Of a stretch of 58,832 nucleotides of DNA, positions 1-58,832 are shown one piece after another. Source of the stretch: Nitrospirae bacterium GWB2_47_37 (GTDB lineage Bacteria > Nitrospirota > Thermodesulfovibrionia > Thermodesulfovibrionales > Dissulfurispiraceae); NCBI GenBank assembly GCA_001803635.1, contig MHDU01000044.1, positions 1-58,832 on the forward strand, in the 5' to 3' direction. The notes below the pieces were generated by a model that had not been told where the DNA came from, ran no database searches, and saw only the letters and a list, made by a program, of their open reading frames with translations. Position numbers and translations under genes: made by a program. Position 1 is the stretch's first letter. Every line of letters begins with the position of its first letter.

Positions 1-137
1 TGATAACCGGCGTAATAGCGGCTGCAATAGCCTCGGTACTCGGCACCGGCATACTCGGCTGGACTGTGGGCGCCGTTGTAGATTCCGTAAAAAGCAGGCG
101 CGAAGCCGTAGAAGCTGCGCACGCGACGGCGAGGTAG
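1..137 (+). CDS. C-terminal end of a membrane-anchored subunit (partial)
   Basis: Only the last 44 codons are inside the window; the frame is open from base 3 to a TAG at 135-137. The fragment is a Gly/Ala/Ile-rich hydrophobic stretch of about 25 residues (one membrane span) followed by an Arg/Lys/Ala tail. A C-terminal anchor with a basic tail is typical of Tat-exported periplasmic subunits, for example small subunits of membrane-bound [NiFe] hydrogenases or Fe-S subunits of oxidoreductases. That, and its place 80 bases before an NrfD gene, suggests it belongs to the same electron-transfer complex. The catalytic identity cannot be told from this fragment. Confidence 0.6.
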   Translation, partial: ITGVIAAAIASVLGTGILGWTVGAVVDSVKSRREAVEAAHATAR

Positions 138-217
138 CGATAATTACTGCGGCAGGGTTTCGTGATTTTTAATCGCGGACCCCTGCTGAGGCTCACGTAA
201 AAAGGAGGAAGAGCAAC

Positions 218-1468
218 ATGCCAAATGAACTCAAGACCGCGAAGGTTTCCGACATTGTTAAAGACGTTACGAGGTCTTTCGATTCGGACGTCGCTTCGAA
301 CTGGTACTCCAACCTCTTGGAACTTTTATCAGGCGGCAAATCGTACTATGTGCTTTTGATTATAACGGCCGTTATAGTTTTCGCGGCTTCGTTCACAACG
401 CTCAATGCCCTGAATATCGGATACAGGCATGCCTATAATGTAACCCGCGAAATACCGTGGGGCATATTGATATCGACGTATATATTCTTTGTCGTTACCT
501 CTACCGGCCTCTGCATCGTTTCTTCGATAGGCCACGTGTTCGGGGTGAAGGATTTCATGCCCATCGCGAAACGGGCGGTGTTCATGTCCATAGTGACGAT
601 TACCGTAGGTTTTACGGTCATATTTTTCGAGATAGAGAACCCGTTCAGGATGGCCCTCTACAATGTCATATCTCCCGGACTGACGTCCAATATCTGGTGG
701 ATGGGAACCCTTTACGGCGCATATATGGTCTTTATGATCATCGAATACATTTTTCTTTTGCTGAACATGCATTCAATCGCGATGTATGCCGGACTGGCCG
801 GACTTCTCTCGGGCCTCGCGGCGCACAGCAATTTGGGAGCGATATTCGGAATGCTCCATGCCCGTGAATTCTGGTATGGGCCTTACCTGCCGATTTACTT
901 TATAGTTTCCGCTCTGGCTTCCGGATGCGCTGCCATAATTATTTTCACATACCTCGGCTATAAGATAAACAATGAGAAGATGGACAAACCCATGGAGCGC
1001 GCGATGGAAGTGGTAAGCAAGCTGGGTGCGCTGATGGTCGCCGTTCTTATATTTTTCAACGTATGGAAGATAATAACCGGCTTCGTGGGAGGCGCGGGCA
1101 AGCAGGAGGCATTGACGGCCATGTTTGCGGGACCCTACGCCTTTAATTTCTGGTTTTTTGAAGTCATGCTGGGTATGCTCCTTCCGTTCGCGCTCTTTCT
1201 GTATTCGAAAGGAAAGAACATTCCAATGATGTTTTTAGCTTCCGTATTGATGACCGTAGGGATTTTTATTATGAGATACGACCTTGTGGTCATAGGGCAG
1301 GTGGTGCCTTCTTATCACGAATTAGGGGTTAACGAATATAAGGGACTGCTTCAATACAGGCCGAGCTTCTATGAGATTATGGTTGTGGTTGCGGGAGTAG
1401 GGATCACGGCCTTATCGTTCATGGTAGGCGAACGTGTCTTCAAGGGACATAAAAGTGAAATTCACTGA
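218..1468 (+). CDS. NrfD/PsrC-family quinone-interacting membrane subunit
   Basis: This 416-residue protein has about ten hydrophobic segments spread over its length (for example residues 40-60, 83-105, 160-182, 312-335 and 385-405) and few large soluble loops, as in the NrfD/PsrC/HybB/DsrP family. These proteins exchange electrons between menaquinol and a periplasmic Fe-S partner. The start ATG is preceded by AAAAAGGAGG at a good distance. The gene is followed after 32 bases by a Tat-exported ferredoxin and then by a hexaheme cytochrome, a usual arrangement for Hyb, Qrc, Dsr or Psr-type modules. The family assignment is by overall pattern. Which enzyme it serves is unknown because the upstream gene is cut off. 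Confidence 0.85.
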   Translation: MPNELKTAKVSDIVKDVTRSFDSDVASNWYSNLLELLSGGKSYYVLLIITAVIVFAASFTTLNALNIGYRHAYNVTREIPWGILISTYIFFVVTSTGLCIVSSIGHVFGVKDFMPIAKRAVFMSIVTITVGFTVIFFEIENPFRMALYNVISPGLTSNIWWMGTLYGAYMVFMIIEYIFLLLNMHSIAMYAGLAGLLSGLAAHSNLGAIFGMLHAREFWYGPYLPIYFIVSALASGCAAIIIFTYLGYKINNEKMDKPMERAMEVVSKLGALMVAVLIFFNVWKIITGFVGGAGKQEALTAMFAGPYAFNFWFFEVMLGMLLPFALFLYSKGKNIPMMFLASVLMTVGIFIMRYDLVVIGQVVPSYHELGVNEYKGLLQYRPSFYEIMVVVAGVGITALSFMVGERVFKGHKSEIH

Positions 1469-1500
1469 CGGGTCGAAGACTCGCAGAGCGGAGGCTAAAT

Positions 1501-2256
1501 ATGAGAAAAGATAAAATAGATCTCGACGAGTTTGAGAAAGAAGACATGAACGGCGTGAGCCCGATGGAAAGGCGCGAATTTCTGAAGATAGGGCTGGCGA
1601 TTACCGGCATATTCGCGGGCGGTACATTGCTTTCGGCGGTTTCGACCATGAGCAGGGTTTTCGCTTCTGCGGATGAATATGCCGAGAAATATCCTTACAA
1701 GCCGCATTACAGCATGGTGATGAGGCAGGACAGGTGCATAGACTGCGAGCGGTGCATGGAGGCGTGCATAGTGACTAACGACGTGCCCGATTACGGCTAC
1801 CGCACTACGATATTGCAGAAAGACTCGCCTGACGCGATAGGACAGAAGCGTGAATTCATCCCGGTTCTCTGCAATCAATGTAATAATCCTCCCTGCGTCA
1901 GGGCGTGTCCCACGAAGGCTACGTATAAGGACAAAAAGAACGGTATCGTCATGATGGAGTACAAAAAGTGCATAGGATGCAAGACCTGCGTCGTCGCGTG
2001 TCCTTATAACGCAAGGTATTTTAACGAGGAGAAACATGCCATCGACAAATGCAATTTCTGTGTCGATACCCGCCTCTCCAAAGGCGAAAAGCTGACCGCG
2101 TGCGCGGCGGCGTGTCCTGCCGGGGTTCGTATCTTCGGCGACCTTTCGGATACCGGGAGCGAGGTTTATAGGCTTATTCATCAGATCGAAAGGCCCGTGT
2201 GGGTTATGAGGCCCGAGGTCGGCGCAAAACCCAACGTATTTTACATGAAAGGATAA
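1501..2256 (+). CDS. Tat-exported ferredoxin with four [4Fe-4S] cluster motifs
   Basis: The N-terminus carries a twin-arginine signal (ERREFLKIG, then a hydrophobic stretch up to about residue 50). The remainder has four cysteine groups: CIDCERCMEAC, CNQCNNPPCVRAC, CIGCKTCVVAC, and CNFC with a later CAAAC. This is the NrfC/HybA/DsrO/PsrB pattern that gives four [4Fe-4S] clusters, placing the protein in the periplasm as the wire between NrfD and a catalytic or cytochrome subunit. A GGAGG lies about ten bases before the ATG. The next gene starts 11 bases after its stop. The length (251 residues) is normal for the family. Confidence 0.9.
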   Translation: MRKDKIDLDEFEKEDMNGVSPMERREFLKIGLAITGIFAGGTLLSAVSTMSRVFASADEYAEKYPYKPHYSMVMRQDRCIDCERCMEACIVTNDVPDYGYRTTILQKDSPDAIGQKREFIPVLCNQCNNPPCVRACPTKATYKDKKNGIVMMEYKKCIGCKTCVVACPYNARYFNEEKHAIDKCNFCVDTRLSKGEKLTACAAACPAGVRIFGDLSDTGSEVYRLIHQIERPVWVMRPEVGAKPNVFYMKG

Positions 2257-2267
2257 GGAGAGCGGCT

Positions 2268-2903
2268 ATGAAAAAGACGGTACTGACAATTCTGATTATG
2301 ACGTTCGTGACGGTTTTTTTTGCAGAGAATAAAAATATAGACGCACGGACGGATGGGGTCTCCGGAGGCGGGGATATAGTCTATACAAAGCCGGTTAAGG
2401 CGGTAATCTTCAGCCATAAACTGCACGTGGAAGAAAGGGGGCTCAGCTGCGACATGTGCCACAACGGCCTCTTTGAACCGGCGGCATTGAAGGCTCAGGA
2501 AAAGGGCGATTTCAATATGGATTCCCTTTATAAGGGTAAGTATTGCGGCGCGTGTCACGACGGCAAAATGGCGTTCGCTTCAAATACCCAGTGCGCCCGC
2601 TGCCATACGGGCGTCAAGGGATATAACGCCTACCGGAAAATGAACCCCGTCAAAAGCCCTATATCCGGCCCTAAAGCGGATATTGTTTATACTTCCAAGG
2701 GTATCGGCCCGGCAAAATTCAGCCATAACTTTCATGCAAAGGCATTCGGCTGCAACGATTGCCATGCTAAACACTTTGCGATGAAAAAGGGCGGCAGCAA
2801 TATGAAGATGGACGCCATGTACGGCGGCAAGTTCTGCGGGACATGCCATAACGGCAGCACGGCTTCGGCAGTAACGGATTGCGCGAAATGCCATAAGACA
2901 TAA
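2268..2903 (+). CDS. Periplasmic hexaheme c-type cytochrome (two triheme c7-like domains)
   Basis: After a Lys-Lys signal peptide (about 25 residues) the protein holds six CxxCH haem c sites: CDMCH, CGACH and CARCH in the first half, CNDCH, CGTCH and CAKCH in the second. The two halves are alike, each beginning with a F-S-H-x-x-H axial-histidine motif and including an M-D-x-x-Y-x-G-K-x-C-G segment. This points to an internal duplication of a triheme c7/c3-type domain. I start it at the ATG after GGATAAGGAG, which overlaps the stop of the preceding gene; an in-frame start farther upstream would be buried in that gene and add a non-signal extension. It is probably the soluble electron acceptor or donor of the NrfD/ferredoxin module. 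Confidence 0.88.
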   Translation: MKKTVLTILIMTFVTVFFAENKNIDARTDGVSGGGDIVYTKPVKAVIFSHKLHVEERGLSCDMCHNGLFEPAALKAQEKGDFNMDSLYKGKYCGACHDGKMAFASNTQCARCHTGVKGYNAYRKMNPVKSPISGPKADIVYTSKGIGPAKFSHNFHAKAFGCNDCHAKHFAMKKGGSNMKMDAMYGGKFCGTCHNGSTASAVTDCAKCHKT

Positions 2904-2962
2904 CAGGTTTTCCCCAACCCTTCCCTTTCCCCCCAATCTCCCCAAGAAATAAGGGAAGGGAA

Positions 2963-3000
2963 CTTCCCTCTCCCTCCCCCGGGAGGGGGAAGTTTTTTTT
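2963..3000 (+). terminator. Rho-independent terminator of the NrfD-cytochrome operon
   Basis: A 12-base arm (2963-2974) pairs with 2981-2992 (one G-T pair), leaving a six-base loop TCCCCC, and is followed by eight T residues (2993-3000). A second perfect 10-base inverted repeat lies just upstream (CCCTTCCCTT at 2918-2927 and AAGGGAAGGG at 2951-2960) and could compete with it. The T run overlaps the stop codon of the convergent gene. Confidence 0.85.
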
Positions 3001-3292
3001 ACGGCTTATTTTCGCGCGTGAGGGCATTGAAAAAATAGGCTATTATCAGGGTGCATAATCCGCCCAGGAACGCCCCGAATGCGCCTATAAATCCTATAAC
3101 GACGATAACACCTAAAATAACAAATATGTGATTGTTTGGAAGGGCTGTTTTAAACAGTTTGTTCATGTCATTCGCTACGGCCTCGCTCCATCCGCCGCCG
3201 AAGCTTTGTCCGAACATTAAATCCATGCTCAGGGCGACTGTAAGGCCTAATATACCGCCCGCAATCGCGCCTATGTAGAATGCCTTTTTCAC
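2999..3292 (-). CDS. Small two-span membrane protein of unknown function
   Basis: The 97-residue protein has a hydrophobic N-terminal segment (residues 5-25) and a second, Gly-rich segment (about 57-88). Between them is a polar stretch holding Trp and Asn residues. I do not recognise the family. It begins with GTG directly after the TAA of the sigma-54 regulator gene, so it is translationally coupled to it and last in the acr3-uspA-kinase-regulator operon. Its stop codon lies in the T run of the convergent terminator. A membrane effector or target of the upstream two-component system is possible but is only inference from position. Confidence 0.6.
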   Translation of the reverse strand: MKKAFYIGAIAGGILGLTVALSMDLMFGQSFGGGWSEAVANDMNKLFKTALPNNHIFVILGVIVVIGFIGAFGAFLGGLCTLIIAYFFNALTRENKP

Positions 3293-4639
3293 TTACTCCT
3301 CTATTTCGTATTTTTTAAATTTCCTGTAAAGGGTGGCGAGGTCTATGCCGAGCGCCTTCGCGGTTTTTTCTTTATTCCTGTCGTGAGATTCGTACAGCCT
3401 GATAAGCAGGCTTTTTTCATAGTCGCCGAGGTATGTCTTGAGTGTGGAAGAATAAGTAGAGTGTTCTATATTTTTGAGTTTATCGGGAAGGCCGGCGGCG
3501 GTTATGCGGTCGGTTTCCGCGAGGATAACCGCCCTCTCGATCACATTGCTCAACTCCCGCACATTGCCGGGCCATGAATATTCCAGCAGTAACGAAACGG
3601 CGTCTTTATCCGCTCCTTTTATATTCTTGGCGTGCTCTTTCGAGAACTTGGCCGTAAAATGCCTTGCGAGTATCTCTATATCGTCCTTTCTCGCACGCAG
3701 CGGAGGTAATTTTATTTCTATGACATTCAGTCTCCAGTACATGTCTTCCCTGAATTTCCCGTCTTTTATTTTGGTTTCTATATCCGTATTGGTTGCGGAT
3801 ATTATTCTTACATCCACAATTTTCGGCTTTGTATCACCGAGGGGATAAACCTCTCCCGTCTCCAGAACTTTCAAGAGTTTTGCCTGAAGACTTGTCGGCA
3901 TATCGCCTATCTCATCGAGGAAAAACGTTCCCTGATGAGCAAGCGGGATAAGTCCTATCTTATCGGATACGGCGCCCGTGAACGCTCCTTTTTTGTAGCC
4001 GAACAGCTCCGACTCCAAAAGCCCTTCGGGGATCGCGGAACAGTTTATGGATATGAAGGGGTTATCCCGGCGCGGGCTGTTACAGTGTATAAGTTCGGCG
4101 ATAAGGCCTTTCCCGGTGCCGCTTTCTCCGAGTATAAGTATATTGCTTTTAGTCGGGATAACCTTTTCGAGGGTTTCCATAATCCCGATCATAGATTCCG
4201 AGATTGCTATAAAATCCCTGCATGCCATGCGCTGGCTTATCTGCTGTTTCAGCGCAATGTTTTCGTTAATCAGCTTTTTTTGTTCAATGACTTTTCCGAC
4301 GGTTAGTTTTATCTCTTCGTTCAGGAACGGTTTGACTATATAATCGGCGGCGCCTTTTTTCATTGCCTCGACCGCGGATTCGATCGATGCAAAGGCGGTC
4401 ATGATTATCACGGGCGTATCGGAGCTTATCTCTTTTGTTTTTTCAAGCACGGCCATGCCGTCCATCCTGCCCATTTTCAGGTCCGTAATAACAATATCGA
4501 ACGATTCGTTCTTGAGTCTTTCGACCGCATCCTCTCCGCTGTTGACCGATGCGGTTAAATATCCCTCGCGCTTTAAGAGAAATTCGAGAGCCTTGCAAAT
4601 ATCTATTTCGTCGTCCGCTATCAGTATTTTGGATTTCAT
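3293..4639 (-). CDS. NtrC-family sigma-54-dependent response regulator
   Basis: The 448-residue protein has the canonical three-part layout. A receiver domain carries an acidic pair at 9-10 and a phospho-acceptor Asp at about 53. An AAA+ domain has Walker A GESGTGKG and the sigma-54 contact motif GAFTGA. A Fis-type helix-turn-helix is at the C-terminus (KTAKALGIDLATLYRK). It activates sigma-54 RNA polymerase at enhancer-bound promoters when phosphorylated. Its ATG overlaps the TGA of the upstream histidine kinase gene, so the pair is coupled and cognate. No -24/-12 promoter was identified with confidence in the operon itself. Confidence 0.93.
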   Translation of the reverse strand: MKSKILIADDEIDICKALEFLLKREGYLTASVNSGEDAVERLKNESFDIVITDLKMGRMDGMAVLEKTKEISSDTPVIIMTAFASIESAVEAMKKGAADYIVKPFLNEEIKLTVGKVIEQKKLINENIALKQQISQRMACRDFIAISESMIGIMETLEKVIPTKSNILILGESGTGKGLIAELIHCNSPRRDNPFISINCSAIPEGLLESELFGYKKGAFTGAVSDKIGLIPLAHQGTFFLDEIGDMPTSLQAKLLKVLETGEVYPLGDTKPKIVDVRIISATNTDIETKIKDGKFREDMYWRLNVIEIKLPPLRARKDDIEILARHFTAKFSKEHAKNIKGADKDAVSLLLEYSWPGNVRELSNVIERAVILAETDRITAAGLPDKLKNIEHSTYSSTLKTYLGDYEKSLLIRLYESHDRNKEKTAKALGIDLATLYRKFKKYEIEE

Positions 4640-6672
4640 AGGCCGGCCGCCGGAAGCGTGATCGTAAAAGTGCTGCCCTTTCCGGTTTCGCTTTCAACCG
4701 TCAGGGTTCCGTTCATTTTTTTGATAATATCGTAGCTTACGGCGAGGCCGAGGCCGGTGCCTTTCTCTTTTGTCGTATAGAACGGTTCGAATATATGCGC
4801 CAAATCCTCCCTATTTATGCCTGAACCGGCATCTTGAAATTCTATCAGGATGTCGTTTCCCTTTGCCGTGCTTCTGACGGTAAGAGCTCCGCCGTCGGGT
4901 ATGGCGTCTATGGCATTAAGTACAAGATTTACGAATACCTGCGACAACCGGTTGCCGTCGATAGTAATAGGCCGGATCGAAGGTGAAAGCTCTTTTGTAA
5001 TGTTTATGTCCTTAGCCTTTTTATCGTACTGAATGAGGTTCAGCGATGTTTCTATGATATCGTTGATCAGGCATTCCTTCGGCTCTTCCGCGGGCATCTT
5101 GGAAAAACCCGATAGTTGCTTCAGTATTTCCGAAATCCTGCTTATGTGAAAATAAACGGTTTCAAGGCTCTCTTTTTTGAATTTGTCGTCTTCCATTTCC
5201 CTGAGTATCTGTACGAAGGAGAATATAGAGGTGAGCGGATTTCCGATCTCGTGAGCGATGCCTGCGGCAAGCCTGCCTATGGAGGCCAATTTTTCGGAAT
5301 GGATTATCTGCTCTTCCATCTTTTTTATCTCTGTAACATCCTGAATAAGCCTGATATAGCCGTGCGTTTCCCCGTCAATTCCTTTTATCGGGGCATTGGT
5401 AACCTGAAAGTATTTGCCCTTCTGTCCGAAAAGGTCGGTCATTATTGCAGTATTAATGTCTTTGGTTTTCGTATCGAAAAGGATCGAGCAGTCCGCGCAT
5501 AGATCCTCGCAGGACATGCCTGTAATCTCATGGCCTACCATTTCGACTATCTTTTTGTTCGTCCAGCGGATCTTTCCGCGGTCATCAAGCAGGACGATGC
5601 CGCTGCCCATCGCGCTCACTACAGTGTCGAGCTTTTCTTTTTCGCTCGTCAGTTCCGCAGTGCGTTCTTTGACCTTGCTCTCGAGTTCCGACGCATAACG
5701 TTCGAGTTCCTGTTCCCTTTTTGCAGATTCTTCGGCCTTAATCCGTTTTTTGTTGAATACTATCAATAAGGCGGAGATAATGCTGGTTGCGGTGAAAATG
5801 GCGATTATAAGATAGGAATACAGTTCCATGCTTCGTTTTGTCGCGAGAGTTACCTCCGAATAAGGGGCAGATGCGGCAATGATCCATAAGAGGTTGTCCA
5901 TGCCGACGGTGGAGAATGCTATGATCTTATCTTCTCCCGTAGGCGCGATATACCTGCCGTAATTCCCGGTCTTGCCTTCTATAACCTTTTTTTCGAGGTC
6001 GAAATTCATGTGGCACTTGAAGCATGCCGGGTCCGCCTTATAGATATTTCCTCCCATCATTCCGGGCTGGGTAGGGTGGTACAGGAGAGTCCCTTCTTTA
6101 TCCATCATCCATGCGTATCCCCTGTTGCCAGATGTTATGTCGCCTACAAAATGTTCTGCTATGTCGCGAATCGTTAATACCATAAATACTACGCCTTCCA
6201 TCTCGTTGTTATGGCCGATCGGCGAGAGCACATATATTGATTTATGCGTTTCCATGACAAAGGAACTGTCGATATTCATGGCTTTTGCCCGCTGCATAAT
6301 ATCAGGCACGGCCTGTTTCAACGATTTATTATTGCCCTTGAAAAATACAAGTTCTCCGGCAGCGTTGATTATTCCGATGTCCGATTTGATGATGGGTTTT
6401 CTTCTTAATCCGTCATGTGAAAGCCATTGTAATGTTTGTTTATTGCTTATGTCGGTTTTTGAAAGCATCGTTGACATATGAAGGACATCTTCCTTGAGAA
6501 AATGAAGATACGCCTCGATATTATTGGCTACGGATTTTGAGAGCAAAAGCTGCTGCTTGTTGAACTGCTCCGCCATCTCCATCTGAAGGGACTGCTGGAA
6601 AAAAACATTCAATGTGATGAGCACGGAGATGATTACTACAAGAGGACCTATTATTAAGAGATAGCCTTTCAT
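4636..6672 (-). CDS. Membrane histidine kinase with a CxxCH haem motif in its periplasmic sensor
   Basis: Residues 3-25 form a membrane span, about 26-283 a periplasmic Cache-like sensor, and 284-306 a second span. A coiled coil, a PAS domain (about 350-450), a dimerisation domain with His474 (AAGIAHEIGNP) and an HATPase domain (DAGSGI, GTGLGL) follow. Within the sensor, C217-F-K-C220-H221 is a perfect c-type haem attachment motif. Periplasmic haem c sensor domains of this type are known from Geobacter chemoreceptors. The PAS domain also has a Cys cluster (C-E-D-L-C-A-D-C). The gene has AAGGAG before its ATG, follows uspA by 25 bases and overlaps the regulator gene. Signal and ligand are unknown; redox or a gas such as NO is a guess. 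Confidence 0.9.
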   Translation of the reverse strand: MKGYLLIIGPLVVIISVLITLNVFFQQSLQMEMAEQFNKQQLLLSKSVANNIEAYLHFLKEDVLHMSTMLSKTDISNKQTLQWLSHDGLRRKPIIKSDIGIINAAGELVFFKGNNKSLKQAVPDIMQRAKAMNIDSSFVMETHKSIYVLSPIGHNNEMEGVVFMVLTIRDIAEHFVGDITSGNRGYAWMMDKEGTLLYHPTQPGMMGGNIYKADPACFKCHMNFDLEKKVIEGKTGNYGRYIAPTGEDKIIAFSTVGMDNLLWIIAASAPYSEVTLATKRSMELYSYLIIAIFTATSIISALLIVFNKKRIKAEESAKREQELERYASELESKVKERTAELTSEKEKLDTVVSAMGSGIVLLDDRGKIRWTNKKIVEMVGHEITGMSCEDLCADCSILFDTKTKDINTAIMTDLFGQKGKYFQVTNAPIKGIDGETHGYIRLIQDVTEIKKMEEQIIHSEKLASIGRLAAGIAHEIGNPLTSIFSFVQILREMEDDKFKKESLETVYFHISRISEILKQLSGFSKMPAEEPKECLINDIIETSLNLIQYDKKAKDINITKELSPSIRPITIDGNRLSQVFVNLVLNAIDAIPDGGALTVRSTAKGNDILIEFQDAGSGINREDLAHIFEPFYTTKEKGTGLGLAVSYDIIKKMNGTLTVESETGKGSTFTITLPAAGL

Positions 6673-6697
6673 TTCAAAGCTCCTTAAATGATCGGGA

Positions 6698-7594
6698 TCA
6701 CTTTTTACAACTTACGAGCAATACCGGCCTGTCGCTGTATTCGACCGTATTCCGCGCGACGGATCCCCATAAAATGCCTTTGACGTATCCCTTGCCGTGA
6801 GAACCCATGATAATAAGGGATGTGTTCTCTTCCTTAGCTATCCTTATAATGTCCGTGTTGGGTTTCCCTATCCGGATATGCAGTTTTACTTTGAATCCCT
6901 GTTTTTCAAGATCGTGCTTGACCGATTCGAGTTTTTCCTTGTCGGTGTTCCAGAACTCTTTAAGCTTCTTCGGGGTCAGCATCTTCATGGCCTTTTCGTC
7001 CATTACATGCGCTGTGATTATCTCCTCGACGCCATTATTTTTGAGCCCTTTTATGTATTCCAGAGCCGTTTCAGCGCAGACTGACCAGTCGGTGGGATAG
7101 AGAACCCTGCCGAAGGGTATTTCACAGTATTTTACGCATTTCCCCTTATCGCCGCCGAAGACAGCCGGATGTTTCGGTATATAAACCGGTATGCCTCCGT
7201 AGCGGATGAGTTTATCGGTAGTCGAGCCGGTGAATATTTCTCCGATAATTCCCCTCTTCTGCTTTCCCGACGCGATGAGCGATACTTTCTCCTTTGCGGC
7301 AACCCTTAGTATCTCCCTGTAAGGTATTCCGGTCTCTATTATTTTTTTTGCCTTAAGCCCCACGCCTTCTATCATTTTTACGGCGTCGGTCATTTTAAGT
7401 TCCGCGATTTTGGATAGTTTCTTTATGTCCGCAGCATTATATCCCTCGTATTTGTCCATAGGCAGTTTCGCTGTGTCTATTACATGGAGCAGGACGATCT
7501 CTTTTGCGCCCACTTTTTTGAGATGCAATACGCAAGAAAGGACGTCGAGCGAGAATTCATCAAAGCTTATAGGATAAAGTATTTTTTTATACAC
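6698..7594 (-). CDS. Tandem universal stress protein (two UspA domains)
   Basis: The 298-residue protein contains two UspA folds, about residues 1-140 and 160-298. Each starts with a KKILYP/GRVLYPTD beta strand and ends in a nucleotide-loop motif. The second domain has the clear ATP-binding signature G-S-H-G-x(9)-G-S-V-A. The first domain has a looser GKQKRG-x-GS version. Two-domain Usps are cytosolic ATP-binding stress proteins. It begins with GTG after AGGAGATT inside the last codons of acr3 (8-base overlap), so the two are co-translated. Its place between a metalloid exporter and a sensor kinase suggests a role in the same stress response. Confidence 0.88.
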   Translation of the reverse strand: MYKKILYPISFDEFSLDVLSCVLHLKKVGAKEIVLLHVIDTAKLPMDKYEGYNAADIKKLSKIAELKMTDAVKMIEGVGLKAKKIIETGIPYREILRVAAKEKVSLIASGKQKRGIIGEIFTGSTTDKLIRYGGIPVYIPKHPAVFGGDKGKCVKYCEIPFGRVLYPTDWSVCAETALEYIKGLKNNGVEEIITAHVMDEKAMKMLTPKKLKEFWNTDKEKLESVKHDLEKQGFKVKLHIRIGKPNTDIIRIAKEENTSLIIMGSHGKGYVKGILWGSVARNTVEYSDRPVLLVSCKK

Positions 7595-8648
7595 GATTGA
7601 ATCTCCTGTTGAAAAGCCTGTGCTCAGTGGACTTTGCGAACCACACGAGGGCGAGCATTACCGGCACTTCTATAAGCGGCCCTATAACGGTCGCCAGCGC
7701 CACAGTAGGGTTAAAAGCGGTAATCGCTATGGCAATGGCTATCTCGAAATCCCTTCCCGTCGAATTAAAGCCTACGGCAACCGCATCCCTGTAATTCAGC
7801 CCTAATTTCCATGAGGTAAGATATACGACTACGAACATAGTCCAGAAAAAGAGCGCCATCGGGATTGCCAGTTGCGCGATAAACATCGGCCTTTCGAGTA
7901 TCAGATCGCCCTTTAAGGCAAACATTACTATTAGAGTGAAAAGGAGTCCTATGATCGACATTGTATTCAGATGGAATTTCAGCTTATGGAACCGGTCTTC
8001 GCCGAACCTCTTTACGCCTAAAAACCGCGTAAGCATTCCTGCAATGAGTGGAATGCCTAAGTATAAAAGCACACTTTCGCCGACGACCAGCACGTCGAAT
8101 TCGACATTGCCGAGCAGGAGTTTAGCATATACAGGGATAAGCGCCATCTGTATAACGGAGTTTAAGGCTACGAGTATTATAGCCAGAGGCCCGTTGCCGG
8201 CGGAAAGATAGGTGAACACGATAACCATTGCTATGCACGGCGCGAGGCCGTAAAGGACGAGTCCGATGTATAAATCCGGATATCCGCTTAAAAATATTTT
8301 TGCGAGCAAAAGCATGAAGAACGGGGCTACGGCATAATTGAAGAACATCACTATCAGGAGCTGTTTTGGAGATTTGGCCGCCTTGCCGAGATCCTCGAAT
8401 TTGATGTTCGCCATTGCCGGATATATCATCATAAACAGTCCGACGACGACGCCCAGCGCAAGGGTGTTGGGAACGGTGAACTCGTAAGCGCCGTGAAAGA
8501 TCGCTTTAACGGCGTCTATGGGCGGCGTGAGTTGAAAGTTTGAAATCCCGTACCATTTACCGGCTGCGATGCCTATGATCATGCTGACGATAACGAATGC
8601 CGGCATGAGCCTGAAGTCGTGGAGCTTTTCAAGAAGCCCTATTCGCAT
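7587..8648 (-). CDS. acr3: ACR3-family arsenite (or related anion) permease
   Basis: The 353-residue protein has about ten membrane spans and the ACR3 signatures: a conserved Cys in G-L-A-P-C-I-A-M-V, a STGRDFEIAIAIAI stretch, and T-V-I-G-P-L-I-E-V-P-V-M-L near the C-terminus. ACR3 proteins export As(III) by proton antiport; some relatives in the BASS superfamily carry other anions. No arsR, arsC or arsA lies nearby. The usual arsenic operon context is therefore missing and the substrate is inferred from family only. It is the first gene of a five-gene operon. No ribosome binding site precedes the ATG, but a promoter -10 box lies five bases upstream. Confidence 0.82.
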   Translation of the reverse strand: MRIGLLEKLHDFRLMPAFVIVSMIIGIAAGKWYGISNFQLTPPIDAVKAIFHGAYEFTVPNTLALGVVVGLFMMIYPAMANIKFEDLGKAAKSPKQLLIVMFFNYAVAPFFMLLLAKIFLSGYPDLYIGLVLYGLAPCIAMVIVFTYLSAGNGPLAIILVALNSVIQMALIPVYAKLLLGNVEFDVLVVGESVLLYLGIPLIAGMLTRFLGVKRFGEDRFHKLKFHLNTMSIIGLLFTLIVMFALKGDLILERPMFIAQLAIPMALFFWTMFVVVYLTSWKLGLNYRDAVAVGFNSTGRDFEIAIAIAITAFNPTVALATVIGPLIEVPVMLALVWFAKSTEHRLFNRRFNRV

Positions 8649-8653
8649 AAACT

Positions 8654-8683
8654 ATTTTAAATATATGGATGCAAAAAAATCAA
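8654..8683 (-). promoter_or_regulatory. Promoter of the acr3 operon (leaderless)
   Basis: On the minus strand TTGATT (8678-8683) and TAAAAT (8654-8659) are 18 bases apart, and the acr3 ATG begins only five bases after the -10 box. There is no purine-rich ribosome binding site between them. Transcription would start at or inside the first codons, so a leaderless message is likely. Confidence 0.5.
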
Positions 8684-8703
8684 CAACATTAACTTCCGCC
8701 CAT

Positions 8704-8816
8704 AATCCGCAGCAAAGGCATGGAAGGCACGGAAGGCACGGCTTCAAAGCCTTCCATGACACAAAGCGCAAATCCGCATCGAAGGTATCGAAGGTATGGA
8801 AGATATGGCTTCAAAT
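8704..8816. repeat. Degenerate tandem repeat of a dispersed hairpin element
   Basis: Two copies of a 46-base unit start at 8704 and 8771 (period 67), both opening with AATCCGCA and ending in GGCTTCAAA; the second differs mostly by C-to-T changes. The first copy contains a perfect 10-base inverted repeat, CATGGAAGGC (8719-8728) and GCCTTCCATG (8749-8758). A third copy occurs at 55828-55846, sharing 19 identical bases. No convincing protein is encoded. Confidence 0.65.
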
Positions 8817-8850
8817 ACAAAAAGTATTAACCGGCTATGGGGCATACTTC

Positions 8851-8980
8851 AAAAGCCTTTACTTAGTGTAGTTGCCGGTGCAACCTGAAGATTACATTTG
8901 TATCATCCAATAAGAAAGCAAAGTTGTAGCTCACGAGAAAGAAAATGCTGTTATGACATTTCGTATGAGTAAAGGCTTTT
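8851..8980. repeat. Long inverted repeat with 104-base interior
   Basis: AAAAGCCTTTACT (8851-8863) is perfectly repeated in inverted orientation at 8968-8980. The interior has no good reading frame. A similar pair of ends (AAAGCCTTT followed by TCA-x-GCGAT) brackets a stretch at about 55839-55960. The layout recalls a miniature inverted-repeat element, though no target duplication was found. Together with the tandem repeat just before, this accounts for the whole 8649-9056 gap. Confidence 0.5.
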
Positions 8981-9056
8981 TCAGCACGCCTCACATCCGG
9001 ATGACTACAATTTGAACTCATAAATAAAAATTGATATGTTTTTATGCGTTCTCGGT

Positions 9057-9461
9057 TCATGCCGGATTTTTTGAAATTAACAGCTTTGCATCGGCCTCGG
9101 CAATTACTACGCCGTCGTTTTTTCTTATAAGGCGCGAATGCGCTTCGATAAGCCTGGAGCCCTTTTTGACTATTTCGGCCTCGGCAATAGTCTCTTCGCC
9201 TGCCGTGAGGGGTCTTTTGAACTTCACGTTTATTTCGGCGGTTACCGGCATTATCCCCTCGGCTATGGCGGCCTGTATCATGGCCTCGTCGAGGATTGTA
9301 GTTATTATGCCTCCGTGTGTTATGCCCTTGTATCCCTGATGTGATTTGGAAGGGGTAAACTCGGATGTCAGCTTGCCTTCGGAATATTGGAACGACAGCT
9401 TAAGTCCGCACTCATTTTTTTTGCCGCACGCGAAACACCAGCTGTCGTCTTCAAGCTTCAC
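9057..9461 (-). CDS. PaaI/hotdog-fold acyl-CoA thioesterase
   Basis: The 134-residue protein matches the PaaI-type hotdog fold: an N-terminal CFACGKKN-x-CGL segment, the core H[11 protein letters not shown] motif with the following catalytic Asp/Glu (T-I-L-D-E-A), and a K-F-K-R-P-L strand. Such enzymes hydrolyse acyl-CoA thioesters in the cytosol; the substrate here is unknown. It starts with GTG overlapping the rho stop codon (GTGA), so it is co-transcribed and coupled with rho. Confidence 0.85.
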
Positions 9462-10720
9462 TTGTTCATCATTTCGAGGAATTCCTTGTTGCTCTTGGCG
9501 CCCTTAAGTTTGCTCATTAAGAATTCCATGCTCTCTACGGTGCTCAGCGGGTTCAGCACTTTCCTGAGTATCCACATCTTGTTGAGGACATCGGCATTAA
9601 CGAGCAGTTCTTCTTTTCTCGTGCCCGAAGCGTTGATGTCGATGCTCGGGAATATCCTCTTGTCCACGAGTTTGCGGTCGAGGTGAATTTCCATATTTCC
9701 TGTTCCCTTGAATTCCTCGAATATTACGTCGTCCATTCTGCTTCCGGTGTCTACGAGGGCCGTAGCCAGAATCGTCAGGCTGCCGCCTTCCTCTATATTT
9801 CTTGCGGTGCCGAAAAACCTTTTGGGACGTTGAAGGGCATTGGCGTCGAGCCCGCCTGAGAGCACCTTGCCGCTCGTGGGCGTTATAGTGTTATACGCCC
9901 TCGCGAGCCTCGTTATGCTGTCGAGTAGGATAACGACGTCTTTTTTCGTCTCTACAAGGCGTTTTGCCCGCTCGATAACCATTTCTGAGACCTGACAATG
10001 CCTCTGCGGCGGCTCGTCGAATGTCGAGCTTATGATCTCGGCGGTGCTCACCTGTCTTTTCCAGTCGGTAACTTCTTCCGGCCTTTCGTCTATGAGGAGT
10101 ATTATCAGATGCACTTCCGTATGGTTTTTCTTTATAGATTTTGCTATGGACTGAAGCAGCATAGTCTTTCCGGTCCTCGGCGCGGCCACGATGAGTCCGC
10201 GCTGCCCCTTGCCTATGGGCGTGATCAGGTCCATGACCCTCATGGCGTAATCTTCGGTCTGATATTCGAGATTTATTTTTTCTGTAGGGTAATACGGGGT
10301 GAGGTTATCGAATAAAGGACGGCTTATATTGTTTTCCGTGGATTCGCCGTTTATCGTCTCTACCTTGAGAAGCGCGAAATAACGTTCGCTCTCCTTGGGA
10401 GGCCTTATCTGTCCGGATATGAAATCGCCGGTCCTTAAAGAAAACCTTCTTATCTGGGACGGAGATACGTATATATCGTCGGGGGAGGGCAGATAACTGT
10501 AATCGGGAGAACGGAGAAAGCCGAACCCGTCGGGCAGTATTTCGAGCACGCCCGCTCCGTAGACATTGCCTGCCTTTTCCACCTGCGCCTGAAGTATGGC
10601 GAATATGAGTTCCTGTTTTCGCATTCCGCCGGTGCCTTCGACGTTGAGACCCTTTGCAAAGTCGGTGAGCGCGGTGATGTTTTTTTCTTTCAGTTCGGAA
10701 ATCGAGATATGGTTTTCCAT
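9458..10720 (-). CDS. rho: Transcription termination factor Rho
   Basis: The 420-residue protein has the full Rho layout. An N-terminal Rho_N helix domain is followed by a cold-shock RNA-binding domain ([16 protein letters not shown]). The RecA-like ATPase has Walker A (A-P-R-T-G-K-T), Walker B ([11 protein letters not shown]) and the Q/R-loop region ([22 protein letters not shown]). It is a hexameric RNA helicase that ends transcription of untranslated RNA. ATG is preceded by GGAGGGG. The length is near the E. coli protein (419). Confidence 0.97.
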
Positions 10721-10920
10721 AATGTTTTACCCCTCCGGGTTATTAAAGAATAGTTAGTTTATTAATTTCGACCGTTAAGCACTTTATTTTCAAGCTGCCG
10801 GCGATTCAATATAGCAAATGACTTGTTCGGATGTTGCCTTGCGGTTATGCATTTATTGTTTCTACTGGTTATCCTTATTTTTTGGCCTACTATAGACAGG
10901 ATGTAAGAACGCCCATAATT

Positions 10921-10949
10921 AGAATACAAAATGTCCGCGTGTTTGTCAA
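10921..10949 (-). promoter_or_regulatory. Promoter upstream of rho
   Basis: On the minus strand TTGACA (10944-10949) and TATTCT (10921-10926) are 17 bases apart, overlapping the end of the upstream regulator gene. Transcription from here would give a leader of about 190 bases before the rho start codon. A long leader is compatible with the autogenous attenuation known for rho in other bacteria, but no specific structure was recognised. Confidence 0.55.
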
Positions 10950-10951
10950 TA

Positions 10952-11512
10952 TCAAATGAACTCTTTGTCGAATTTGGCCATAATCCGGGTCATTTCCTGT
11001 TCCGATACGTCCGGCAGCAGTATCCTGTCTTTTTCGTCCCGTTCGAGTTTGGTTATGCCCGGGAATTGCCTTTCGAGCAACTTCATGTTTAATGCCTGCC
11101 GCTTTACTATCTCAAGGAGCCTCCGGTTTTCTTCCTCGATATTGTATTTATCTACCGCGGCACTTACGGCAAACTTGAGTTCCCTATCGTCCCACGGCTT
11201 TGTGAAAAACCTGTATATTTCCCCTTTATTTATCGCTTTCATTGCCGCGTCTATGCTTGCATTGCCGGTGAGCATTATGCGGATTACGTCCGGGAATTGT
11301 TCGCGCACCATCGCAAGGAATTCGGAGCCCGTAATATCGGGCATCTTCTCGTCGGATAAGACAACCTTTACAGGATTGTTTTTCAGTATTTCAATGCCTT
11401 CGAGCGCTCCTGCGGCGGAGCATATCTCATACGGCTCGTCCGTAAATACCCTCTTCAAGGAAGCGATAACATACGGCTCGTCGTCTACTATCAGAATTGT
11501 GTCCTGCGCCAT
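10952..11512 (-). CDS. Stand-alone receiver protein with helical tail
   Basis: Residues 1-120 form a receiver domain with acidic pair DD10-11, phospho-acceptor Asp54 (VVLSDEKMPD), a conserved Thr/Ser and the FFTKPWDD Lys motif of the HupR/RpfG-like receiver group. The last 60 residues are charged and helical with no known output domain. It is the last gene of the seven-gene two-component cluster, 16 bases after a related receiver. It probably acts as a phosphate shuttle or sink, or binds a partner through its tail. Confidence 0.85.
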   Translation of the reverse strand: MAQDTILIVDDEPYVIASLKRVFTDEPYEICSAAGALEGIEILKNNPVKVVLSDEKMPDITGSEFLAMVREQFPDVIRIMLTGNASIDAAMKAINKGEIYRFFTKPWDDRELKFAVSAAVDKYNIEEENRRLLEIVKRQALNMKLLERQFPGITKLERDEKDRILLPDVSEQEMTRIMAKFDKEFI

Positions 11513-11528
11513 TTTTACCCCTCTCCGG

Positions 11529-11915
11529 TTAGTTGCTGTCTATATTATACCTTACTATCGCGGCCCTGACCGCCTCCCGTATCTCGGTTTCGTCCCACGG
11601 CTTAGTGAAAAACCTGAAGATCTCTCCTTTGTTTATCGCTTTCATCGCCGCCTCTATGCTCGCGTATCCGGTAAGCAGTATTCTTATAGTCCTCGGATAT
11701 TTATCCCTAACCATCGCCAAAAATTCCGAACCCGATACCTCGGGCATTCTCTCATCGGATATAACGACATGAATAGGGTGATTTTTGAACATCTCCAGTC
11801 CTTCCGATGCGCTGTTAGCCTCATATATGTCGTACGGCTCGTCCATGAATATTCTCTTCAATGAGGAAATAACATTCGGCTCGTCGTCTACCATCAAAAT
11901 ATTATATCTTTCCAT
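11529..11915 (-). CDS. Single-domain receiver protein (CheY-like)
   Basis: The whole 128-residue protein is a receiver domain with the acidic pair at 10-11, Asp54 (VVISDERMPE) and the FFTKPWDE motif. It lacks any output domain. Its sequence is very close to the receiver of the following gene and to the other receivers of the cluster, which points to local duplication. It is separated by 33 bases from the HD-GYP gene and by 16 from the next. A phosphotransfer or sequestration role within the relay is likely; a direct motor-switch role is not indicated. Confidence 0.88.
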   Translation of the reverse strand: MERYNILMVDDEPNVISSLKRIFMDEPYDIYEANSASEGLEMFKNHPIHVVISDERMPEVSGSEFLAMVRDKYPRTIRILLTGYASIEAAMKAINKGEIFRFFTKPWDETEIREAVRAAIVRYNIDSN

Positions 11916-11948
11916 TCAAAACCTCCTATGCTCTATTTGGTTATTTTT

Positions 11949-13271
11949 CTACTTTTTCCTTTTCCACACGAATATTCCGCTTTTAGAGGGATCTATATGA
12001 TACCCCCTTTTAAGGGTTTCGATATTTCGCTCATTGAGCGTCGTTCCTTTCCTTAAAAGCAGCAGTTCTGTGCCGCTTCTTACGTCTCTCGATACGATAA
12101 GCCCCGTCATTAAGTCTTTAGGTCTCAGCTCGACCTCCACGGCATCGGCAGCGCCGGTATCTATAGTTATTTTTTCTTTTGCGACTTCGTGAAGCATACC
12201 GTACAATTCAGGGTCGAATTGTATGCCTGATAAGGATTTTACGACATTCAGCGCGCTTTCTAAGGAAAGCCTGCTGCTGCCGCCGCTTATCAATCTGTCC
12301 AGTTTATCCGCTACGGCTATTATCCTTGATCCGAGAGGTATCTTATTGCCGGACAGCCCGTCCGGAAAACCGTTTCCGTCATACCTTTCGTGATGACCCC
12401 GTATGAGCATTCCGGCCTCGCGCAGTTCTTCGACGAGATCGACGGCGGCCTGTCCCCTCACAGGATGTTTTTTGTATTCTTCCGTCTCCTCCTGAGTAAG
12501 TTCAGTGTCATCTTTAACCAGCACGATATCGGGAACGCCTATCTTTCCTATGTCATGCAATTGAGCGGCTGTAGTTATAACATCGACTTCCTGTTCGCTC
12601 AATCCTAATTTTACGGCTATGCCTTCCGAAAGCGCGGCAACGGTATTTGAATGGCTGCGTACGCTCTTATCCCTTAATTCGATGAGATTGGAAAAAGCGG
12701 TTATGAACTCTTTCAAGTTCGTTTTCAGTTTTTCATTGAGGGTATTCAGTTCTTTGTTCCGTTTCGTCAATTCCACGGTATGCTGCTGCACGTAAAATTC
12801 AAGCTCCGTATTCCATTTTTTCAGTTCTTCGTTCTGGTTTTTCGTGAGTTCGGTGAGTCGCCTGTTTTCCTTTTTCAACCTGTATGTCTCTATCGAGTTA
12901 AGAACGGTCAGCATCAGGTCGGTGTCATCCCACGGTTTTGTAATATATTTGAACGCGCCGCCTTTATTGATCGCGTCCATTGCCGCGTTTACATCGGCAT
13001 ATCCGGTCAGCACTATCCTTACGCAATCAGGCCGGACTCTTTTTGCCTTTTCAAGAAATTGTGCGCCGCTCATCTCAGGCATCCGTTGGTCGGATATGAT
13101 GACGGCAATCTCGTTGCTTTTCAGTATCTCAAGGCCGTCTTTGCCGGATAAGGCGGTAAATACTTCGATATTTGAATCATCGATGAACAGACGCTTTAAA
13201 GAGCGGAGGACATTTTCTTCGTCATCCACAAAGAGTATATTGAATATTTCTTTTTTCGGTTTATCCGGCAT
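11949..13271 (-). CDS. Response regulator with HD-GYP c-di-GMP phosphodiesterase output
   Basis: From the preferred start (MPDKPKKE) the protein has a receiver (Asp61, FKYITKPWDD), a long coiled coil (about 130-185) and an HD-GYP domain with A-A-Q-L-H-D-I-G-K-I-G and H-H-E-R-Y-D-G-N-G-F-P. The GYP triplet reads G-F-P, a small change. HD-GYP proteins hydrolyse cyclic di-GMP. A start nine codons upstream is possible; I chose the inner ATG because it has a GGGGA-like site and overlaps the preceding gene by only 11 bases. This is the only clear enzymatic output of the seven-gene cluster. Confidence 0.88.
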   Translation of the reverse strand: MPDKPKKEIFNILFVDDEENVLRSLKRLFIDDSNIEVFTALSGKDGLEILKSNEIAVIISDQRMPEMSGAQFLEKAKRVRPDCVRIVLTGYADVNAAMDAINKGGAFKYITKPWDDTDLMLTVLNSIETYRLKKENRRLTELTKNQNEELKKWNTELEFYVQQHTVELTKRNKELNTLNEKLKTNLKEFITAFSNLIELRDKSVRSHSNTVAALSEGIAVKLGLSEQEVDVITTAAQLHDIGKIGVPDIVLVKDDTELTQEETEEYKKHPVRGQAAVDLVEELREAGMLIRGHHERYDGNGFPDGLSGNKIPLGSRIIAVADKLDRLISGGSSRLSLESALNVVKSLSGIQFDPELYGMLHEVAKEKITIDTGAADAVEVELRPKDLMTGLIVSRDVRSGTELLLLRKGTTLNERNIETLKRGYHIDPSKSGIFVWKRKK

Positions 13272-14064
13272 GGCCGATATTCCCCGCGATAAATACAAGG
13301 ATTATACATGTCTGCTCCGGAAACTCCGCTGTAGCGCCCCATAAGCTGCCGGAGACGTTCCCGATTGTTATTTGTCTCGATACGGAACGTTTGCCCTTCA
13401 CGTCTTCTATGAACGATATGATGTCCTTCGGCGCGGGCTCTTGAATGTTGCTCGATAACAGTTCGCTCCAAGCGGCATTGCACTCCATGACCACGTTGCT
13501 GAAGTCGACCGTTGCAACGGCGAAAGGTATTAAATTAAGGATGCGTTGAGCAGTGTCGAGTGTCTTGTTCTTAATGTCGAAATAAACGGACTGCTGTTTG
13601 GTGAAGTCTTTCAGTTTGACGTTCAATGCGAAAAGCTCCTCGTTTTTTACCCTAAGGGTCTCGGTAAGCTCTTTATTTTTTTTCAGGATGAAATATCTCT
13701 CCACGGCGTTGTCTACAGTAATTTTAAGGTCATCGTCGTTCCAAGGTTTTGAGATGAATTTATATAGATGGCCCTCGTTTATCGCGGATATGACCGCCCC
13801 CAAGTCAGCGTATCCGGAAAGCACTATCCTTACTATATCGTTCCGCCGCTCTCTTACTGTTTTTAAGAGTTCAACTCCGTTCATCTCCGGCATGCGGTAA
13901 TCTGAGACGATAACCTGAACATCATTGTCCTCCAAAGTCTTAAGGGCCTCTTTGCCGGATGTTGCGGTCAGGATCGTATAGCCGGTGTCGATAAAAACCC
14001 TTTTTACGGCGGCAAGAACGTTTTCCTCGTCATCCACAAATAGTATTTTGATTTTTTCGTCCAT
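13261..14064 (-). CDS. Receiver-PAS protein without catalytic output
   Basis: The 267-residue protein has a receiver domain (acidic pair 11-12, Asp55, FISKPWND), a coiled-coil linker (about 125-165) and a C-terminal PAS-like domain (about 165-260) that lacks any kinase, cyclase or DNA-binding motif. It is closely related to the next upstream gene in layout and sequence, so the two are probably tandem duplicates. It may modulate a partner kinase or carry a ligand through its PAS domain. Its end overlaps the HD-GYP gene, which indicates coupling. Confidence 0.82.
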   Translation of the reverse strand: MDEKIKILFVDDEENVLAAVKRVFIDTGYTILTATSGKEALKTLEDNDVQVIVSDYRMPEMNGVELLKTVRERRNDIVRIVLSGYADLGAVISAINEGHLYKFISKPWNDDDLKITVDNAVERYFILKKNKELTETLRVKNEELFALNVKLKDFTKQQSVYFDIKNKTLDTAQRILNLIPFAVATVDFSNVVMECNAAWSELLSSNIQEPAPKDIISFIEDVKGKRSVSRQITIGNVSGSLWGATAEFPEQTCIILVFIAGNIGHAG

Positions 14065-14088
14065 TTTTTACCTCCGCCTGCTCCGAAG

Positions 14089-14889
14089 TTATGCGGCCTC
14101 ATCCTCCGGGCTGAAAACTAAAATGACGCCTTTTTGATCATCCTGATAATTCATTACGGCTCCCGACAGTTTGCCGTATATACCGTTTATTTCGAGTTTT
14201 TTTGCGGCCTTATTTTTATTTTTAACATTTTCGATAAATGCGACTACGTCCGGGGAAAAATTGTATCCGGCATCCTGTCCTAATAATTTCCAGCTGCAAT
14301 GCGTAATATCGACCCACGTGGAATTGCATAAAACGACCATGCCGTTAAAGTCGATGCCGACGATCCCGACCGGTATCGCGTTGAGAATGTTTTGTTGAAT
14401 GGATAATGCCTTGCTTCTGAATTCGAGGTGGGCGGATTTTTCTTCGAGGAGCTTCTCCAGTTCACTGTTTTTCTTTTGTAGTTCGGTAGAGAGTTCCCTG
14501 TTCTTTTTAAGGAGCGAATACCGCTCGACTGCGTTTGAAATGGTAACCTTCAGGTCGTCGTCGTTCCACGGCTTTGGAATGAATTTGTAGATCTGTCCTT
14601 CGTTTATTGCCGAGACGATTGCGGCGGTATCCGCGTATCCTGAAAGCACTATCCTTACCGTATTAACGCAGCATCTGTGAACCTCTTTGAGAAATTCCAC
14701 GCCGTTCATACCGGGCATTCTATAGTCGGATATGACTATCTGGATATCTTCATCAGCTATGATTTTGAGGCCTTCCTGTCCGGACGTTGCCGTTAAAATA
14801 GTATACGGTTCATCGAGAAAAAGCCTTTTCAACGAACTGAGAACATTAGGCTCATCGTCAACGCAGAGTATTTTGATCTCTTCATCCAT
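14089..14889 (-). CDS. Receiver-PAS protein without catalytic output (paralogue)
   Basis: The 266-residue protein has the same arrangement as its downstream neighbour: receiver (Asp55 in IVISDYRMPG, FIPKPWND), a coiled coil of Lys/Glu/Leu heptads and a PAS-like domain beginning near residue 165 with I-P-V-G-I-V-G-I-D-F. It starts two bases after the stop of the upstream histidine kinase. No output enzyme is present. I infer that it receives phosphate from one of the two adjacent kinases. Confidence 0.82.
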   Translation of the reverse strand: MDEEIKILCVDDEPNVLSSLKRLFLDEPYTILTATSGQEGLKIIADEDIQIVISDYRMPGMNGVEFLKEVHRCCVNTVRIVLSGYADTAAIVSAINEGQIYKFIPKPWNDDDLKVTISNAVERYSLLKKNRELSTELQKKNSELEKLLEEKSAHLEFRSKALSIQQNILNAIPVGIVGIDFNGMVVLCNSTWVDITHCSWKLLGQDAGYNFSPDVVAFIENVKNKNKAAKKLEINGIYGKLSGAVMNYQDDQKGVILVFSPEDEAA

Positions 14890-14891
14890 GC

Positions 14892-16361
14892 TTATTTCTC
14901 CACTACCGGGATTCTAACGGTAAAGGTCGTTCCTTTGCCTACTTCGCTTTCTACAATTATATCACCGTTGTGATTTTTTATAATGTCATAGGCTATGCTC
15001 AGGCCGAGGCCCGTGCCTTTGCCGACCTCTTTTGTGGTGAAGAACGGCTCGAATATCCTGTTTATTTTGTCGGCTGGAATGCCGCTGCCTGTGTCCGAAA
15101 TTGAGACAAAGATATTATTATTTTCATGCCGTGTTTTTATGGTTATTTCTCCCTGCTTCTCTATCGCATGCGCGGCATTGACCAGTATGTTCATGAATAC
15201 CTGATTCAACTGTCCGGGATTGCACTTTGTCGGAGGTATATCGCCGTATTCCTTCTTCACTGCGGCCTTGTACTTCAACTCGTTCCAGACTATGTTTATG
15301 GTGTTTTCTATGCCCGCGTTAATATCCGCTATTTTCCATTCGGATTCGTCGATATGCGAAAAGCTCTTTAGGTTTTGAACTATCTTTTTCACCCGCTCCG
15401 CCCCGTCGAGGGATTCCTTAAGCAATTGATTCGTATCCTCGATAATATAGTCGATTTTTAATCTTTTTCGGGATTCTTCAAGCTCTTTTGACTGTTCGGA
15501 CGTGATAAACGCGGACTGGATATGCATGAATTCTTTAAGCCTGTCTACGTATTTGCCGAGCGTGCCGAGGTTGCTGATGATAAACCCCATAGGATTGTTT
15601 ATCTCATGGGCTACGCCTGCCGCGAGCTGTCCGATAGAGGCCATTTTCTCCTGCTGCAAGATCTGGGACTGCGCGGCCTTGAGGTCGCCGTATGCCTTTT
15701 CGAGTTCTTTGTGCTGGGATTCGAGCATGTTCATCATATTGTTGAAATGAGCGCTGATCCGGTAAATAACGTCGGATTCGGAAACACCCGGAGCCGCAAA
15801 CCTGACGCTCAAGTCTTTTTTATCCTCGACCTCTCTCAGCAGGAAATCAATTTCATCTACGGCAAATTGCAGTTCCTGCCTTTCTCTGCTGATCGCGGCA
15901 TTGGTTATTTCAAGGGAATCGGTGAGCATTTTGAATTCCGTTATGTCGTTTATCGTTACTACTGCGCCGATAATTTTATCCGTATTACGGTCTTTATAGG
16001 GATGGAAAGCGATGTTGAACCACTTCTGCGAGTTTTCAAGAAATATATCGATGCCGTTTTCGGAAATATCCCGTTTATCGAGCGATATGCCGTATTCCTT
16101 CAGAAAAAACTTAAAGTTTTTGCCGACAATGTCGCTGTATGCCTTTCCGGCGAAATTTATTAACGCCTTGTTGCACCGCTGTATCCTGTCTTCTGTGTCT
16201 ACCAGCATGAGCATGTAATCTATGCTGTCCACAGAGCTTTCCCACTCGGTCTTTATGGCTTCTATCTGCTTAAGAAGCGCGTTTATTTCCGCGCATGTAT
16301 CTTTGAGTTCTTCGTTTTTGTTTTCCATAGGTTCTTCTGTCATGGATTGCCCGATGTCCAA
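14892..16361 (-). CDS. Soluble PAS histidine kinase
   Basis: This 489-residue cytosolic kinase has an N-terminal coiled coil, a PAS domain (about 35-150), a second coiled coil and a HisKA domain with the H-box [11 protein letters not shown]. The HATPase domain carries S-D-T-G-S-G-I and G-K-G-T-G-L-G-L. No membrane span is present. Its last 230 or so residues are almost identical to those of the neighbouring kinase at 16364-18049, including at DNA level, so one arose from the other recently. It lies two bases after that gene and two before a receiver-PAS gene. Confidence 0.9.
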
Positions 16362-16363
16362 TT

Positions 16364-18049
16364 TTATTTCTCTACGACCGGAATTCTAACGGTAAAGGTC
16401 GTTCCCTTGCCGACTTCGCTCTCGACAATTATATCGCCGTTATGCTTTTTTACAATGTCATAGGCTATGCTCAGGCCGAGACCAGTACCCTTTCCGACCT
16501 CTTTTGTGGTGAAAAAAGGCTCGAATATCCTGTTTATCTTGTCGGCGGGAATGCCGCTGCCTGTGTCCGAGATCGAGATGAAGATATTATTGTCTTCATG
16601 CCGTGTCTTTATGATTATTTCTCCCTGCTCCTCTATAGCATGCACTGCATTGATCAGTATATTCATGAATACCTGGTTCAATTGCCCGGCGTTACATTTT
16701 ATAGGCGGTATATCGCCGTATTCCTTTTTCACCGTAGCCTTGTATTTCAGCTCGTTCCAGACTATATTGACGGTGCTTTCGATCCCTTCGTTTATATTCG
16801 CCGTCTTCCGCTCGGCCTCGTCTACGCGTGAGAAGCTTTTTAAATCCTGCACTATCTTTTTAATCCTTTCCATTCCTTCGAGAGATTCCCTTATCAGGTT
16901 TACGGAATCCCCTGCAATGTAATCGAGTTTCCGGGACTTTTTATGTTCGGCTATTTCTCCGGTAATTTTTGCGCCCTCGATGCCTAACCCCTTCGCCGCA
17001 TCTTCAAGCGAATCCGACTGTATTTTCACGAATTCGTTGATCTTGTCCGTGTATTTTTGCAATGTGTTGAGGTTGCTCATTACAAAGCCCACAGGATTAT
17101 TGATCTCATGCGCGATCCCTGCCGCAAGCTGCCCTATTGACGCCATTTTTTCCTGCTGCAAGATCTGGGACTGCGCCGCCTTGAGGTCGCCGTATGCCGT
17201 TTCAAGCTCTTCATTCTTATGTTCGAGTATATCCTCGGCTTGTTTGCGCTCGGTGATGTCATGGAGGGTTATTACTGCGGCGTAAGTGCTTGTTTCGAGT
17301 TCTTTTAGATAATAAATGTCATAAACAAAATACTTTCCGCTCGGATGCGAATATTCTATGGTAGCCGGCGGTTTTATCTTGAATGTAAATCCGCTTTCCT
17401 TAAGGACATCCTGCCATTTCATCCCCACCAATTCGTCGTAGGATTTCCCTGTCATGGAAGAGAGGATTTTATTGCATCTTAGTATGGTATCTTTTACGTT
17501 TATCAGCATGACGATGTCCGAGATGCAGTCCATGGTCAGCTCCCATTCTTTTTTAGCGGACTCGACGGTATTTATTGTCTCCATCAGGACTTCATTTCTC
17601 GCCTTTATATCTTCGGCTTTTTTGAGCAGAATAATGTTTTTGAGCCTTATAATGAGTTCTGCCGGGTCTACTGGCTTGGACAGGAAATCGTTTGCACCTG
17701 CATTGAGGCATTTTATCTTAGTTTCGTTGTCTCCGATTTGCGAGAACGAGATTATCGGGATATGCATGGTCTTAGGATTTTTTTTGAGGATCGAGGTCGC
17801 TTCTATGCCGTCCATTTCGGGCATGAGAACGTCGATAAGTATGGCATCCGGATTGATAGTCTTAGCCTTTTCTATGGCTTCTATGCCGTTCACGGCCGTC
17901 TCGAACGCATAACCATAGCGGGATATTATGCTTGAGATAAGTTTGACGATCGGCGGCTCGTCATCGACTATAAGAATTTTCATTGCTGTTTCATTTGGAG
18001 ACGAGATGTTATTTTCGGCAATTTTGTCGGGCATGAATAATAATATCAT
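16364..18049 (-). CDS. Receiver-PAS-histidine kinase (hybrid, receiver first)
   Basis: The protein has an N-terminal receiver (phospho-acceptor in A-I-L-I-D-V-L-M-P-E, FLSKPVDP), a PAS domain (about 165-280), a HisKA domain (A-A-G-I-A-H-E-I-N-N-P) and an HATPase domain. It is the first gene of the seven-gene two-component operon. The start is uncertain: ATG codons at 18049, 18034 and 17983 are all in frame. The last gives the usual MKILIVDDEP beginning, but none has a clear ribosome binding site. Such receiver-first kinases often sit in the middle of phosphorelays and integrate an upstream signal. Confidence 0.88.
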   Translation of the reverse strand: MILLFMPDKIAENNISSPNETAMKILIVDDEPPIVKLISSIISRYGYAFETAVNGIEAIEKAKTINPDAILIDVLMPEMDGIEATSILKKNPKTMHIPIISFSQIGDNETKIKCLNAGANDFLSKPVDPAELIIRLKNIILLKKAEDIKARNEVLMETINTVESAKKEWELTMDCISDIVMLINVKDTILRCNKILSSMTGKSYDELVGMKWQDVLKESGFTFKIKPPATIEYSHPSGKYFVYDIYYLKELETSTYAAVITLHDITERKQAEDILEHKNEELETAYGDLKAAQSQILQQEKMASIGQLAAGIAHEINNPVGFVMSNLNTLQKYTDKINEFVKIQSDSLEDAAKGLGIEGAKITGEIAEHKKSRKLDYIAGDSVNLIRESLEGMERIKKIVQDLKSFSRVDEAERKTANINEGIESTVNIVWNELKYKATVKKEYGDIPPIKCNAGQLNQVFMNILINAVHAIEEQGEIIIKTRHEDNNIFISISDTGSGIPADKINRIFEPFFTTKEVGKGTGLGLSIAYDIVKKHNGDIIVESEVGKGTTFTVRIPVVEK

Positions 18050-18066
18050 ATTTTAATGCCGGCGTC

Positions 18067-18096
18067 TTTACCTATAATTCAGGCCTGAAGTATAAT
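18067..18096 (+). promoter_or_regulatory. Promoter of selD (leaderless)
   Basis: TTTACC (18067-18072) and a perfect TATAAT (18091-18096) are 18 bases apart. The selD ATG begins at 18102, five bases after the -10 box, and no ribosome binding site is present. The start of transcription would fall on or next to the start codon. Confidence 0.5.
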
Positions 18097-18101
18097 ACCG
18101 C

Positions 18102-19112
18102 ATGGATTACAGGCTTACGGAAAAGGTCAGGGCCGCAGGTTGAGCGGCAAAAATGGGTCCGTCGGACCTTGAGGAGATAATCGGTGATATCCAATTAGGC
18201 GAGAGCCCTTTTGTTGTCGTGGGCCCGGGCGACGATGCCGGGGTCTATTTGCTCAACGGCATCGCTATCGTAGAGACGGTAGATGTTATCACGCCTGTGG
18301 TGAACGACCCTTTTACCTTCGGCGCCATAAGCGCGAATAATTCTTTGAGTGACGTGTATGCGATGGGAGGCAGGCCTGTCTCGGCTCTGGCCATCGCCGG
18401 ATTTTCGTCATGCGATTACGGGCATATCGTTTTAAAGGAAATTTTGAGAGGAGCGGTGCATTCGTTAAGCAGGGCGGGCGCGGTGCTTATTGGCGGACAT
18501 AGTTTTGAAGACGCCGAACTCAAATTCGGCCTTTCCGTAACAGGTATTATCGATAAAGAGAAAATACTTAAAGTCTCCGGCGCAGAGGAAGGGGATGTCA
18601 TTATCATCACAAAACCCATAGGCATAGGCATAATGAGCACTGCGCTTAAGGGCGGCAAGCTTATCGACGAAGATATGAAGGTTGCGGTAGGGTGGATGAT
18701 GACGCTGAACGATATTGCTTCGGAATCGGCTTTAAAGGCAGGCGCTACGGCCTGCACCGATGTTACGGGATTCGGACTGCTGGGGCATGCGCATAACATG
18801 GTTAAGGGTTCGGGCGTCGATTTTGAGATAAAAAAAGGCGATGTCCCGGTATTGGACAGGGTGGACGAGATGATAGACGCCGGAATGGTTTCAGAAGGAG
18901 CGTATAACAATCTGAAGTTCCTTGAGGGCAAGGTTGAATTTTCTAAAGATATTAGCGAGGCCGGCAGGCTTTTGCTGTCCGATCCTCAGACCTCCGGAGG
19001 TCTTTTGATAACCGCGAAAGAAGACGGGATTAAGGTATTTGAGGACGCGGGGATATTTTTTTCGGTTATCGGAAGGGTCGTTAAAGGCTCCGGAAAGATT
19101 ATCGTAAGGTGA
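18102..19112 (+). CDS. selD: Selenide, water dikinase SelD, a selenoprotein (in-frame UGA)
   Basis: SelD makes selenophosphate from selenide and ATP. The body has the family motifs G-P-G-D-D-A-G-V, a S-A-N-N-S-L-S-D-V-Y-A-M-G-G stretch and G-G-H-S. Uninterrupted reading begins at 18153, but that protein would lack the N-terminal catalytic Cys/Sec segment. Reading from ATG 18102 gives MDYRLTEKVRAAGUAAK, with TGA at 18141-18143 exactly at the position of the catalytic Cys/Sec in SelD (compare xGUAAKxGPxDL). I therefore call a 336-residue selenoprotein with Sec at residue 14. The gene overlaps the branching-enzyme gene by four bases (GTGA). Confidence 0.9.
18141..18168 (+). promoter_or_regulatory. 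UGA codon and putative bacterial SECIS hairpin in selD
   Basis: The TGA at 18141-18143 is followed by a small stem-loop: GGTCC (18156-18160) pairs with GGACC (18164-18168) around a GTC loop whose first base is G. The loop lies about 20 bases from the UGA, within the range reported for bacterial SECIS elements, which are located in the coding region just after the codon. The hairpin was drawn by eye. Confidence 0.6.
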
Positions 19113-20740
19113 CCGGTTTTCTTATACTCCTGCTTCATGCGCATCTTCCATACGTAAGGCATCCCGAACACGAATATTCTCTCGAAGAAAACTGGTTTTT
19201 CGAGGCCGTGAGAGAAACCTACATCCCTTTGCTCGATGCAATAGACGGGATGGTCAATAACGGCATAAGCCCCAAGATTACGATGTCCTTAAGTCCTACG
19301 CTTACCGAAATGCTCGATGACGAACTCCTCAGGCGCAGATTCTTGAGGCACATGGAACATCTGATAGAGCTTTCGGAGGCGGAGAAAATAAGGACTAAGA
19401 GGTCTCCGTTTGAGTCCTCGGCTTTTCTCTATAACGCCAAATTCAAACGCATAAGGCAGTTGTATATAGAGAGATACAAAGGCGATCTCGTTTCAGCCTT
19501 CCGGAAATTGCAGGATGACGGTCATATAGAGATTGTCGCGACTGCCGCAACCCATGCATTTCTGCCTGCCTTTGAAAAATACCCTGATGTCATTAGGAAT
19601 CAGATAGATGTCGGGGTCAAAAGCTATGTCCGCAGTTTCGGCAGACGGCCTTCGGGCTTCTGGCTGCCTGAATGCGGCTATTTCAAGGGGCTCGATTTTT
19701 TTTTGAGAGACGCCGGCATAAAATATTTCTTTTTGGAATCTCACGGCATTATCTACGGGAGGCCGAGACCCCGGCACAGCATATACAGACCGGTTCTTAC
19801 GCCTTCCGGCATTGCGGCGTTCGGTAGGGATTTTAAATCGGCCCGGCAGGTGTGGTGCGCGTCGAGGGGGTATCCCGGGGATCCGTTTTACAGGGATTTC
19901 TACCGCGATATAGGATTTGACCTTCCATCCGATTATGTCGGTAGTTATACAAGATTAGGCGGCATCAAGACATTTACCGGCATGAAGTACCACTGTGTTA
20001 CCGGCAAAAGCGAACGGAAGCTCCCGTATGACAGGGTACGGGCTTTGAGAAGGGCGTCAGAGCACGCGGCGCATTTCGTGAAGGAAAGGGAATACGATAT
20101 TACGCGCCTTTCCGGATTCGGGTTTTCCCCTGCGGCGCTTTCCGCGTTCGACGCGGAGCTTTTCGGGCATTGGTGGTTCGAAGGGATTGAATGGCTTGAT
20201 ATCGTAATCCGGAATATATCCGAAGCCAAAACCTCATTCGGCATTATAACTCCCGGACAATACCTCAATGAGTATCGTAGAGACATGAGCGTTGTAGCGC
20301 CTTCGCCGTCGAGTTGGGGGGAGGGGGGATATAACGCCGTGTGGATTGGAGAAAGAAATCACAGGCTCTACAGACATCTGCATAAAATGGCAGAGAGGAT
20401 GAATATTTTAAAAGAATGGAGTATCGGAGTATTGGAGCAGTGCGGGATTGAAGAAAAAAAATTATTTCAGAGGGCGATTAATCAGGCTATGAGAGAGACG
20501 CTTCTCTCTCAGGCGAGCGACTGGCCGTTCCTGATGCAGAAAGGGAGGGCCGCGGAATATGCCGGGGCACGGATAATGGGGCATATCGAGAGATTCGACA
20601 TGCTTTTTTCGATGGTTATGAAGCGTGATGTGAATGAGTCACGCCTGAATGAGATAGAGGAGCGTGATAATATTTTCAGCCGCCTTGATATCCTAAAGGA
20701 TAACTACTACTTGCCTTCGGATAATAATAGGTTATCGTAG
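19109..20740 (+). CDS. GH57-family 1,4-alpha-glucan branching enzyme (DUF1957 type)
   Basis: The 543-residue protein begins L-I-L-L-L-H-A-H-L-P-Y-V, the first conserved GH57 motif. It has the nucleophile motif G-F-W-L-P-E-C-G-Y and the acid/base motif F-D-A-E-L-F-G-H-W-W, followed by the branching-enzyme segment S-S-W-G-x-G-G-Y and a C-terminal helical domain. Members form alpha-1,6 branches in glycogen-like glucans. The start is GTG overlapping the selD stop, giving coupled translation with an apparently unrelated gene. The 3' end overlaps the convergent LysR gene by 34 bases. Confidence 0.88.
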   Translation: MTGFLILLLHAHLPYVRHPEHEYSLEENWFFEAVRETYIPLLDAIDGMVNNGISPKITMSLSPTLTEMLDDELLRRRFLRHMEHLIELSEAEKIRTKRSPFESSAFLYNAKFKRIRQLYIERYKGDLVSAFRKLQDDGHIEIVATAATHAFLPAFEKYPDVIRNQIDVGVKSYVRSFGRRPSGFWLPECGYFKGLDFFLRDAGIKYFFLESHGIIYGRPRPRHSIYRPVLTPSGIAAFGRDFKSARQVWCASRGYPGDPFYRDFYRDIGFDLPSDYVGSYTRLGGIKTFTGMKYHCVTGKSERKLPYDRVRALRRASEHAAHFVKEREYDITRLSGFGFSPAALSAFDAELFGHWWFEGIEWLDIVIRNISEAKTSFGIITPGQYLNEYRRDMSVVAPSPSSWGEGGYNAVWIGERNHRLYRHLHKMAERMNILKEWSIGVLEQCGIEEKKLFQRAINQAMRETLLSQASDWPFLMQKGRAAEYAGARIMGHIERFDMLFSMVMKRDVNESRLNEIEERDNIFSRLDILKDNYYLPSDNNRLS

Positions 20741-21633
20741 GGATATGCCTTCAGGTATGAGAGGAATTCGTCTACGGCATGAGATAGAACCGCCGTTTTC
20801 TGCATTATAAGAGAGAAGTTCCTGTATATCTTTTCTTCCTTCGGAGTAATCAGCTTTAAGCTTCCGTATTTAACCTCTTTCCGGGCGGCCCATTTCGAGA
20901 CGATGGATACCCCGACGCCGTTTTCTACGGCTTGTTTTATCGATTCGGTGCTGCCGAGCACAAGGGCAATGCTCATATCGGCGGTATTGATGCCGTGAGA
21001 TAAAAGATACTTCTCTATCATCTGTCTCGTGCCCGAGCCTTCCTCCCTGAGGATAAAAGGCTCTTTGGTGATCTCGAGTATTGAGACGACTTTTTTCTTT
21101 GCCCACGGATGGAACGGCGGAACGATAAAGACAAGCTCGTCCTGAATTATCGACTCCGTCTTTATCTTGTGTTTTGCCGTCTCTCCTTCAACGAGCCCGA
21201 GGTCTATGATCCCGGAGTTCAAAAAATCCACTACCCTCTTTGTGTTTCCGATAAGGGCGTTTACCTTGATCTTCGGGTGAGTCTTTTTGAAATCCGATAT
21301 CACCGACGGCAGGACATAGTTGCCTATGGTCGTGCTTGCCCCGATGGTTATGCTGCCTTTTATCAAGCCTGTTATCTTGCCTATCTCTTTTTCGGTCTCG
21401 GCGTAGAGGGCGAGTATTTCCTTGGCGTACCTGTAAAGGATTTCTCCTGCCGGCGTTAAATTGATAAAGCTGCTCGACCGGTCGAAAAGCTTCGTTTCGT
21501 ATATTTCCTCGAGGGCCTGAATTTGAAGGCTTACGGCCGGCTGGGTCAGATGAATAATTTCGGATGTCTTTGAAAAAGATTTCGTCTCCGCGACCGTGCA
21601 GAATACTTTAAGCTTATGATCTTCCATTCCCAT
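20707..21633 (-). CDS. LysR-family transcriptional regulator
   Basis: The 308-residue protein has the LysR winged helix at residues 3-65 (F-C-T-V-A-E-T-K-S-F-S-K-T-S-E-I-I-H-L-T-Q-P split over the recognition helix) and a periplasmic-binding-protein-like effector domain from about 90 to 295. It resembles the CysB/CbbR/YeiE-like branch, but the effector cannot be told. No divergently transcribed target lies next to it. A promoter -10 box is eight bases before the ATG and no ribosome binding site is seen. An inner ATG two codons later is an alternative start. Confidence 0.88.
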   Translation of the reverse strand: MGMEDHKLKVFCTVAETKSFSKTSEIIHLTQPAVSLQIQALEEIYETKLFDRSSSFINLTPAGEILYRYAKEILALYAETEKEIGKITGLIKGSITIGASTTIGNYVLPSVISDFKKTHPKIKVNALIGNTKRVVDFLNSGIIDLGLVEGETAKHKIKTESIIQDELVFIVPPFHPWAKKKVVSILEITKEPFILREEGSGTRQMIEKYLLSHGINTADMSIALVLGSTESIKQAVENGVGVSIVSKWAARKEVKYGSLKLITPKEEKIYRNFSLIMQKTAVLSHAVDEFLSYLKAYPYDNLLLSEGK

Positions 21634-21641
21634 AACATGCT

Positions 21642-21671
21642 AATATAGCATAAAATTTATTTATATGTAAA
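21642..21671 (-). promoter_or_regulatory. Promoter of the LysR gene (leaderless)
   Basis: On the minus strand TTTACA (21666-21671) and TATATT (21642-21647) are 18 bases apart. TGC precedes the -10 box, giving an extended -10. The ATG begins nine bases after the box. Confidence 0.5.
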
Positions 21672-21691
21672 TAAAGGAATGAGGGGGGGTA

Positions 21692-22411
21692 TTACTTCGT
21701 CTCTTCAGGCTTGACGTAATACAGGAACCTTCTGCACTGAGGACAGTGAATGATCTCATCGGAGCTTTTTATCTCAACGAACAACTGCGGAGGGATATGC
21801 ATGTCGCATCCGTGGCATGCCTCGTCTTTAGCTTCCACCACGGCAACCCCCCTGCTTGTTTTCAGGATGGTCATATATTCGCCGTAAAGATCGCCGTCTA
21901 TTTTTTCGACCAGTTTTTTCCGCTCTCCCTTGAACTTTTTGATCTCTTCCGCGCCCTTGACGACTTCTTTTTCGAGGTCTTTTTTTATGGTTTCTATTTT
22001 TGATTTTTCTGCGGTTATCCGGCCCCGTTCTATCTCCAATGCCTTTGATGCCCCTTCGATGGAATCCATTACGGATAGCAGCTCGTCTTCATTGCGTTTG
22101 AGTTCCTTTTCCGCCTTTTCTATCTCTTTTGTATGAGCCTGGTATTCCTTATTGTTTTTGATCCCGGATGTCCTCTGCTTAAGTTTGTTTATCTTCTCTT
22201 TTATATCCTCTATTTCAATCTCCTTGTCCCTCTTTTTCTTCTCTAAGTCCGCATGGTTCTGCCGGACGTTTTCGCAGGCGGACTCCGCATTCTTCAGGGG
22301 CCCTTCGTGGGAGGCGATAGCGGACGGTATTGCGTCCATTCTGAGGCGGGCAGACAGGATGATGGAATCTATTTTTTGCAGAGCCGTTAAAAGTTTCAGT
22401 TGTTCGTTCAC
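21692..22411 (-). CDS. Coiled-coil protein with C-terminal zinc ribbon (COG1579 type)
   Basis: About residues 10-180 are charged heptads forming a long antiparallel coiled coil. The C-terminus has a four-cysteine zinc ribbon, C-H-G-C-D-M-H and C-P-Q-C, as in the COG1579/CT398 family of putative nucleic-acid-binding or assembly proteins. I place the start at a GTG preceded by AAGGAG (four bases away). An in-frame ATG at 22450 would lie inside the tRNA gene and has no ribosome binding site. The family is often found near dnaG and rpoD, as here. The biochemical role is not known. Confidence 0.85.
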   Translation of the reverse strand: MNEQLKLLTALQKIDSIILSARLRMDAIPSAIASHEGPLKNAESACENVRQNHADLEKKKRDKEIEIEDIKEKINKLKQRTSGIKNNKEYQAHTKEIEKAEKELKRNEDELLSVMDSIEGASKALEIERGRITAEKSKIETIKKDLEKEVVKGAEEIKKFKGERKKLVEKIDGDLYGEYMTILKTSRGVAVVEAKDEACHGCDMHIPPQLFVEIKSSDEIIHCPQCRRFLYYVKPEETK

Positions 22412-22438
22412 AATTCTCCTTAACTCCTCAACTCTCTT

Positions 22439-22514
22439 TGGTGGGCCCACCAGGACTCGAACCTGGGACCAACCGGTTATGAGCCGGTAGCTCTACCAGC
22501 TGAGCTATGGGCCC
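22439..22514 (-). tRNA. tRNA with CAU anticodon, probably tRNA-Ile2
   Basis: A complete 76-base cloverleaf with encoded CCA: acceptor GGGCCCA/TGGGCCC, D arm GCTC/GAGC, anticodon stem ACCGG/CCGGT with loop CTCATAA, and T arm CCAGG-TTCGAGT-CCTGG. CAU is read by Met or, after lysidine modification, by Ile2. The C4-G69 and C5-G68 pairs match the known TilS recognition set, and I favour Ile2. An elongator tRNA-Met is the alternative. Confidence 0.9.
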
Positions 22515-22561
22515 TCCATTAAGACCGAGTCCGTTAATATAAACCCGTTGCCGGAGTTAAG

Positions 22562-24091
22562 TCAAGGCTTTCCGAGAAAATCCCTGAGCCATCCGCTTCT
22601 GGCGGGATGCTTCAGTTTTCTTATAGCCTTTACCTCTATCTGGCGTATGCGTTCCCTTGTTACGTCGAATTCCAATCCCACTTCTTCGAGGGTGGACGGG
22701 CTGTCCTCTCCTATTCCGAACCTCTTTCGTATGATCAGCGCTTCCTTGGGGGAAAGGGTGCAGAGAATCTTGTCTATTTGGGTTTTCAAGTCTTCATGCA
22801 TAACCTCGTCCAGCGGAGAAGGATTGCTCTTATCCTCTATGAAATCCTTCAGCATCGTGTCGGATTCCTCTCCGATAGGCGTCTCGATGGAGATCGGCTC
22901 CTTCGATATTTTTAAGATGTTTCTTACCTTATCGACAGGTATCTTCGACCTGTTCGCTATCTCCTCGGCTCCCGGTTCCACGCCGAGTTCCTGCACCAGT
23001 TCTTTGGACACGCGGTTTATTCTGTTTATGTTTTCTATCATATGAACCGGAATCCTTATTGTCCTCGATTGGTCGGCTATGGCCCTGCTTATGGCCTGCC
23101 TTATCCACCATGTCGCGTATGTGCTGAATTTATAGCCCCTTTTATATTCGAATTTATCGACGGCCCGCATGAGACCGATATTGCCTTCCTGAATAAGGTC
23201 CCCCAGGCTTAACCCCTTGCCTATATACCGTTTGGCGATGCTGATCACCAGCCTGAGGTTCGATTCGATCAGTTGCCCTTTGATGCCTACCAGTTCTATC
23301 GCAGCCTTTTCGAGTTCATGGGTTATCTTTTTAATCTCCGATGTGCGCAGTCCGATAGCCGATTCCGTTTTTTTTATTTCGGAGGCATATGCCTTGCACT
23401 TTGACGTGTTATTCTTTGTTTTTTTCGTCCTTCGCAGGTCTTCATGGAGCAACCGCAGTCGGGTGTCCATTATTTTTAATTCCTCTGAAAACGCCGTAAT
23501 AACGTCCTCTTTAAGACTGAGTTCTTTGATCTTTTGGAGTATTTTGTTTCTATTTCCCTGCAGCGATCTGCATACAGGAGCATCTTTTGCGGCCGGCTGA
23601 GAACTGCTTTCAGCGCAGAAACCGCCGTCTTTTAAGAGTCTTTTTCGCCTGGCGAAGAGAGAGTCTATTTCCCCGGTAATCCTCGAGAATTTTTCCTGTT
23701 CCCCCAGCATATCGTCTTCCGATAATTCTTCTCCGTCCTGAATAAGTTCGGCGAGCGGCGCCTCGCCTTTTTCCACAAGCCTTCCGAGCGTTATGAGTTT
23801 CTTTAAGACAAATGGGATTGAGAACAGCGCGCCGTATGCCTTAAGCTTGTGTTCTTCAATCCTTTGCGCTATCTCCACCTCGCCGTCCTTTGTGAGGAGG
23901 GGCATCGAGCTTATGCCCTTCAGGTAAGCCTTGAGGGGATCGTATTCCTGTTGGATGGAATCCTTGATTGTCTCTTCGGTCTCGACCGTTTCAATATCGC
24001 CTAAAAGTTTGCCTTCAGAGAAATCTTTAGGCTCGACATTCGCGTCCTGCCCCTCAAATCCTTCTTCATAGATATTAAACCGGTCTTTCAA
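22562..24091 (-). CDS. rpoD: Primary sigma factor RpoD (sigma-70)
   Basis: The 509-residue protein has region 1.2 ([11 protein letters not shown]), a nonconserved charged insert of about 160 residues, and region 2 with the -10 reader ([14 protein letters not shown]). Region 3 and region 4 with its -35 helix-turn-helix ([19 protein letters not shown]) follow. There is no long acidic region 1.1 as in E. coli, only a short acidic N-terminus. The start is TTG after AAAGGAGGG and overlaps the dnaG gene by 17 bases, as in a macromolecular synthesis operon. Confidence 0.96.
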
Positions 24092-25817
24092 GTTTCCCTC
24101 CTTTTAATAACGGCCTTGAATCCTGCGTTATCTTCTTTTTTTCAAACAGGAGCGAGTGCAGGCTTTTTACATCTCCGGACTCTCCTGCCGTTTTTATCCG
24201 CCTCTCTAAGTCTTTCAGCGCTATTGCCCTAAAGCATCCCGCTATGCTTTCGTCGGCATGTTCTTCATCGATCCCGGGATCTATTGAAAGCCCGGTTATA
24301 ATATTTTGCTCCTCGCCGCTGCAAATCTGCAACAGCCTTTCGATAGACAGCCCTTTATCATGCCCGGAACCGTTTTTCATGGCCGTTTTTATTTTCTCGA
24401 AGATCCCCTTTATGACGGGGTCTTCCACTTCTCCGACGTCTATGCCGTTTACTACGGAGGATGCCTTGTGAGGAATCGAAAGGGCGATTTTTAAAAGGAG
24501 GCGCTCCTCTCTGCCTGCTGAGCTTGCCTGAGCGTCCGTTCTATGCCCCCCGTCTCCCGCCCTATGTTTTTTTGCGCCCATGTTTTTAAGTTCTTCCCTG
24601 AGAGTGAGTTCGTTTGTCTTCGACTTTTCCGAGAGTTCCCTTATGACTTCGTCCTTTTGCAGCGGATCAGGGCACAACGATATCAGATTCATGATATGCC
24701 TGACCGCATCGAGCCTGTTCTTACCCGATGTCTTCAGCAGGAAATCTACCGGCGTAACCGCCCTGCCGAGATGCCTTTTGAAATGGTCCTCCCCGTGCTT
24801 TCTCAAAAACGTATCGGGGTCGTCGCCTGCGGGCATGGGAAGGACCTTTACGATCATGGATTCCGCATAACACAGTTCTATAGACCTTTTTGTGGCCGAT
24901 ACGCCCGCGGCATCTCCGTCGAAGGTCAGGAGAACCTTATTGGAAAACCTCTTGAGTTTTTTTAATTGTCCCGGAGTAAGCGCGGTGCCGAGCGGCGCAA
25001 CCGCATTCATAAAGCCGTACTGTCGGCACATCATAACGTCGAGATAGCCTTCGACAATCATAGAGTATCCCTTCCGGGTCACGGCGTTTTTTGCGAGGTT
25101 GAGTCCGTAACTGAGTTCGCCTTTCCTGAATATGACGCTGTCCGGAGAATTTATGTATTTAGGCGCGTTTTTGGCTGCCGACAATATCCTGCCGCCGAAG
25201 GCAACGGCCCTCCCCTGAAGGTCGAATATAGGGAACATCAACCTGTCCCTGAAGAAGTCGTAGTTACCGTTTTCGCCGAAATTAACGAGACCCGAGGCCT
25301 TTATCTGCTCAACCGGAAATCCTTGCGCCTTCAGATGATTGAACAGGGAGTCCTTTTCGTTTTTAGCGTATCCGATGGAAAATTCTTCTGCGATTTCGTT
25401 TTTGAGCCCGCGTTCCTTTATGTAAGCCGATGCATTTTTGGAATTTTTAAAATTGTTGCAGAAAAAAAGGAGAGCCTCCCGCTGGATCGCGAACAGGCCT
25501 TCTTTCAGTCCCTTTATTTTGGAGTCGCCTTTGAATCCATCTATGTTTATGCCGGCCTTCTGAGCTAAATACGATACGGCTTCCTGAAAGGTGAGGTTTT
25601 CATAATTCATTACAAAGGCGAATATGTCCCCTCCTTTGTTGCAGCCGAAGCAATGGAATATCTGTTTTGAGGGGCTTACCATGAAAGAGGGGGTTTTCTC
25701 CGAGTGGAAGGGACAGAGCCCTTTGTAATTCTGCCCCGCCCGTTTCAGGTCAACATGCTCGGCTATCAGATCGAGGATGTCTATCCGGGCCTTTATATCG
25801 TCAACTGCCGAGTTCAT
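24075..25817 (-). CDS. dnaG: DNA primase DnaG
   Basis: The 580-residue protein has the CHC2 zinc-binding domain (C-P-F-H-x(n)-H-C-F-G-C at about 36-65) and the catalytic TOPRIM domain (I-V-E-G-Y-L-D-V-M and D-G-D-A-A-G, about 255-345). A C-terminal helicase-interaction region follows. It lays RNA primers at the replication fork. The gene sits between a NIF3-like gene and rpoD with 17-base overlaps on both sides, so the cluster is strongly coupled. Confidence 0.95.
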
Positions 25818-26772
25818 TGCGTCGGCTGATCCTTCTGAATCCGGAACATTCGAGTATTTTTATATTTTCGTTCTCCGTCACGAGATCGAGGAGCAGGTTG
25901 ATCCCGAGATTATCGCTGGCTATGTGCCCCGCTATTACTACATTGACGTGGTTCTTTTCAGCCTCTTTTCTGTGGTCTTCGCCTAAATGCATCGCAACTA
26001 TGGTATTTATCCCGCTCAGCGAAAGGCTCTGAAATATTTCTTTCGAGCCCTCGGTCCCGCCGGTCATATCCACAAAGACCTTTCCGGCCTTTCGGTTCTT
26101 GGCTCCCAGCAGCAGCTTGGGTCCCGCATTGTTTCTTTCCGCCTCGCGGTATTCGGGAATTTCTTTTAAGAGTTCGATGACGTCGTCGATTGTATAGGGT
26201 TTTTTATCGTCGAACATTTTTTGCAGATATGAGGCCACCATATTGTCCGCCGGGGTATGAAGACAGATAAACGGCATGTTCAGGAGTTTCGCGGCATCTA
26301 CGGCCCTCGTGTGGTTCGCGGGCATAAGCCTGCGCTCCACTTCCTTTATCCTTTCCTCCATAAGGCTTTCAGCGATGTTTATAGGCACGCCGAACCTGTT
26401 CAGGATATCCGACTGCATATACATTACCGAATACAGGTTTGCATAGGCCCCGCCTTCGGGATGGTGAGACATAATGAGGTCTACCGGAATGTTTTTGGTT
26501 TTAAGTGTTTCCGCTAAAAGCACTTCGCCGACTTCTATGTCTACCCCCACGAGCGCGGTCTTTATTTTTTCGTCGCCCGTACCGTTCAGTATCCGCGAAT
26601 CGGAGTACGGATTTTCGAGGCTCTCCGCATCGAAGGTCTCCTTTTCTTTAGGCTTCAGGTTCTCATAATCCTTTTTTTTCCTCTCTAATTCTTTTAAGAC
26701 AAAGTCCTTTCCACGCGGGTCGTTTTCCATGCCGGTGAAAATCGCTTTTTTGTAAAAGTCGGAAAGTCTCAT
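25801..26772 (-). CDS. NIF3-like metal-binding protein
   Basis: The 323-residue protein has histidine/acid motifs of the NIF3/DUF34 family: I-M-S-H-H-P-E-G in the first half and A-M-H-L-G-E-D-H-R-K-E-A plus A-G-H-I-A-S-D-N in the second. These likely form a two-metal site. The family is widespread but its reaction is debated (GTP cyclohydrolase-like fold, possible metal insertion or housekeeping hydrolase). It lies between yqeY and dnaG and overlaps dnaG, so its expression is tied to replication and transcription initiation genes. Confidence 0.7.
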   Translation of the reverse strand: MRLSDFYKKAIFTGMENDPRGKDFVLKELERKKKDYENLKPKEKETFDAESLENPYSDSRILNGTGDEKIKTALVGVDIEVGEVLLAETLKTKNIPVDLIMSHHPEGGAYANLYSVMYMQSDILNRFGVPINIAESLMEERIKEVERRLMPANHTRAVDAAKLLNMPFICLHTPADNMVASYLQKMFDDKKPYTIDDVIELLKEIPEYREAERNNAGPKLLLGAKNRKAGKVFVDMTGGTEGSKEIFQSLSLSGINTIVAMHLGEDHRKEAEKNHVNVVIAGHIASDNLGINLLLDLVTENENIKILECSGFRRISRRNELGS

Positions 26773-26800
26773 AATCGATTCACCTCTCGAACGGTTGTGT

Positions 26801-27262
26801 TTATGAATGAGAACTTAAGAGTTCCTTAACCCTTTGGCTGACAATTTTCCCGTCTGCCGTTCCTTTGGTCTTTGGGGATACTATTTTCATGACTTTTCCC
26901 ATATCGTTGGGAGATGACGCGCCGCATTCGCTTATTGCCGAACGTATAATGTCGTCTATTTCCTGCGGAGAGAGCTGCCGCGGAAGATATGATTGCACTA
27001 TCTGGAGCTCTTTTTCCTCTTTGCCGGCAAGGTCGGTTCTGCCCGCGGCCGTGAATTGCTCTATGGACTCTCTTCTTTGTTTTGCGAAGGACGACAGGAC
27101 TGAAAGGGTATCGTCATCGGTGAGCGGGGCCATTTTTTCTATGGCTTTATTTTTTAAGGAGGCCTTAATCATCCGGATGACCGACACTTTCAGTGCATCC
27201 CTTGCTTTTAAGGCCTCCTTGAGTTCCGAATCCAGCCTTTTATCAAGACTTTCAGAGGGCAC
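26801..27262 (-). CDS. yqeY: YqeY/GatB-like protein
   Basis: The protein of about 153 residues matches the YqeY family, with a helical N-terminus (L-K-E-A-L-K-A-R-D-A-L-K-V-S-V-I-R-M-I) and a C-terminal domain resembling the tRNA-binding tail of GatB (S-P-N-D-M-G-K-V-M-K). I start it at GTG 27262, two bases after the rpsU stop, with GCGAGG upstream. Reading further upstream would only translate rpsU in another frame. Its cellular role is not settled. The order rpsU-yqeY-dnaG-rpoD is common in bacteria. Confidence 0.88.
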   Translation of the reverse strand: MPSESLDKRLDSELKEALKARDALKVSVIRMIKASLKNKAIEKMAPLTDDDTLSVLSSFAKQRRESIEQFTAAGRTDLAGKEEKELQIVQSYLPRQLSPQEIDDIIRSAISECGASSPNDMGKVMKIVSPKTKGTADGKIVSQRVKELLSSHS

Positions 27263-27264
27263 AA

Positions 27265-27465
27265 TTACCTCGCTGAGAATGTTCTTGTTTTTTTTGCGGC
27301 TTTTTTGCGTGCGGCAATGATCTTTTTCTTTTTCTTGACGCTCGGCTTGTCGTAATGCTCTCTTTTTTTGATCTCCGAAAGTATGCCTTCCCTTTCGCAC
27401 TGTTTTTTGAAGTGCTTTAGGGCTGAATCCAAAGATTCGTTGTCTCTTACTTTTACAGAGGGCAC
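27265..27465 (-). CDS. rpsU: 30S ribosomal protein S21
   Basis: The 66-residue protein has the typical S21 sequence: [11 protein letters not shown] followed by F-K-K-Q-C-E-R-E-G and a Lys/Arg-rich tail. The start is GTG, with AGGGGTGAT seven bases upstream. It is the first gene of the macromolecular synthesis cluster and lies 80 bases from tRNA-Arg. Confidence 0.96.
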
Positions 27466-27545
27466 TTCTGATCACCCCTCTCTCTCTTTAGGATTTTTAT
27501 CCTGATAATTTACCAAGTAGACGAAATTTTTGTCAAGGAAATCAA

Positions 27546-27622
27546 TGGCGCGCCCAGAGGGATTCGAACCCCCGACCTGCGGATTCGTAGTCCGACGCTC
27601 TATCCGGCTGAGCTATGGGCGC
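27546..27622 (-). tRNA. tRNA-Arg (ACG)
   Basis: A 77-base cloverleaf with encoded CCA: acceptor GCGCCCA/TGGGCGC, D arm GCTC/GAGC, anticodon loop CTACGAA and T arm GGGGG-TTCGAAT-CCCTC. The ACG anticodon (ICG after deamination) reads Arg CGN codons. The outermost pair of the anticodon stem is a mismatch. Confidence 0.93.
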
Positions 27623-27645
27623 ACTTGTGAAGTTTAGCAGTAATC

Positions 27646-28446
27646 TTAGGGATTTATCAACTTAGGTTGAAGAGGGGAAGGGATCTCCGCATCCGCTTTC
27701 TTGGAAGGCTTCGGTTTAGGCTTGGATTTGCGGGCCGGTTTCTTTTTTTTGTCGTTTTGGAGAAGGGAAGTTATGAGCGATTCCAGAAACTCCTGCCTTT
27801 CTTTTACGGCGGTCAGTCTTTTTTCAAGTTGTTCGAGCCTTGCCGTAAGGCGGCCGTACATTTCATCGTATTTCTCAAGTATCAATTCTATTTCGAGGGC
27901 ATGTTTTTGAGCCTCGGCGGCGTTTTCGATAAGAGGTTTTCTTTTAATATCGCCTGATATTGTTTTTTCCATCGAGGATACGTCGATTCCGAGCATTTTC
28001 GCCTCGTCCAGATCCTTTGACGCAAGAGCAAGAATGTTTTTATCTATTCCATGGGGAAGAACGGCTTTCAGGTAATATGTCTTAGCCCGGTCCCTGTGCA
28101 TCTCCGCCGTTAAGACCCGGTTTTTCGATGCTTCAATCACTTTTGTGTATGCGTTTATCGCCTCGTCATACTTTTTTAATGCCGTATAACAATCGGCTGT
28201 CGAATGGTAGAATGCCCAATCCTCGCTGAATTGATTATTTTTTTTTGCCTTTTTGAAATTATCTATAGCCTTGTCGCATCGTCCTTCGGCGCGGTGTTTA
28301 AGCCCTTCGGCGATATAATTGACCGGCTGCTCCGGCTCCGCCTTTTTAGTCGTCGGGACATCGGCGGGCTGTGCAACGGCAAACGAAGCGGCAGCGAGAT
28401 AAAAAACAACCGACATAATGCAGAGCAATAATTTATTCCTGCGCAT
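27646..28446 (-). CDS. Exported TPR protein with basic tail
   Basis: From the preferred ATG, preceded by GGGGGTG, the protein starts with a signal peptide (M-R-R-N-K-L-L-L then a hydrophobic stretch ending A-V-A-Q). Two or three tetratricopeptide-like repeats (about 35-130), a coiled coil and a Lys/Pro/Ser-rich tail follow. It is probably periplasmic or outer-membrane associated and acts in protein-protein binding. A start 17 codons upstream is possible but has a poorer context. It lies between tRNA-Arg and the DUF3786 gene. No specific pathway is indicated. Confidence 0.75.
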   Translation of the reverse strand: MRRNKLLLCIMSVVFYLAAASFAVAQPADVPTTKKAEPEQPVNYIAEGLKHRAEGRCDKAIDNFKKAKKNNQFSEDWAFYHSTADCYTALKKYDEAINAYTKVIEASKNRVLTAEMHRDRAKTYYLKAVLPHGIDKNILALASKDLDEAKMLGIDVSSMEKTISGDIKRKPLIENAAEAQKHALEIELILEKYDEMYGRLTARLEQLEKRLTAVKERQEFLESLITSLLQNDKKKKPARKSKPKPKPSKKADAEIPSPLQPKLINP

Positions 28447-28506
28447 GAAACACCCCCAATGTATGTAAATAATACAGATAATTCGTTTTTTATTCAATGA
28501 AAATTA

Positions 28507-29277
28507 TTATCCCCTGCTCAGGATGATTTCGATATTTTTAACCAGTCCCTCGACGAGAAATATCACCGATTCCGCGTCTAAAAACCTGTCCACAGTGGAA
28601 TCGAAGATTATTTTCACCTTCGATTCGAATTCTTCCTCCTTCGGCCAGTAGAGGATAACAACCGGTATCTTGGGAAGCAGATAAAGATGAAACGCGTTTT
28701 TTGTCGGAAAGCCTTCGCATGTATTCGCTCCGAGCATTTGAAGCATGGCTACGGTCTTATCGAAGCTGTTGTCGAAAAATTCCTTTAAAGGCTCCTCGCA
28801 CTCTCTCAGGAATGACGATGCCTTTACCATGCCGCTCTTCATCTCGCCGTATGAAATCCACTTGCCCGACAACTCTCCCTTTCCCGCAGTCCTGATGTAG
28901 TGCAATAGCAGTATTTTTATCCACGGCGTAATGTGGCCGCGAGTCGTTATCTCCCCGTCGGGAGCTATAACAAACTCTCTCCCCATGCATTTGATCATAA
29001 GCGCGCCGTCCTTCAGTTCCGCGCCTATGCCCTCCGCAACATCGTCAAAATTGATTCTCTTAATCTCACCTCTCAATTTCGCTATCAGTTCTTCCCGCCA
29101 GTCGGATATCTTGAGAGATGCCTCTATAGCATCCCGCGCATCTCCTGTCAGATAAGGGCATTCGGACAATTGGGCCTCGCCTTTTATCACGGACAGCGCA
29201 AACGGCATACATGTCTTCTGCCTGCATTCCCCGCAGTTTTTCTTCGGGAGTTTTTTATAGAGTTCAATGGGGTTCAT
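28507..29277 (-). CDS. DUF3786 protein with N-terminal Fe-S motif
   Basis: The N-terminus has the corrinoid-protein-like Fe-S motif C-G-E-C-x(4)-C-M-P-F-A-x(n)-C-P (residues about 13-36), as in the CO dehydrogenase/acetyl-CoA synthase gamma subunit. A DUF3786 body follows. The family is found mostly in anaerobes and its role is unknown. I prefer the start MNPIELYKKLP; ATG codons at 29292 and 29310 are alternatives. On the minus strand TTGAAG and TATATA lie 17 bases apart just upstream, and no ribosome binding site is seen, so a very short leader is likely. Confidence 0.75.
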   Translation of the reverse strand: MNPIELYKKLPKKNCGECRQKTCMPFALSVIKGEAQLSECPYLTGDARDAIEASLKISDWREELIAKLRGEIKRINFDDVAEGIGAELKDGALMIKCMGREFVIAPDGEITTRGHITPWIKILLLHYIRTAGKGELSGKWISYGEMKSGMVKASSFLRECEEPLKEFFDNSFDKTVAMLQMLGANTCEGFPTKNAFHLYLLPKIPVVILYWPKEEEFESKVKIIFDSTVDRFLDAESVIFLVEGLVKNIEIILSRG

Positions 29278-29344
29278 TTCGTTGATTTTCATTATATACT
29301 GAAAGCACACTTTTTCTTCAAATCATCGGCAATTCTGTTATACT

Positions 29345-30874
29345 ATGACAAGCATTTTCTTAATGACGATGAAAACAATAGCAAGACAATTAGAAAACAA
29401 CACACCTCTTTTCCCTCTTGGGAGAACAATAATTGACTCGCCCTATATCCCTATTGAGAATCAGATGTGCAATTCTATTGAACAGCAGACTGCTTTGGCT
29501 GAAATAGATGCCTTTGACGGCAAACTAACGCAACACTTTCGCAACAAAATCAAGCTACAACCGGAATTGACACGCCAACTTGTCAGTTTTCAAGCTAATA
29601 AACCCAGGCCGACCTACCGTTGGTATAAATACAAGGAGGCTTTTTCCGCTGATCTAATTGAAATTTTATTGTCAAAATATGGAATTACATCCGGCAAAAT
29701 TCTTGATCCATTTGCAGGGAGCGGTACTGCTTTGTTTGCTGCAAGCGATATCGGAATAAATGCCGACGGCATCGAATTGCTTCCTATCGGGCAGCAAATT
29801 ATTTTGACGCGAAAGTGTATAGAGACAGAATTTACAAAAGATGACTTTGCCGCCATTAATCGTTGGGCGTCAGAACGTCCATGGTACAAGTCAAAAAAGA
29901 GAATACCTCTTTCTGCTTTGCGCATCACAGACGGCGCGTATCCAAAGCAAACGCTTGAATTAATAGAGTTGTATATGGGAGCATGGAAAAGAGAAAACAA
30001 CAGAGTTCAATCTGTCTTACGTTTTGCTTTATTATGCGTCCTGGAATCAATTAGCTTTACACGCAAGGACGGACAATATCTGCGTTGGGATTATCGTTCA
30101 GGACGTCGGCAGGGAGCAAACCCTTTCAATAAAGGGGAAGTATTCGATTTCGACAAGGCAATATGTTTCAAGTTGAGTGATATTTACCATGATTTAGAAA
30201 CAGGCTCGGACCATAGAGGACTATTCCCCTCAAAAGTTTTACAAGGAGATATTCGACTTCTTTGTGGCTCTTGTCTCGATATACTGCCCACACTTCCTGA
30301 AAACTCATATGAGGCGGTGGTAACGTCCCCGCCCTATTGCAACCGTTATGATTATACCAGGACATATGCGTTAGAATTGGCGCTACTTGGCATAGGAGAG
30401 GAAGAGATAAGCAGGCTGAGGCAAGAAATGTTAAGTTGTACAGTTGAAAATCGGGCTAAGGATTTGTTGAAAGTTAACCCAAAATGGACAAACGCCATAA
30501 CAACATCAGACCGCCAGGAGTTGCTACAGGCTATTTTAGGTTATCTTGAAAAAGAGAAAACCGAAGGTCGATTAAACAACAACGGCATTCCCAGAATGGT
30601 ACGCGGCTATTTTTACGAAATGGCTTGCATTATTAGTGAGTGCGCACGAGTTTTGAAACCAGGTTCCCCCTTGTTTATGGTAAATGACAACGTGCGCTAT
30701 GCAGGCGCTAGCATTTCAGTTGACATGGTACTGTCTAACATCGCCGAAAGGCTGGGATTCCATGTTGAAAATATCCTTGTTTTGCCGAACGGAAAAGGAA
30801 ACAGCAGCCAGCAAATGGGTAAACATGGCCGTGATCCGTTAAGGAAGTGTGTTTATGTCTGGAGAAAGCTATAG
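29345..30874 (+). CDS. N4-cytosine/N6-adenine DNA methyltransferase of a type II system
   Basis: The 509-residue protein has the SAM-binding motif D-P-F-A-G-S-G-T-A (about residue 118) and the catalytic motif T-S-P-P-Y (about 328). SPPY is typical of N4-cytosine methyltransferases. The order, SAM motif first and catalytic motif later, fits the alpha group. It directly precedes a BsoBI/AvaI-like endonuclease and so would protect C-Y-C-G-R-G sites. The base composition is more AT-rich than the flanks, suggesting transfer. ATG codons at 29363 and 29369 are alternative starts. Confidence 0.88.
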
Positions 30875-31830
30875 TGGCTAAGAACAAACCTTACCATAAA
30901 CATCTGTCCGGCAGTTCATATCTTGTGACAACGTATGAAGAACGCAGGGCTGGTTTTGTTGCGTTGGCTCTTGAAAAAAATCGCAGAGCAACTCCTTTTA
31001 TAGAGCAGGCACGTTCTCTGAAAGCGGCTGCATCTCAAGCAAAAACTCCTGCGGATTTACTTAACATTGAGAGCATACAACCTGCCCTATTGACAGCATC
31101 AGGCGTGTCGGACAAAGCAATGAAGTATCTTCTGCCCCAGGATAAGATAGAAGCAGTCCATGGATTGATAGCTAAATATCTTGAACCCGCAGGGCCGGCA
31201 TTTGTTGAAGAATTGGTTTTCAGGTTTTTGTTAACGAGAGGAGATGCTTTGGGCGGCTCAATGCGAAATGTAGGTGGAGTCATGGGAGAGCGCAAACTTA
31301 CTCGCGCAACTCTTGCCAACCTTGCACTTGCAAAAATCCCTTATCAATGGCTTCACTCTGACAGTAAGGAATGGATTACCGGAAAGGATGACGATGCCGA
31401 TATAGAACTCTATCTTACAGCGCTTAGCTGGTCAAATAAGGGTAAACATCGCACAATGATTTATAACCGCACAATTCCCTTCATCGGTAAAAACATAGAT
31501 TTATGTCTTCTCAATTGCAGTCCGCAAGAACTGAATACTGCATTTGCTGATCCGTCTAATTATATTGCCCTTGGCGAACTCAAAGGCGGGATTGATCCAG
31601 CCGGAGCAGATGAGCACTGGAAAACAGCAAGGACATCTCTTGCCCGCATACGCAAAGCATTCTCTGATAATGGACGTTCACCTAATATCTTTTTTGTCGG
31701 TGCGGCAATTGAAAATAGCATGGCAGAAGAAATTTGGCACCAATTAGAAGATGGGACATTGAGCAATGCTGCCAACTTAACAAACGCAGATCAAGTGGCT
31801 TCTTTGTGCGGATGGTTATGTGGGCTATAG
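30874..31830 (+). CDS. AvaI/BsoBI-like type II restriction endonuclease
   Basis: From GTG 30874 (GGAG upstream, one-base overlap with the methyltransferase stop) the protein has 318 residues, the same size as AvaI (315) and BsoBI (323). It contains the motif [19 protein letters not shown]. Here E-L-K is the catalytic end of the PD-(D/E)xK site, with the Asp in K-N-I-D-L-C-L upstream. BsoBI/AvaI cut C-Y-C-G-R-G. The recognition site is inferred from the family. Uncut-looking sites such as CTCGAG at 21073 and CCCGGG at 18224 are present in the window, so avoidance is not obvious. Confidence 0.85.
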
Positions 31831-31941
31831 GAGCCGGTGTCAAGTCTTGAACCGACACATCAGCGCTTTGCTATGTCAACCCTTTTATCTACGCTCTTGA
31901 TAAGATATAAACGGAGACTACTTTAAGGGTTCACTATATCT

Positions 31942-32709
31942 TCATTTCTTCCTCTCAAACACCATTGCGGCGATGATGACGAATACAATCGACGAGATGA
32001 CGATTGCCGCAACGTCGAGCGATAAAGGGAAATCGTGCGTCAATAATTTCTTTTCGGGGAATATCATGTATTTCAGCGCGTCTATGCCGTAAGTCAGCGG
32101 ATTGATCTTCGTAAGAAAGCCGAGCACATGCGGCAGGAGTTTTACCGGATACATCGCTCCGGATAAGAAGAACATGGGCATGATGATAAAGTTCATTATA
32201 ACGCTGAAGCTTTCGAGGTTTTCATAAAACACGGCTATGAGTATTCCGAGCGAAGCAAGGCAGAATGACAGCATGGCGGAAATGCATAGTATGAGGATTA
32301 TTTGGTCTATTCCTAACCTCAGCCCGATAACAGGAAAAAGGAGCACTATGATCAACGCCTGAAATGTCGATACCATTGTGCCGCTCAATGCCTTGCCTAT
32401 CACAATGGAAAATCTCGACACAGGGGCGACGAGCATTTCCTTCATGAACCCGAATTCCTTGTCCCAGATAATGGAAATGGAAGAGAAGATCGAACTGAAA
32501 AGTATGGTCATCCCTATGATGCCCGGGAATATGAACTGCATATAGGGCATTCCCATATCCGGCGATACCATTTTGGACATGCCGCCGCCCACTAAGAACA
32601 GCCACAGGAGCGGTCTTGCTAGAGTGGATATGAGCCTCCCGCGTTCGCGTACGAACTTGATGAACTCCCGCGCGACAATCACATATATGGCGTTCATATC
32701 AGATTTCAT
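31942..32709 (-). CDS. ABC-2 type transporter permease
   Basis: The 255-residue protein has six membrane spans in the ABC-2 (DrrB/NodJ) pattern, with a P-L-L-W-L-F-L-V-G-G-G segment near the start and A-M-Y-P-V in the fourth loop. It pairs with the ATPase encoded eight bases upstream to form an exporter of a drug, lipid or polysaccharide. The substrate cannot be told. The gene ends 111 bases from the restriction gene. Confidence 0.88.
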   Translation of the reverse strand: MKSDMNAIYVIVAREFIKFVRERGRLISTLARPLLWLFLVGGGMSKMVSPDMGMPYMQFIFPGIIGMTILFSSIFSSISIIWDKEFGFMKEMLVAPVSRFSIVIGKALSGTMVSTFQALIIVLLFPVIGLRLGIDQIILILCISAMLSFCLASLGILIAVFYENLESFSVIMNFIIMPMFFLSGAMYPVKLLPHVLGFLTKINPLTYGIDALKYMIFPEKKLLTHDFPLSLDVAAIVISSIVFVIIAAMVFERKK

Positions 32710-32717
32710 AGAAGCGG

Positions 32718-33707
32718 TTATCCCCTATCGAATTTTTTCCTGTACGACCGGATGGATTCCTTCAATTCATCTCCGCCCGATACCGCTTCCGGCCTCATCG
32801 CCTTGCCTGTGAGCTTTAAAAACACATCGTTCAGCGTCGGCCTCTGAAGCCTCACGGATACTACGGCATCCGCAAGGGTATTGATAAGTTTCGGAATGCA
32901 GGCGTCCCCCTTTGACACGGATATGAATATCTCTCCGTTTTTTTCTTCCGCATCGAGATTCAGGCTCGTTTTAATCACATCTATAGCCGCAACATTGTTT
33001 CTTGTCTTTAAATAAATGACATCCCCGCCGACCATTTTTTTCAATTCTTCCGGCGAGCCCTGCGCGATTATTTTCCCCTTATCTATTATAGCTATCTTAT
33101 CGCATATCTCGGCCTCTTCCATGTAATGCGTGGTCATGAATATGGTAACATCATGTTTTTTCGGAAGCTCCGATATGAATTCCCATAGATTGGTTCTGCT
33201 CTGCGGATCGAGACCGAGTGTAGGCTCATCTAAAAACAATACCTTGGGCTGGTGGATTATGGAACGCGCCACTTCGAGCCTTCTTTTCATGCCCCCTGAA
33301 AACCTTTTTACAGGCTCGTCTTTTCTTTCGTAAAGGCCCACGAAATTTAGAGCGTCATTTATCCTTTTTTTTCTCTCATTCTTAGGGACATTGTAAAGAT
33401 AGGAATGAAATAGGAGGTTTTCATACGCCGTCAATTCTTTGTCCAGAGTATTGTCCTGAAAGACGATGCCTATGTTTTTTCTTACCTCCGAAGATTCCTT
33501 CATGCAGTCGTGGCCGTCTATAGCCGCGTTGCCTGACGTGGGAGATAAAAGGGTGCAGAGGATGTTTATGGTAGTCGTCTTTCCAGCGCCGTTGGGACCG
33601 AGGAAGCCGAAGATGGTTCCTTCCCGAACTTCGAACGATATTCCGTCAACGGCCGTTATAGAGCCGAATTTCTTTGTAAGGTTTTCAACCGTGATTATAG
33701 GGGTCAT
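32718..33707 (-). CDS. ABC transporter ATP-binding protein (DrrA type)
   Basis: The 329-residue protein has Walker A (G-P-N-G-A-G-K-T-T), the signature R-F-S-G-G-M-K-R-R-L, Walker B (V-L-F-L-D-E-P-T-L-G-L-D) and the H-loop (M-T-T-H-Y). A C-terminal DUF4162-like extension (about 230-310) is typical of DrrA-type exporters. It energises the ABC-2 permease encoded downstream. No ribosome binding site precedes the ATG; an extended -10 box lies seven bases upstream. Confidence 0.92.
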   Translation of the reverse strand: MTPIITVENLTKKFGSITAVDGISFEVREGTIFGFLGPNGAGKTTTINILCTLLSPTSGNAAIDGHDCMKESSEVRKNIGIVFQDNTLDKELTAYENLLFHSYLYNVPKNERKKRINDALNFVGLYERKDEPVKRFSGGMKRRLEVARSIIHQPKVLFLDEPTLGLDPQSRTNLWEFISELPKKHDVTIFMTTHYMEEAEICDKIAIIDKGKIIAQGSPEELKKMVGGDVIYLKTRNNVAAIDVIKTSLNLDAEEKNGEIFISVSKGDACIPKLINTLADAVVSVRLQRPTLNDVFLKLTGKAMRPEAVSGGDELKESIRSYRKKFDRG

Positions 33708-33714
33708 TTAAGAA

Positions 33715-33723
33715 ATTGTAGCA
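33715..33723 (-). promoter_or_regulatory. Extended -10 promoter of the ABC exporter (leaderless)
   Basis: On the minus strand TGCTACAAT (33715-33723) is an extended -10 element. The ATG of the ATPase gene begins eight bases after it, without a ribosome binding site. No good -35 was found, which an extended -10 can tolerate. Confidence 0.4.
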
Positions 33724-33811
33724 TGTTGAAGCGTGCAAAATCCTGTTTAACGGAATTTAGATTATATTGTTCATAATAGCGGGATAAAAGGTTATAATCT
33801 TAAAAGGGAAT

Positions 33812-35122
33812 ATGGAAAATATATTTTTCAGCCGGCCGGCATTTTATGCGTTTCTTTTCGGGATATTAAGCGCTGTTTCCCTTCCCCTCGGCGCATGGGT
33901 GGGCATTTTAATTAAGCCTTCAGAGCGTCTGACCGCATCCATAATGGCTTACGGCGCGGGTGCGCTGCTGGCCGCGCTTACCCTTGAACTGGTTGCCGAA
34001 GCCCTTGAAAAGCTTCATGGAGGTTTCTGGCCTATAGGGCTTGGCTGTGCCATAGGCGGTTTTACCTTTGTGGCGCTCAATCATGCAATAAGCAATAAAG
34101 GCGGCTTTTTAAGGAAGACGGCTACCCTTGCAAAACATGCGACAAAATTAAAACGCAGGCGCATCGCAGAGGTCATAGAATATTTGAGCCATGTGCCCCT
34201 TTTCAATTCGCTGCCGCCTGAAGAGATACACTCCCTTGTCGTACATGTCCATGAGAGGAATTTTAAACAGGGGACGCGCATTATCACCGAAGGGGAGCAG
34301 GGATTTGAATTGTATATAATTGAAAAAGGCAGTGTTGAGGTATTGCACCAAGGAGAAATTATTGCAACGCTCGGGCCTTCAGAAATTTTCGGTGAAATGG
34401 CGCTCCTGACTAATGAAATAAGACAGGCAACAGTGACGGCCAAGACGGATGTCACGCTGCTCGAAATCCATAAATCGGATTTTGACAGGCTGCTTCAAGC
34501 CTCTCCACAATTAAAACAGGAAGTGCAAAATATTTACGACGCCCACCTCAAAGGGCTTGAGCTTATAAGGAGAAAAGCGGATTCCAGAATATGGGCTGAA
34601 AAGGTAGAGAGGTTCACAGAAGAAAAGGACTATAAGCCCTCTGCCTCGGAGATATATAAGATATCCAAAGATCACATTGCGCATAAAGGCGCTCCTTTAG
34701 CCATTTTGATCGGCACATTCATGGACGGCATGCCCGAGTCTTTTGTGATAGGAGTAAATACAATAGGTGGTGCCGGAATAGGTCTTTCTCTTATAATCGG
34801 AATATTTCTGGCAAATTTCCCCGAATCCATGTCCAGTTCCATCGGCATGAAAAAAATGGGCATGCCCGGTTGGAAGATAATGGGATTGTGGGGTTTGCTT
34901 TGTGTGTTGTCAGGCATCGGCGCTTATCTGGGGAATATTATGTTTCAGGGCGTGCCGCCGTATGCAGTTGCGTTTATCGAAAGCCTTGCCGCCGGGGCTA
35001 TGCTCGCGATGATAGCCGAGACCATGCTGCCGGAGGCATTCGAGCAGGGCGGCTCCGTGGTCGGCATGTCGACAATCTTCGGCTTCCTCTCGGCGATTTT
35101 CGTGAAGACGATAGAGTCTTAA
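33812..35122 (+). CDS. ZIP-like membrane transporter split by a cyclic-nucleotide-binding domain
   Basis: Residues 8-35, 42-62 and 73-92 are membrane spans. Then comes a basic linker and a cNMP-binding domain (about 122-240) with the phosphate-binding cassette I-F-G-E-M-A-L-L-T-N-E-I-R-Q-A-T-V. Further spans follow from about 293 to the end. These carry D-G-M-P-E-S (305-310), A-N-F-P-E-S (334-339) and A-E-T-M-L-P-E (402-408), resembling the metal-site helices of ZIP transporters (HNxPEG and HExPxE) with changed first residues. In ZIP proteins the loop between spans 3 and 4 is cytosolic, exactly where the domain sits. Metal transport gated by cAMP, cGMP or another ligand is inferred. Confidence 0.72.
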   Translation: MENIFFSRPAFYAFLFGILSAVSLPLGAWVGILIKPSERLTASIMAYGAGALLAALTLELVAEALEKLHGGFWPIGLGCAIGGFTFVALNHAISNKGGFLRKTATLAKHATKLKRRRIAEVIEYLSHVPLFNSLPPEEIHSLVVHVHERNFKQGTRIITEGEQGFELYIIEKGSVEVLHQGEIIATLGPSEIFGEMALLTNEIRQATVTAKTDVTLLEIHKSDFDRLLQASPQLKQEVQNIYDAHLKGLELIRRKADSRIWAEKVERFTEEKDYKPSASEIYKISKDHIAHKGAPLAILIGTFMDGMPESFVIGVNTIGGAGIGLSLIIGIFLANFPESMSSSIGMKKMGMPGWKIMGLWGLLCVLSGIGAYLGNIMFQGVPPYAVAFIESLAAGAMLAMIAETMLPEAFEQGGSVVGMSTIFGFLSAIFVKTIES

Positions 35123-36705
35123 TACCACTCTATCTTATTCTTCGGCACGTGCCATTTGATGAAGTCATACATTATGCCGAGCGGCGCTTTTTCGACCCCC
35201 TTGAATCTCTTGTGAAGAACCGGAAGCGCGTCAGGCACGTAAAGAAATGTTTGCGGCTGTTCCTCGGCTAATATCTCGTGTATCCTGTTATAAATTTTTT
35301 TCCTTTTTCCTATGTCAAAGGTCTGTCTGCCCTGAATAAGAAGCTTATCGATCTCGTCATTTTTATACGAGATGAAATTGAATTCCCCGTCCTTTGTTTT
35401 TGATGAATGCCATATGTCGTAAAGGTCGGGGTCCCTCGACAGCGCCCACCCCATGATGACCGCCTCGAACCTTTTTTTGTCTATGAACTCATGGAGCATC
35501 GCCTGCCATTCGAGGACTTTAATGGTCATATCGATCCCGATTTTTTTAAGTTGTTCTTTTATTATCTGCGCCGTTTTGAGCCGCGCCTCGTTCCCCTGAT
35601 TCACGAGAACAGTGAATGTCAATTTTTTCCCGTCTTTCTCGAGAACGCCTTCGGGGTTTTTTTGCCATCCCGATTCAGAAAGCAATTTTACCGCCTTGTC
35701 CGGATTGTATTCGTAATCTTTCACATCCGGATTGAACGCCCATGATTCGGGAGGGAATGGACCCGTGCATGGGGTTCCATAACTCATCAGCACGCCTGCT
35801 ATGATTTCTTTTTTGTTGATGGAATGCGATATGGCCTGCCTTATCCGTTTATCGGAAAATAAAGGATTGAGAAGGTTATAACCGAGATACGTGTAGCCGA
35901 ATGAAGGGTATCTGAACTTCTGAAAATATTTCTTGAAGAAATCCGTTTGGGCCTGAAGTTTGTACTGCGGCGGCGTTAACCCCATGAAGTCTATGCCGCC
36001 GAATTTCAATTCCAGAAACATTGTCGCCGTGTCCGGTATTATTCTCGCCATGAATCTGTCTATATTAGGCCGTTTCTCAAAGTAATGGTCGAATGCCTCA
36101 AGGACTATTTTCTGGCCCGTAACCCATTCTTTGAGCTTGTAAGGCCCTGTGCCTATAGGATTACGGTTTACTTCCGGAGATTTCAGATCTTTTCCTTCAA
36201 GCGCATGTTTGGGAATAATTCCCATTCCCCACGATTCAAGCGCGGGCGCGTAAGGCTCTTTGTATGTGACCATTACGGTATATTTATCGACTGCCTCTAC
36301 TTTTTGAACCGGCCCGTATATACTGCTGTAAGGCGTCGGTATATTGGGGTTTGTTACCGTCAGATAGGTAAATATCACGTCATCGGATGTGAACTCGGCG
36401 CCGTCATGCCACTTAACGCCTTTTCTGAGCCGGAAAGTTATTATAAGTCCGTCCGGGCTTATATCCCAGGATTCGGCAAGGTCTCCGGTCAGTTTGATAT
36501 CCTTGTCGTATTTCGTGAGGCCGTTAAAAATATGTCCGGTTATTTCGGCTGAAGCGCTGTCGGATGCGAGAAGCGGAAGAAGCCTTTTGGCGTCGGCTAA
36601 AAAACCTATGGTAATGGTATTCGGATGTTTAATTTCCGGTTCTTTAGTGCAGCCGATTAAGAAACAGATGGAGAAAAGCAGGCAAAGATATCTCCATCTC
36701 TCCAT
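35119..36705 (-). CDS. Lipoprotein substrate-binding protein of a peptide-type ABC importer
   Basis: The 528-residue protein starts with a lipoprotein signal (lipobox L-I-G-C at about residue 19). It is a family 5 extracellular solute-binding protein, seen from L-A-E-S-W-D-I-S-P-D-G, R-L-R-K-G-V-K-W-H-D-G and I-R-Q-A-I-S-H-S-I-N-K. Such proteins bind oligopeptides, nickel or other small solutes in the periplasm. No permease or ATPase gene is adjacent. It sits 12 bases after secG and probably shares the tpiA-secG transcript. Its end overlaps the convergent ZIP-like gene by four bases. Confidence 0.88.
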   Translation of the reverse strand: MERWRYLCLLFSICFLIGCTKEPEIKHPNTITIGFLADAKRLLPLLASDSASAEITGHIFNGLTKYDKDIKLTGDLAESWDISPDGLIITFRLRKGVKWHDGAEFTSDDVIFTYLTVTNPNIPTPYSSIYGPVQKVEAVDKYTVMVTYKEPYAPALESWGMGIIPKHALEGKDLKSPEVNRNPIGTGPYKLKEWVTGQKIVLEAFDHYFEKRPNIDRFMARIIPDTATMFLELKFGGIDFMGLTPPQYKLQAQTDFFKKYFQKFRYPSFGYTYLGYNLLNPLFSDKRIRQAISHSINKKEIIAGVLMSYGTPCTGPFPPESWAFNPDVKDYEYNPDKAVKLLSESGWQKNPEGVLEKDGKKLTFTVLVNQGNEARLKTAQIIKEQLKKIGIDMTIKVLEWQAMLHEFIDKKRFEAVIMGWALSRDPDLYDIWHSSKTKDGEFNFISYKNDEIDKLLIQGRQTFDIGKRKKIYNRIHEILAEEQPQTFLYVPDALPVLHKRFKGVEKAPLGIMYDFIKWHVPKNKIEWY

Positions 36706-36717
36706 TATTCCCGGCCT

Positions 36718-37026
36718 TTATTTGTTTATCGGCTGCTGCGGCAGTTGCTGGGGCAATGCCCTCTGTTCCGCGGGAGCCGTCTGTTTTATGACCGAAGTAG
36801 TTTTAGTCGTCGCCATGGTCAGAGCGAGGGATGTGAGCATAAATACAACCGCTGAGATTGTGGTAAGTTTGTTCAGAAATGTCGCCGCTCCCCTGCTTCC
36901 GAAGATGGTCTGGCTCGAGCCTCCGAAGGCCGCTCCCATTTCGGCGCCTTTTCCGCTCTGAAGCAGCACCACCGCGATCAAGAACAGGGACGCCATCAGA
37001 TGCATGATTATTAAAAACGTTGTCAT
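36718..37026 (-). CDS. secG: Protein translocase subunit SecG
   Basis: The 102-residue protein has two membrane spans (about 1-23 and 50-72) joined by the SecG hallmark L-L-Q-S-G-K-G-A-E-M-G-A-A-F-G-G, and a Gln/Pro-rich C-terminal tail. SecG assists SecYE in protein export. AAAGGAGATAAAAG precedes the ATG. It follows tpiA by 27 bases, the common tpiA-secG pairing. Confidence 0.94.
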   Translation of the reverse strand: MTTFLIIMHLMASLFLIAVVLLQSGKGAEMGAAFGGSSQTIFGSRGAATFLNKLTTISAVVFMLTSLALTMATTKTTSVIKQTAPAEQRALPQQLPQQPINK

Positions 37027-37053
37027 CTTTTATCTCCTTTGAAATTTGTATAT

Positions 37054-37797
37054 TTATTTTTTGAATTTTACTATCCGGGCGAAACTGTCCGGCTTTAAAC
37101 TCGCGCCGCCTACGAGGGCGCCGTCTACGTCTTCGCAGGCCATTAACGAATCTACGTTATCCGGCGTTACGCTGCCGCCGTAAAGTATCCTTATTTCATT
37201 AGCTTTATTGCCGTAAATGGAAGCGAGCCTCTCACGAATATATTTGTGGGCTTCCTGAGCCTGTTCTATCGTCGCCGTTTTTCCCGTTCCTATAGCCCAT
37301 ATCGGCTCATAAGCTACGACAATGCCGTCGGCAGATACATCCTTAAGCCCGTTTTCCGTTTCCCTTTTTAGGACATCGAATGTCTTTCCGGATTCCCTTT
37401 CCTCAAGGGATTCGCCGATGCAGAAAATTACGTCGAGCCCCTGTTTTCTTGCGGCCTTTATCTTCTCGTTTACGATTTCGTCGGTCTCGTGAAAATACTG
37501 GCGCCTCTCCGAATGTCCTATTATCACATGCTCGCATCCGGCATCCGCGAGCATCACAGGCGATACTTCGCCGGTAAACGCGCCCTTTTCTTCGTAGAAT
37601 ATATCCTGAGCCGAAAGCTGGATATTCGTATCTTTTATCATCGATGAAGCTATATTCAGCGAGGTGAAAGGAGGCGCTATTATTATTTCCACAGCCTTTG
37701 CGTCTTGAACGAGGGGTATGAACGCTTTCAGGAAGGATTCCGTCTCCCCGATGGTCTTGTTCATTTTCCAGTTAGCTGCTATAAACGGAGTTCTCAT
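37054..37797 (-). CDS. tpiA: Triose-phosphate isomerase
   Basis: The 247-residue protein has the TIM motifs: A-A-N-W-K-M-N at the start with the catalytic Lys, G-H-S-E-R-R with the electrophilic His, and V-A-Y-E-P-I-W-A-I-G-T-G-K with the catalytic Glu and flexible loop. It interconverts dihydroxyacetone phosphate and glyceraldehyde 3-phosphate. It leads the tpiA-secG operon. No ribosome binding site precedes its ATG, while a good promoter lies immediately upstream. Confidence 0.97.
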   Translation of the reverse strand: MRTPFIAANWKMNKTIGETESFLKAFIPLVQDAKAVEIIIAPPFTSLNIASSMIKDTNIQLSAQDIFYEEKGAFTGEVSPVMLADAGCEHVIIGHSERRQYFHETDEIVNEKIKAARKQGLDVIFCIGESLEERESGKTFDVLKRETENGLKDVSADGIVVAYEPIWAIGTGKTATIEQAQEAHKYIRERLASIYGNKANEIRILYGGSVTPDNVDSLMACEDVDGALVGGASLKPDSFARIVKFKK

Positions 37798-37805
37798 AAG
37801 GATTT

Positions 37806-37835
37806 AATTTAGTGCATAAGGCCTTGTTCTGTCAA
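37806..37835 (-). promoter_or_regulatory. Promoter of tpiA-secG (leaderless)
   Basis: On the minus strand a perfect TTGACA (37830-37835) and TAAATT (37806-37811) are 18 bases apart. The tpiA ATG starts nine bases after the -10 box. The predicted transcript begins within a base or two of the start codon. Confidence 0.6.
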
Positions 37836-37868
37836 GCATGGGAGAGGATTATCTGGTATATTATATTC

Positions 37869-38546
37869 ATGTCCGCGAAACAATTATTGCTGCCGTTGGC
37901 GCACTCGGAGATTTTTTTGAGAAGTTGTCTCGAAAAAATGATCGGCAGGCATGTTTCTTTGACAATAACCGACAATTCCACAAGCATGATCTCCGTTAAA
38001 TCGGGCGGCAATACCGTAGCGGTCAGGCTGCATAGGATGTTCCTTAGCGCCGGAAATGACGTGATCTCCGAAGTTGCGCGATTTATAAGAAATAGAAAAG
38101 GCAAAACACCCTTAATAAGAGATTTTATAAGGCAAAACAGCGGCTGCTTGAAAAAGACCGCCAGGAAAGTCGTCATTAACGCGCAGGGCAAATATTATCA
38201 TCTTTCCGATATATACCGGTCGATAAATGAAGAGTATTTCGGCGGCACGGTGTCCGCCCGTATCGCATGGGGAGCAAAAAGCCCCCGCTATGCCGTACGA
38301 AAGAGGACTATGGGCAGTTACAGCAGCCATGCGAACATTATAAGGATCAATCCGGTTCTCGACAGGAGAAGTGTTCCCCGCTATTTTATCGAGTTTATCG
38401 TTTATCATGAAATGCTACACGCGGCTATGGGCGTCGAAATAAAGAACGGCAGGCGCTCCGTACATTCAAGGGAGTTTAAAAGGCGCGAAAGGCTTTTTAA
38501 GCATTATGACAGGGCCGCAGCCTGGGAAAAGGGAGATAAGGCTTAA
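37869..38546 (+). CDS. SprT-like zinc metalloprotease domain protein
   Basis: From the preferred ATG (MSAKQLLLP) the protein has 225 residues with a SprT-like C-terminal half: Y-F-I-E-F-I-V-Y-H-E-M-L-H (HExxH zinc site), a third His in the following V-H-S-R-E-F, and S-I-N-E-E-Y-F. SprT-like domains are predicted proteases or zinc-binding DNA-associated proteins; the target is unknown. A start 19 codons upstream is possible but reads into the tpiA promoter. An extended -10 box (TGGTATATT, 37854-37862) lies six bases before the ATG and no ribosome binding site is seen. Confidence 0.8.
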   Translation: MSAKQLLLPLAHSEIFLRSCLEKMIGRHVSLTITDNSTSMISVKSGGNTVAVRLHRMFLSAGNDVISEVARFIRNRKGKTPLIRDFIRQNSGCLKKTARKVVINAQGKYYHLSDIYRSINEEYFGGTVSARIAWGAKSPRYAVRKRTMGSYSSHANIIRINPVLDRRSVPRYFIEFIVYHEMLHAAMGVEIKNGRRSVHSREFKRRERLFKHYDRAAAWEKGDKA

Positions 38547-39181
38547 GATATGTGAAGCTCTATCAGGTTGGGGACATCCTTGATAATCCTGATAGCTTCG
38601 GTCAATTGATCATGATTTTTGTAGCGCAGAGATATTTCCTGTTCGACAATGTTTTGTTCCTTCATGAATTTCAATTTGGTCCCGATAATTTTTATGCCGC
38701 ATCCTTTCAGCAGTTCCTTTGTTTTTAGTTCTTCCGTGCCCTTGATTTTAATTAAGAGGCTCGCGTATCGGTTTGTGGGAAGAATATCCTCGATGTTTTT
38801 TAATATTGCCAAATTTACAAGCACAAGCAGGGAGGTAAAGCCCGCAATCATGTATTCTCCGAAACCTACGGCCATGCCGATGGCGCTGACTATCCAGAGG
38901 GATGCGGCAGTGGTAAGCCCCCTGATATAGTTGCCGTGCCTTAATATCGCGCCCGCGCCGAGGAAGCCGATGCCGACGACGATCTGCGCCGCGATCCGGG
39001 CGGGGTCCGTATACACACCGTAAGTCTTGTATACGTGAACCGAGGCGATGGTGAACAGGCATGAGCCTAAGCAGACGAGAAGCTGCGTGCGGAAGCCCGC
39101 GTATTGTCCTCCCATCTGCCGTTCGATGCCGATAAGCCCGCCTAATGTCGCAGCGATTATGAGTTTCAGGAAGTTTTCCAA
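38543..39181 (-). CDS. MgtC/SapB-family membrane protein
   Basis: The 212-residue protein has four or five N-terminal membrane spans with the family motifs L-I-G-I-E-R-Q (about 17-23), G-F-R-T, and G-I-G-F-L-G-A-G-A-I. An ACT-like C-terminal domain covers about 140-212. MgtC proteins affect magnesium-limited growth and ATP synthase activity; related proteins are of unknown role. It starts with TTG after GGAGGGAC. Its end overlaps the SprT-like gene by four bases (convergent). Confidence 0.88.
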   Translation of the reverse strand: MENFLKLIIAATLGGLIGIERQMGGQYAGFRTQLLVCLGSCLFTIASVHVYKTYGVYTDPARIAAQIVVGIGFLGAGAILRHGNYIRGLTTAASLWIVSAIGMAVGFGEYMIAGFTSLLVLVNLAILKNIEDILPTNRYASLLIKIKGTEELKTKELLKGCGIKIIGTKLKFMKEQNIVEQEISLRYKNHDQLTEAIRIIKDVPNLIELHIS

Positions 39182-39313
39182 AGTCCCTCCGTTAAGGTTT
39201 ATGTATCATTATACCTTAATCCGGTTTGAAAAAAATTGAAAAGCCGTTTGAATAATTCGCGGCAAAGGCGTGTTATAATTAACTTACACCATTAGCTTGA
39301 GGGAGGATACGAC

Positions 39314-39505
39314 ATGAAAGTCATTATAGAGATAGAAAAAGACGAGGAGCTTGAGAAGATAAAAAAAAGCTTTAAGGGAGAAAAGATTACAGTTGTAAAA
39401 ACTCAAAAAGAGAGAAAAAAAATACTGGAAAGTATTTTTAAAAGATACAATGTAAAGCTTCCCGCTAACTACAAGTTCAATAGAGAAGAGATACATGCCC
39501 GATAA
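39314..39505 (+). CDS. Probable antitoxin partner of a PIN toxin
   Basis: The 63-residue, Lys/Glu-rich protein has a possible beta strand at the start (V-I-I-E-I-E) and a C-terminal region that could wrap a toxin. It overlaps the PIN gene by 11 bases, the usual arrangement of type II antitoxins. I do not recognise the DNA-binding family. GGGAGGA lies before the ATG, with TATAAT at 39274-39279 upstream. Confidence 0.65.
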   Translation: MKVIIEIEKDEELEKIKKSFKGEKITVVKTQKERKKILESIFKRYNVKLPANYKFNREEIHAR

Positions 39506-39905
39506 AATCTTCGTAGATACAAATGTGCTTGTATATTTTATAAGCGCAGAAGAAGATAAAAAAGCAAAAGCCGGAGAAGTGATATTTTCAGGTCGGGATG
39601 TATATATCAGTTCTCAGGTTATGAGCGAGTTTATAAGCGTTTGTTTTTCCAAAAGCCTTTTGACTCAGGAAGACTTAATAGTTTTGGTTGATAATTTTAT
39701 GGAATCGTTAAGATTTTCATGCGTGGAAGAAAGCACCATTAGGAAATCCCTCCAAATAAAGAAAGAGTTTAACTATTCATATTGGGACAGTCTGATAATA
39801 GCGTCGGCATTGGAAAATAACTGTTCTGCGCTGTATACGGAGGATATGCAGGATGGACGGGTTATTGATGATGAACTGACTATTGTTAATCCCTTCAAAA
39901 CATAA
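39495..39905 (+). CDS. PIN-domain ribonuclease toxin (VapC type)
   Basis: The 136-residue protein has the PIN acidic residues in F-V-D-T-N-V-L-V-Y, an S-S-Q-V-M-S-E-F segment, and Y-W-D-S-L-I-I-A-S-A followed by L-Y-T-E-D-M. These form the metal site of VapC-like RNases that cut tRNA or rRNA. Together with the upstream small gene it makes a toxin-antitoxin pair placed between mgtC and lysS. Confidence 0.88.
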   Translation: MPDKIFVDTNVLVYFISAEEDKKAKAGEVIFSGRDVYISSQVMSEFISVCFSKSLLTQEDLIVLVDNFMESLRFSCVEESTIRKSLQIKKEFNYSYWDSLIIASALENNCSALYTEDMQDGRVIDDELTIVNPFKT

Positions 39906-39969
39906 GCGCACTGGAATCAAAGCATCCATGCAAAGTATCGGCGCGGGCCTGAGCAAGGCGTGCGCGCGG

Positions 39970-39999
39970 TTGACTAACTTCAATTTAGGCAAGTATAAT
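39970..39999 (+). promoter_or_regulatory. Promoter of lysS (leaderless)
   Basis: TTGACT (39970-39975) and a perfect TATAAT (39994-39999) are 18 bases apart. The lysS ATG is at 40008, nine bases after the -10 box, with no ribosome binding site between. Confidence 0.6.
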
Positions 40000-40007
40000 C
40001 AACGGTT

Positions 40008-41483
40008 ATGGAAGAAATAAACGAACTTATAGAGCAGAGATTCAAGAAACTCGATGAATTGCGGAGCCTTGAAATAGACCCTTACAACGGCCGCTTCAAC
40101 CCCGAATCGACGGCCGGCGCATTAAGGAATGCTTACGGCTCCACCCCCAGGGAGAACCTTGAAACGGAGCCGGTCAATACGTCTATCGCCGGCAGGATTG
40201 TCGCAATGCGCGATTTCGGCAAGGCTTCGTTCGCGCATATTCAGGACGCTACAGGCAAGCTTCAGATATACCTGAAAAAAGACGTTCTCGGCGAAAAACA
40301 CTCCCTTATGAAAAAGCTCGACATCGGAGACATAATCGGAGTAAGCGGCAGGCTTTTCAGGACAAAGACGGACGAGCTTACAATCGAAGTTAAGGATTTT
40401 GTTTTCCTCAGTAAGTCGCTGAGACCCCTGCCCGAAAAATGGCATGGATTGAAGGATATCGAACTCAGGTACAGGCAGAGATATGTAGACCTTATCGTCA
40501 ATCCGGAAGTGAAAGATGTGTTCGCCAAGAGAAGCGCGATAATAAAGGCGATGAGGGACTTCCTCGAAGTGAGGGGCTTTATAGAGGTCGAAACCCCCAT
40601 GATGCATCAGATCCCGGGAGGCGCGGCAGCCAAGCCTTTTAAAACACACCACAACGCCCTCGGCATGGATTTATATCTGAGGATAGCGCCGGAGCTTTAT
40701 CTTAAAAGGCTTCTCGTCGGGGGGTATGAACGGGTCTTTGAGATCAATAAGAATTTCAGGAACGAAGGCATATCCACAAAGCACAATCCCGAATTTACGA
40801 TGCTCGAATTTTACATGGCTTATAAGGATTATGACTTTCTGATGTCCTTTACCGAAGATATGTTTGCCGCTATTGCGGACAAGGCACTCGGCACATTGAA
40901 GGTTCCTTACGGAGATATCGTTATAGACCTGACCCCGCCGTGGCCGCGCATTACGATGCTCGAAGCCTTGAAACGGAAAGACGTTCCGGATGACGTCATA
41001 GCGGATCCGGAAAAGGCACTCGCATGGGCCCGTTCTAAAAAACTCGATATTCCTACCGGGTCTTCTCATGCGAAGGTGCTGGATGAAATATTCAAGGAGT
41101 TCGTCGAACCGGAACTCGTGCAGCCTACGTTTATAATCGATTATCCCGTCGAACTCTCTCCTTTAGCTAAAAGGAAACCCGATAACCCGGCACTTGTCGA
41201 AAGGTTCGAACTTTTCATAGCGTCGAGGGAGATAGCTAATGCCTTTTCGGAACTCAACGACCCCATCGACCAGAAGGAAAGGTTTTTAAAGCAGGTGGAG
41301 GACAAGAATAAGGGAGACGAAGAGGCGCACTGGATGGACGAGGATTTTGTCAGGGCGCTGGAATACGGCATGCCGCCCGCGGCCGGAGAGGGAATAGGCA
41401 TAGACAGGCTGGTAATGCTTCTCACGGATTCCCAGTCCATACGCGATGTTATATTATTTCCGCAATTAAAGCCGGAACAATAA
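40008..41483 (+). CDS. lysS: Lysyl-tRNA synthetase (class II)
   Basis: The 491-residue protein has an N-terminal OB-fold anticodon domain (about 55-150) and the class II core: motif 1 with E-V-E-T-P-M-M, motif 2 F-R-N-E-G-I-S-T-K-H-N-P-E-F, and motif 3 G-I-G-I-D-R-L-V-M-L. It charges tRNA-Lys. The length is normal. It is the first gene of a run lysS-lolC-small gene-lolD with gaps of three bases or less. Confidence 0.96.
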   Translation: MEEINELIEQRFKKLDELRSLEIDPYNGRFNPESTAGALRNAYGSTPRENLETEPVNTSIAGRIVAMRDFGKASFAHIQDATGKLQIYLKKDVLGEKHSLMKKLDIGDIIGVSGRLFRTKTDELTIEVKDFVFLSKSLRPLPEKWHGLKDIELRYRQRYVDLIVNPEVKDVFAKRSAIIKAMRDFLEVRGFIEVETPMMHQIPGGAAAKPFKTHHNALGMDLYLRIAPELYLKRLLVGGYERVFEINKNFRNEGISTKHNPEFTMLEFYMAYKDYDFLMSFTEDMFAAIADKALGTLKVPYGDIVIDLTPPWPRITMLEALKRKDVPDDVIADPEKALAWARSKKLDIPTGSSHAKVLDEIFKEFVEPELVQPTFIIDYPVELSPLAKRKPDNPALVERFELFIASREIANAFSELNDPIDQKERFLKQVEDKNKGDEEAHWMDEDFVRALEYGMPPAAGEGIGIDRLVMLLTDSQSIRDVILFPQLKPEQ

Positions 41484-41486
41484 TAA

Positions 41487-42737
41487 ATGAATCTCCCTTA
41501 CCAACTATTCATCGCCTTACGCTACCTGAAGTCGAAAAAGAGTCATAAAGGCATATCTTTCAATACGGTCATATCCATAACAGGCGTTGCGGTGGGCGTC
41601 ATGGCGCTGCTTACCGTCCTTTCAGTCATGAGCGGCTTCCAGGAAGACCTTCAGAAGAAGATATTAGGAGCCAATGCCCATGCCGTTGTCCTGAGCTATA
41701 AAGGCGGCATCGAAGATTATAAGCCTGTAATGGAGAGGCTCAAGAGCGAACCGCATGTTGTTTCAACGGCCCCTTTCGTCCTCGGACAGGTGATGGTGTC
41801 GTCGGGCAAAAGGGCGCACGGCGTTTTCCTGAGGGGTATAGAGCCTTCTTTGGAATTAAAGACCACCGATATTTTGAAGCATATAAAAAGGGGAAGCGTA
41901 CAAGAGGCTCTTGAAGGCGCAAAATCCAAGGGTAACGGCAGGGGCGTTCCATGGATAATTTTAGGCAAGGAATTAGCGGCCATGCTCGGCGTTATTACGG
42001 ATGATACGGTTAATATAATTTCTCCGGCAGGCGAGGTAGGCCCTCTCGGTATGCTGCCGAAGGTGAAGCGGTTCAAGGTTATCGCGGTGTTTGAGATGGG
42101 CATGTTCGAATACGATACGAACCTCGCCCTTACCGATATAAAATCCACGCAGGAATTTTTCGGATACGGTACGGCGGTGTCGGGAATAGAGCTGAGAATC
42201 GACGATATTTATAATGCCGCGGCGGTGAGGGATTCGGTGAATAAAAAATTAGGTTTCCCTTACTACGCGCGCGATTGGATGCAGATGAACAGGAACCTCT
42301 TTTCCGCTCTGAAGCTCGAAAAATTCGCGATGTTCGTCATATTGATACTCATAGTGCTGGTGGCTTCTTTCAATATAGTGAGCACGCTTATGATGAACGT
42401 GATGGAGAAACAAAAGGAGATAGCGATATTAAAGGCTATGGGCGCGACGAATCAGGGTATAATGACGGTCTTTATATTTCAGGGACTGCTCATAGGTTTT
42501 GTCGGAACTGTAATCGGAGTAACCGGCGCTTATGTCCTCGGAAATATAATCAATAACTACGAGATTATAAAGCTTCCGGCCGACGTCTATTATTTAAGCA
42601 AATTGCCGGTGAAGATGAAACTCATAGATTTTATTGTCGTATCTTTTTCCGCGGTCGCCATCAGTTTTCTTTCCACGCTGTATCCCTCGTATTATGCGGC
42701 AAGATTGAATCCCGTGGAATCCTTGAGGTATGAATAA
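41487..42737 (+). CDS. lolC: Lipoprotein-releasing ABC transporter permease (LolC/LolE)
   Basis: The 416-residue protein has the LolC/E layout: one N-terminal span (about 25-50) after F-I-A-L-R-Y-L-K-S-K, a large periplasmic domain (about 55-270) and three C-terminal spans. K-Q-K-E-I-A-I-L-K-A-M-G-A-T is the family coupling motif. It extracts lipoproteins from the inner membrane for LolA. Only one permease gene is present, so it may form a homodimer like LolF of organisms lacking separate LolC and LolE. Confidence 0.92.
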   Translation: MNLPYQLFIALRYLKSKKSHKGISFNTVISITGVAVGVMALLTVLSVMSGFQEDLQKKILGANAHAVVLSYKGGIEDYKPVMERLKSEPHVVSTAPFVLGQVMVSSGKRAHGVFLRGIEPSLELKTTDILKHIKRGSVQEALEGAKSKGNGRGVPWIILGKELAAMLGVITDDTVNIISPAGEVGPLGMLPKVKRFKVIAVFEMGMFEYDTNLALTDIKSTQEFFGYGTAVSGIELRIDDIYNAAAVRDSVNKKLGFPYYARDWMQMNRNLFSALKLEKFAMFVILILIVLVASFNIVSTLMMNVMEKQKEIAILKAMGATNQGIMTVFIFQGLLIGFVGTVIGVTGAYVLGNIINNYEIIKLPADVYYLSKLPVKMKLIDFIVVSFSAVAISFLSTLYPSYYAARLNPVESLRYE

Positions 42738-42985
42738 TGTGTAAGATAATAAAAAAGCTCCTCTGCATAGCGATAATCTCATCCATATTATTTGCCGGCA
42801 TTACCATATGGGGCAGGGGAGGCGATAAGTTCAGACGTATCGGGGAAAAGACGGGCGGTATCGTAAAAAAGGGAACCGACAGGCTTGCCGATGAAGCGGA
42901 CAGGCTGAGAGATAAAGCGGAGGCCTTTAAGGAAAAAGTAGAGGGATGGACCGGTAAAAAACAGGAGCCGGAAGAGAAGAAATGA
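42737..42985 (+). CDS. Small membrane-anchored coiled-coil protein between lolC and lolD
   Basis: The 82-residue protein has an N-terminal hydrophobic segment (about 8-27, possibly a signal anchor) and a Lys/Glu/Asp-rich amphipathic helix with the repeated pattern A-D-R-L-R-D-K-A. It overlaps the lolC stop by one base and the lolD start by four, so it is co-translated with both. I do not recognise a family. A role in lipoprotein export or outer-membrane biogenesis is inferred from position only. Confidence 0.65.
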   Translation: MCKIIKKLLCIAIISSILFAGITIWGRGGDKFRRIGEKTGGIVKKGTDRLADEADRLRDKAEAFKEKVEGWTGKKQEPEEKK

Positions 42986-43719
42986 AAGAGCTTATAACCG
43001 TAGCCGGACTCGAAAAATCATTCTACATGCCTGCGGGAGAACTGAAGGTTTTAAAAGGCATAGACGCGGTTTTCGGGGAGGGAGAGGTCGTGAGCATCGT
43101 GGGAGCATCAGGCGCCGGCAAGAGCACGTTTCTGCATGTATTGGGAACCCTCGACAAACCTACGTCCGGAGAGGTTACCTATAAAGTCGGCGGTCAGGAA
43201 ATAGGTCAGAAAGGGGACTGTCCCGCCCCGTGCGGCATAGATCCTTTTTCTCTTTCCAACGGAGAGCTTGCCGCTTTCAGGAACAGCGTAATAGGATTTA
43301 TCTTTCAGTTCCATTATCTCCTTCCTGAATTTACCGCGATAGAAAATGTGATGATGCCGGGGAAAATAGCGCTCGGCCGTCAGCCGTCAGCCGCCGGAGA
43401 TAAAGAAATATATGAAAAGGCGGAAAGACTTTTAAATGAATTGGGGATATACGCAAGGAAAGATCACAAGCCCGGCGAACTGTCGGGCGGCGAGCAGCAG
43501 CGGGTTGCGGTTGCGAGGGCGTTATTTCTCGATCCTAAGGTCGTTTTTGCCGACGAGCCTACGGGAAATCTCGACACGGCAACAGGAGAGGAACTCTTCA
43601 GGCTTTTAATGGATATAAACTCGAAATACGGCACTACATTCATCATAGTGACACACAATGAGCATTTGTCCAAAAGATGTCATAGGATCATGGAAATGGT
43701 TGACGGGAAGCTGCGTTGA
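42982..43719 (+). CDS. lolD: Lipoprotein-releasing ABC transporter ATPase LolD
   Basis: The 245-residue protein has Walker A (G-A-S-G-A-G-K-S-T), signature L-S-G-G-E-Q-Q-R-V-A-V-A-R-A, Walker B (V-V-F-A-D-E-P-T-G-N-L-D) and the F-Q-F-H-Y-L-L-P-E-F stretch typical of LolD. Compared with the family there is a small insert of about 20 residues before the Q-loop (about 65-90, with two Cys). It powers the LolC partner encoded just upstream. Confidence 0.92.
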   Translation: MKELITVAGLEKSFYMPAGELKVLKGIDAVFGEGEVVSIVGASGAGKSTFLHVLGTLDKPTSGEVTYKVGGQEIGQKGDCPAPCGIDPFSLSNGELAAFRNSVIGFIFQFHYLLPEFTAIENVMMPGKIALGRQPSAAGDKEIYEKAERLLNELGIYARKDHKPGELSGGEQQRVAVARALFLDPKVVFADEPTGNLDTATGEELFRLLMDINSKYGTTFIIVTHNEHLSKRCHRIMEMVDGKLR

Positions 43720-43722
43720 TAG

Positions 43723-43830
43723 CTATATATTCATTGTTTTTTTGTATCTTTCTATAAAACCGACGATTTCGATAATAAATTTTTCAATATCTGCAAGATG
43801 ATTATCTATCTGCAATCTCGAAATAACCAT
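43723..43830 (-). pseudogene. Truncated HEPN/HepT-like remnant
   Basis: A 35-codon frame starting at ATG 43830 overlaps the end of the nucleotidyltransferase gene and reads M-V-I-S-R-L-Q-I-D-N-H-L-A-D-I-E-K-F. It resembles the first helix of DUF86/HEPN partners of such genes and stops before any RxxxxH motif could be made, right next to lolD. I infer a HepT gene cut off by recombination. The fragment is short, so this is tentative. Confidence 0.45.
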
Positions 43831-44230
43831 CCTTGACTGCCTCCAAAAAATCCTTCTCAAAACCGATTTTTTTATAAGAAAGGTCTGCTGCCCGTTTTGT
43901 TACCATTTCTTCATAGTCATCAAGAAACGACTCGTCTTCACAGTATATAAGAGCGCCTTTAATTGCCTCATATTGGAAAAGGGCATCTGTTTCTTGAAGA
44001 AAAACAATATCTACATTGAAAGGCTTAAATAAAAGAGAAAGTTCAACATAGAGCTCGCCGTATGCCTCGAATTTTTCTTCGGGCAGTTTTTCAAAAACTA
44101 CCCCGATATCAAGGTCAGAGCCTTTTTCAACGGAAATAGGCTCTCCTTTAAGAAACGCAATGCCATTGTCTTTTTGGGAACCGAAAAGATAGGCTATTTT
44201 AATATTATGTTTTCTGAATAATTCTTCCAA
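43802..44230 (-). CDS. Nucleotidyltransferase-fold (MNT) protein, MntA-like
   Basis: The 142-residue protein has the nucleotidyltransferase motif Y-L-F-G-S followed by G-S-D-L-D-I-G-V-V-F, with an insert of about eight residues in the loop between GS and DLD. MNT proteins pair with HEPN toxins; MntA adenylylates and silences HepT. The expected partner downstream is only a 35-codon fragment, so the module looks broken. The start is TTG. Composition is AT-rich compared with the neighbouring lol genes. Confidence 0.75.
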   Translation of the reverse strand: MEELFRKHNIKIAYLFGSQKDNGIAFLKGEPISVEKGSDLDIGVVFEKLPEEKFEAYGELYVELSLLFKPFNVDIVFLQETDALFQYEAIKGALIYCEDESFLDDYEEMVTKRAADLSYKKIGFEKDFLEAVKDGYFEIADR

Positions 44231-44263
44231 TGTCTTTGCCCCTTATTGTTTTGACTAATTGTA

Positions 44264-45049
44264 TCACAACTGCAAGACAAAGTGCGTTTTATAGCTTTTT
44301 ACGGAAGCTTGGTAATCAGAGGTTTTATCAATAGTACTGCAAGTAAGAGTATAAGTGGTTTCTTGGGAAGGTCTCACGCTTACAGAATCGTTAAGGGGGC
44401 TGACACTGCCTACTCCTTGGTTTATGGAACAAGAATCAGAACCTTCGTCAGGAGTGCCTCCGTAATATCTACAATCCCACGATAAAGTGGAAGTAGCGGG
44501 AAGAACTTCTATCACAGCCGGGTCAGCTGAGAAATTACATTCCGGATATTGATACTGTTTGCCGTTTTTATCCGTGAGGATTAATTTATATAAATAATTG
44601 ATGTTTGGAGCTAAGGTTGAGTCCGTGTATGAAAAACTGGTGTTATACGGAGAAGGCTGGACAATGGTGTTCAATGTCCCTTGTTTTATAATATTGCCGT
44701 CTCTGTATATTCCATATTGGTAGGCATCCGTGACGCTGTAGTTTAACGTAAAGCCGGTTGTGCAGGTTCCGGTTTTATCTGAATTAATAATCGGAGTGGC
44801 TGTTTGATTATTTAATGTTGGAGTTGGAGCAGGACCGCCACTCCCGCCACTATCCCCGCAACCACCCCAAAGAACATTAAAATTACAACTGACGTAGTCA
44901 TAAACTACACCAGCTGCGACTGCTGCGACTACTACAACTACTAGTGGCCCCGCATTCACTTGATGAACTGGAATAGAAATAGATAAAACCGATATAATTA
45001 AAAAAATAACAATTAATTTATAATTTAATTTTAAAGAAATAAATCTCAT
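44264..45049 (-). CDS. Secreted mosaic protein A (shared C-terminal Ig-like module)
   Basis: The 261-residue protein has a signal peptide (about 1-33), a Gly/Ser/Pro-rich linker (about 65-80), a fibronectin/Ig-like module starting N-Q-T-A-T-P-I-I-N-S, and a second module beginning P-E-C-N-F-S-A-D-P-A-V-I. That second module is nearly identical to the end of the gene at 46194-47567. The modules carry T-T-Y-T-L-T-C and paired Cys, as in surface Ig-like repeats. Function is unknown; adhesion or surface display is plausible. The gene is AT-rich relative to the core genome and likely acquired. Confidence 0.7.
   Translation of the reverse strand: MRFISLKLNYKLIVIFLIISVLSISIPVHQVNAGPLVVVVVAAVAAGVVYDYVSCNFNVLWGGCGDSGGSGGPAPTPTLNNQTATPIINSDKTGTCTTGFTLNYSVTDAYQYGIYRDGNIIKQGTLNTIVQPSPYNTSFSYTDSTLAPNINYLYKLILTDKNGKQYQYPECNFSADPAVIEVLPATSTLSWDCRYYGGTPDEGSDSCSINQGVGSVSPLNDSVSVRPSQETTYTLTCSTIDKTSDYQASVKSYKTHFVLQL
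44289..44545. repeat. Direct repeat copy 1 (shared module of the paralogous pair)
   Basis: This stretch matches 46203-46460 in the same orientation with roughly 95 % identity by eye (about 11 differences in 245 bases, mostly silent). It encodes the common C-terminal module. The two copies enclose a lipoprotein gene and hicBA, so recombination between them could delete that 1.9 kb. Confidence 0.8.
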
Positions 45050-45113
45050 AATTTTAATTATAATATATATTTAAAAATAAACAATAGTTATCCACATATT
45101 TATTTTTAAAAAA

Positions 45114-45150
45114 AGAGCCTCAAAATATTAAAATATTAATTTGAGGCTCT
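45114..45150 (-). terminator. Terminator after the lipoprotein gene
   Basis: AGAGCCTCAA (45114-45123) pairs perfectly with TTGAGGCTCT (45141-45150). Read on the minus strand the stem is followed by a run of T residues. It lies 11 bases beyond the stop of the lipoprotein gene at 45161. Confidence 0.8.
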
Positions 45151-45160
45151 AAAAATCTAT

Positions 45161-45679
45161 TTACAATGTGTTAAAAATTACCCTAATAATCTCTCCAACT
45201 AATCCTTTTTCCAACCCTTTCGCGCCGCCATATCCATAAGAAAAATTCCAACCGCTCTTACTGGACTCGACAAGGATATTAGCTTTTGTTATTATTTTTT
45301 TATTTTCAGAGATTACTATTTGGACTTCGATTTTAGCCGGTTCGCCCAAATTGATTCCGAGCAGGGCGCCCGATATACCCCTACCTGCAATATTTCCGTC
45401 ATCATACTGCTTGAAAGATATTTCTATTGCAACGATCGAATTATTATTAACGGTAATATTTTTTTCCTTCAGACTTTCCCTAATAAGCAATTCAATTCTT
45501 TTTATATTTTCTGTTGCTATTTTTTCAACATTAGAAATAATAAAAAGATTAACCGAATTTGGCTGAGAGCTGATTTTCCCCTCAGATTGAATATTGGTAT
45601 TCATTGGTAAGCCAGAGCACCCGCTTACTACTATTATTAACATAAAAATCACCAATCCTATCAACATTATTCTTTTCAT
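45161..45679 (-). CDS. Small lipoprotein, GRGISGA-type
   Basis: From ATG 45679, with GGAGGTG seven bases upstream, the 172-residue protein has a lipoprotein signal (hydrophobic stretch, lipobox V-S-G-C). An alpha/beta domain follows with G-N-I-A-G-R-G-I-S-G-A-L-L-G and a Gly-rich end. It resembles DUF4410-like outer-membrane lipoproteins but I am not sure of the family. The bases upstream (GGAGGTGTGGGATG) are the same as before the lipoprotein gene at 47662-48315. Confidence 0.7.
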   Translation of the reverse strand: MKRIMLIGLVIFMLIIVVSGCSGLPMNTNIQSEGKISSQPNSVNLFIISNVEKIATENIKRIELLIRESLKEKNITVNNNSIVAIEISFKQYDDGNIAGRGISGALLGINLGEPAKIEVQIVISENKKIITKANILVESSKSGWNFSYGYGGAKGLEKGLVGEIIRVIFNTL

Positions 45680-45740
45680 CCCACACCTCCATTTGCACTG
45701 AGCAGTGAATATTTCCAAAATGGATCGGATGACCCTATTT

Positions 45741-45926
45741 TTATATTGGTTTTATCCCGAGGTCTTTGCATATTTTTCTCGCAAGGTTATCGTTGATTTC
45801 TGTATGTCTTGGTACGGATGAGCGTTTATTTTGACTTGGATTCAACCACCATGAATGACGTCCGCCTTCTCTTACAAATTCACAACCCTGAGACCGTAAA
45901 TACTTCAGCAGGTCATTGCGTTTCAT
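45741..45926 (-). CDS. hicA: HicA mRNA-interferase toxin
   Basis: The 61-residue protein is a typical HicA: N-terminal K-R-N-D-L-L-K-Y-L-R-S-Q-G, the catalytic G-G-R-H-S-W-W segment and a C-terminal L-A-R-K-I-C-K-D-L-G-I. HicA binds double-stranded RNA and cuts mRNA. It overlaps hicB by four bases and is downstream of it. Confidence 0.93.
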   Translation of the reverse strand: MKRNDLLKYLRSQGCEFVREGGRHSWWLNPSQNKRSSVPRHTEINDNLARKICKDLGIKPI

Positions 45927-46135
45927 ACGGCAATTTTTTCTTCTGCATATCCCGTTCCTACGGCAGAGAGAGCGTCTTGCCGGTTGAATTCAAGGGCCTC
46001 TTTTAGTGTGGCCCGAAGGCTTTCCACTAACTCTTCGTGGGTGCGCTCTTGACAGTTCACGCCGGGAATTTCCTCTATCCAGCCAATCCACCAATCACCC
46101 TCTTGCTTTACTATAGCTGTATATTCTGTATTCAT
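45923..46135 (-). CDS. hicB: HicB antitoxin
   Basis: The 70-residue protein has the HicB partial RNase H fold: Y-T-A-I-V-K-Q-E-G-D-W-W-I-G-W-I-E-E-I-P-G and T-x-E-E-L-x-E-S-L-R. It lacks a C-terminal DNA-binding domain, the short form of the family. GGGGGT precedes the ATG. It forms a module with hicA between two mosaic surface-protein genes. Confidence 0.92.
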   Translation of the reverse strand: MNTEYTAIVKQEGDWWIGWIEEIPGVNCQERTHEELVESLRATLKEALEFNRQDALSAVGTGYAEEKIAV

Positions 46136-46193
46136 ACTTACCCCCTTTCGGATAATGTCATTATACCTTAAAACCTTAATTCAAGTAACGCGC

Positions 46194-47567
46194 CTATTGC
46201 GCCCCAATCTTTACAGAAGCTTGGTAATCAGAAGTTTTATCAACAGTGCTGCAAGTAAGAGTATAAGTGGTTTCTTGGGAAGGTCTCACGCTCACAGAAT
46301 CGTTAAGGGGGCTGACACTGCCTACACCTTGATTTATGGAACAAGAGTCAGAACCTTCGTCAGGAGTGCCTCCATAATATCTACAATCCCACGATAAGGT
46401 GGAAGTGGCGGGAAGAACTTCTATCACAGCCGGGTCAGCGGAGAAATTACATTCCGGATATTTGAAAACAGTGACAGAGACGCTGTCCGAAAGGGTTTTA
46501 TCCTTGGGATAATTGCAGGACATTGAATAATTGTATGTTTTGCCTAAGCCCGGATTAGATGTTCCTCGAGCTATTTTGCCTAATTCTTCTCTGCCTGTGG
46601 CCGGGCCTTTACTGCCGCTCCAATCTCCGGAAGCTGAGCAAGATAACGCTCCTTCGGTTATCCAGTTAAGGGTGACGTAATTGCTGGCGACTTTGACCGT
46701 ATCCGGTCCGTCTGTGCCGTTAATTTTGAGGTCTAATTTGATGCATTCCGAATAAGCGTTTAATTGCGGATATCTGTATTGCGTGCCGTTTCTATCAAGA
46801 AGAATTACTTCATACTTATAATCCTTATTGGGCGCCAGACCGTTGTCCGTATAGGAAAAATTGGAAGTATGCGGCGAAGGCCAGGAATAGTATTCTATTT
46901 TATAATACTTTCTATTACCTTTTTTACCTATAACATTTCCGTCAGAATCATATACATTTTTATAATAAGGCTTTCCATCCTCATCATAAAAAGGTTCCTC
47001 TTCCACAATAGGGCAATCATTCGGCGGCTGTCCATATTCATCAGTAAAACATTGCGTTTTTCTCTCGTCTCCCAAGAATCCCTGTGAAAGCAAATTGTTG
47101 TCCCTATATATTCCGTATCGCAATGCGTCAACTGTTGTGTAGTTTAACGTAAAGCCGGTTGTACAGGTTCCGGTTTTATCCGAGTTGATAATCGGCGTGG
47201 CTGTCTGATTTTCCAAAGTCGGAGAACCGCTTGCGCCACCGCCACCGCCGCCACTATCACCCCCACATTCACCGGCATAAGTTTTAATAACCTTACCGGA
47301 AACATTGCCTAAACGACAACTGCCGTCCGCAGAAAGCCAATCAATACCTAAAACGCCGCCAAAAAATACTTCTAATGACCCTATAAATGTATTTAACACA
47401 ACATTAATTACAGTATCAATAATATCTACAACAGCTTCAAAAGCACCGCTGATAGCATCCCAAACATCATCCCAAAAGCCAGCATGCGCTGTTTTAACAG
47501 ATAAGCCGTAAATTGCCACTATTAAAATCAGAAAAGAAACAAAGAATTTATTATTGAAAAAACTCAT
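46194..47567 (-). CDS. Secreted mosaic protein B (Ig-like modules)
   Basis: The 457-residue protein has a signal peptide (about 1-29, ending A-H-A), an amphipathic region (30-80), a Gly-rich linker and at least three Ig/fibronectin-like modules. The first starts N-Q-T-A-T-P-I-I-N-S and the last P-E-C-N-F-S-A-D-P; both are almost the same as in protein A. The modules between (about 150-340) have no counterpart there. It is likely a surface or secreted protein of unknown role. The gene is AT-rich and sits upstream of hicBA. Confidence 0.72.
   Translation of the reverse strand: MSFFNNKFFVSFLILIVAIYGLSVKTAHAGFWDDVWDAISGAFEAVVDIIDTVINVVLNTFIGSLEVFFGGVLGIDWLSADGSCRLGNVSGKVIKTYAGECGGDSGGGGGGASGSPTLENQTATPIINSDKTGTCTTGFTLNYTTVDALRYGIYRDNNLLSQGFLGDERKTQCFTDEYGQPPNDCPIVEEEPFYDEDGKPYYKNVYDSDGNVIGKKGNRKYYKIEYYSWPSPHTSNFSYTDNGLAPNKDYKYEVILLDRNGTQYRYPQLNAYSECIKLDLKINGTDGPDTVKVASNYVTLNWITEGALSCSASGDWSGSKGPATGREELGKIARGTSNPGLGKTYNYSMSCNYPKDKTLSDSVSVTVFKYPECNFSADPAVIEVLPATSTLSWDCRYYGGTPDEGSDSCSINQGVGSVSPLNDSVSVRPSQETTYTLTCSTVDKTSDYQASVKIGAQ
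46203..46460. repeat. Direct repeat copy 2 (shared module of the paralogous pair)
   Basis: Second copy of the module described at 44289-44545, in the same orientation. A further shorter match between the two genes covers the N-Q-T-A-T-P-I-I-N-S region (about 44755-44810 and 47145-47200). Confidence 0.8.
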
Positions 47568-47633
47568 TACTATAATTTTAACAAACTGAAAATAAATGGC
47601 AAGATGGTTGGCTGTGGATAACTAAAAATAAAA

Positions 47634-47658
47634 GAGGGAGAGCTTTCACTCTCCCTTT
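47634..47658 (-). terminator. Terminator after the second lipoprotein gene
   Basis: GGGAGAG (47636-47642) pairs with CTCTCCC (47649-47655), extended by A-T pairs outside. On the minus strand the stem is followed by CTTTTATTTTT. It begins four bases past the stop codon of the 47662 gene. Confidence 0.75.
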
Positions 47659-47661
47659 GTT

Positions 47662-48315
47662 TTACCGATCGGACGACGAAGCTGGTATGGGCAAGTTATA
47701 TTCAACCAACTTACCGTCTTTTTTAATAGATATTTTAAGTTCGCTATCAGGCAGTTTTCCATCGGACATTGCCTCATCGGGAATTTTAAACCACAAAAAT
47801 CCTTGAGTGAATGTTTTAGGCTTAATGTCTCCAAGTTTTAAAACCTTACTTTTTAAATCCTGTTCAACATCTTTATTAACACTTGCAGTATGAGCCGCTG
47901 ATATTGGCCCACCAATACCATACGTAATCAAGAACCATCCAACAGATTTCAAACCCCAACTTCTTTTTGTAATCTTATAAACATCTTTAATCGGCAATGA
48001 CGCTAATGTAAACTGTTGGTGCGATTTGATGATTAAATTTGACGCAGTGACTTCAAAAACATATGACGAAGTGTTTAAAATACTCAGATGCACAGCTAAA
48101 ATATTATCCCCTATTAAATTCGCATCAAAATATTTTTTGCTGTCTTCCTTTGTTAATATCGGGAAGGCGGTAATTAATATGTCATTATCTCCAGCCTTCA
48201 CAACCTTGCTCTCGTCAATCTGCGACGGCACATTCTGTACCGTATAATAACTCGCGCACCCGCTTGTCAAAACCGCGACGAGCAAAACCAAACTTATCAT
48301 TACTAACTTTTTCAT
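47662..48315 (-). CDS. Lipoprotein of unknown function
   Basis: The 217-residue protein has a clear lipoprotein signal (lipobox L-T-S-G-C at about residues 16-20) and a beta-rich domain with an internal hydrophobic Gly segment (about 125-145, W-F-L-I-T-Y-G-I-G-G). I do not recognise the family. GGAGGTG precedes the ATG in a sequence identical to that before the 45161 lipoprotein. This suggests the two genes came with a common upstream unit. Confidence 0.75.
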   Translation of the reverse strand: MKKLVMISLVLLVAVLTSGCASYYTVQNVPSQIDESKVVKAGDNDILITAFPILTKEDSKKYFDANLIGDNILAVHLSILNTSSYVFEVTASNLIIKSHQQFTLASLPIKDVYKITKRSWGLKSVGWFLITYGIGGPISAAHTASVNKDVEQDLKSKVLKLGDIKPKTFTQGFLWFKIPDEAMSDGKLPDSELKISIKKDGKLVEYNLPIPASSSDR

Positions 48316-48525
48316 CCCACACCTCCTATTATTTAGTCCGTTGAAAAAAAGCCGAGGCTTAGATGCATTCGTGCATTTGCCATGAAAGAATTATATCACA
48401 GGAGGAAAGTGGTGTCGTAAGCTTAATGCGCGAACTAACGAGCGGCTATTTGTCGGCCCTGCGAACGGCTTGTTGGATAAGGCTTTGCTATTTTTGATTT
48501 CAGGGGGTATTTCCCCGGATTTTCT

Positions 48526-48801
48526 ATGTTGTCAATTTCCAGATCTATATCTAATTCCGGCCAGTATAATTTTGACAATAAAATTAAAGTTGATGATATC
48601 AGGAAGAAAAATACCTTTACCCTCAAATATAAAGATGCAAAGTTACCCCTTTATATACAGGTTTATCCTTATCGAAACGGCTCAAAAGTTACATATGAGA
48701 TAGAAATCCCCTACGAAGTTGACTCGCAAAGGGGGATAAGCATGCCGAAAGAGGATATTGATTCGATAAAAACGCAAATAGAAAAGATAGCCAATGATTA
48801 A
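48526..48801 (+). pseudogene. Orphan fragment, probably a truncated exported protein
   Basis: The 91-codon frame has protein-like content in its last 70 residues (alternating charged and hydrophobic residues, Y-I-Q-V-Y-P-Y-R-N-G-S-K-V) but no ribosome binding site and no proper signal peptide. A broken lipoprotein is likely. An overlapping 63-codon frame on the other strand (48435-48626) is less convincing. The remaining stretch 48316-48525 holds short hairpins (one with a TTCG loop at 48371-48384) and no gene that I can support. Confidence 0.4.
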
Positions 48802-48973
48802 AACGAGGGCGTAGCTTCCAAAAGTATTACCGAATTGTAGACTTTCTGTGAACAAGCCATCCAGAAAGCCTGTAACTGGCTGTCGGCATGGTAGCCCTTG
48901 CCGCATGGTTCTGCATGGCTTTTTTTGCAATATGATATAATATTTGCAACGCCATTAAAGGAGTTTGCCGATA

Positions 48974-49267
48974 ATGAAGGATGTGAACAGCATACTTGAA
49001 ATGCTGAGAAAAAATAAGCCGCAGCTTGCAAAAGACTATGGCCTTGTCAATATCGGCGTATTCGGCTCTTATGTGAGGGCAGAACAGACAGAAAATAGCG
49101 ATGTTGATATTCTCATTGAACTTTCCGTTCCAGTCGGTTTAATCTCGATATTAAAGTTAAAGCATACCCTTGAGGATATTATTGGGTCGAGGGTTGATGT
49201 TGTAAGCAGAAAGGCATTAAAGCCATATATCGGAGCGCGAATATTAAAAGAAGTCCGGTATGCCTAA
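48974..49267 (+). CDS. mntA: MntA-type nucleotidyltransferase antitoxin
   Basis: The 97-residue protein has the minimal nucleotidyltransferase motif F-G-S-Y-V-R-A-E-Q-T-E-N-S-D-V-D. MntA adenylylates a Tyr of its HepT partner and blocks its RNase activity. I choose ATG 48974 because AAAGGAG is ten bases upstream; a TTG nine bases earlier is too close to it. A TATAAT lies about 40 bases upstream. It overlaps hepT by eight bases. Confidence 0.9.
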   Translation: MKDVNSILEMLRKNKPQLAKDYGLVNIGVFGSYVRAEQTENSDVDILIELSVPVGLISILKLKHTLEDIIGSRVDVVSRKALKPYIGARILKEVRYA

Positions 49268-49616
49268 CCCAAGAGATATAAGGGATTACCTCCACGACAT
49301 CCTGCATGACATTGATAATGCGCGAAATTTCACTTCGAACATGTCGCTGCCGGAATTTCAGGCAGATGAAAAGACGATTTATGCTGTTGCAAAATGTCTT
49401 GAAAATATCGGCGAGGCTGTTAAGCGTATGCCTGACGACATCAGAGATAAATATAATATTATTCCATGGCGTGAAATTGCGGGCATGAGAGACATTCTTT
49501 CCCACGAATATTTTCAGGTAGAGGTTGCCGAAATGTGGATTACTGTCCAAAATGATCTGCAGTCTTTGGAAGATGCGGTCAAGCAAATACTTTCCGAGAT
49601 GGAATTCCGGCAATAA
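49260..49616 (+). CDS. hepT: HepT-type HEPN ribonuclease toxin (DUF86)
   Basis: The 118-residue all-helical protein has the HEPN catalytic motif R77-D-I-L-S-H82-E-Y, the RxxxxHxY signature with the Tyr that MntA modifies. It forms a type VII toxin-antitoxin module with the preceding gene and appears intact. It contrasts with the broken copy at 43723-44230. Confidence 0.9.
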   Translation: MPNPRDIRDYLHDILHDIDNARNFTSNMSLPEFQADEKTIYAVAKCLENIGEAVKRMPDDIRDKYNIIPWREIAGMRDILSHEYFQVEVAEMWITVQNDLQSLEDAVKQILSEMEFRQ

Positions 49617-49732
49617 TAAATGCATCTTAAATATCTTTTAAAAGCCTTTCCGGCTATTGCTCAATAGTTACATAATCGGTTATTATATGAGCCGAATTTT
49701 TTTATTATTAGAGGAGACGCATAGAAATTAAA

Positions 49733-51475
49733 ATGTCCGACATTGTTGAAAAAGATACAGCGGAACTGGAGATTCTCCGACACAGCACATCCCACATCAT
49801 GGCGCATGCCGTAAAGGATTTGTTCCCCGAAGTAAAATTCGCAATAGGCCCCGCAATCGAAGACGGTTTTTACTACGACTTCGACAGGCCTGCCGCGTTC
49901 GCTCCGGAAGACCTCGCGAAGATCGAAAAGAGGATGAAGGAGATAATAAAAAAGAATAACCCTTTTGTCCGCAAGGAAATCTCAAAGGCAGAGGCGATCG
50001 AGATATTCGGGCAGAAAGGCGAAAATTATAAGGTCGAGCTGCTTCAGGAAATCCCCGACGATACTGTTTCTTTGTACGAAGAAGGCGGTTTCGTTGATCT
50101 TTGCAGGGGGCCTCATTTGCCTAAGACGGGAATGGTCAAGGCATTCAAGCTTCTGAGCGTTGCGGGCGCGTACTGGCGCGGAGACGAAAAGAATAAGATG
50201 CTCCGTAGGATCTACGGCACTGCGTTCGAGACAAAAGAGGAACTGGACGCGTATCTTAATTTCCTCGAAGAGGTCAAAAAAAGGGATCACAGAAAATTAG
50301 GCAAGGAACTCGATCTCTTCAGCCTGAGCGAAGATATAGGCCCCGGGCTCATACTCTGGCATCCCAACGGCGCGATAATAAGAAAGACCATAGAGGACTT
50401 CTGGAGGAACGAGCATATAAAGGCCGACTACAAGATACTCTTTACGCCGCATATCGCCAAGCTCCACCTCTGGCAGCAAAGCGGGCACTGGGATTTTTAC
50501 AGGGAAAATATGTATTCTCCGATGGAGATAGAGGAAGTCGCGTACGAGTTGAAGCCGATGAACTGCCCGTTCCATATCGATATATACAAAAGTTCTCTGA
50601 AGAGCTATAGAGACCTGCCTTTAAGATACGCGGAACTCGGAACGGTTTACAGATACGAGCGATCGGGCGTGCTTCACGGTCTTTTGAGGGTAAGGGGATT
50701 CACTCAGGACGACGCGCATATATTTTGCATGGAAGACCAAATAGAGGATGAGATACTTAATATACTCGACTTCACGCTTTTCATTCTCAGGACATTCGGA
50801 TTCGAATCTTACGACATCTATCTCTCGACCCGTCCTGAAAAATATGTAGGCTCTCTCGATAACTGGGAAAAGGCGACGGACGCACTCAAACACGCGCTCG
50901 ATAAAAAAGGTCTCGCATACCGGGTAGACCCGGGAGAAGGCGTTTTTTACGGCCCGAAAATAGACATAAAGATAAAAGATTCTTTAAACAGGTCGTGGCA
51001 GTGCAGCACTATTCAGGTTGACTTCAATCTCCCTGAAAGGTTCGATGTGACCTACCGCGGGAGCGACGGCAAAGAGCACCGGCCGATAATGATCCACAGG
51101 GCATTGATGGGCTCGCTCGAGAGATTCTTCGGCGTGCTTATCGAACATTACGCGGGCGCGTTCCCGTTATGGCTCTCGCCGGTTCAGGTGTCGGTACTGA
51201 CGATCGCGGAACGGCACGGCGATTACGCGCTGGAAATAGGAACGGCGCTGAAAATATCGGATATAAGGACCGAAATAAATACGGATAACGAAAAGATAGG
51301 GTATAAGATAAGGGAAGCTGCCGTGAGAAAAATACCGTATCTTGTTATAATAGGCGATAAGGAAGTTTCGGAGAAGATGATAACCGTCAGAAAAAGAAAC
51401 GGCGAAAATATAGGGCCGTTTACAGCGGAACAGTTTATGGATATAATAAAAGACGAAATAAACGGCAAAAAGTGA
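49733..51475 (+). CDS. thrS: Threonyl-tRNA synthetase lacking the N-terminal TGS domain
   Basis: The 580-residue protein begins directly with the editing domain ([10 protein letters not shown] and D-L-C-R-G-P-H) and has the class II core with the zinc ligand in P-M-N-C-P-F-H, motif 2 [17 protein letters not shown] and a C-terminal anticodon domain. The usual ~60-residue TGS domain is absent. The ribosome binding site GAGGAG (49711-49716) is 16 bases from the ATG, too far. In-frame ATT 49727 or ATA 49721 would be better spaced and add two or four residues. It heads the thrS-infC-rpmI-rplT-pheST operon. Confidence 0.95.
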
Positions 51476-51515
51476 TATTGGAGATTGCTCCAAAACTATC
51501 GATGGAGGTGAGAGC

Positions 51516-52016
51516 ATAAGCAAGGACATCAGATTTAACGAAGGTATCAGAGTGAGGGAAGTAAGGCTCATCGATGACGAGGGCAAGCAGGTAGGCGTTA
51601 CGCCCATTCTGGAGGCTCTCAAGTTGGCGCGTGAAAGAGGATACGACCTCGTTGAAGTAGCCCCCAATGCCGTTCCTCCCGTATGCAGGATAATGGATTA
51701 CGGCAAGTACAAATATCAGATGAGCAAAAAGCATACGGCGAGAAAGACAGTCGATGTCAAAGAGGTTAAGATAAGGCCTCAGATAACCGATCACGACCTT
51801 CATCTCAAGATAAAGAATATAAGGCGGTTTCTTGACGACGGAGACAAGGCGAAGGTTACCATGTTTTTCAGGGGCAGGGAAATCATAAGGCCGGAGATCG
51901 GAATGAAGCTGTTTGAGAAAGTAGTTGAATCCCTTTCCGGAAAGTTCCAGGTGGAGCAGCAGCCTAAACAGGAAGGGAAAAGCATTACTATGGTGATAGC
52001 GCCATCAAGCAAATAA
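51516..52016 (+). CDS. infC: Translation initiation factor IF-3 (AUA start)
   Basis: The 166-residue protein is IF-3: the N-domain begins I-R-F-N-E-G-I-R-V-R-E-V-R-L-I-D, with L-E-A-L-K-L-A-R-E-R-G-Y-D-L-V-E-V-A-P, and the C-domain has V-K-E-V-K-I-R-P. The conserved N-terminus is in frame only back to ATA 51516, which lies behind GGAGGTGAGAGC. The first ATG/GTG alternative (GTG 51552) would cut the conserved start. IF-3 genes with AUU, AUC or AUA starts are known and serve autoregulation, since IF-3 rejects non-canonical starts. Confidence 0.93.
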   Translation: MSKDIRFNEGIRVREVRLIDDEGKQVGVTPILEALKLARERGYDLVEVAPNAVPPVCRIMDYGKYKYQMSKKHTARKTVDVKEVKIRPQITDHDLHLKIKNIRRFLDDGDKAKVTMFFRGREIIRPEIGMKLFEKVVESLSGKFQVEQQPKQEGKSITMVIAPSSK

Positions 52017-52031
52017 AGAAAGGAGAATAAA

Positions 52032-52232
52032 ATGCCTAAGATGAAGACTCACAGAGGCGCTGCCAAGAGGTTTAAAGTAACGGGCAGCGGGAAAATAAAG
52101 AGATACAGTGCGAACAGGAGCCACCTTTTGACGGGCAAGCCGGCCAAGAGGATGAGAGGGCTCAGGAAGAGCAGCTTAGTGCCGGAAGTGCAGCATGACA
52201 ATGTAAAGAAGCTTTTGCCGTACATGTTCTAA
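52032..52232 (+). CDS. rpmI: 50S ribosomal protein L35
   Basis: The 66-residue protein starts [14 protein letters not shown] and is rich in Lys and Arg, as all L35 proteins. AGAAAGGAG precedes the ATG, 16 bases after infC. Confidence 0.97.
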
Positions 52233-52242
52233 ACCGCGTCAG

Positions 52243-52281
52243 GCGTCAAGCGCACGATTTTCGACGCATTCCGCTTGACGC
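52243..52281 (+). promoter_or_regulatory. Hairpin between rpmI and rplT, possible L20 control site or attenuator
   Basis: GCGTCAAGCG (52243-52252) and CGCTTGACGC (52272-52281) form a perfect 10-base stem with a 19-base loop. A weak T-rich tail follows (CTTTTATTTATT). It lies in the 110-base gap before rplT. L20 is known to bind RNA structures in its own operon in E. coli and Firmicutes. Whether this stem mimics the L20 site on 23S rRNA was not tested. Confidence 0.5.
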
Positions 52282-52342
52282 GAATGTCTTTTATTTATTA
52301 AACTATACGTCTTTAAAGCAATGAATTTGAGGAGGAAGTAAA

Positions 52343-52693
52343 ATGCCGAGGGCAAAAGGCGGTTATAAGACAAGGAAATACCATAAAAAAGTCCTTGATA
52401 TGGCAAAGGGGCAGTACGGCGCCAGAAAGCGCGTATATAAGGTGGCTGCCCAGATTGTGGATAAAGGACTTCTTGCTGCGTATAAAGACAGGAAACTCAA
52501 GAAGCGCGAATTCAGGGCGCTGTGGATCGCGAGGATCAATGCAGCCGTAAGGTCTCTCGGAGTGTCTTACAGCCTGTTCATTAACAGCTTGAAGAAGGCG
52601 AATATTATCCTCAACAGAAAAGCACTTGCGGATCTGGCGTATAATGATCCCAAGGCATTCGGCGAACTTGTAAATCAAGTTAAAGCAAATTAA
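52343..52693 (+). CDS. rplT: 50S ribosomal protein L20
   Basis: The 116-residue protein has the L20 sequence: [18 protein letters not shown], and [24 protein letters not shown] precedes the ATG. It binds 23S rRNA early in assembly and can repress its own operon. Confidence 0.97.
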
Positions 52694-52719
52694 GAGTTAA
52701 CGAGTGAAGAGTTGAGGGG

Positions 52720-53724
52720 ATGGAAGACCCTAAGCAGACATTCCTCAAAGAATTAAGCTCCGCAAACAATCTTTCCGAGCTGGCGAATCTCAGGGTCAAA
52801 TATTTAGGCAGAAAGGGGATTATAACCGAGCGGTTAAAATCCCTTTCCGCGCTTCCTCCGGAAGAAAGGCCGTTACAGGGCAAAAATATAAATGAAATAA
52901 AGGAATCTATCGAAGCCGATCTCGACTCGAGGGAATCACGGCTTAAGCATGAAGAATTAAAGAAGCAACTGCTTTCGGATTCGGTCGACGTTACCTTGAG
53001 CGGCAAATTCATTCCCTTCGGCAGGCCGCATCCCATAAATAAGGTCCTCTCAGAAATAACGGACATTTTCGTGGGAATGGGATTCAGCGTGGAGGAAGGG
53101 CCTGAAGTCGAACTCGACTATTATAATTTCGAGGCGTTGAACATACCTAAGGATCATCCGGCGCGGGATATGCAGGATACGTTCTACATAACCGACGACA
53201 TAGTATTAAGAACCCACACGTCGCCGGTTCAGGTGCGGGTCATGGAAAAAAGAAAACCGCCGGTGCGGTTTATAGCTCCAGGCAAGGTTTACCGCTGCGA
53301 TGCCGATATAACGCATACGCCGATGTTCCATCAGATCGAGGGCTTCATGGTGGATAAGGGCATAACATTCAGCAATCTTAAGGGGGTCTTAGAGGCGTTT
53401 CTGCATCGGATGTTCGGCGCGGATACGCCGGTGCGCTTCAGGCCGAGTTTTTTCCCTTTTACGGAGCCGTCCGCGGAAGTGGATATAGGATGCATATTGT
53501 GCGGCGGGGCCGGATGCAGGGTCTGCAAAGGTTCGGGATGGCTCGAAATATTAGGGGCCGGGATGGTAAACCCGAAGGTATTCGAACACGTAGGCTACGA
53601 CCCCGAAGAATATTCGGGCTTCGCGTTCGGCATGGGAATAGAGAGGATAGCCATGCTTAAGTATTCGATAGACGACATCAGGCTGTTCTACGAGAACGAC
53701 ATAAGATTTCTGAGGCAGTTCTAA
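52720..53724 (+). CDS. pheS: Phenylalanyl-tRNA synthetase alpha subunit
   Basis: The 334-residue protein has an N-terminal coiled coil (about 1-85) and the catalytic core: motif 1 region [10 protein letters not shown], motif 2 [12 protein letters not shown], and motif 3 [10 protein letters not shown]. An extra Cys pair region [14 protein letters not shown] (about 258-271) looks like a small zinc knuckle, as in many bacterial PheS proteins. Its last base is shared with the pheT ATG. Confidence 0.95.
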
Positions 53725-55796
53725 TGCGTATACCCCTTGAATGGCTGAGAGAATTTGTCGCGGTTCCCGCAGACGCTTCGGAGGTCGCTCATAAACTCAC
53801 AATGATAGGCCTTGAAGTGGAGGCCGTGGAAAATCTCGATAACGACGTCGTTTTTGAAGTGAACGTTACTCCCAACAGGCCCGACTGTTTGAGCGTTATC
53901 GGTATTGCGCGGGAGCTTTCCGCCGTGTACAATACGCCTCTTGAATTTCCGGATCACGATATTCTGGCCGAGACCGGAGAACTCGATTTCAACGTAGACA
54001 TTCTCGATAAGGAACTCTGTCACAGATACGCGGGACGGATCGTGAAAAATCTCAGATTGGGGGCTTCCCCCGAATGGTTGAGAAACAGGCTCGAAAAGTG
54101 CAATATCAGGTCGATCAATAATATCGTGGATATTACGAATTACGTGCTTCTGGAACTGGGACATCCCCTTCATGCCTTTGACCTCGGCACGATCAAAGGC
54201 CGCCGTATCCGCATTGGAACGCCGAACACCGTAAAGGGAAAAGGGGCTAAGGTCGTGATTAAAACCATAGACGGCGTCGATCATGAAATGCCCGGCGAAT
54301 CACTTCTTATCTGGGATGAAAAAAGACCGATAGCGGTCGCGGGAGTCATGGGAGGTCATGAGACGGAGGTTTCCGATTCCACTAAGGATATATTCATCGA
54401 GAGCGCTTATTTCGATCCGGCATCGGTCAGGCGGACATCGAAGGCCCTCGGATTGAAAACCGAATCCTCATTCAGGTTTGAACGGGGAACCGATATAAAA
54501 ATGCTCAAAAAGGCCCTCGACAGGGCTGCCTATTTGATGAAGACTGTCGCCGGAGGCGATATTCACGGGAAGATAGACATATACCCCAAACGCTACAGGC
54601 CCGCTGCGATAATCGTCAGGTATGAAAGGGTCAACGAAATACTCGGTTTGAGACTTACTAAAAAGGATATGCTCAACTGCCTCAACGGGCTCGGTTTTGA
54701 GATTGAAACGCTTCCGGACAGGCTGAAAATAAAGCCGCCCGCTTATAGGCGGGACATAAAAATGGAAGCGGACGTAATAGAAGAGATCGTGCGGATTTAC
54801 GGCTACGACAGGATTCCGGCGCAACTGCCGAAGGCTACGATAGGGACAGAAGGCAATGAGTTAAAAGTTAGAAGCAATATCAAGCAGGCTTTTTTAAAGT
54901 CAGGGTTTACGGAAGTAATCAATTACAGCTTCATGGGCATTCATGACATAGACATGCTCGGCATCGATGAAAAAGATGAGAGAAGAAATTCAGTTCGGAT
55001 AAAAAATCCGCTCAGGGCGGAAGATTCCTTAATGAGGACGACCCTTATACCTTCGATGATAAAGAATCTCGTTCATAACGTCGCCCACGGCAATAAGGAG
55101 TTGAGGCTGTTCGAGACGGCGAAGGTATTTATCGGCAGGAATGAAAACTCCGGCCTTCCGGATGAAAGGGAGCATCTTGCCGCGCTTTACTATAAGGAAA
55201 AGGTTAAGGCGCTTTACAAGGATGAGACGCACGATTTTTATATCGTTAAGGGAATAATAGAGGCTGTTTTTAATGAGTTGAAGATTTATGACTATTCGTT
55301 TATCAGGTCGTCCGAGCCGTTTTTGCATTCAGGCCAATCCGCGGATATTTTTATAATGGACGAAAAGGTAGGTTATGTCGGCTCCGTTTCCCCGGCGGTT
55401 ATAGACGTTTTGGATATAAAGGCGCATAAGCCTGCCGTAGTCGTTATGGAACTCGATATCGACAAGCTGATGCCGTATACGATGCAGGTCGTAAAATACA
55501 GGGCTTTGCCTAAATATCCGCATGTAGAGCGCGACACCGCGTTGGTTGTCGATTCATCCATCGAGGCATCTGCAATCGTAGCATGGCTCAAGTCTTACGC
55601 TTCAGACATGATAGAGGATATACATATTTTCGACGTCTATCAGGGGAAGAACATCCCGGAAGGCAAAAAGAGCATCGCATTCAACGTGCGTTATCGGGCG
55701 GCCGGCAGGACGCTCAAGGATGAAGAGGTCGATGCCCTTCACAAATCGTTGGTAGACTATATCCTCGATAAGACCAACGGACAATTAAGACAGTAG
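53724..55796 (+). CDS. pheT: Phenylalanyl-tRNA synthetase beta subunit without the N-terminal tRNA-binding OB domain
   Basis: The 690-residue protein starts as expected (W-L-R-E-F-V) but goes from G-L-E-V-E-A-V-E directly into the B1 motif E-V-N-V-T-P-N-R-P-D-C-L at about residue 50. The OB-fold tRNA-binding (B2/EMAP) domain of about 110 residues is missing. The editing domain, B5 and the C-terminal anticodon-binding domain (P-K-Y-P-H-V-E-R-D) are present. Normal bacterial PheT has close to 800 residues. The reading frame is uninterrupted, so this is a lineage trait rather than damage. Confidence 0.93.
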   Translation: MRIPLEWLREFVAVPADASEVAHKLTMIGLEVEAVENLDNDVVFEVNVTPNRPDCLSVIGIARELSAVYNTPLEFPDHDILAETGELDFNVDILDKELCHRYAGRIVKNLRLGASPEWLRNRLEKCNIRSINNIVDITNYVLLELGHPLHAFDLGTIKGRRIRIGTPNTVKGKGAKVVIKTIDGVDHEMPGESLLIWDEKRPIAVAGVMGGHETEVSDSTKDIFIESAYFDPASVRRTSKALGLKTESSFRFERGTDIKMLKKALDRAAYLMKTVAGGDIHGKIDIYPKRYRPAAIIVRYERVNEILGLRLTKKDMLNCLNGLGFEIETLPDRLKIKPPAYRRDIKMEADVIEEIVRIYGYDRIPAQLPKATIGTEGNELKVRSNIKQAFLKSGFTEVINYSFMGIHDIDMLGIDEKDERRNSVRIKNPLRAEDSLMRTTLIPSMIKNLVHNVAHGNKELRLFETAKVFIGRNENSGLPDEREHLAALYYKEKVKALYKDETHDFYIVKGIIEAVFNELKIYDYSFIRSSEPFLHSGQSADIFIMDEKVGYVGSVSPAVIDVLDIKAHKPAVVVMELDIDKLMPYTMQVVKYRALPKYPHVERDTALVVDSSIEASAIVAWLKSYASDMIEDIHIFDVYQGKNIPEGKKSIAFNVRYRAAGRTLKDEEVDALHKSLVDYILDKTNGQLRQ

Positions 55797-55803
55797 GTCA
55801 GTA

Positions 55804-55960
55804 CATAATCCGTAATCAGGCGAAGCAGGCACGGCTTCAAAGCCTTTCTCAATGCGATAAGATTATTTCTCTGCCTGTTTCTACTGTTTAATGTAAAGGT
55901 TATACCGAAGTTGCCCTTAAACGGCGCGAGGGTTCGGCGCTAAGGTATCGCTGATAAAGG
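55804..55960. repeat. Dispersed repeat copy after pheT
   Basis: CATAATCCG at 55804-55812 and the 19 bases GGCACGGCTTCAAAGCCTT at 55828-55846 repeat the element found at 8704-8758. An inverted partner of the AAAGCCTTT end occurs near 55950. The gap between pheT and the metallochaperone gene (55797-56010) contains nothing else recognisable. Confidence 0.6.
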
Positions 55961-56010
55961 CTTTTCACCCATGTCCGCTTCGCCGCGATGAATATTTGTT
56001 GCCCCATCGA

Positions 56011-56217
56011 CTACTGGCCGATGACTTTGTATCCCGCCTTTTCGATTGCCGCAGTAATGTCTTCTTTTTTGAGTTTCGATTCGTCGAATTTAACGGCAGC
56101 GCTTCCGACCTGCACGTCAGATTGCGATACGCCTGAAAGCGCGTCTATAGCCTTTTTTACCCTCATCACGCAGTGTCCGCAGCTCATGCCCTCGATTTCA
56201 ATCGTTGTATCAGCCAT
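56011..56217 (-). CDS. CopZ-like heavy-metal-associated domain protein
   Basis: From ATG 56217, with CAGGAGGCG upstream, the 68-residue protein is a single HMA domain with the metal motif G-M-S-C-G-H-C-V and the end A-G-Y-K-V. Such proteins carry Cu(I) or similar soft metals in the cytosol to P-type ATPases. No ATPase gene is adjacent in the window. Reading farther upstream adds a non-conserved tail without a ribosome binding site. Confidence 0.9.
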   Translation of the reverse strand: MADTTIEIEGMSCGHCVMRVKKAIDALSGVSQSDVQVGSAAVKFDESKLKKEDITAAIEKAGYKVIGQ

Positions 56218-56255
56218 TTTTCGCCTCCTGTTTGAAAGTAAGATATAGTCTATGA

Positions 56256-58832
56256 TTATTCCGACAGAGCCTTTTTGATCGCGAGGGCTATGGATTGGCG
56301 CGTGAAAGGCTTTTGGATGAACCCGCACGCGCCGCTTTTAATCAGATTGTCGATGCCTGCAAAGCCCTCGTGGTTGTAACCCGAGCAGAGCAGCACCTTC
56401 ACCTCCGGCTTTATGGTCTTGAGCGTCTGGAAAACCTCTCCCCCGCCCATCTTCGGCATTATCATATCCACTATTGCCAGCGATATTACGTCTTTCATGC
56501 TCCTGAATAAATTTAACCCCTCGCTTCCGTTCTTAGCGAGCACGACTTCATAACCGAGAGGTTGCAGTATATCCCTGCATAGCTCCCTGATATCCGGCTC
56601 GTCGTCTATAACGAGTATCGTGCCGGTTCCCGTCAAGTCTTCGTCCTTGCTTGAGTCTTCTTTATCGATGATTTTTGTTATAGGCAGATATATGTTGAAT
56701 CGCGTCCCTTTATTGAGTTCGCTGTAGATGTTTATGTAGCCGCTGTGATTGTTTATTATGGAATGCACTATATATAATCCGAGCCCCGTGCCTTTTCCCG
56801 TCTCCTTTGTGGTGAAGAACGGATCGAATATCCTGCTCTGCGTCTCCGTATCCATGCCGTGTCCGGTGTCGGATACCGACAATTTTATAAAACCGTCTTT
56901 ATCCGTAGAAACGCCGCCGGCGGCTCCGTTTTCGACTCCGACCACAGATGTATCTATGATTAATTTCCCGCCCTCGGGCATCGCATCCCGGGCGTTTACG
57001 GCAAGGTTCATAATAACCTGATGTATCTGAGAAGGGTCTGCAATTATGTTAGGGACGTTCTTTTTGAGGTTGAGGCCGATCTCTATATTTTTCGGTATGC
57101 TCCTCTGAAGAAGTTCCATGGAGTTATGAATGATTTCATTGATGTTCGCGGGTTTTACCTCCATTTTTTCTTTTCTGGTTATGGTGAGGATCTTTTTAGC
57201 CAGTTCCGCGCCCTTTTGTGCGGCATTATTTACTATCGAAGCCGGTTTGAAAAGGGGATCTCCTTCTTTCGTCATGCCGATCATGATCTCCGAATATCCT
57301 AATATCGCGGTGAGGAGGTTGTTGAAGTCGTGCGCTATACCGCCGGCAAGGGTCCCGATGGCCTCCATCTTCTGCGATCGTATAAGCTGCTCGTAAAGTT
57401 TTTTCTCCTGAGTGACATCTCTCTGAATGGCCGCGTAGTGGATCTCTCCTTCCGCGTAAATCGGGAAGATGACAGCCGAGGCGTGATATATCTCGCCGCT
57501 TTTTTTCCTGTTTACGAATTCCCCTCTCCAGACATTTCCGGATGTTATGGTGTTCCACAGTTTTTTATAAAAGTCTTCATCGTGCATTGTGCTTTTTAAA
57601 ATGGATATTTTCTCGCCTATAACCTCGTCAGGCCGGTATTCGGTGACCGCTTCGAAAGCCGGATTGATATAGCTTATGCGACCGTCGGCGTCCGTAATAA
57701 CGATTACATCGAAGGCAGAGTCTATTACCTGCCTGAACCGTCTGAGGTACGTAAGATTTTCCGTCTTGTTCAGCGCTATCGCCGCGTCGGCCGATATTGC
57801 CTTAAGTATGGACTCATCATCTTCGGTAAAACCTCCGGCTTTATTGCCGAAAAGAAGAACGCCGAGAGGTTCTCCCTTGTCCGAAAATAGAGGATATGCC
57901 AACAGATTTTTTATTTCAGGGTGTCCTTCAGGGAAAAAGCCGCTGAATGCCGGATGATTCATTACATTGTCTATCCGGACAGGCGCGAGAGATAATTTTG
58001 CCAGACTCACCAGCCCCTTTCCTTTAGGCAGTTTTTCACTTGTTTTTACGGTCAAACCTCGGCTGATGAGTTTTTTGAAGTTGCCGGTTTCATCGTAAAG
58101 AGCGATTGCGGAAATCTCTGCGTTTATCATTGTGTTTGCCTTGTCTATAATCAAGTCAAGTATGTCGTCTATCGAAGAATGTTCGTGAATAGATACGGCT
58201 ATGCTGTGCAGCGCCTGATATTGTCCGGTTTTCTTATGAAGTTTTTTGAACGCCTCGCTTATAGCCGTACCGATAGCGTCCAGTTCCCGGGTTCCTGTTT
58301 CGGGTATTGCCTGAGGCGCGCCGGCAGCAGGCGAATCGCCTTCTTTCACCCGTGAGACATATTCATAAATCATCCTGACCGGATCGATGATAAGCCTGCC
58401 GATAAGCGCGTTCAGGGCCGCGATGGACAGGAGGGTAATGCCTATGGCTGCGGCTATAATGGAGGCGAGCAATTGTTTCATTTCTTTTTGCATGCCGCCG
58501 GATGATAAAACAACCCTCGCAAAGCCGATAGTAACCTGCGGCGAGTCGCCGGACGCATAAAAGATCACCGGGTTATAAAAGTCGTAGCCGTCTTTAATTC
58601 TTAAATACAGAGGGGATGAAGACTTCTCAAAGTGTTTCACAGCTTCAGCATGAGGAGGGGATTTTAATTTTTCGATGGGATAGGCGTCTACGGCATCCCA
58701 TATATTAGAGTATACCTGCAGAAAAACGACATCTTCCGCCATGACAATATAGGACGCCTTCTTGAGAAGGTCGAGGTTTTCCCTGATAAGGCCTTCCTCT
58801 GCCGTCCTCGAAAGGGAATAGCTCAGAGTTGT
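56256..58832 (-). CDS. Hybrid sensor histidine kinase (sensor-GAF-PAS-HK-receiver), 5' end cut
   Basis: The frame is open to the window edge, so the N-terminus is missing. What is visible: part of a periplasmic sensor domain, a membrane span, a HAMP-like segment, a GAF domain, a PAS domain and HisKA (G-G-I-A-H-D-F-N-N-L-L). The HATPase (S-D-T-G-H-G-M, G-T-G-L-G-L) is followed by a C-terminal receiver (L-A-I-V-D-M-I-M-P-K-M). The HDFNN H-box is typical of hybrid kinases that pass phosphate to their own receiver. It stands alone, 38 bases upstream of the metallochaperone gene and in the same direction. The signal is unknown. Confidence 0.9.
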   Translation of the reverse strand, partial: TTLSYSLSRTAEEGLIRENLDLLKKASYIVMAEDVVFLQVYSNIWDAVDAYPIEKLKSPPHAEAVKHFEKSSSPLYLRIKDGYDFYNPVIFYASGDSPQVTIGFARVVLSSGGMQKEMKQLLASIIAAAIGITLLSIAALNALIGRLIIDPVRMIYEYVSRVKEGDSPAAGAPQAIPETGTRELDAIGTAISEAFKKLHKKTGQYQALHSIAVSIHEHSSIDDILDLIIDKANTMINAEISAIALYDETGNFKKLISRGLTVKTSEKLPKGKGLVSLAKLSLAPVRIDNVMNHPAFSGFFPEGHPEIKNLLAYPLFSDKGEPLGVLLFGNKAGGFTEDDESILKAISADAAIALNKTENLTYLRRFRQVIDSAFDVIVITDADGRISYINPAFEAVTEYRPDEVIGEKISILKSTMHDEDFYKKLWNTITSGNVWRGEFVNRKKSGEIYHASAVIFPIYAEGEIHYAAIQRDVTQEKKLYEQLIRSQKMEAIGTLAGGIAHDFNNLLTAILGYSEIMIGMTKEGDPLFKPASIVNNAAQKGAELAKKILTITRKEKMEVKPANINEIIHNSMELLQRSIPKNIEIGLNLKKNVPNIIADPSQIHQVIMNLAVNARDAMPEGGKLIIDTSVVGVENGAAGGVSTDKDGFIKLSVSDTGHGMDTETQSRIFDPFFTTKETGKGTGLGLYIVHSIINNHSGYINIYSELNKGTRFNIYLPITKIIDKEDSSKDEDLTGTGTILVIDDEPDIRELCRDILQPLGYEVVLAKNGSEGLNLFRSMKDVISLAIVDMIMPKMGGGEVFQTLKTIKPEVKVLLCSGYNHEGFAGIDNLIKSGACGFIQKPFTRQSIALAIKKALSE

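Follow-up and report, generated by a model that had tools for sequence, protein, structure and literature searches.

What does a ZIP-like membrane protein do when a cyclic-nucleotide-binding (cNMP) domain is lodged within its membrane fold? The question is raised by a gene on contig MHDU01000044.1, a 58,832-nucleotide stretch of DNA (analyzed whole and referred to here as the window) from the 2.47-Mb genome of Nitrospirae bacterium GWB2_47_37. A preliminary description of this DNA had proposed a ZIP-like transporter with a cNMP domain inserted in its cytosolic loop, and the open reading frame is as given there (33812..35122, + strand; ATG start; 436 amino acids), with matches to both PF00027 and PF02535.

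The gene is real, because comparison with an orthologue whose protein is 95% identical (L001 in genome G001, the MAG FK1.bin72) gives a dN/dS of 0.12 over its whole length; for the sensor part the value is 0.09, which indicates strong purifying selection. Just 5′ of the gene is a promoter-like TTCATA-17-TATAAT element (33770..33798, +), a match to consensus only that is identical in the sister genome. The gene is solitary, with a divergent ABC-2 exporter pair upstream and a converging gene for a family-5 solute-binding protein downstream, and the same layout surrounds the orthologue in the sister genome. None of its neighbors in the window suggests an operon shared with genes for metals or cyclases. 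An MgtC-family membrane protein (PF02308) is encoded 3.4 kb away on the opposite strand (38543..39181, −) and is retained in the sister genome, a weak pointer to a possible magnesium connection. The window also contains a type II restriction-modification pair (29345..31830, +), in which the gene for an N4/N6 DNA methylase (PF01555) overlaps that for a BsoBI-family endonuclease (PF09194, E = 9e-150). At this spot, beside the ABC-2 exporter, the sister genome has a different 327-amino-acid gene, and the pair therefore looks like an exchangeable island.

The match of the membrane part to the Zip family profile (PF02535) is weak, at 26.1 bits (E = 6e-6) relative to a Pfam gathering cut-off of 35.1, and its relatives score 22 to 32 bits. 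Hydropathy places three spans before residue ~95 and five after residue ~294, separated by a long polar middle, in agreement with the count in the preliminary description. TM1 to TM3 (residues 8–96; 33833..34099, +) correspond to helices 8–33, 38–67, and 72–96 of an AlphaFold2 model and align to BbZIP, the Bordetella bronchiseptica ZIP protein of the GufA subfamily (PDB 5tsa, 7z6m, 8ght); TM4 to TM8 (residues 294–435; 34691..35116, +) are likewise defined by hydropathy, model helices, and the BbZIP match. A profile of the subfamily matched BbZIP over positions 6 to 244 of 253 (E = 2e-10 to 1e-9), and its sole other match was a designed protein (E = 0.03). When the model was compared with known structures using VIA-align, all eight BbZIP entries ranked first (Z 24.5–27, 2.0–2.7 Å over 215–242 residues; the best, Z 27, superimposes at 2.1 Å over 229 residues), followed by cyclic-nucleotide-binding domains (CNBDs) at Z 14, and matches in a viral structure library were confined to the cNMP part. 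The alignment of 12 sequences from which the model was built includes five GufA ZIPs, so that a ZIP fold emerges more easily; pLDDT is 63 overall, 66–88 for most of the membrane part, and below 50 for the linkers and some stretches of the sensor (an earlier model from four sequences, with a pLDDT of 39, was discarded). Since the profile spans BbZIP end to end and the model ranks BbZIP entries first, we assign the membrane part to the ZIP fold, with eight helices arranged 3+5, as had been proposed.

The metal site of this fold departs from that of BbZIP. The motifs that had been taken as signs of a ZIP protein are all present on the + strand, as DGMPES in TM4 (residues 305–310; 34724..34741), ANFPES in TM5 (residues 334–339; 34811..34828), and ETMLPEA (residues 403–409; 35018..35038), but the last of these lies in TM7, outside the binuclear site, where Thr404 takes the place of the BbZIP exit residue Glu276. 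In the alignment, six of the eight residues of the BbZIP binuclear center are different in the window protein (Met99 to Leu52, His177 to Asp305, Asn178 to Gly306, Gln207 to Ala334, Asp208 to Asn335, and Glu240 to Ser367), and only the two glutamates are kept (Glu181 as Glu309 and Glu211 as Glu338). The claim that Asp and Asn replace the metal-site His residues is therefore correct for His177, a position that is Asp in all 16 subfamily members, but not for Asn335, which stands at Asp208 and is matched by Asn in ordinary GufA ZIPs too. DGMPES replaces HNxPEG, and the M2 and M3 sites are also absent, the M3 residues Glu276, His149, and His151 all being replaced. The residues of BbZIP that mediate zinc autoregulation through the TM3–TM4 loop, L(3,4), are likewise not retained, with Asp144, His149, His151, and Glu276 becoming Asn, Asn, Gly, and Thr404. 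Glu59 in TM2 (33986..33988, +) aligns with Ser106, an entry residue in BbZIP (PMC9278863, PMC9873690), and 15 of the 16 subfamily members have an acidic residue, Asp or Glu, there. Judged by these alignments, the window protein has the fold of a ZIP metal transporter but not the chemistry by which one is defined.

This His-less core is shared with other proteins. A query limited to the transmembrane helices recovered a family of ~250-amino-acid unfused proteins from Rhizobium, Deinococcus, Pantoea, Sphingomonas, Haladaptatus, and others, so that His-less relatives are found in Proteobacteria, Deinococcus, and haloarchaea. These relatives (e.g., WP_203431459, WP_225523609, and WP_120456739) share the same membrane core, at 35–39% identity, but their TM3–TM4 loop is short and basic and lacks the cNMP domain that the window protein carries there. 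DG.PES in TM4 and N.P in TM5 are invariant in an alignment of five unfused and two fused proteins. By sequence, then, the His-less core is that of a widespread unfused subfamily, and because the metal-site changes are common to unfused relatives, they are not linked to the sensor. One unfused gene (L025; G200:C14:191608-192344) has a frameshift between TM4 and TM5, either because it is a pseudogene or through sequencing error. Two others (L128:5232-6558 and L130:5226-6507), on Sphingomonas and Aquincola plasmids, follow directly on msrA or msrB, and corA is no more than 6 kb away, a context that hints at oxidative stress and divalent cations. We set aside gene context as a guide to substrate, given that this vicinity occurs on two plasmids only and that the fused lineages have no common neighbor.

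This subfamily is labeled as zinc transporters, a substrate assignment that is best regarded as putative. Several of the unfused relatives are named “ZIP family zinc transporter” by NCBI, and the window protein could, on that basis, be seen as a conventional zinc importer whose site has diverged and in which the sensor does only fine-tuning. However, that annotation rests on family resemblance, counterparts of His177, Met99, and Gln207 are missing, and the Zip score is under the curated cut-off, and we consider a zinc importer very unlikely. Taken together, Asp305, Glu309, and Glu338, in a site devoid of His, Met, and Gln, hint at a hard ion with a preference for oxygen ligands rather than at zinc.

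With the HNxPEG, M2, and M3 sites lost, the protein may move no metal at all, and the term metal transporter used in the preliminary description is not supported as it stood. A nontransporting ZIP fold could serve as a membrane receptor or anchor; an ion or ligand sensed at the Asp/Glu site would then be reported by the cNMP domain, or signaling would run the other way. Across 16 subfamily members the metal-site changes show little or no variation, as expected if a new role had become fixed, and the ZIP proteins IRT1 and ZIP4 have been described in the literature as transceptors. Such a receptor would nonetheless have no output domain following the cNMP domain, and in the window protein the pathway has stayed acidic (Asp305, Glu309, Glu338, Glu59) and TM4 and TM5 have retained their Pro-Glu breaks, as would suit a working elevator. 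We therefore regard a purely receptor-like role as rather unlikely, and transport as the better account of the membrane part.

The inserted cytosolic part (residues 97–290; 34100..34681, +) was delimited by alignments of fused and unfused members and consists of a GGFLRKTAT anchor, a linker helix, the cNMP domain, and a long exit helix. As had been claimed, the domain sits in the cytosolic loop between TM3 and TM4, which is regulatory in BbZIP and in plant IRT1 (PMC10256678). Among as many as 395 Nitrospirota genomes searched with profiles, including 176 of the order and 229 of the class of the window genome, we recovered five fused genes, those of the window and G001 (436 amino acids), G171 (610 amino acids), and G256 and G371 (465 amino acids each), as well as at least seven unfused genes. 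The five hosts are separate Nitrospirota species from four families and more than one order. All five proteins have the insert at the same point of the TM3–TM4 loop, and the flanks GG[FY][LV]RK[TAS][AS]T and H[KS]GAPLAI are retained despite an overall identity of 40%. No neighboring gene shared among the four fused lineages was found. The profile search gave no match in the congener G002 (an 88% complete genome), no fusion was found in 72,556 plasmid records or in phages, and viral contigs contained unfused relatives but no fusion; a separate scan of genome contigs with patterns from the window protein reaches close relatives only. Within the Nitrospirota genomes, plasmids, phages, and viral contigs searched, and as far as could be searched, the fusion is rare and clade-bound. 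A phylogeny of 22 sequences places the fused proteins on one side of a branch with support of 100/99, recovered in all 200 bootstrap trees, and a single fusion event is thus the simplest reading.

Host genomes in this set are mostly drafts, which could raise the concern that the fusion was produced by assembly or gene calling. We ruled out an assembly chimera because five genomes share the arrangement at 40–95% identity. More generally, the reading frame is continuous across the two junctions in every one of these genomes, which represent four families; the flanks match as well, purifying selection is evident, and the probability that the fusion is an artefact is negligible.

The cNMP domain itself is clearly defined (PF00027, residues 148–230; 34253..34501, +), with a score of 80 bits (E = 1.3e-22) compared with a gathering cut-off of 27.5, sequence matches in the PDB to PKG, PKA-R, MlotiK1, and SthK, and VIA-align scores of Z 13–14 to CNBDs. 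Its phosphate-binding cassette, FGEMALLTNEIRQATV (residues 193–208; 34388..34435, +), was identified by alignment to PfPKG and the fused relatives and contains Glu195 and Arg204. In PKA, PKG, and CRP, the Glu and Arg of this cassette bind the ribose and phosphate of the ligand. Both residues are intact in four of the five fused proteins, those of the window, G001, G256, and G371, the last two with the cassette LGEIALLTGAPRTA. We rejected c-di-GMP, one of the ligands initially considered, since the cassette appears to be of the cyclic-mononucleotide type.

The preliminary description had made its proposal dependent on a binding Arg in relatives; this Arg is present in four of the five fused proteins, so that the proposal is not refuted outright, but the fifth has lost it. 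G171 has two cNMP domains at the insertion site, and both lack the pocket residues (GW or GG in place of GE, and His in place of Arg), and ligand binding by the sensor is therefore not universal among the fused proteins. It is conceivable that the inserted domain is a cNMP-fold module with a structural or dimerization role that binds no cyclic nucleotide, as in CNNM proteins, whose CNBH domain, although of PF00027 fold, does not bind nucleotides (PMC6429129). As to a blocked or missing nucleotide pocket in the manner of CNNM, the pocket residues are kept in four members and lost in G171, and the pocket region of the AlphaFold2 model is of low confidence. That the Glu and Arg of the cassette persist between window, G001, G256, and G371 proteins at only 40% identity, and that dN/dS is lowest in the sensor part, both argue against a nonbinding module, which we consider improbable. 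All five fusion-bearing genomes encode class III nucleotidyl cyclase domains, and cyclic nucleotides are therefore probably made in these organisms. A HAMP-linked class III cyclase (PF00211, E = 3e-30; L098:3195-4661) is encoded in G171 on the same strand, 388 bp upstream of the fused gene with its two sensors (L098:5050-6882); the only fused gene with a neighboring cyclase is thus also the only one with degenerate pockets.

Our preferred reading, offered with moderate confidence, is an elevator transporter of ZIP fold in which a cyclic mononucleotide (cAMP or cGMP) governs activity and the cargo is most likely a divalent cation. We computed the fold, the insertion site, the intact pocket, the conservation, and the single-clade distribution; we infer that the protein would transport, what it would carry, that it would bind a ligand, and how binding would be coupled to movement and in which direction it would exert control. 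In ZIP elevators, the scaffold includes TM2, TM3, TM7, and TM8, and the moving transport domain includes TM4 and TM5 (PMC9278863, PMC9873690). L(3,4) of BbZIP, which bends back and coordinates metal with His149 and His151, acts as an inhibitor of uptake (PMC10256678). The inserted domain, with a helix leading in from TM3 and the long exit helix leading out toward TM4, would take over from this zinc-sensing loop and form a bridge from a fixed scaffold helix to a moving one. Ligand binding to a CNBD moves its C-terminal helices. By analogy, a ligand held by Arg204 and Glu195 would close the β-roll and shift the exit helix, and the shift might free or brace TM4 relative to TM3 and thereby change the rate of the elevator. 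More speculatively, and at somewhat less than an even chance, the protein would be a second-messenger-gated elevator in which the sensor is the physical hinge between scaffold and moving domain and the ZIP core has been re-tooled with Asp and Glu to suit a hard divalent cation (Mn2+, Mg2+, or Fe2+, for example).

Several known systems resemble parts of this arrangement. BbZIP shares the eight-helix fold, the Pro-Glu breaks of TM4 and TM5, and the position of the regulatory loop between TM3 and TM4, but its loop is a His loop of ~20 residues, whereas the window protein has an insert of ~190 residues with a cNMP domain. Known regulation of ZIP proteins comes from their own metal, from modification, and from endocytosis. 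In the open-license literature searched, we found no second messenger acting directly on a ZIP protein and no published report of a ZIP-cNMP protein. SthK and MlotiK1, well-studied bacterial CNBD proteins related in sequence to the window domain (E ~1e-16), are K+ channels and not transporters. CNNM magnesium transport mediators combine metal transport with a cNMP-fold domain, but have a different membrane domain, a CBS pair, and a C-terminal CNBH domain that does not bind ligand (PMC6429129). Bacterial cation:proton antiporters (e.g., WP_014249724 of Azospirillum) have, like the window protein, a PF00027 domain with an intact cassette; however, their membrane fold is Na_H_Exchanger and the domain is C-terminal. 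The sperm Na+/H+ exchanger SLC9C1 is a secondary transporter controlled by a CNBD (PMC6052114), and that domain (9ydf) is a structural match to the window model (Z 13.3), although SLC9C1 has an exchanger fold and a voltage sensor, and its CNBD follows the transport fold where that of the window protein lies inside. Cyclic-nucleotide control of a transporter is thus already known from SLC9C1, and what appears new, in the literature searched, is a cNMP domain within the ZIP membrane fold rather than behind it. Because a sensor of known mechanics sits exactly between the elevator halves, ligand control of elevator movement could be studied here in one small protein. If the sensor does act as the hinge, this would be the first known case of a ZIP-fold protein controlled directly by a cyclic nucleotide.
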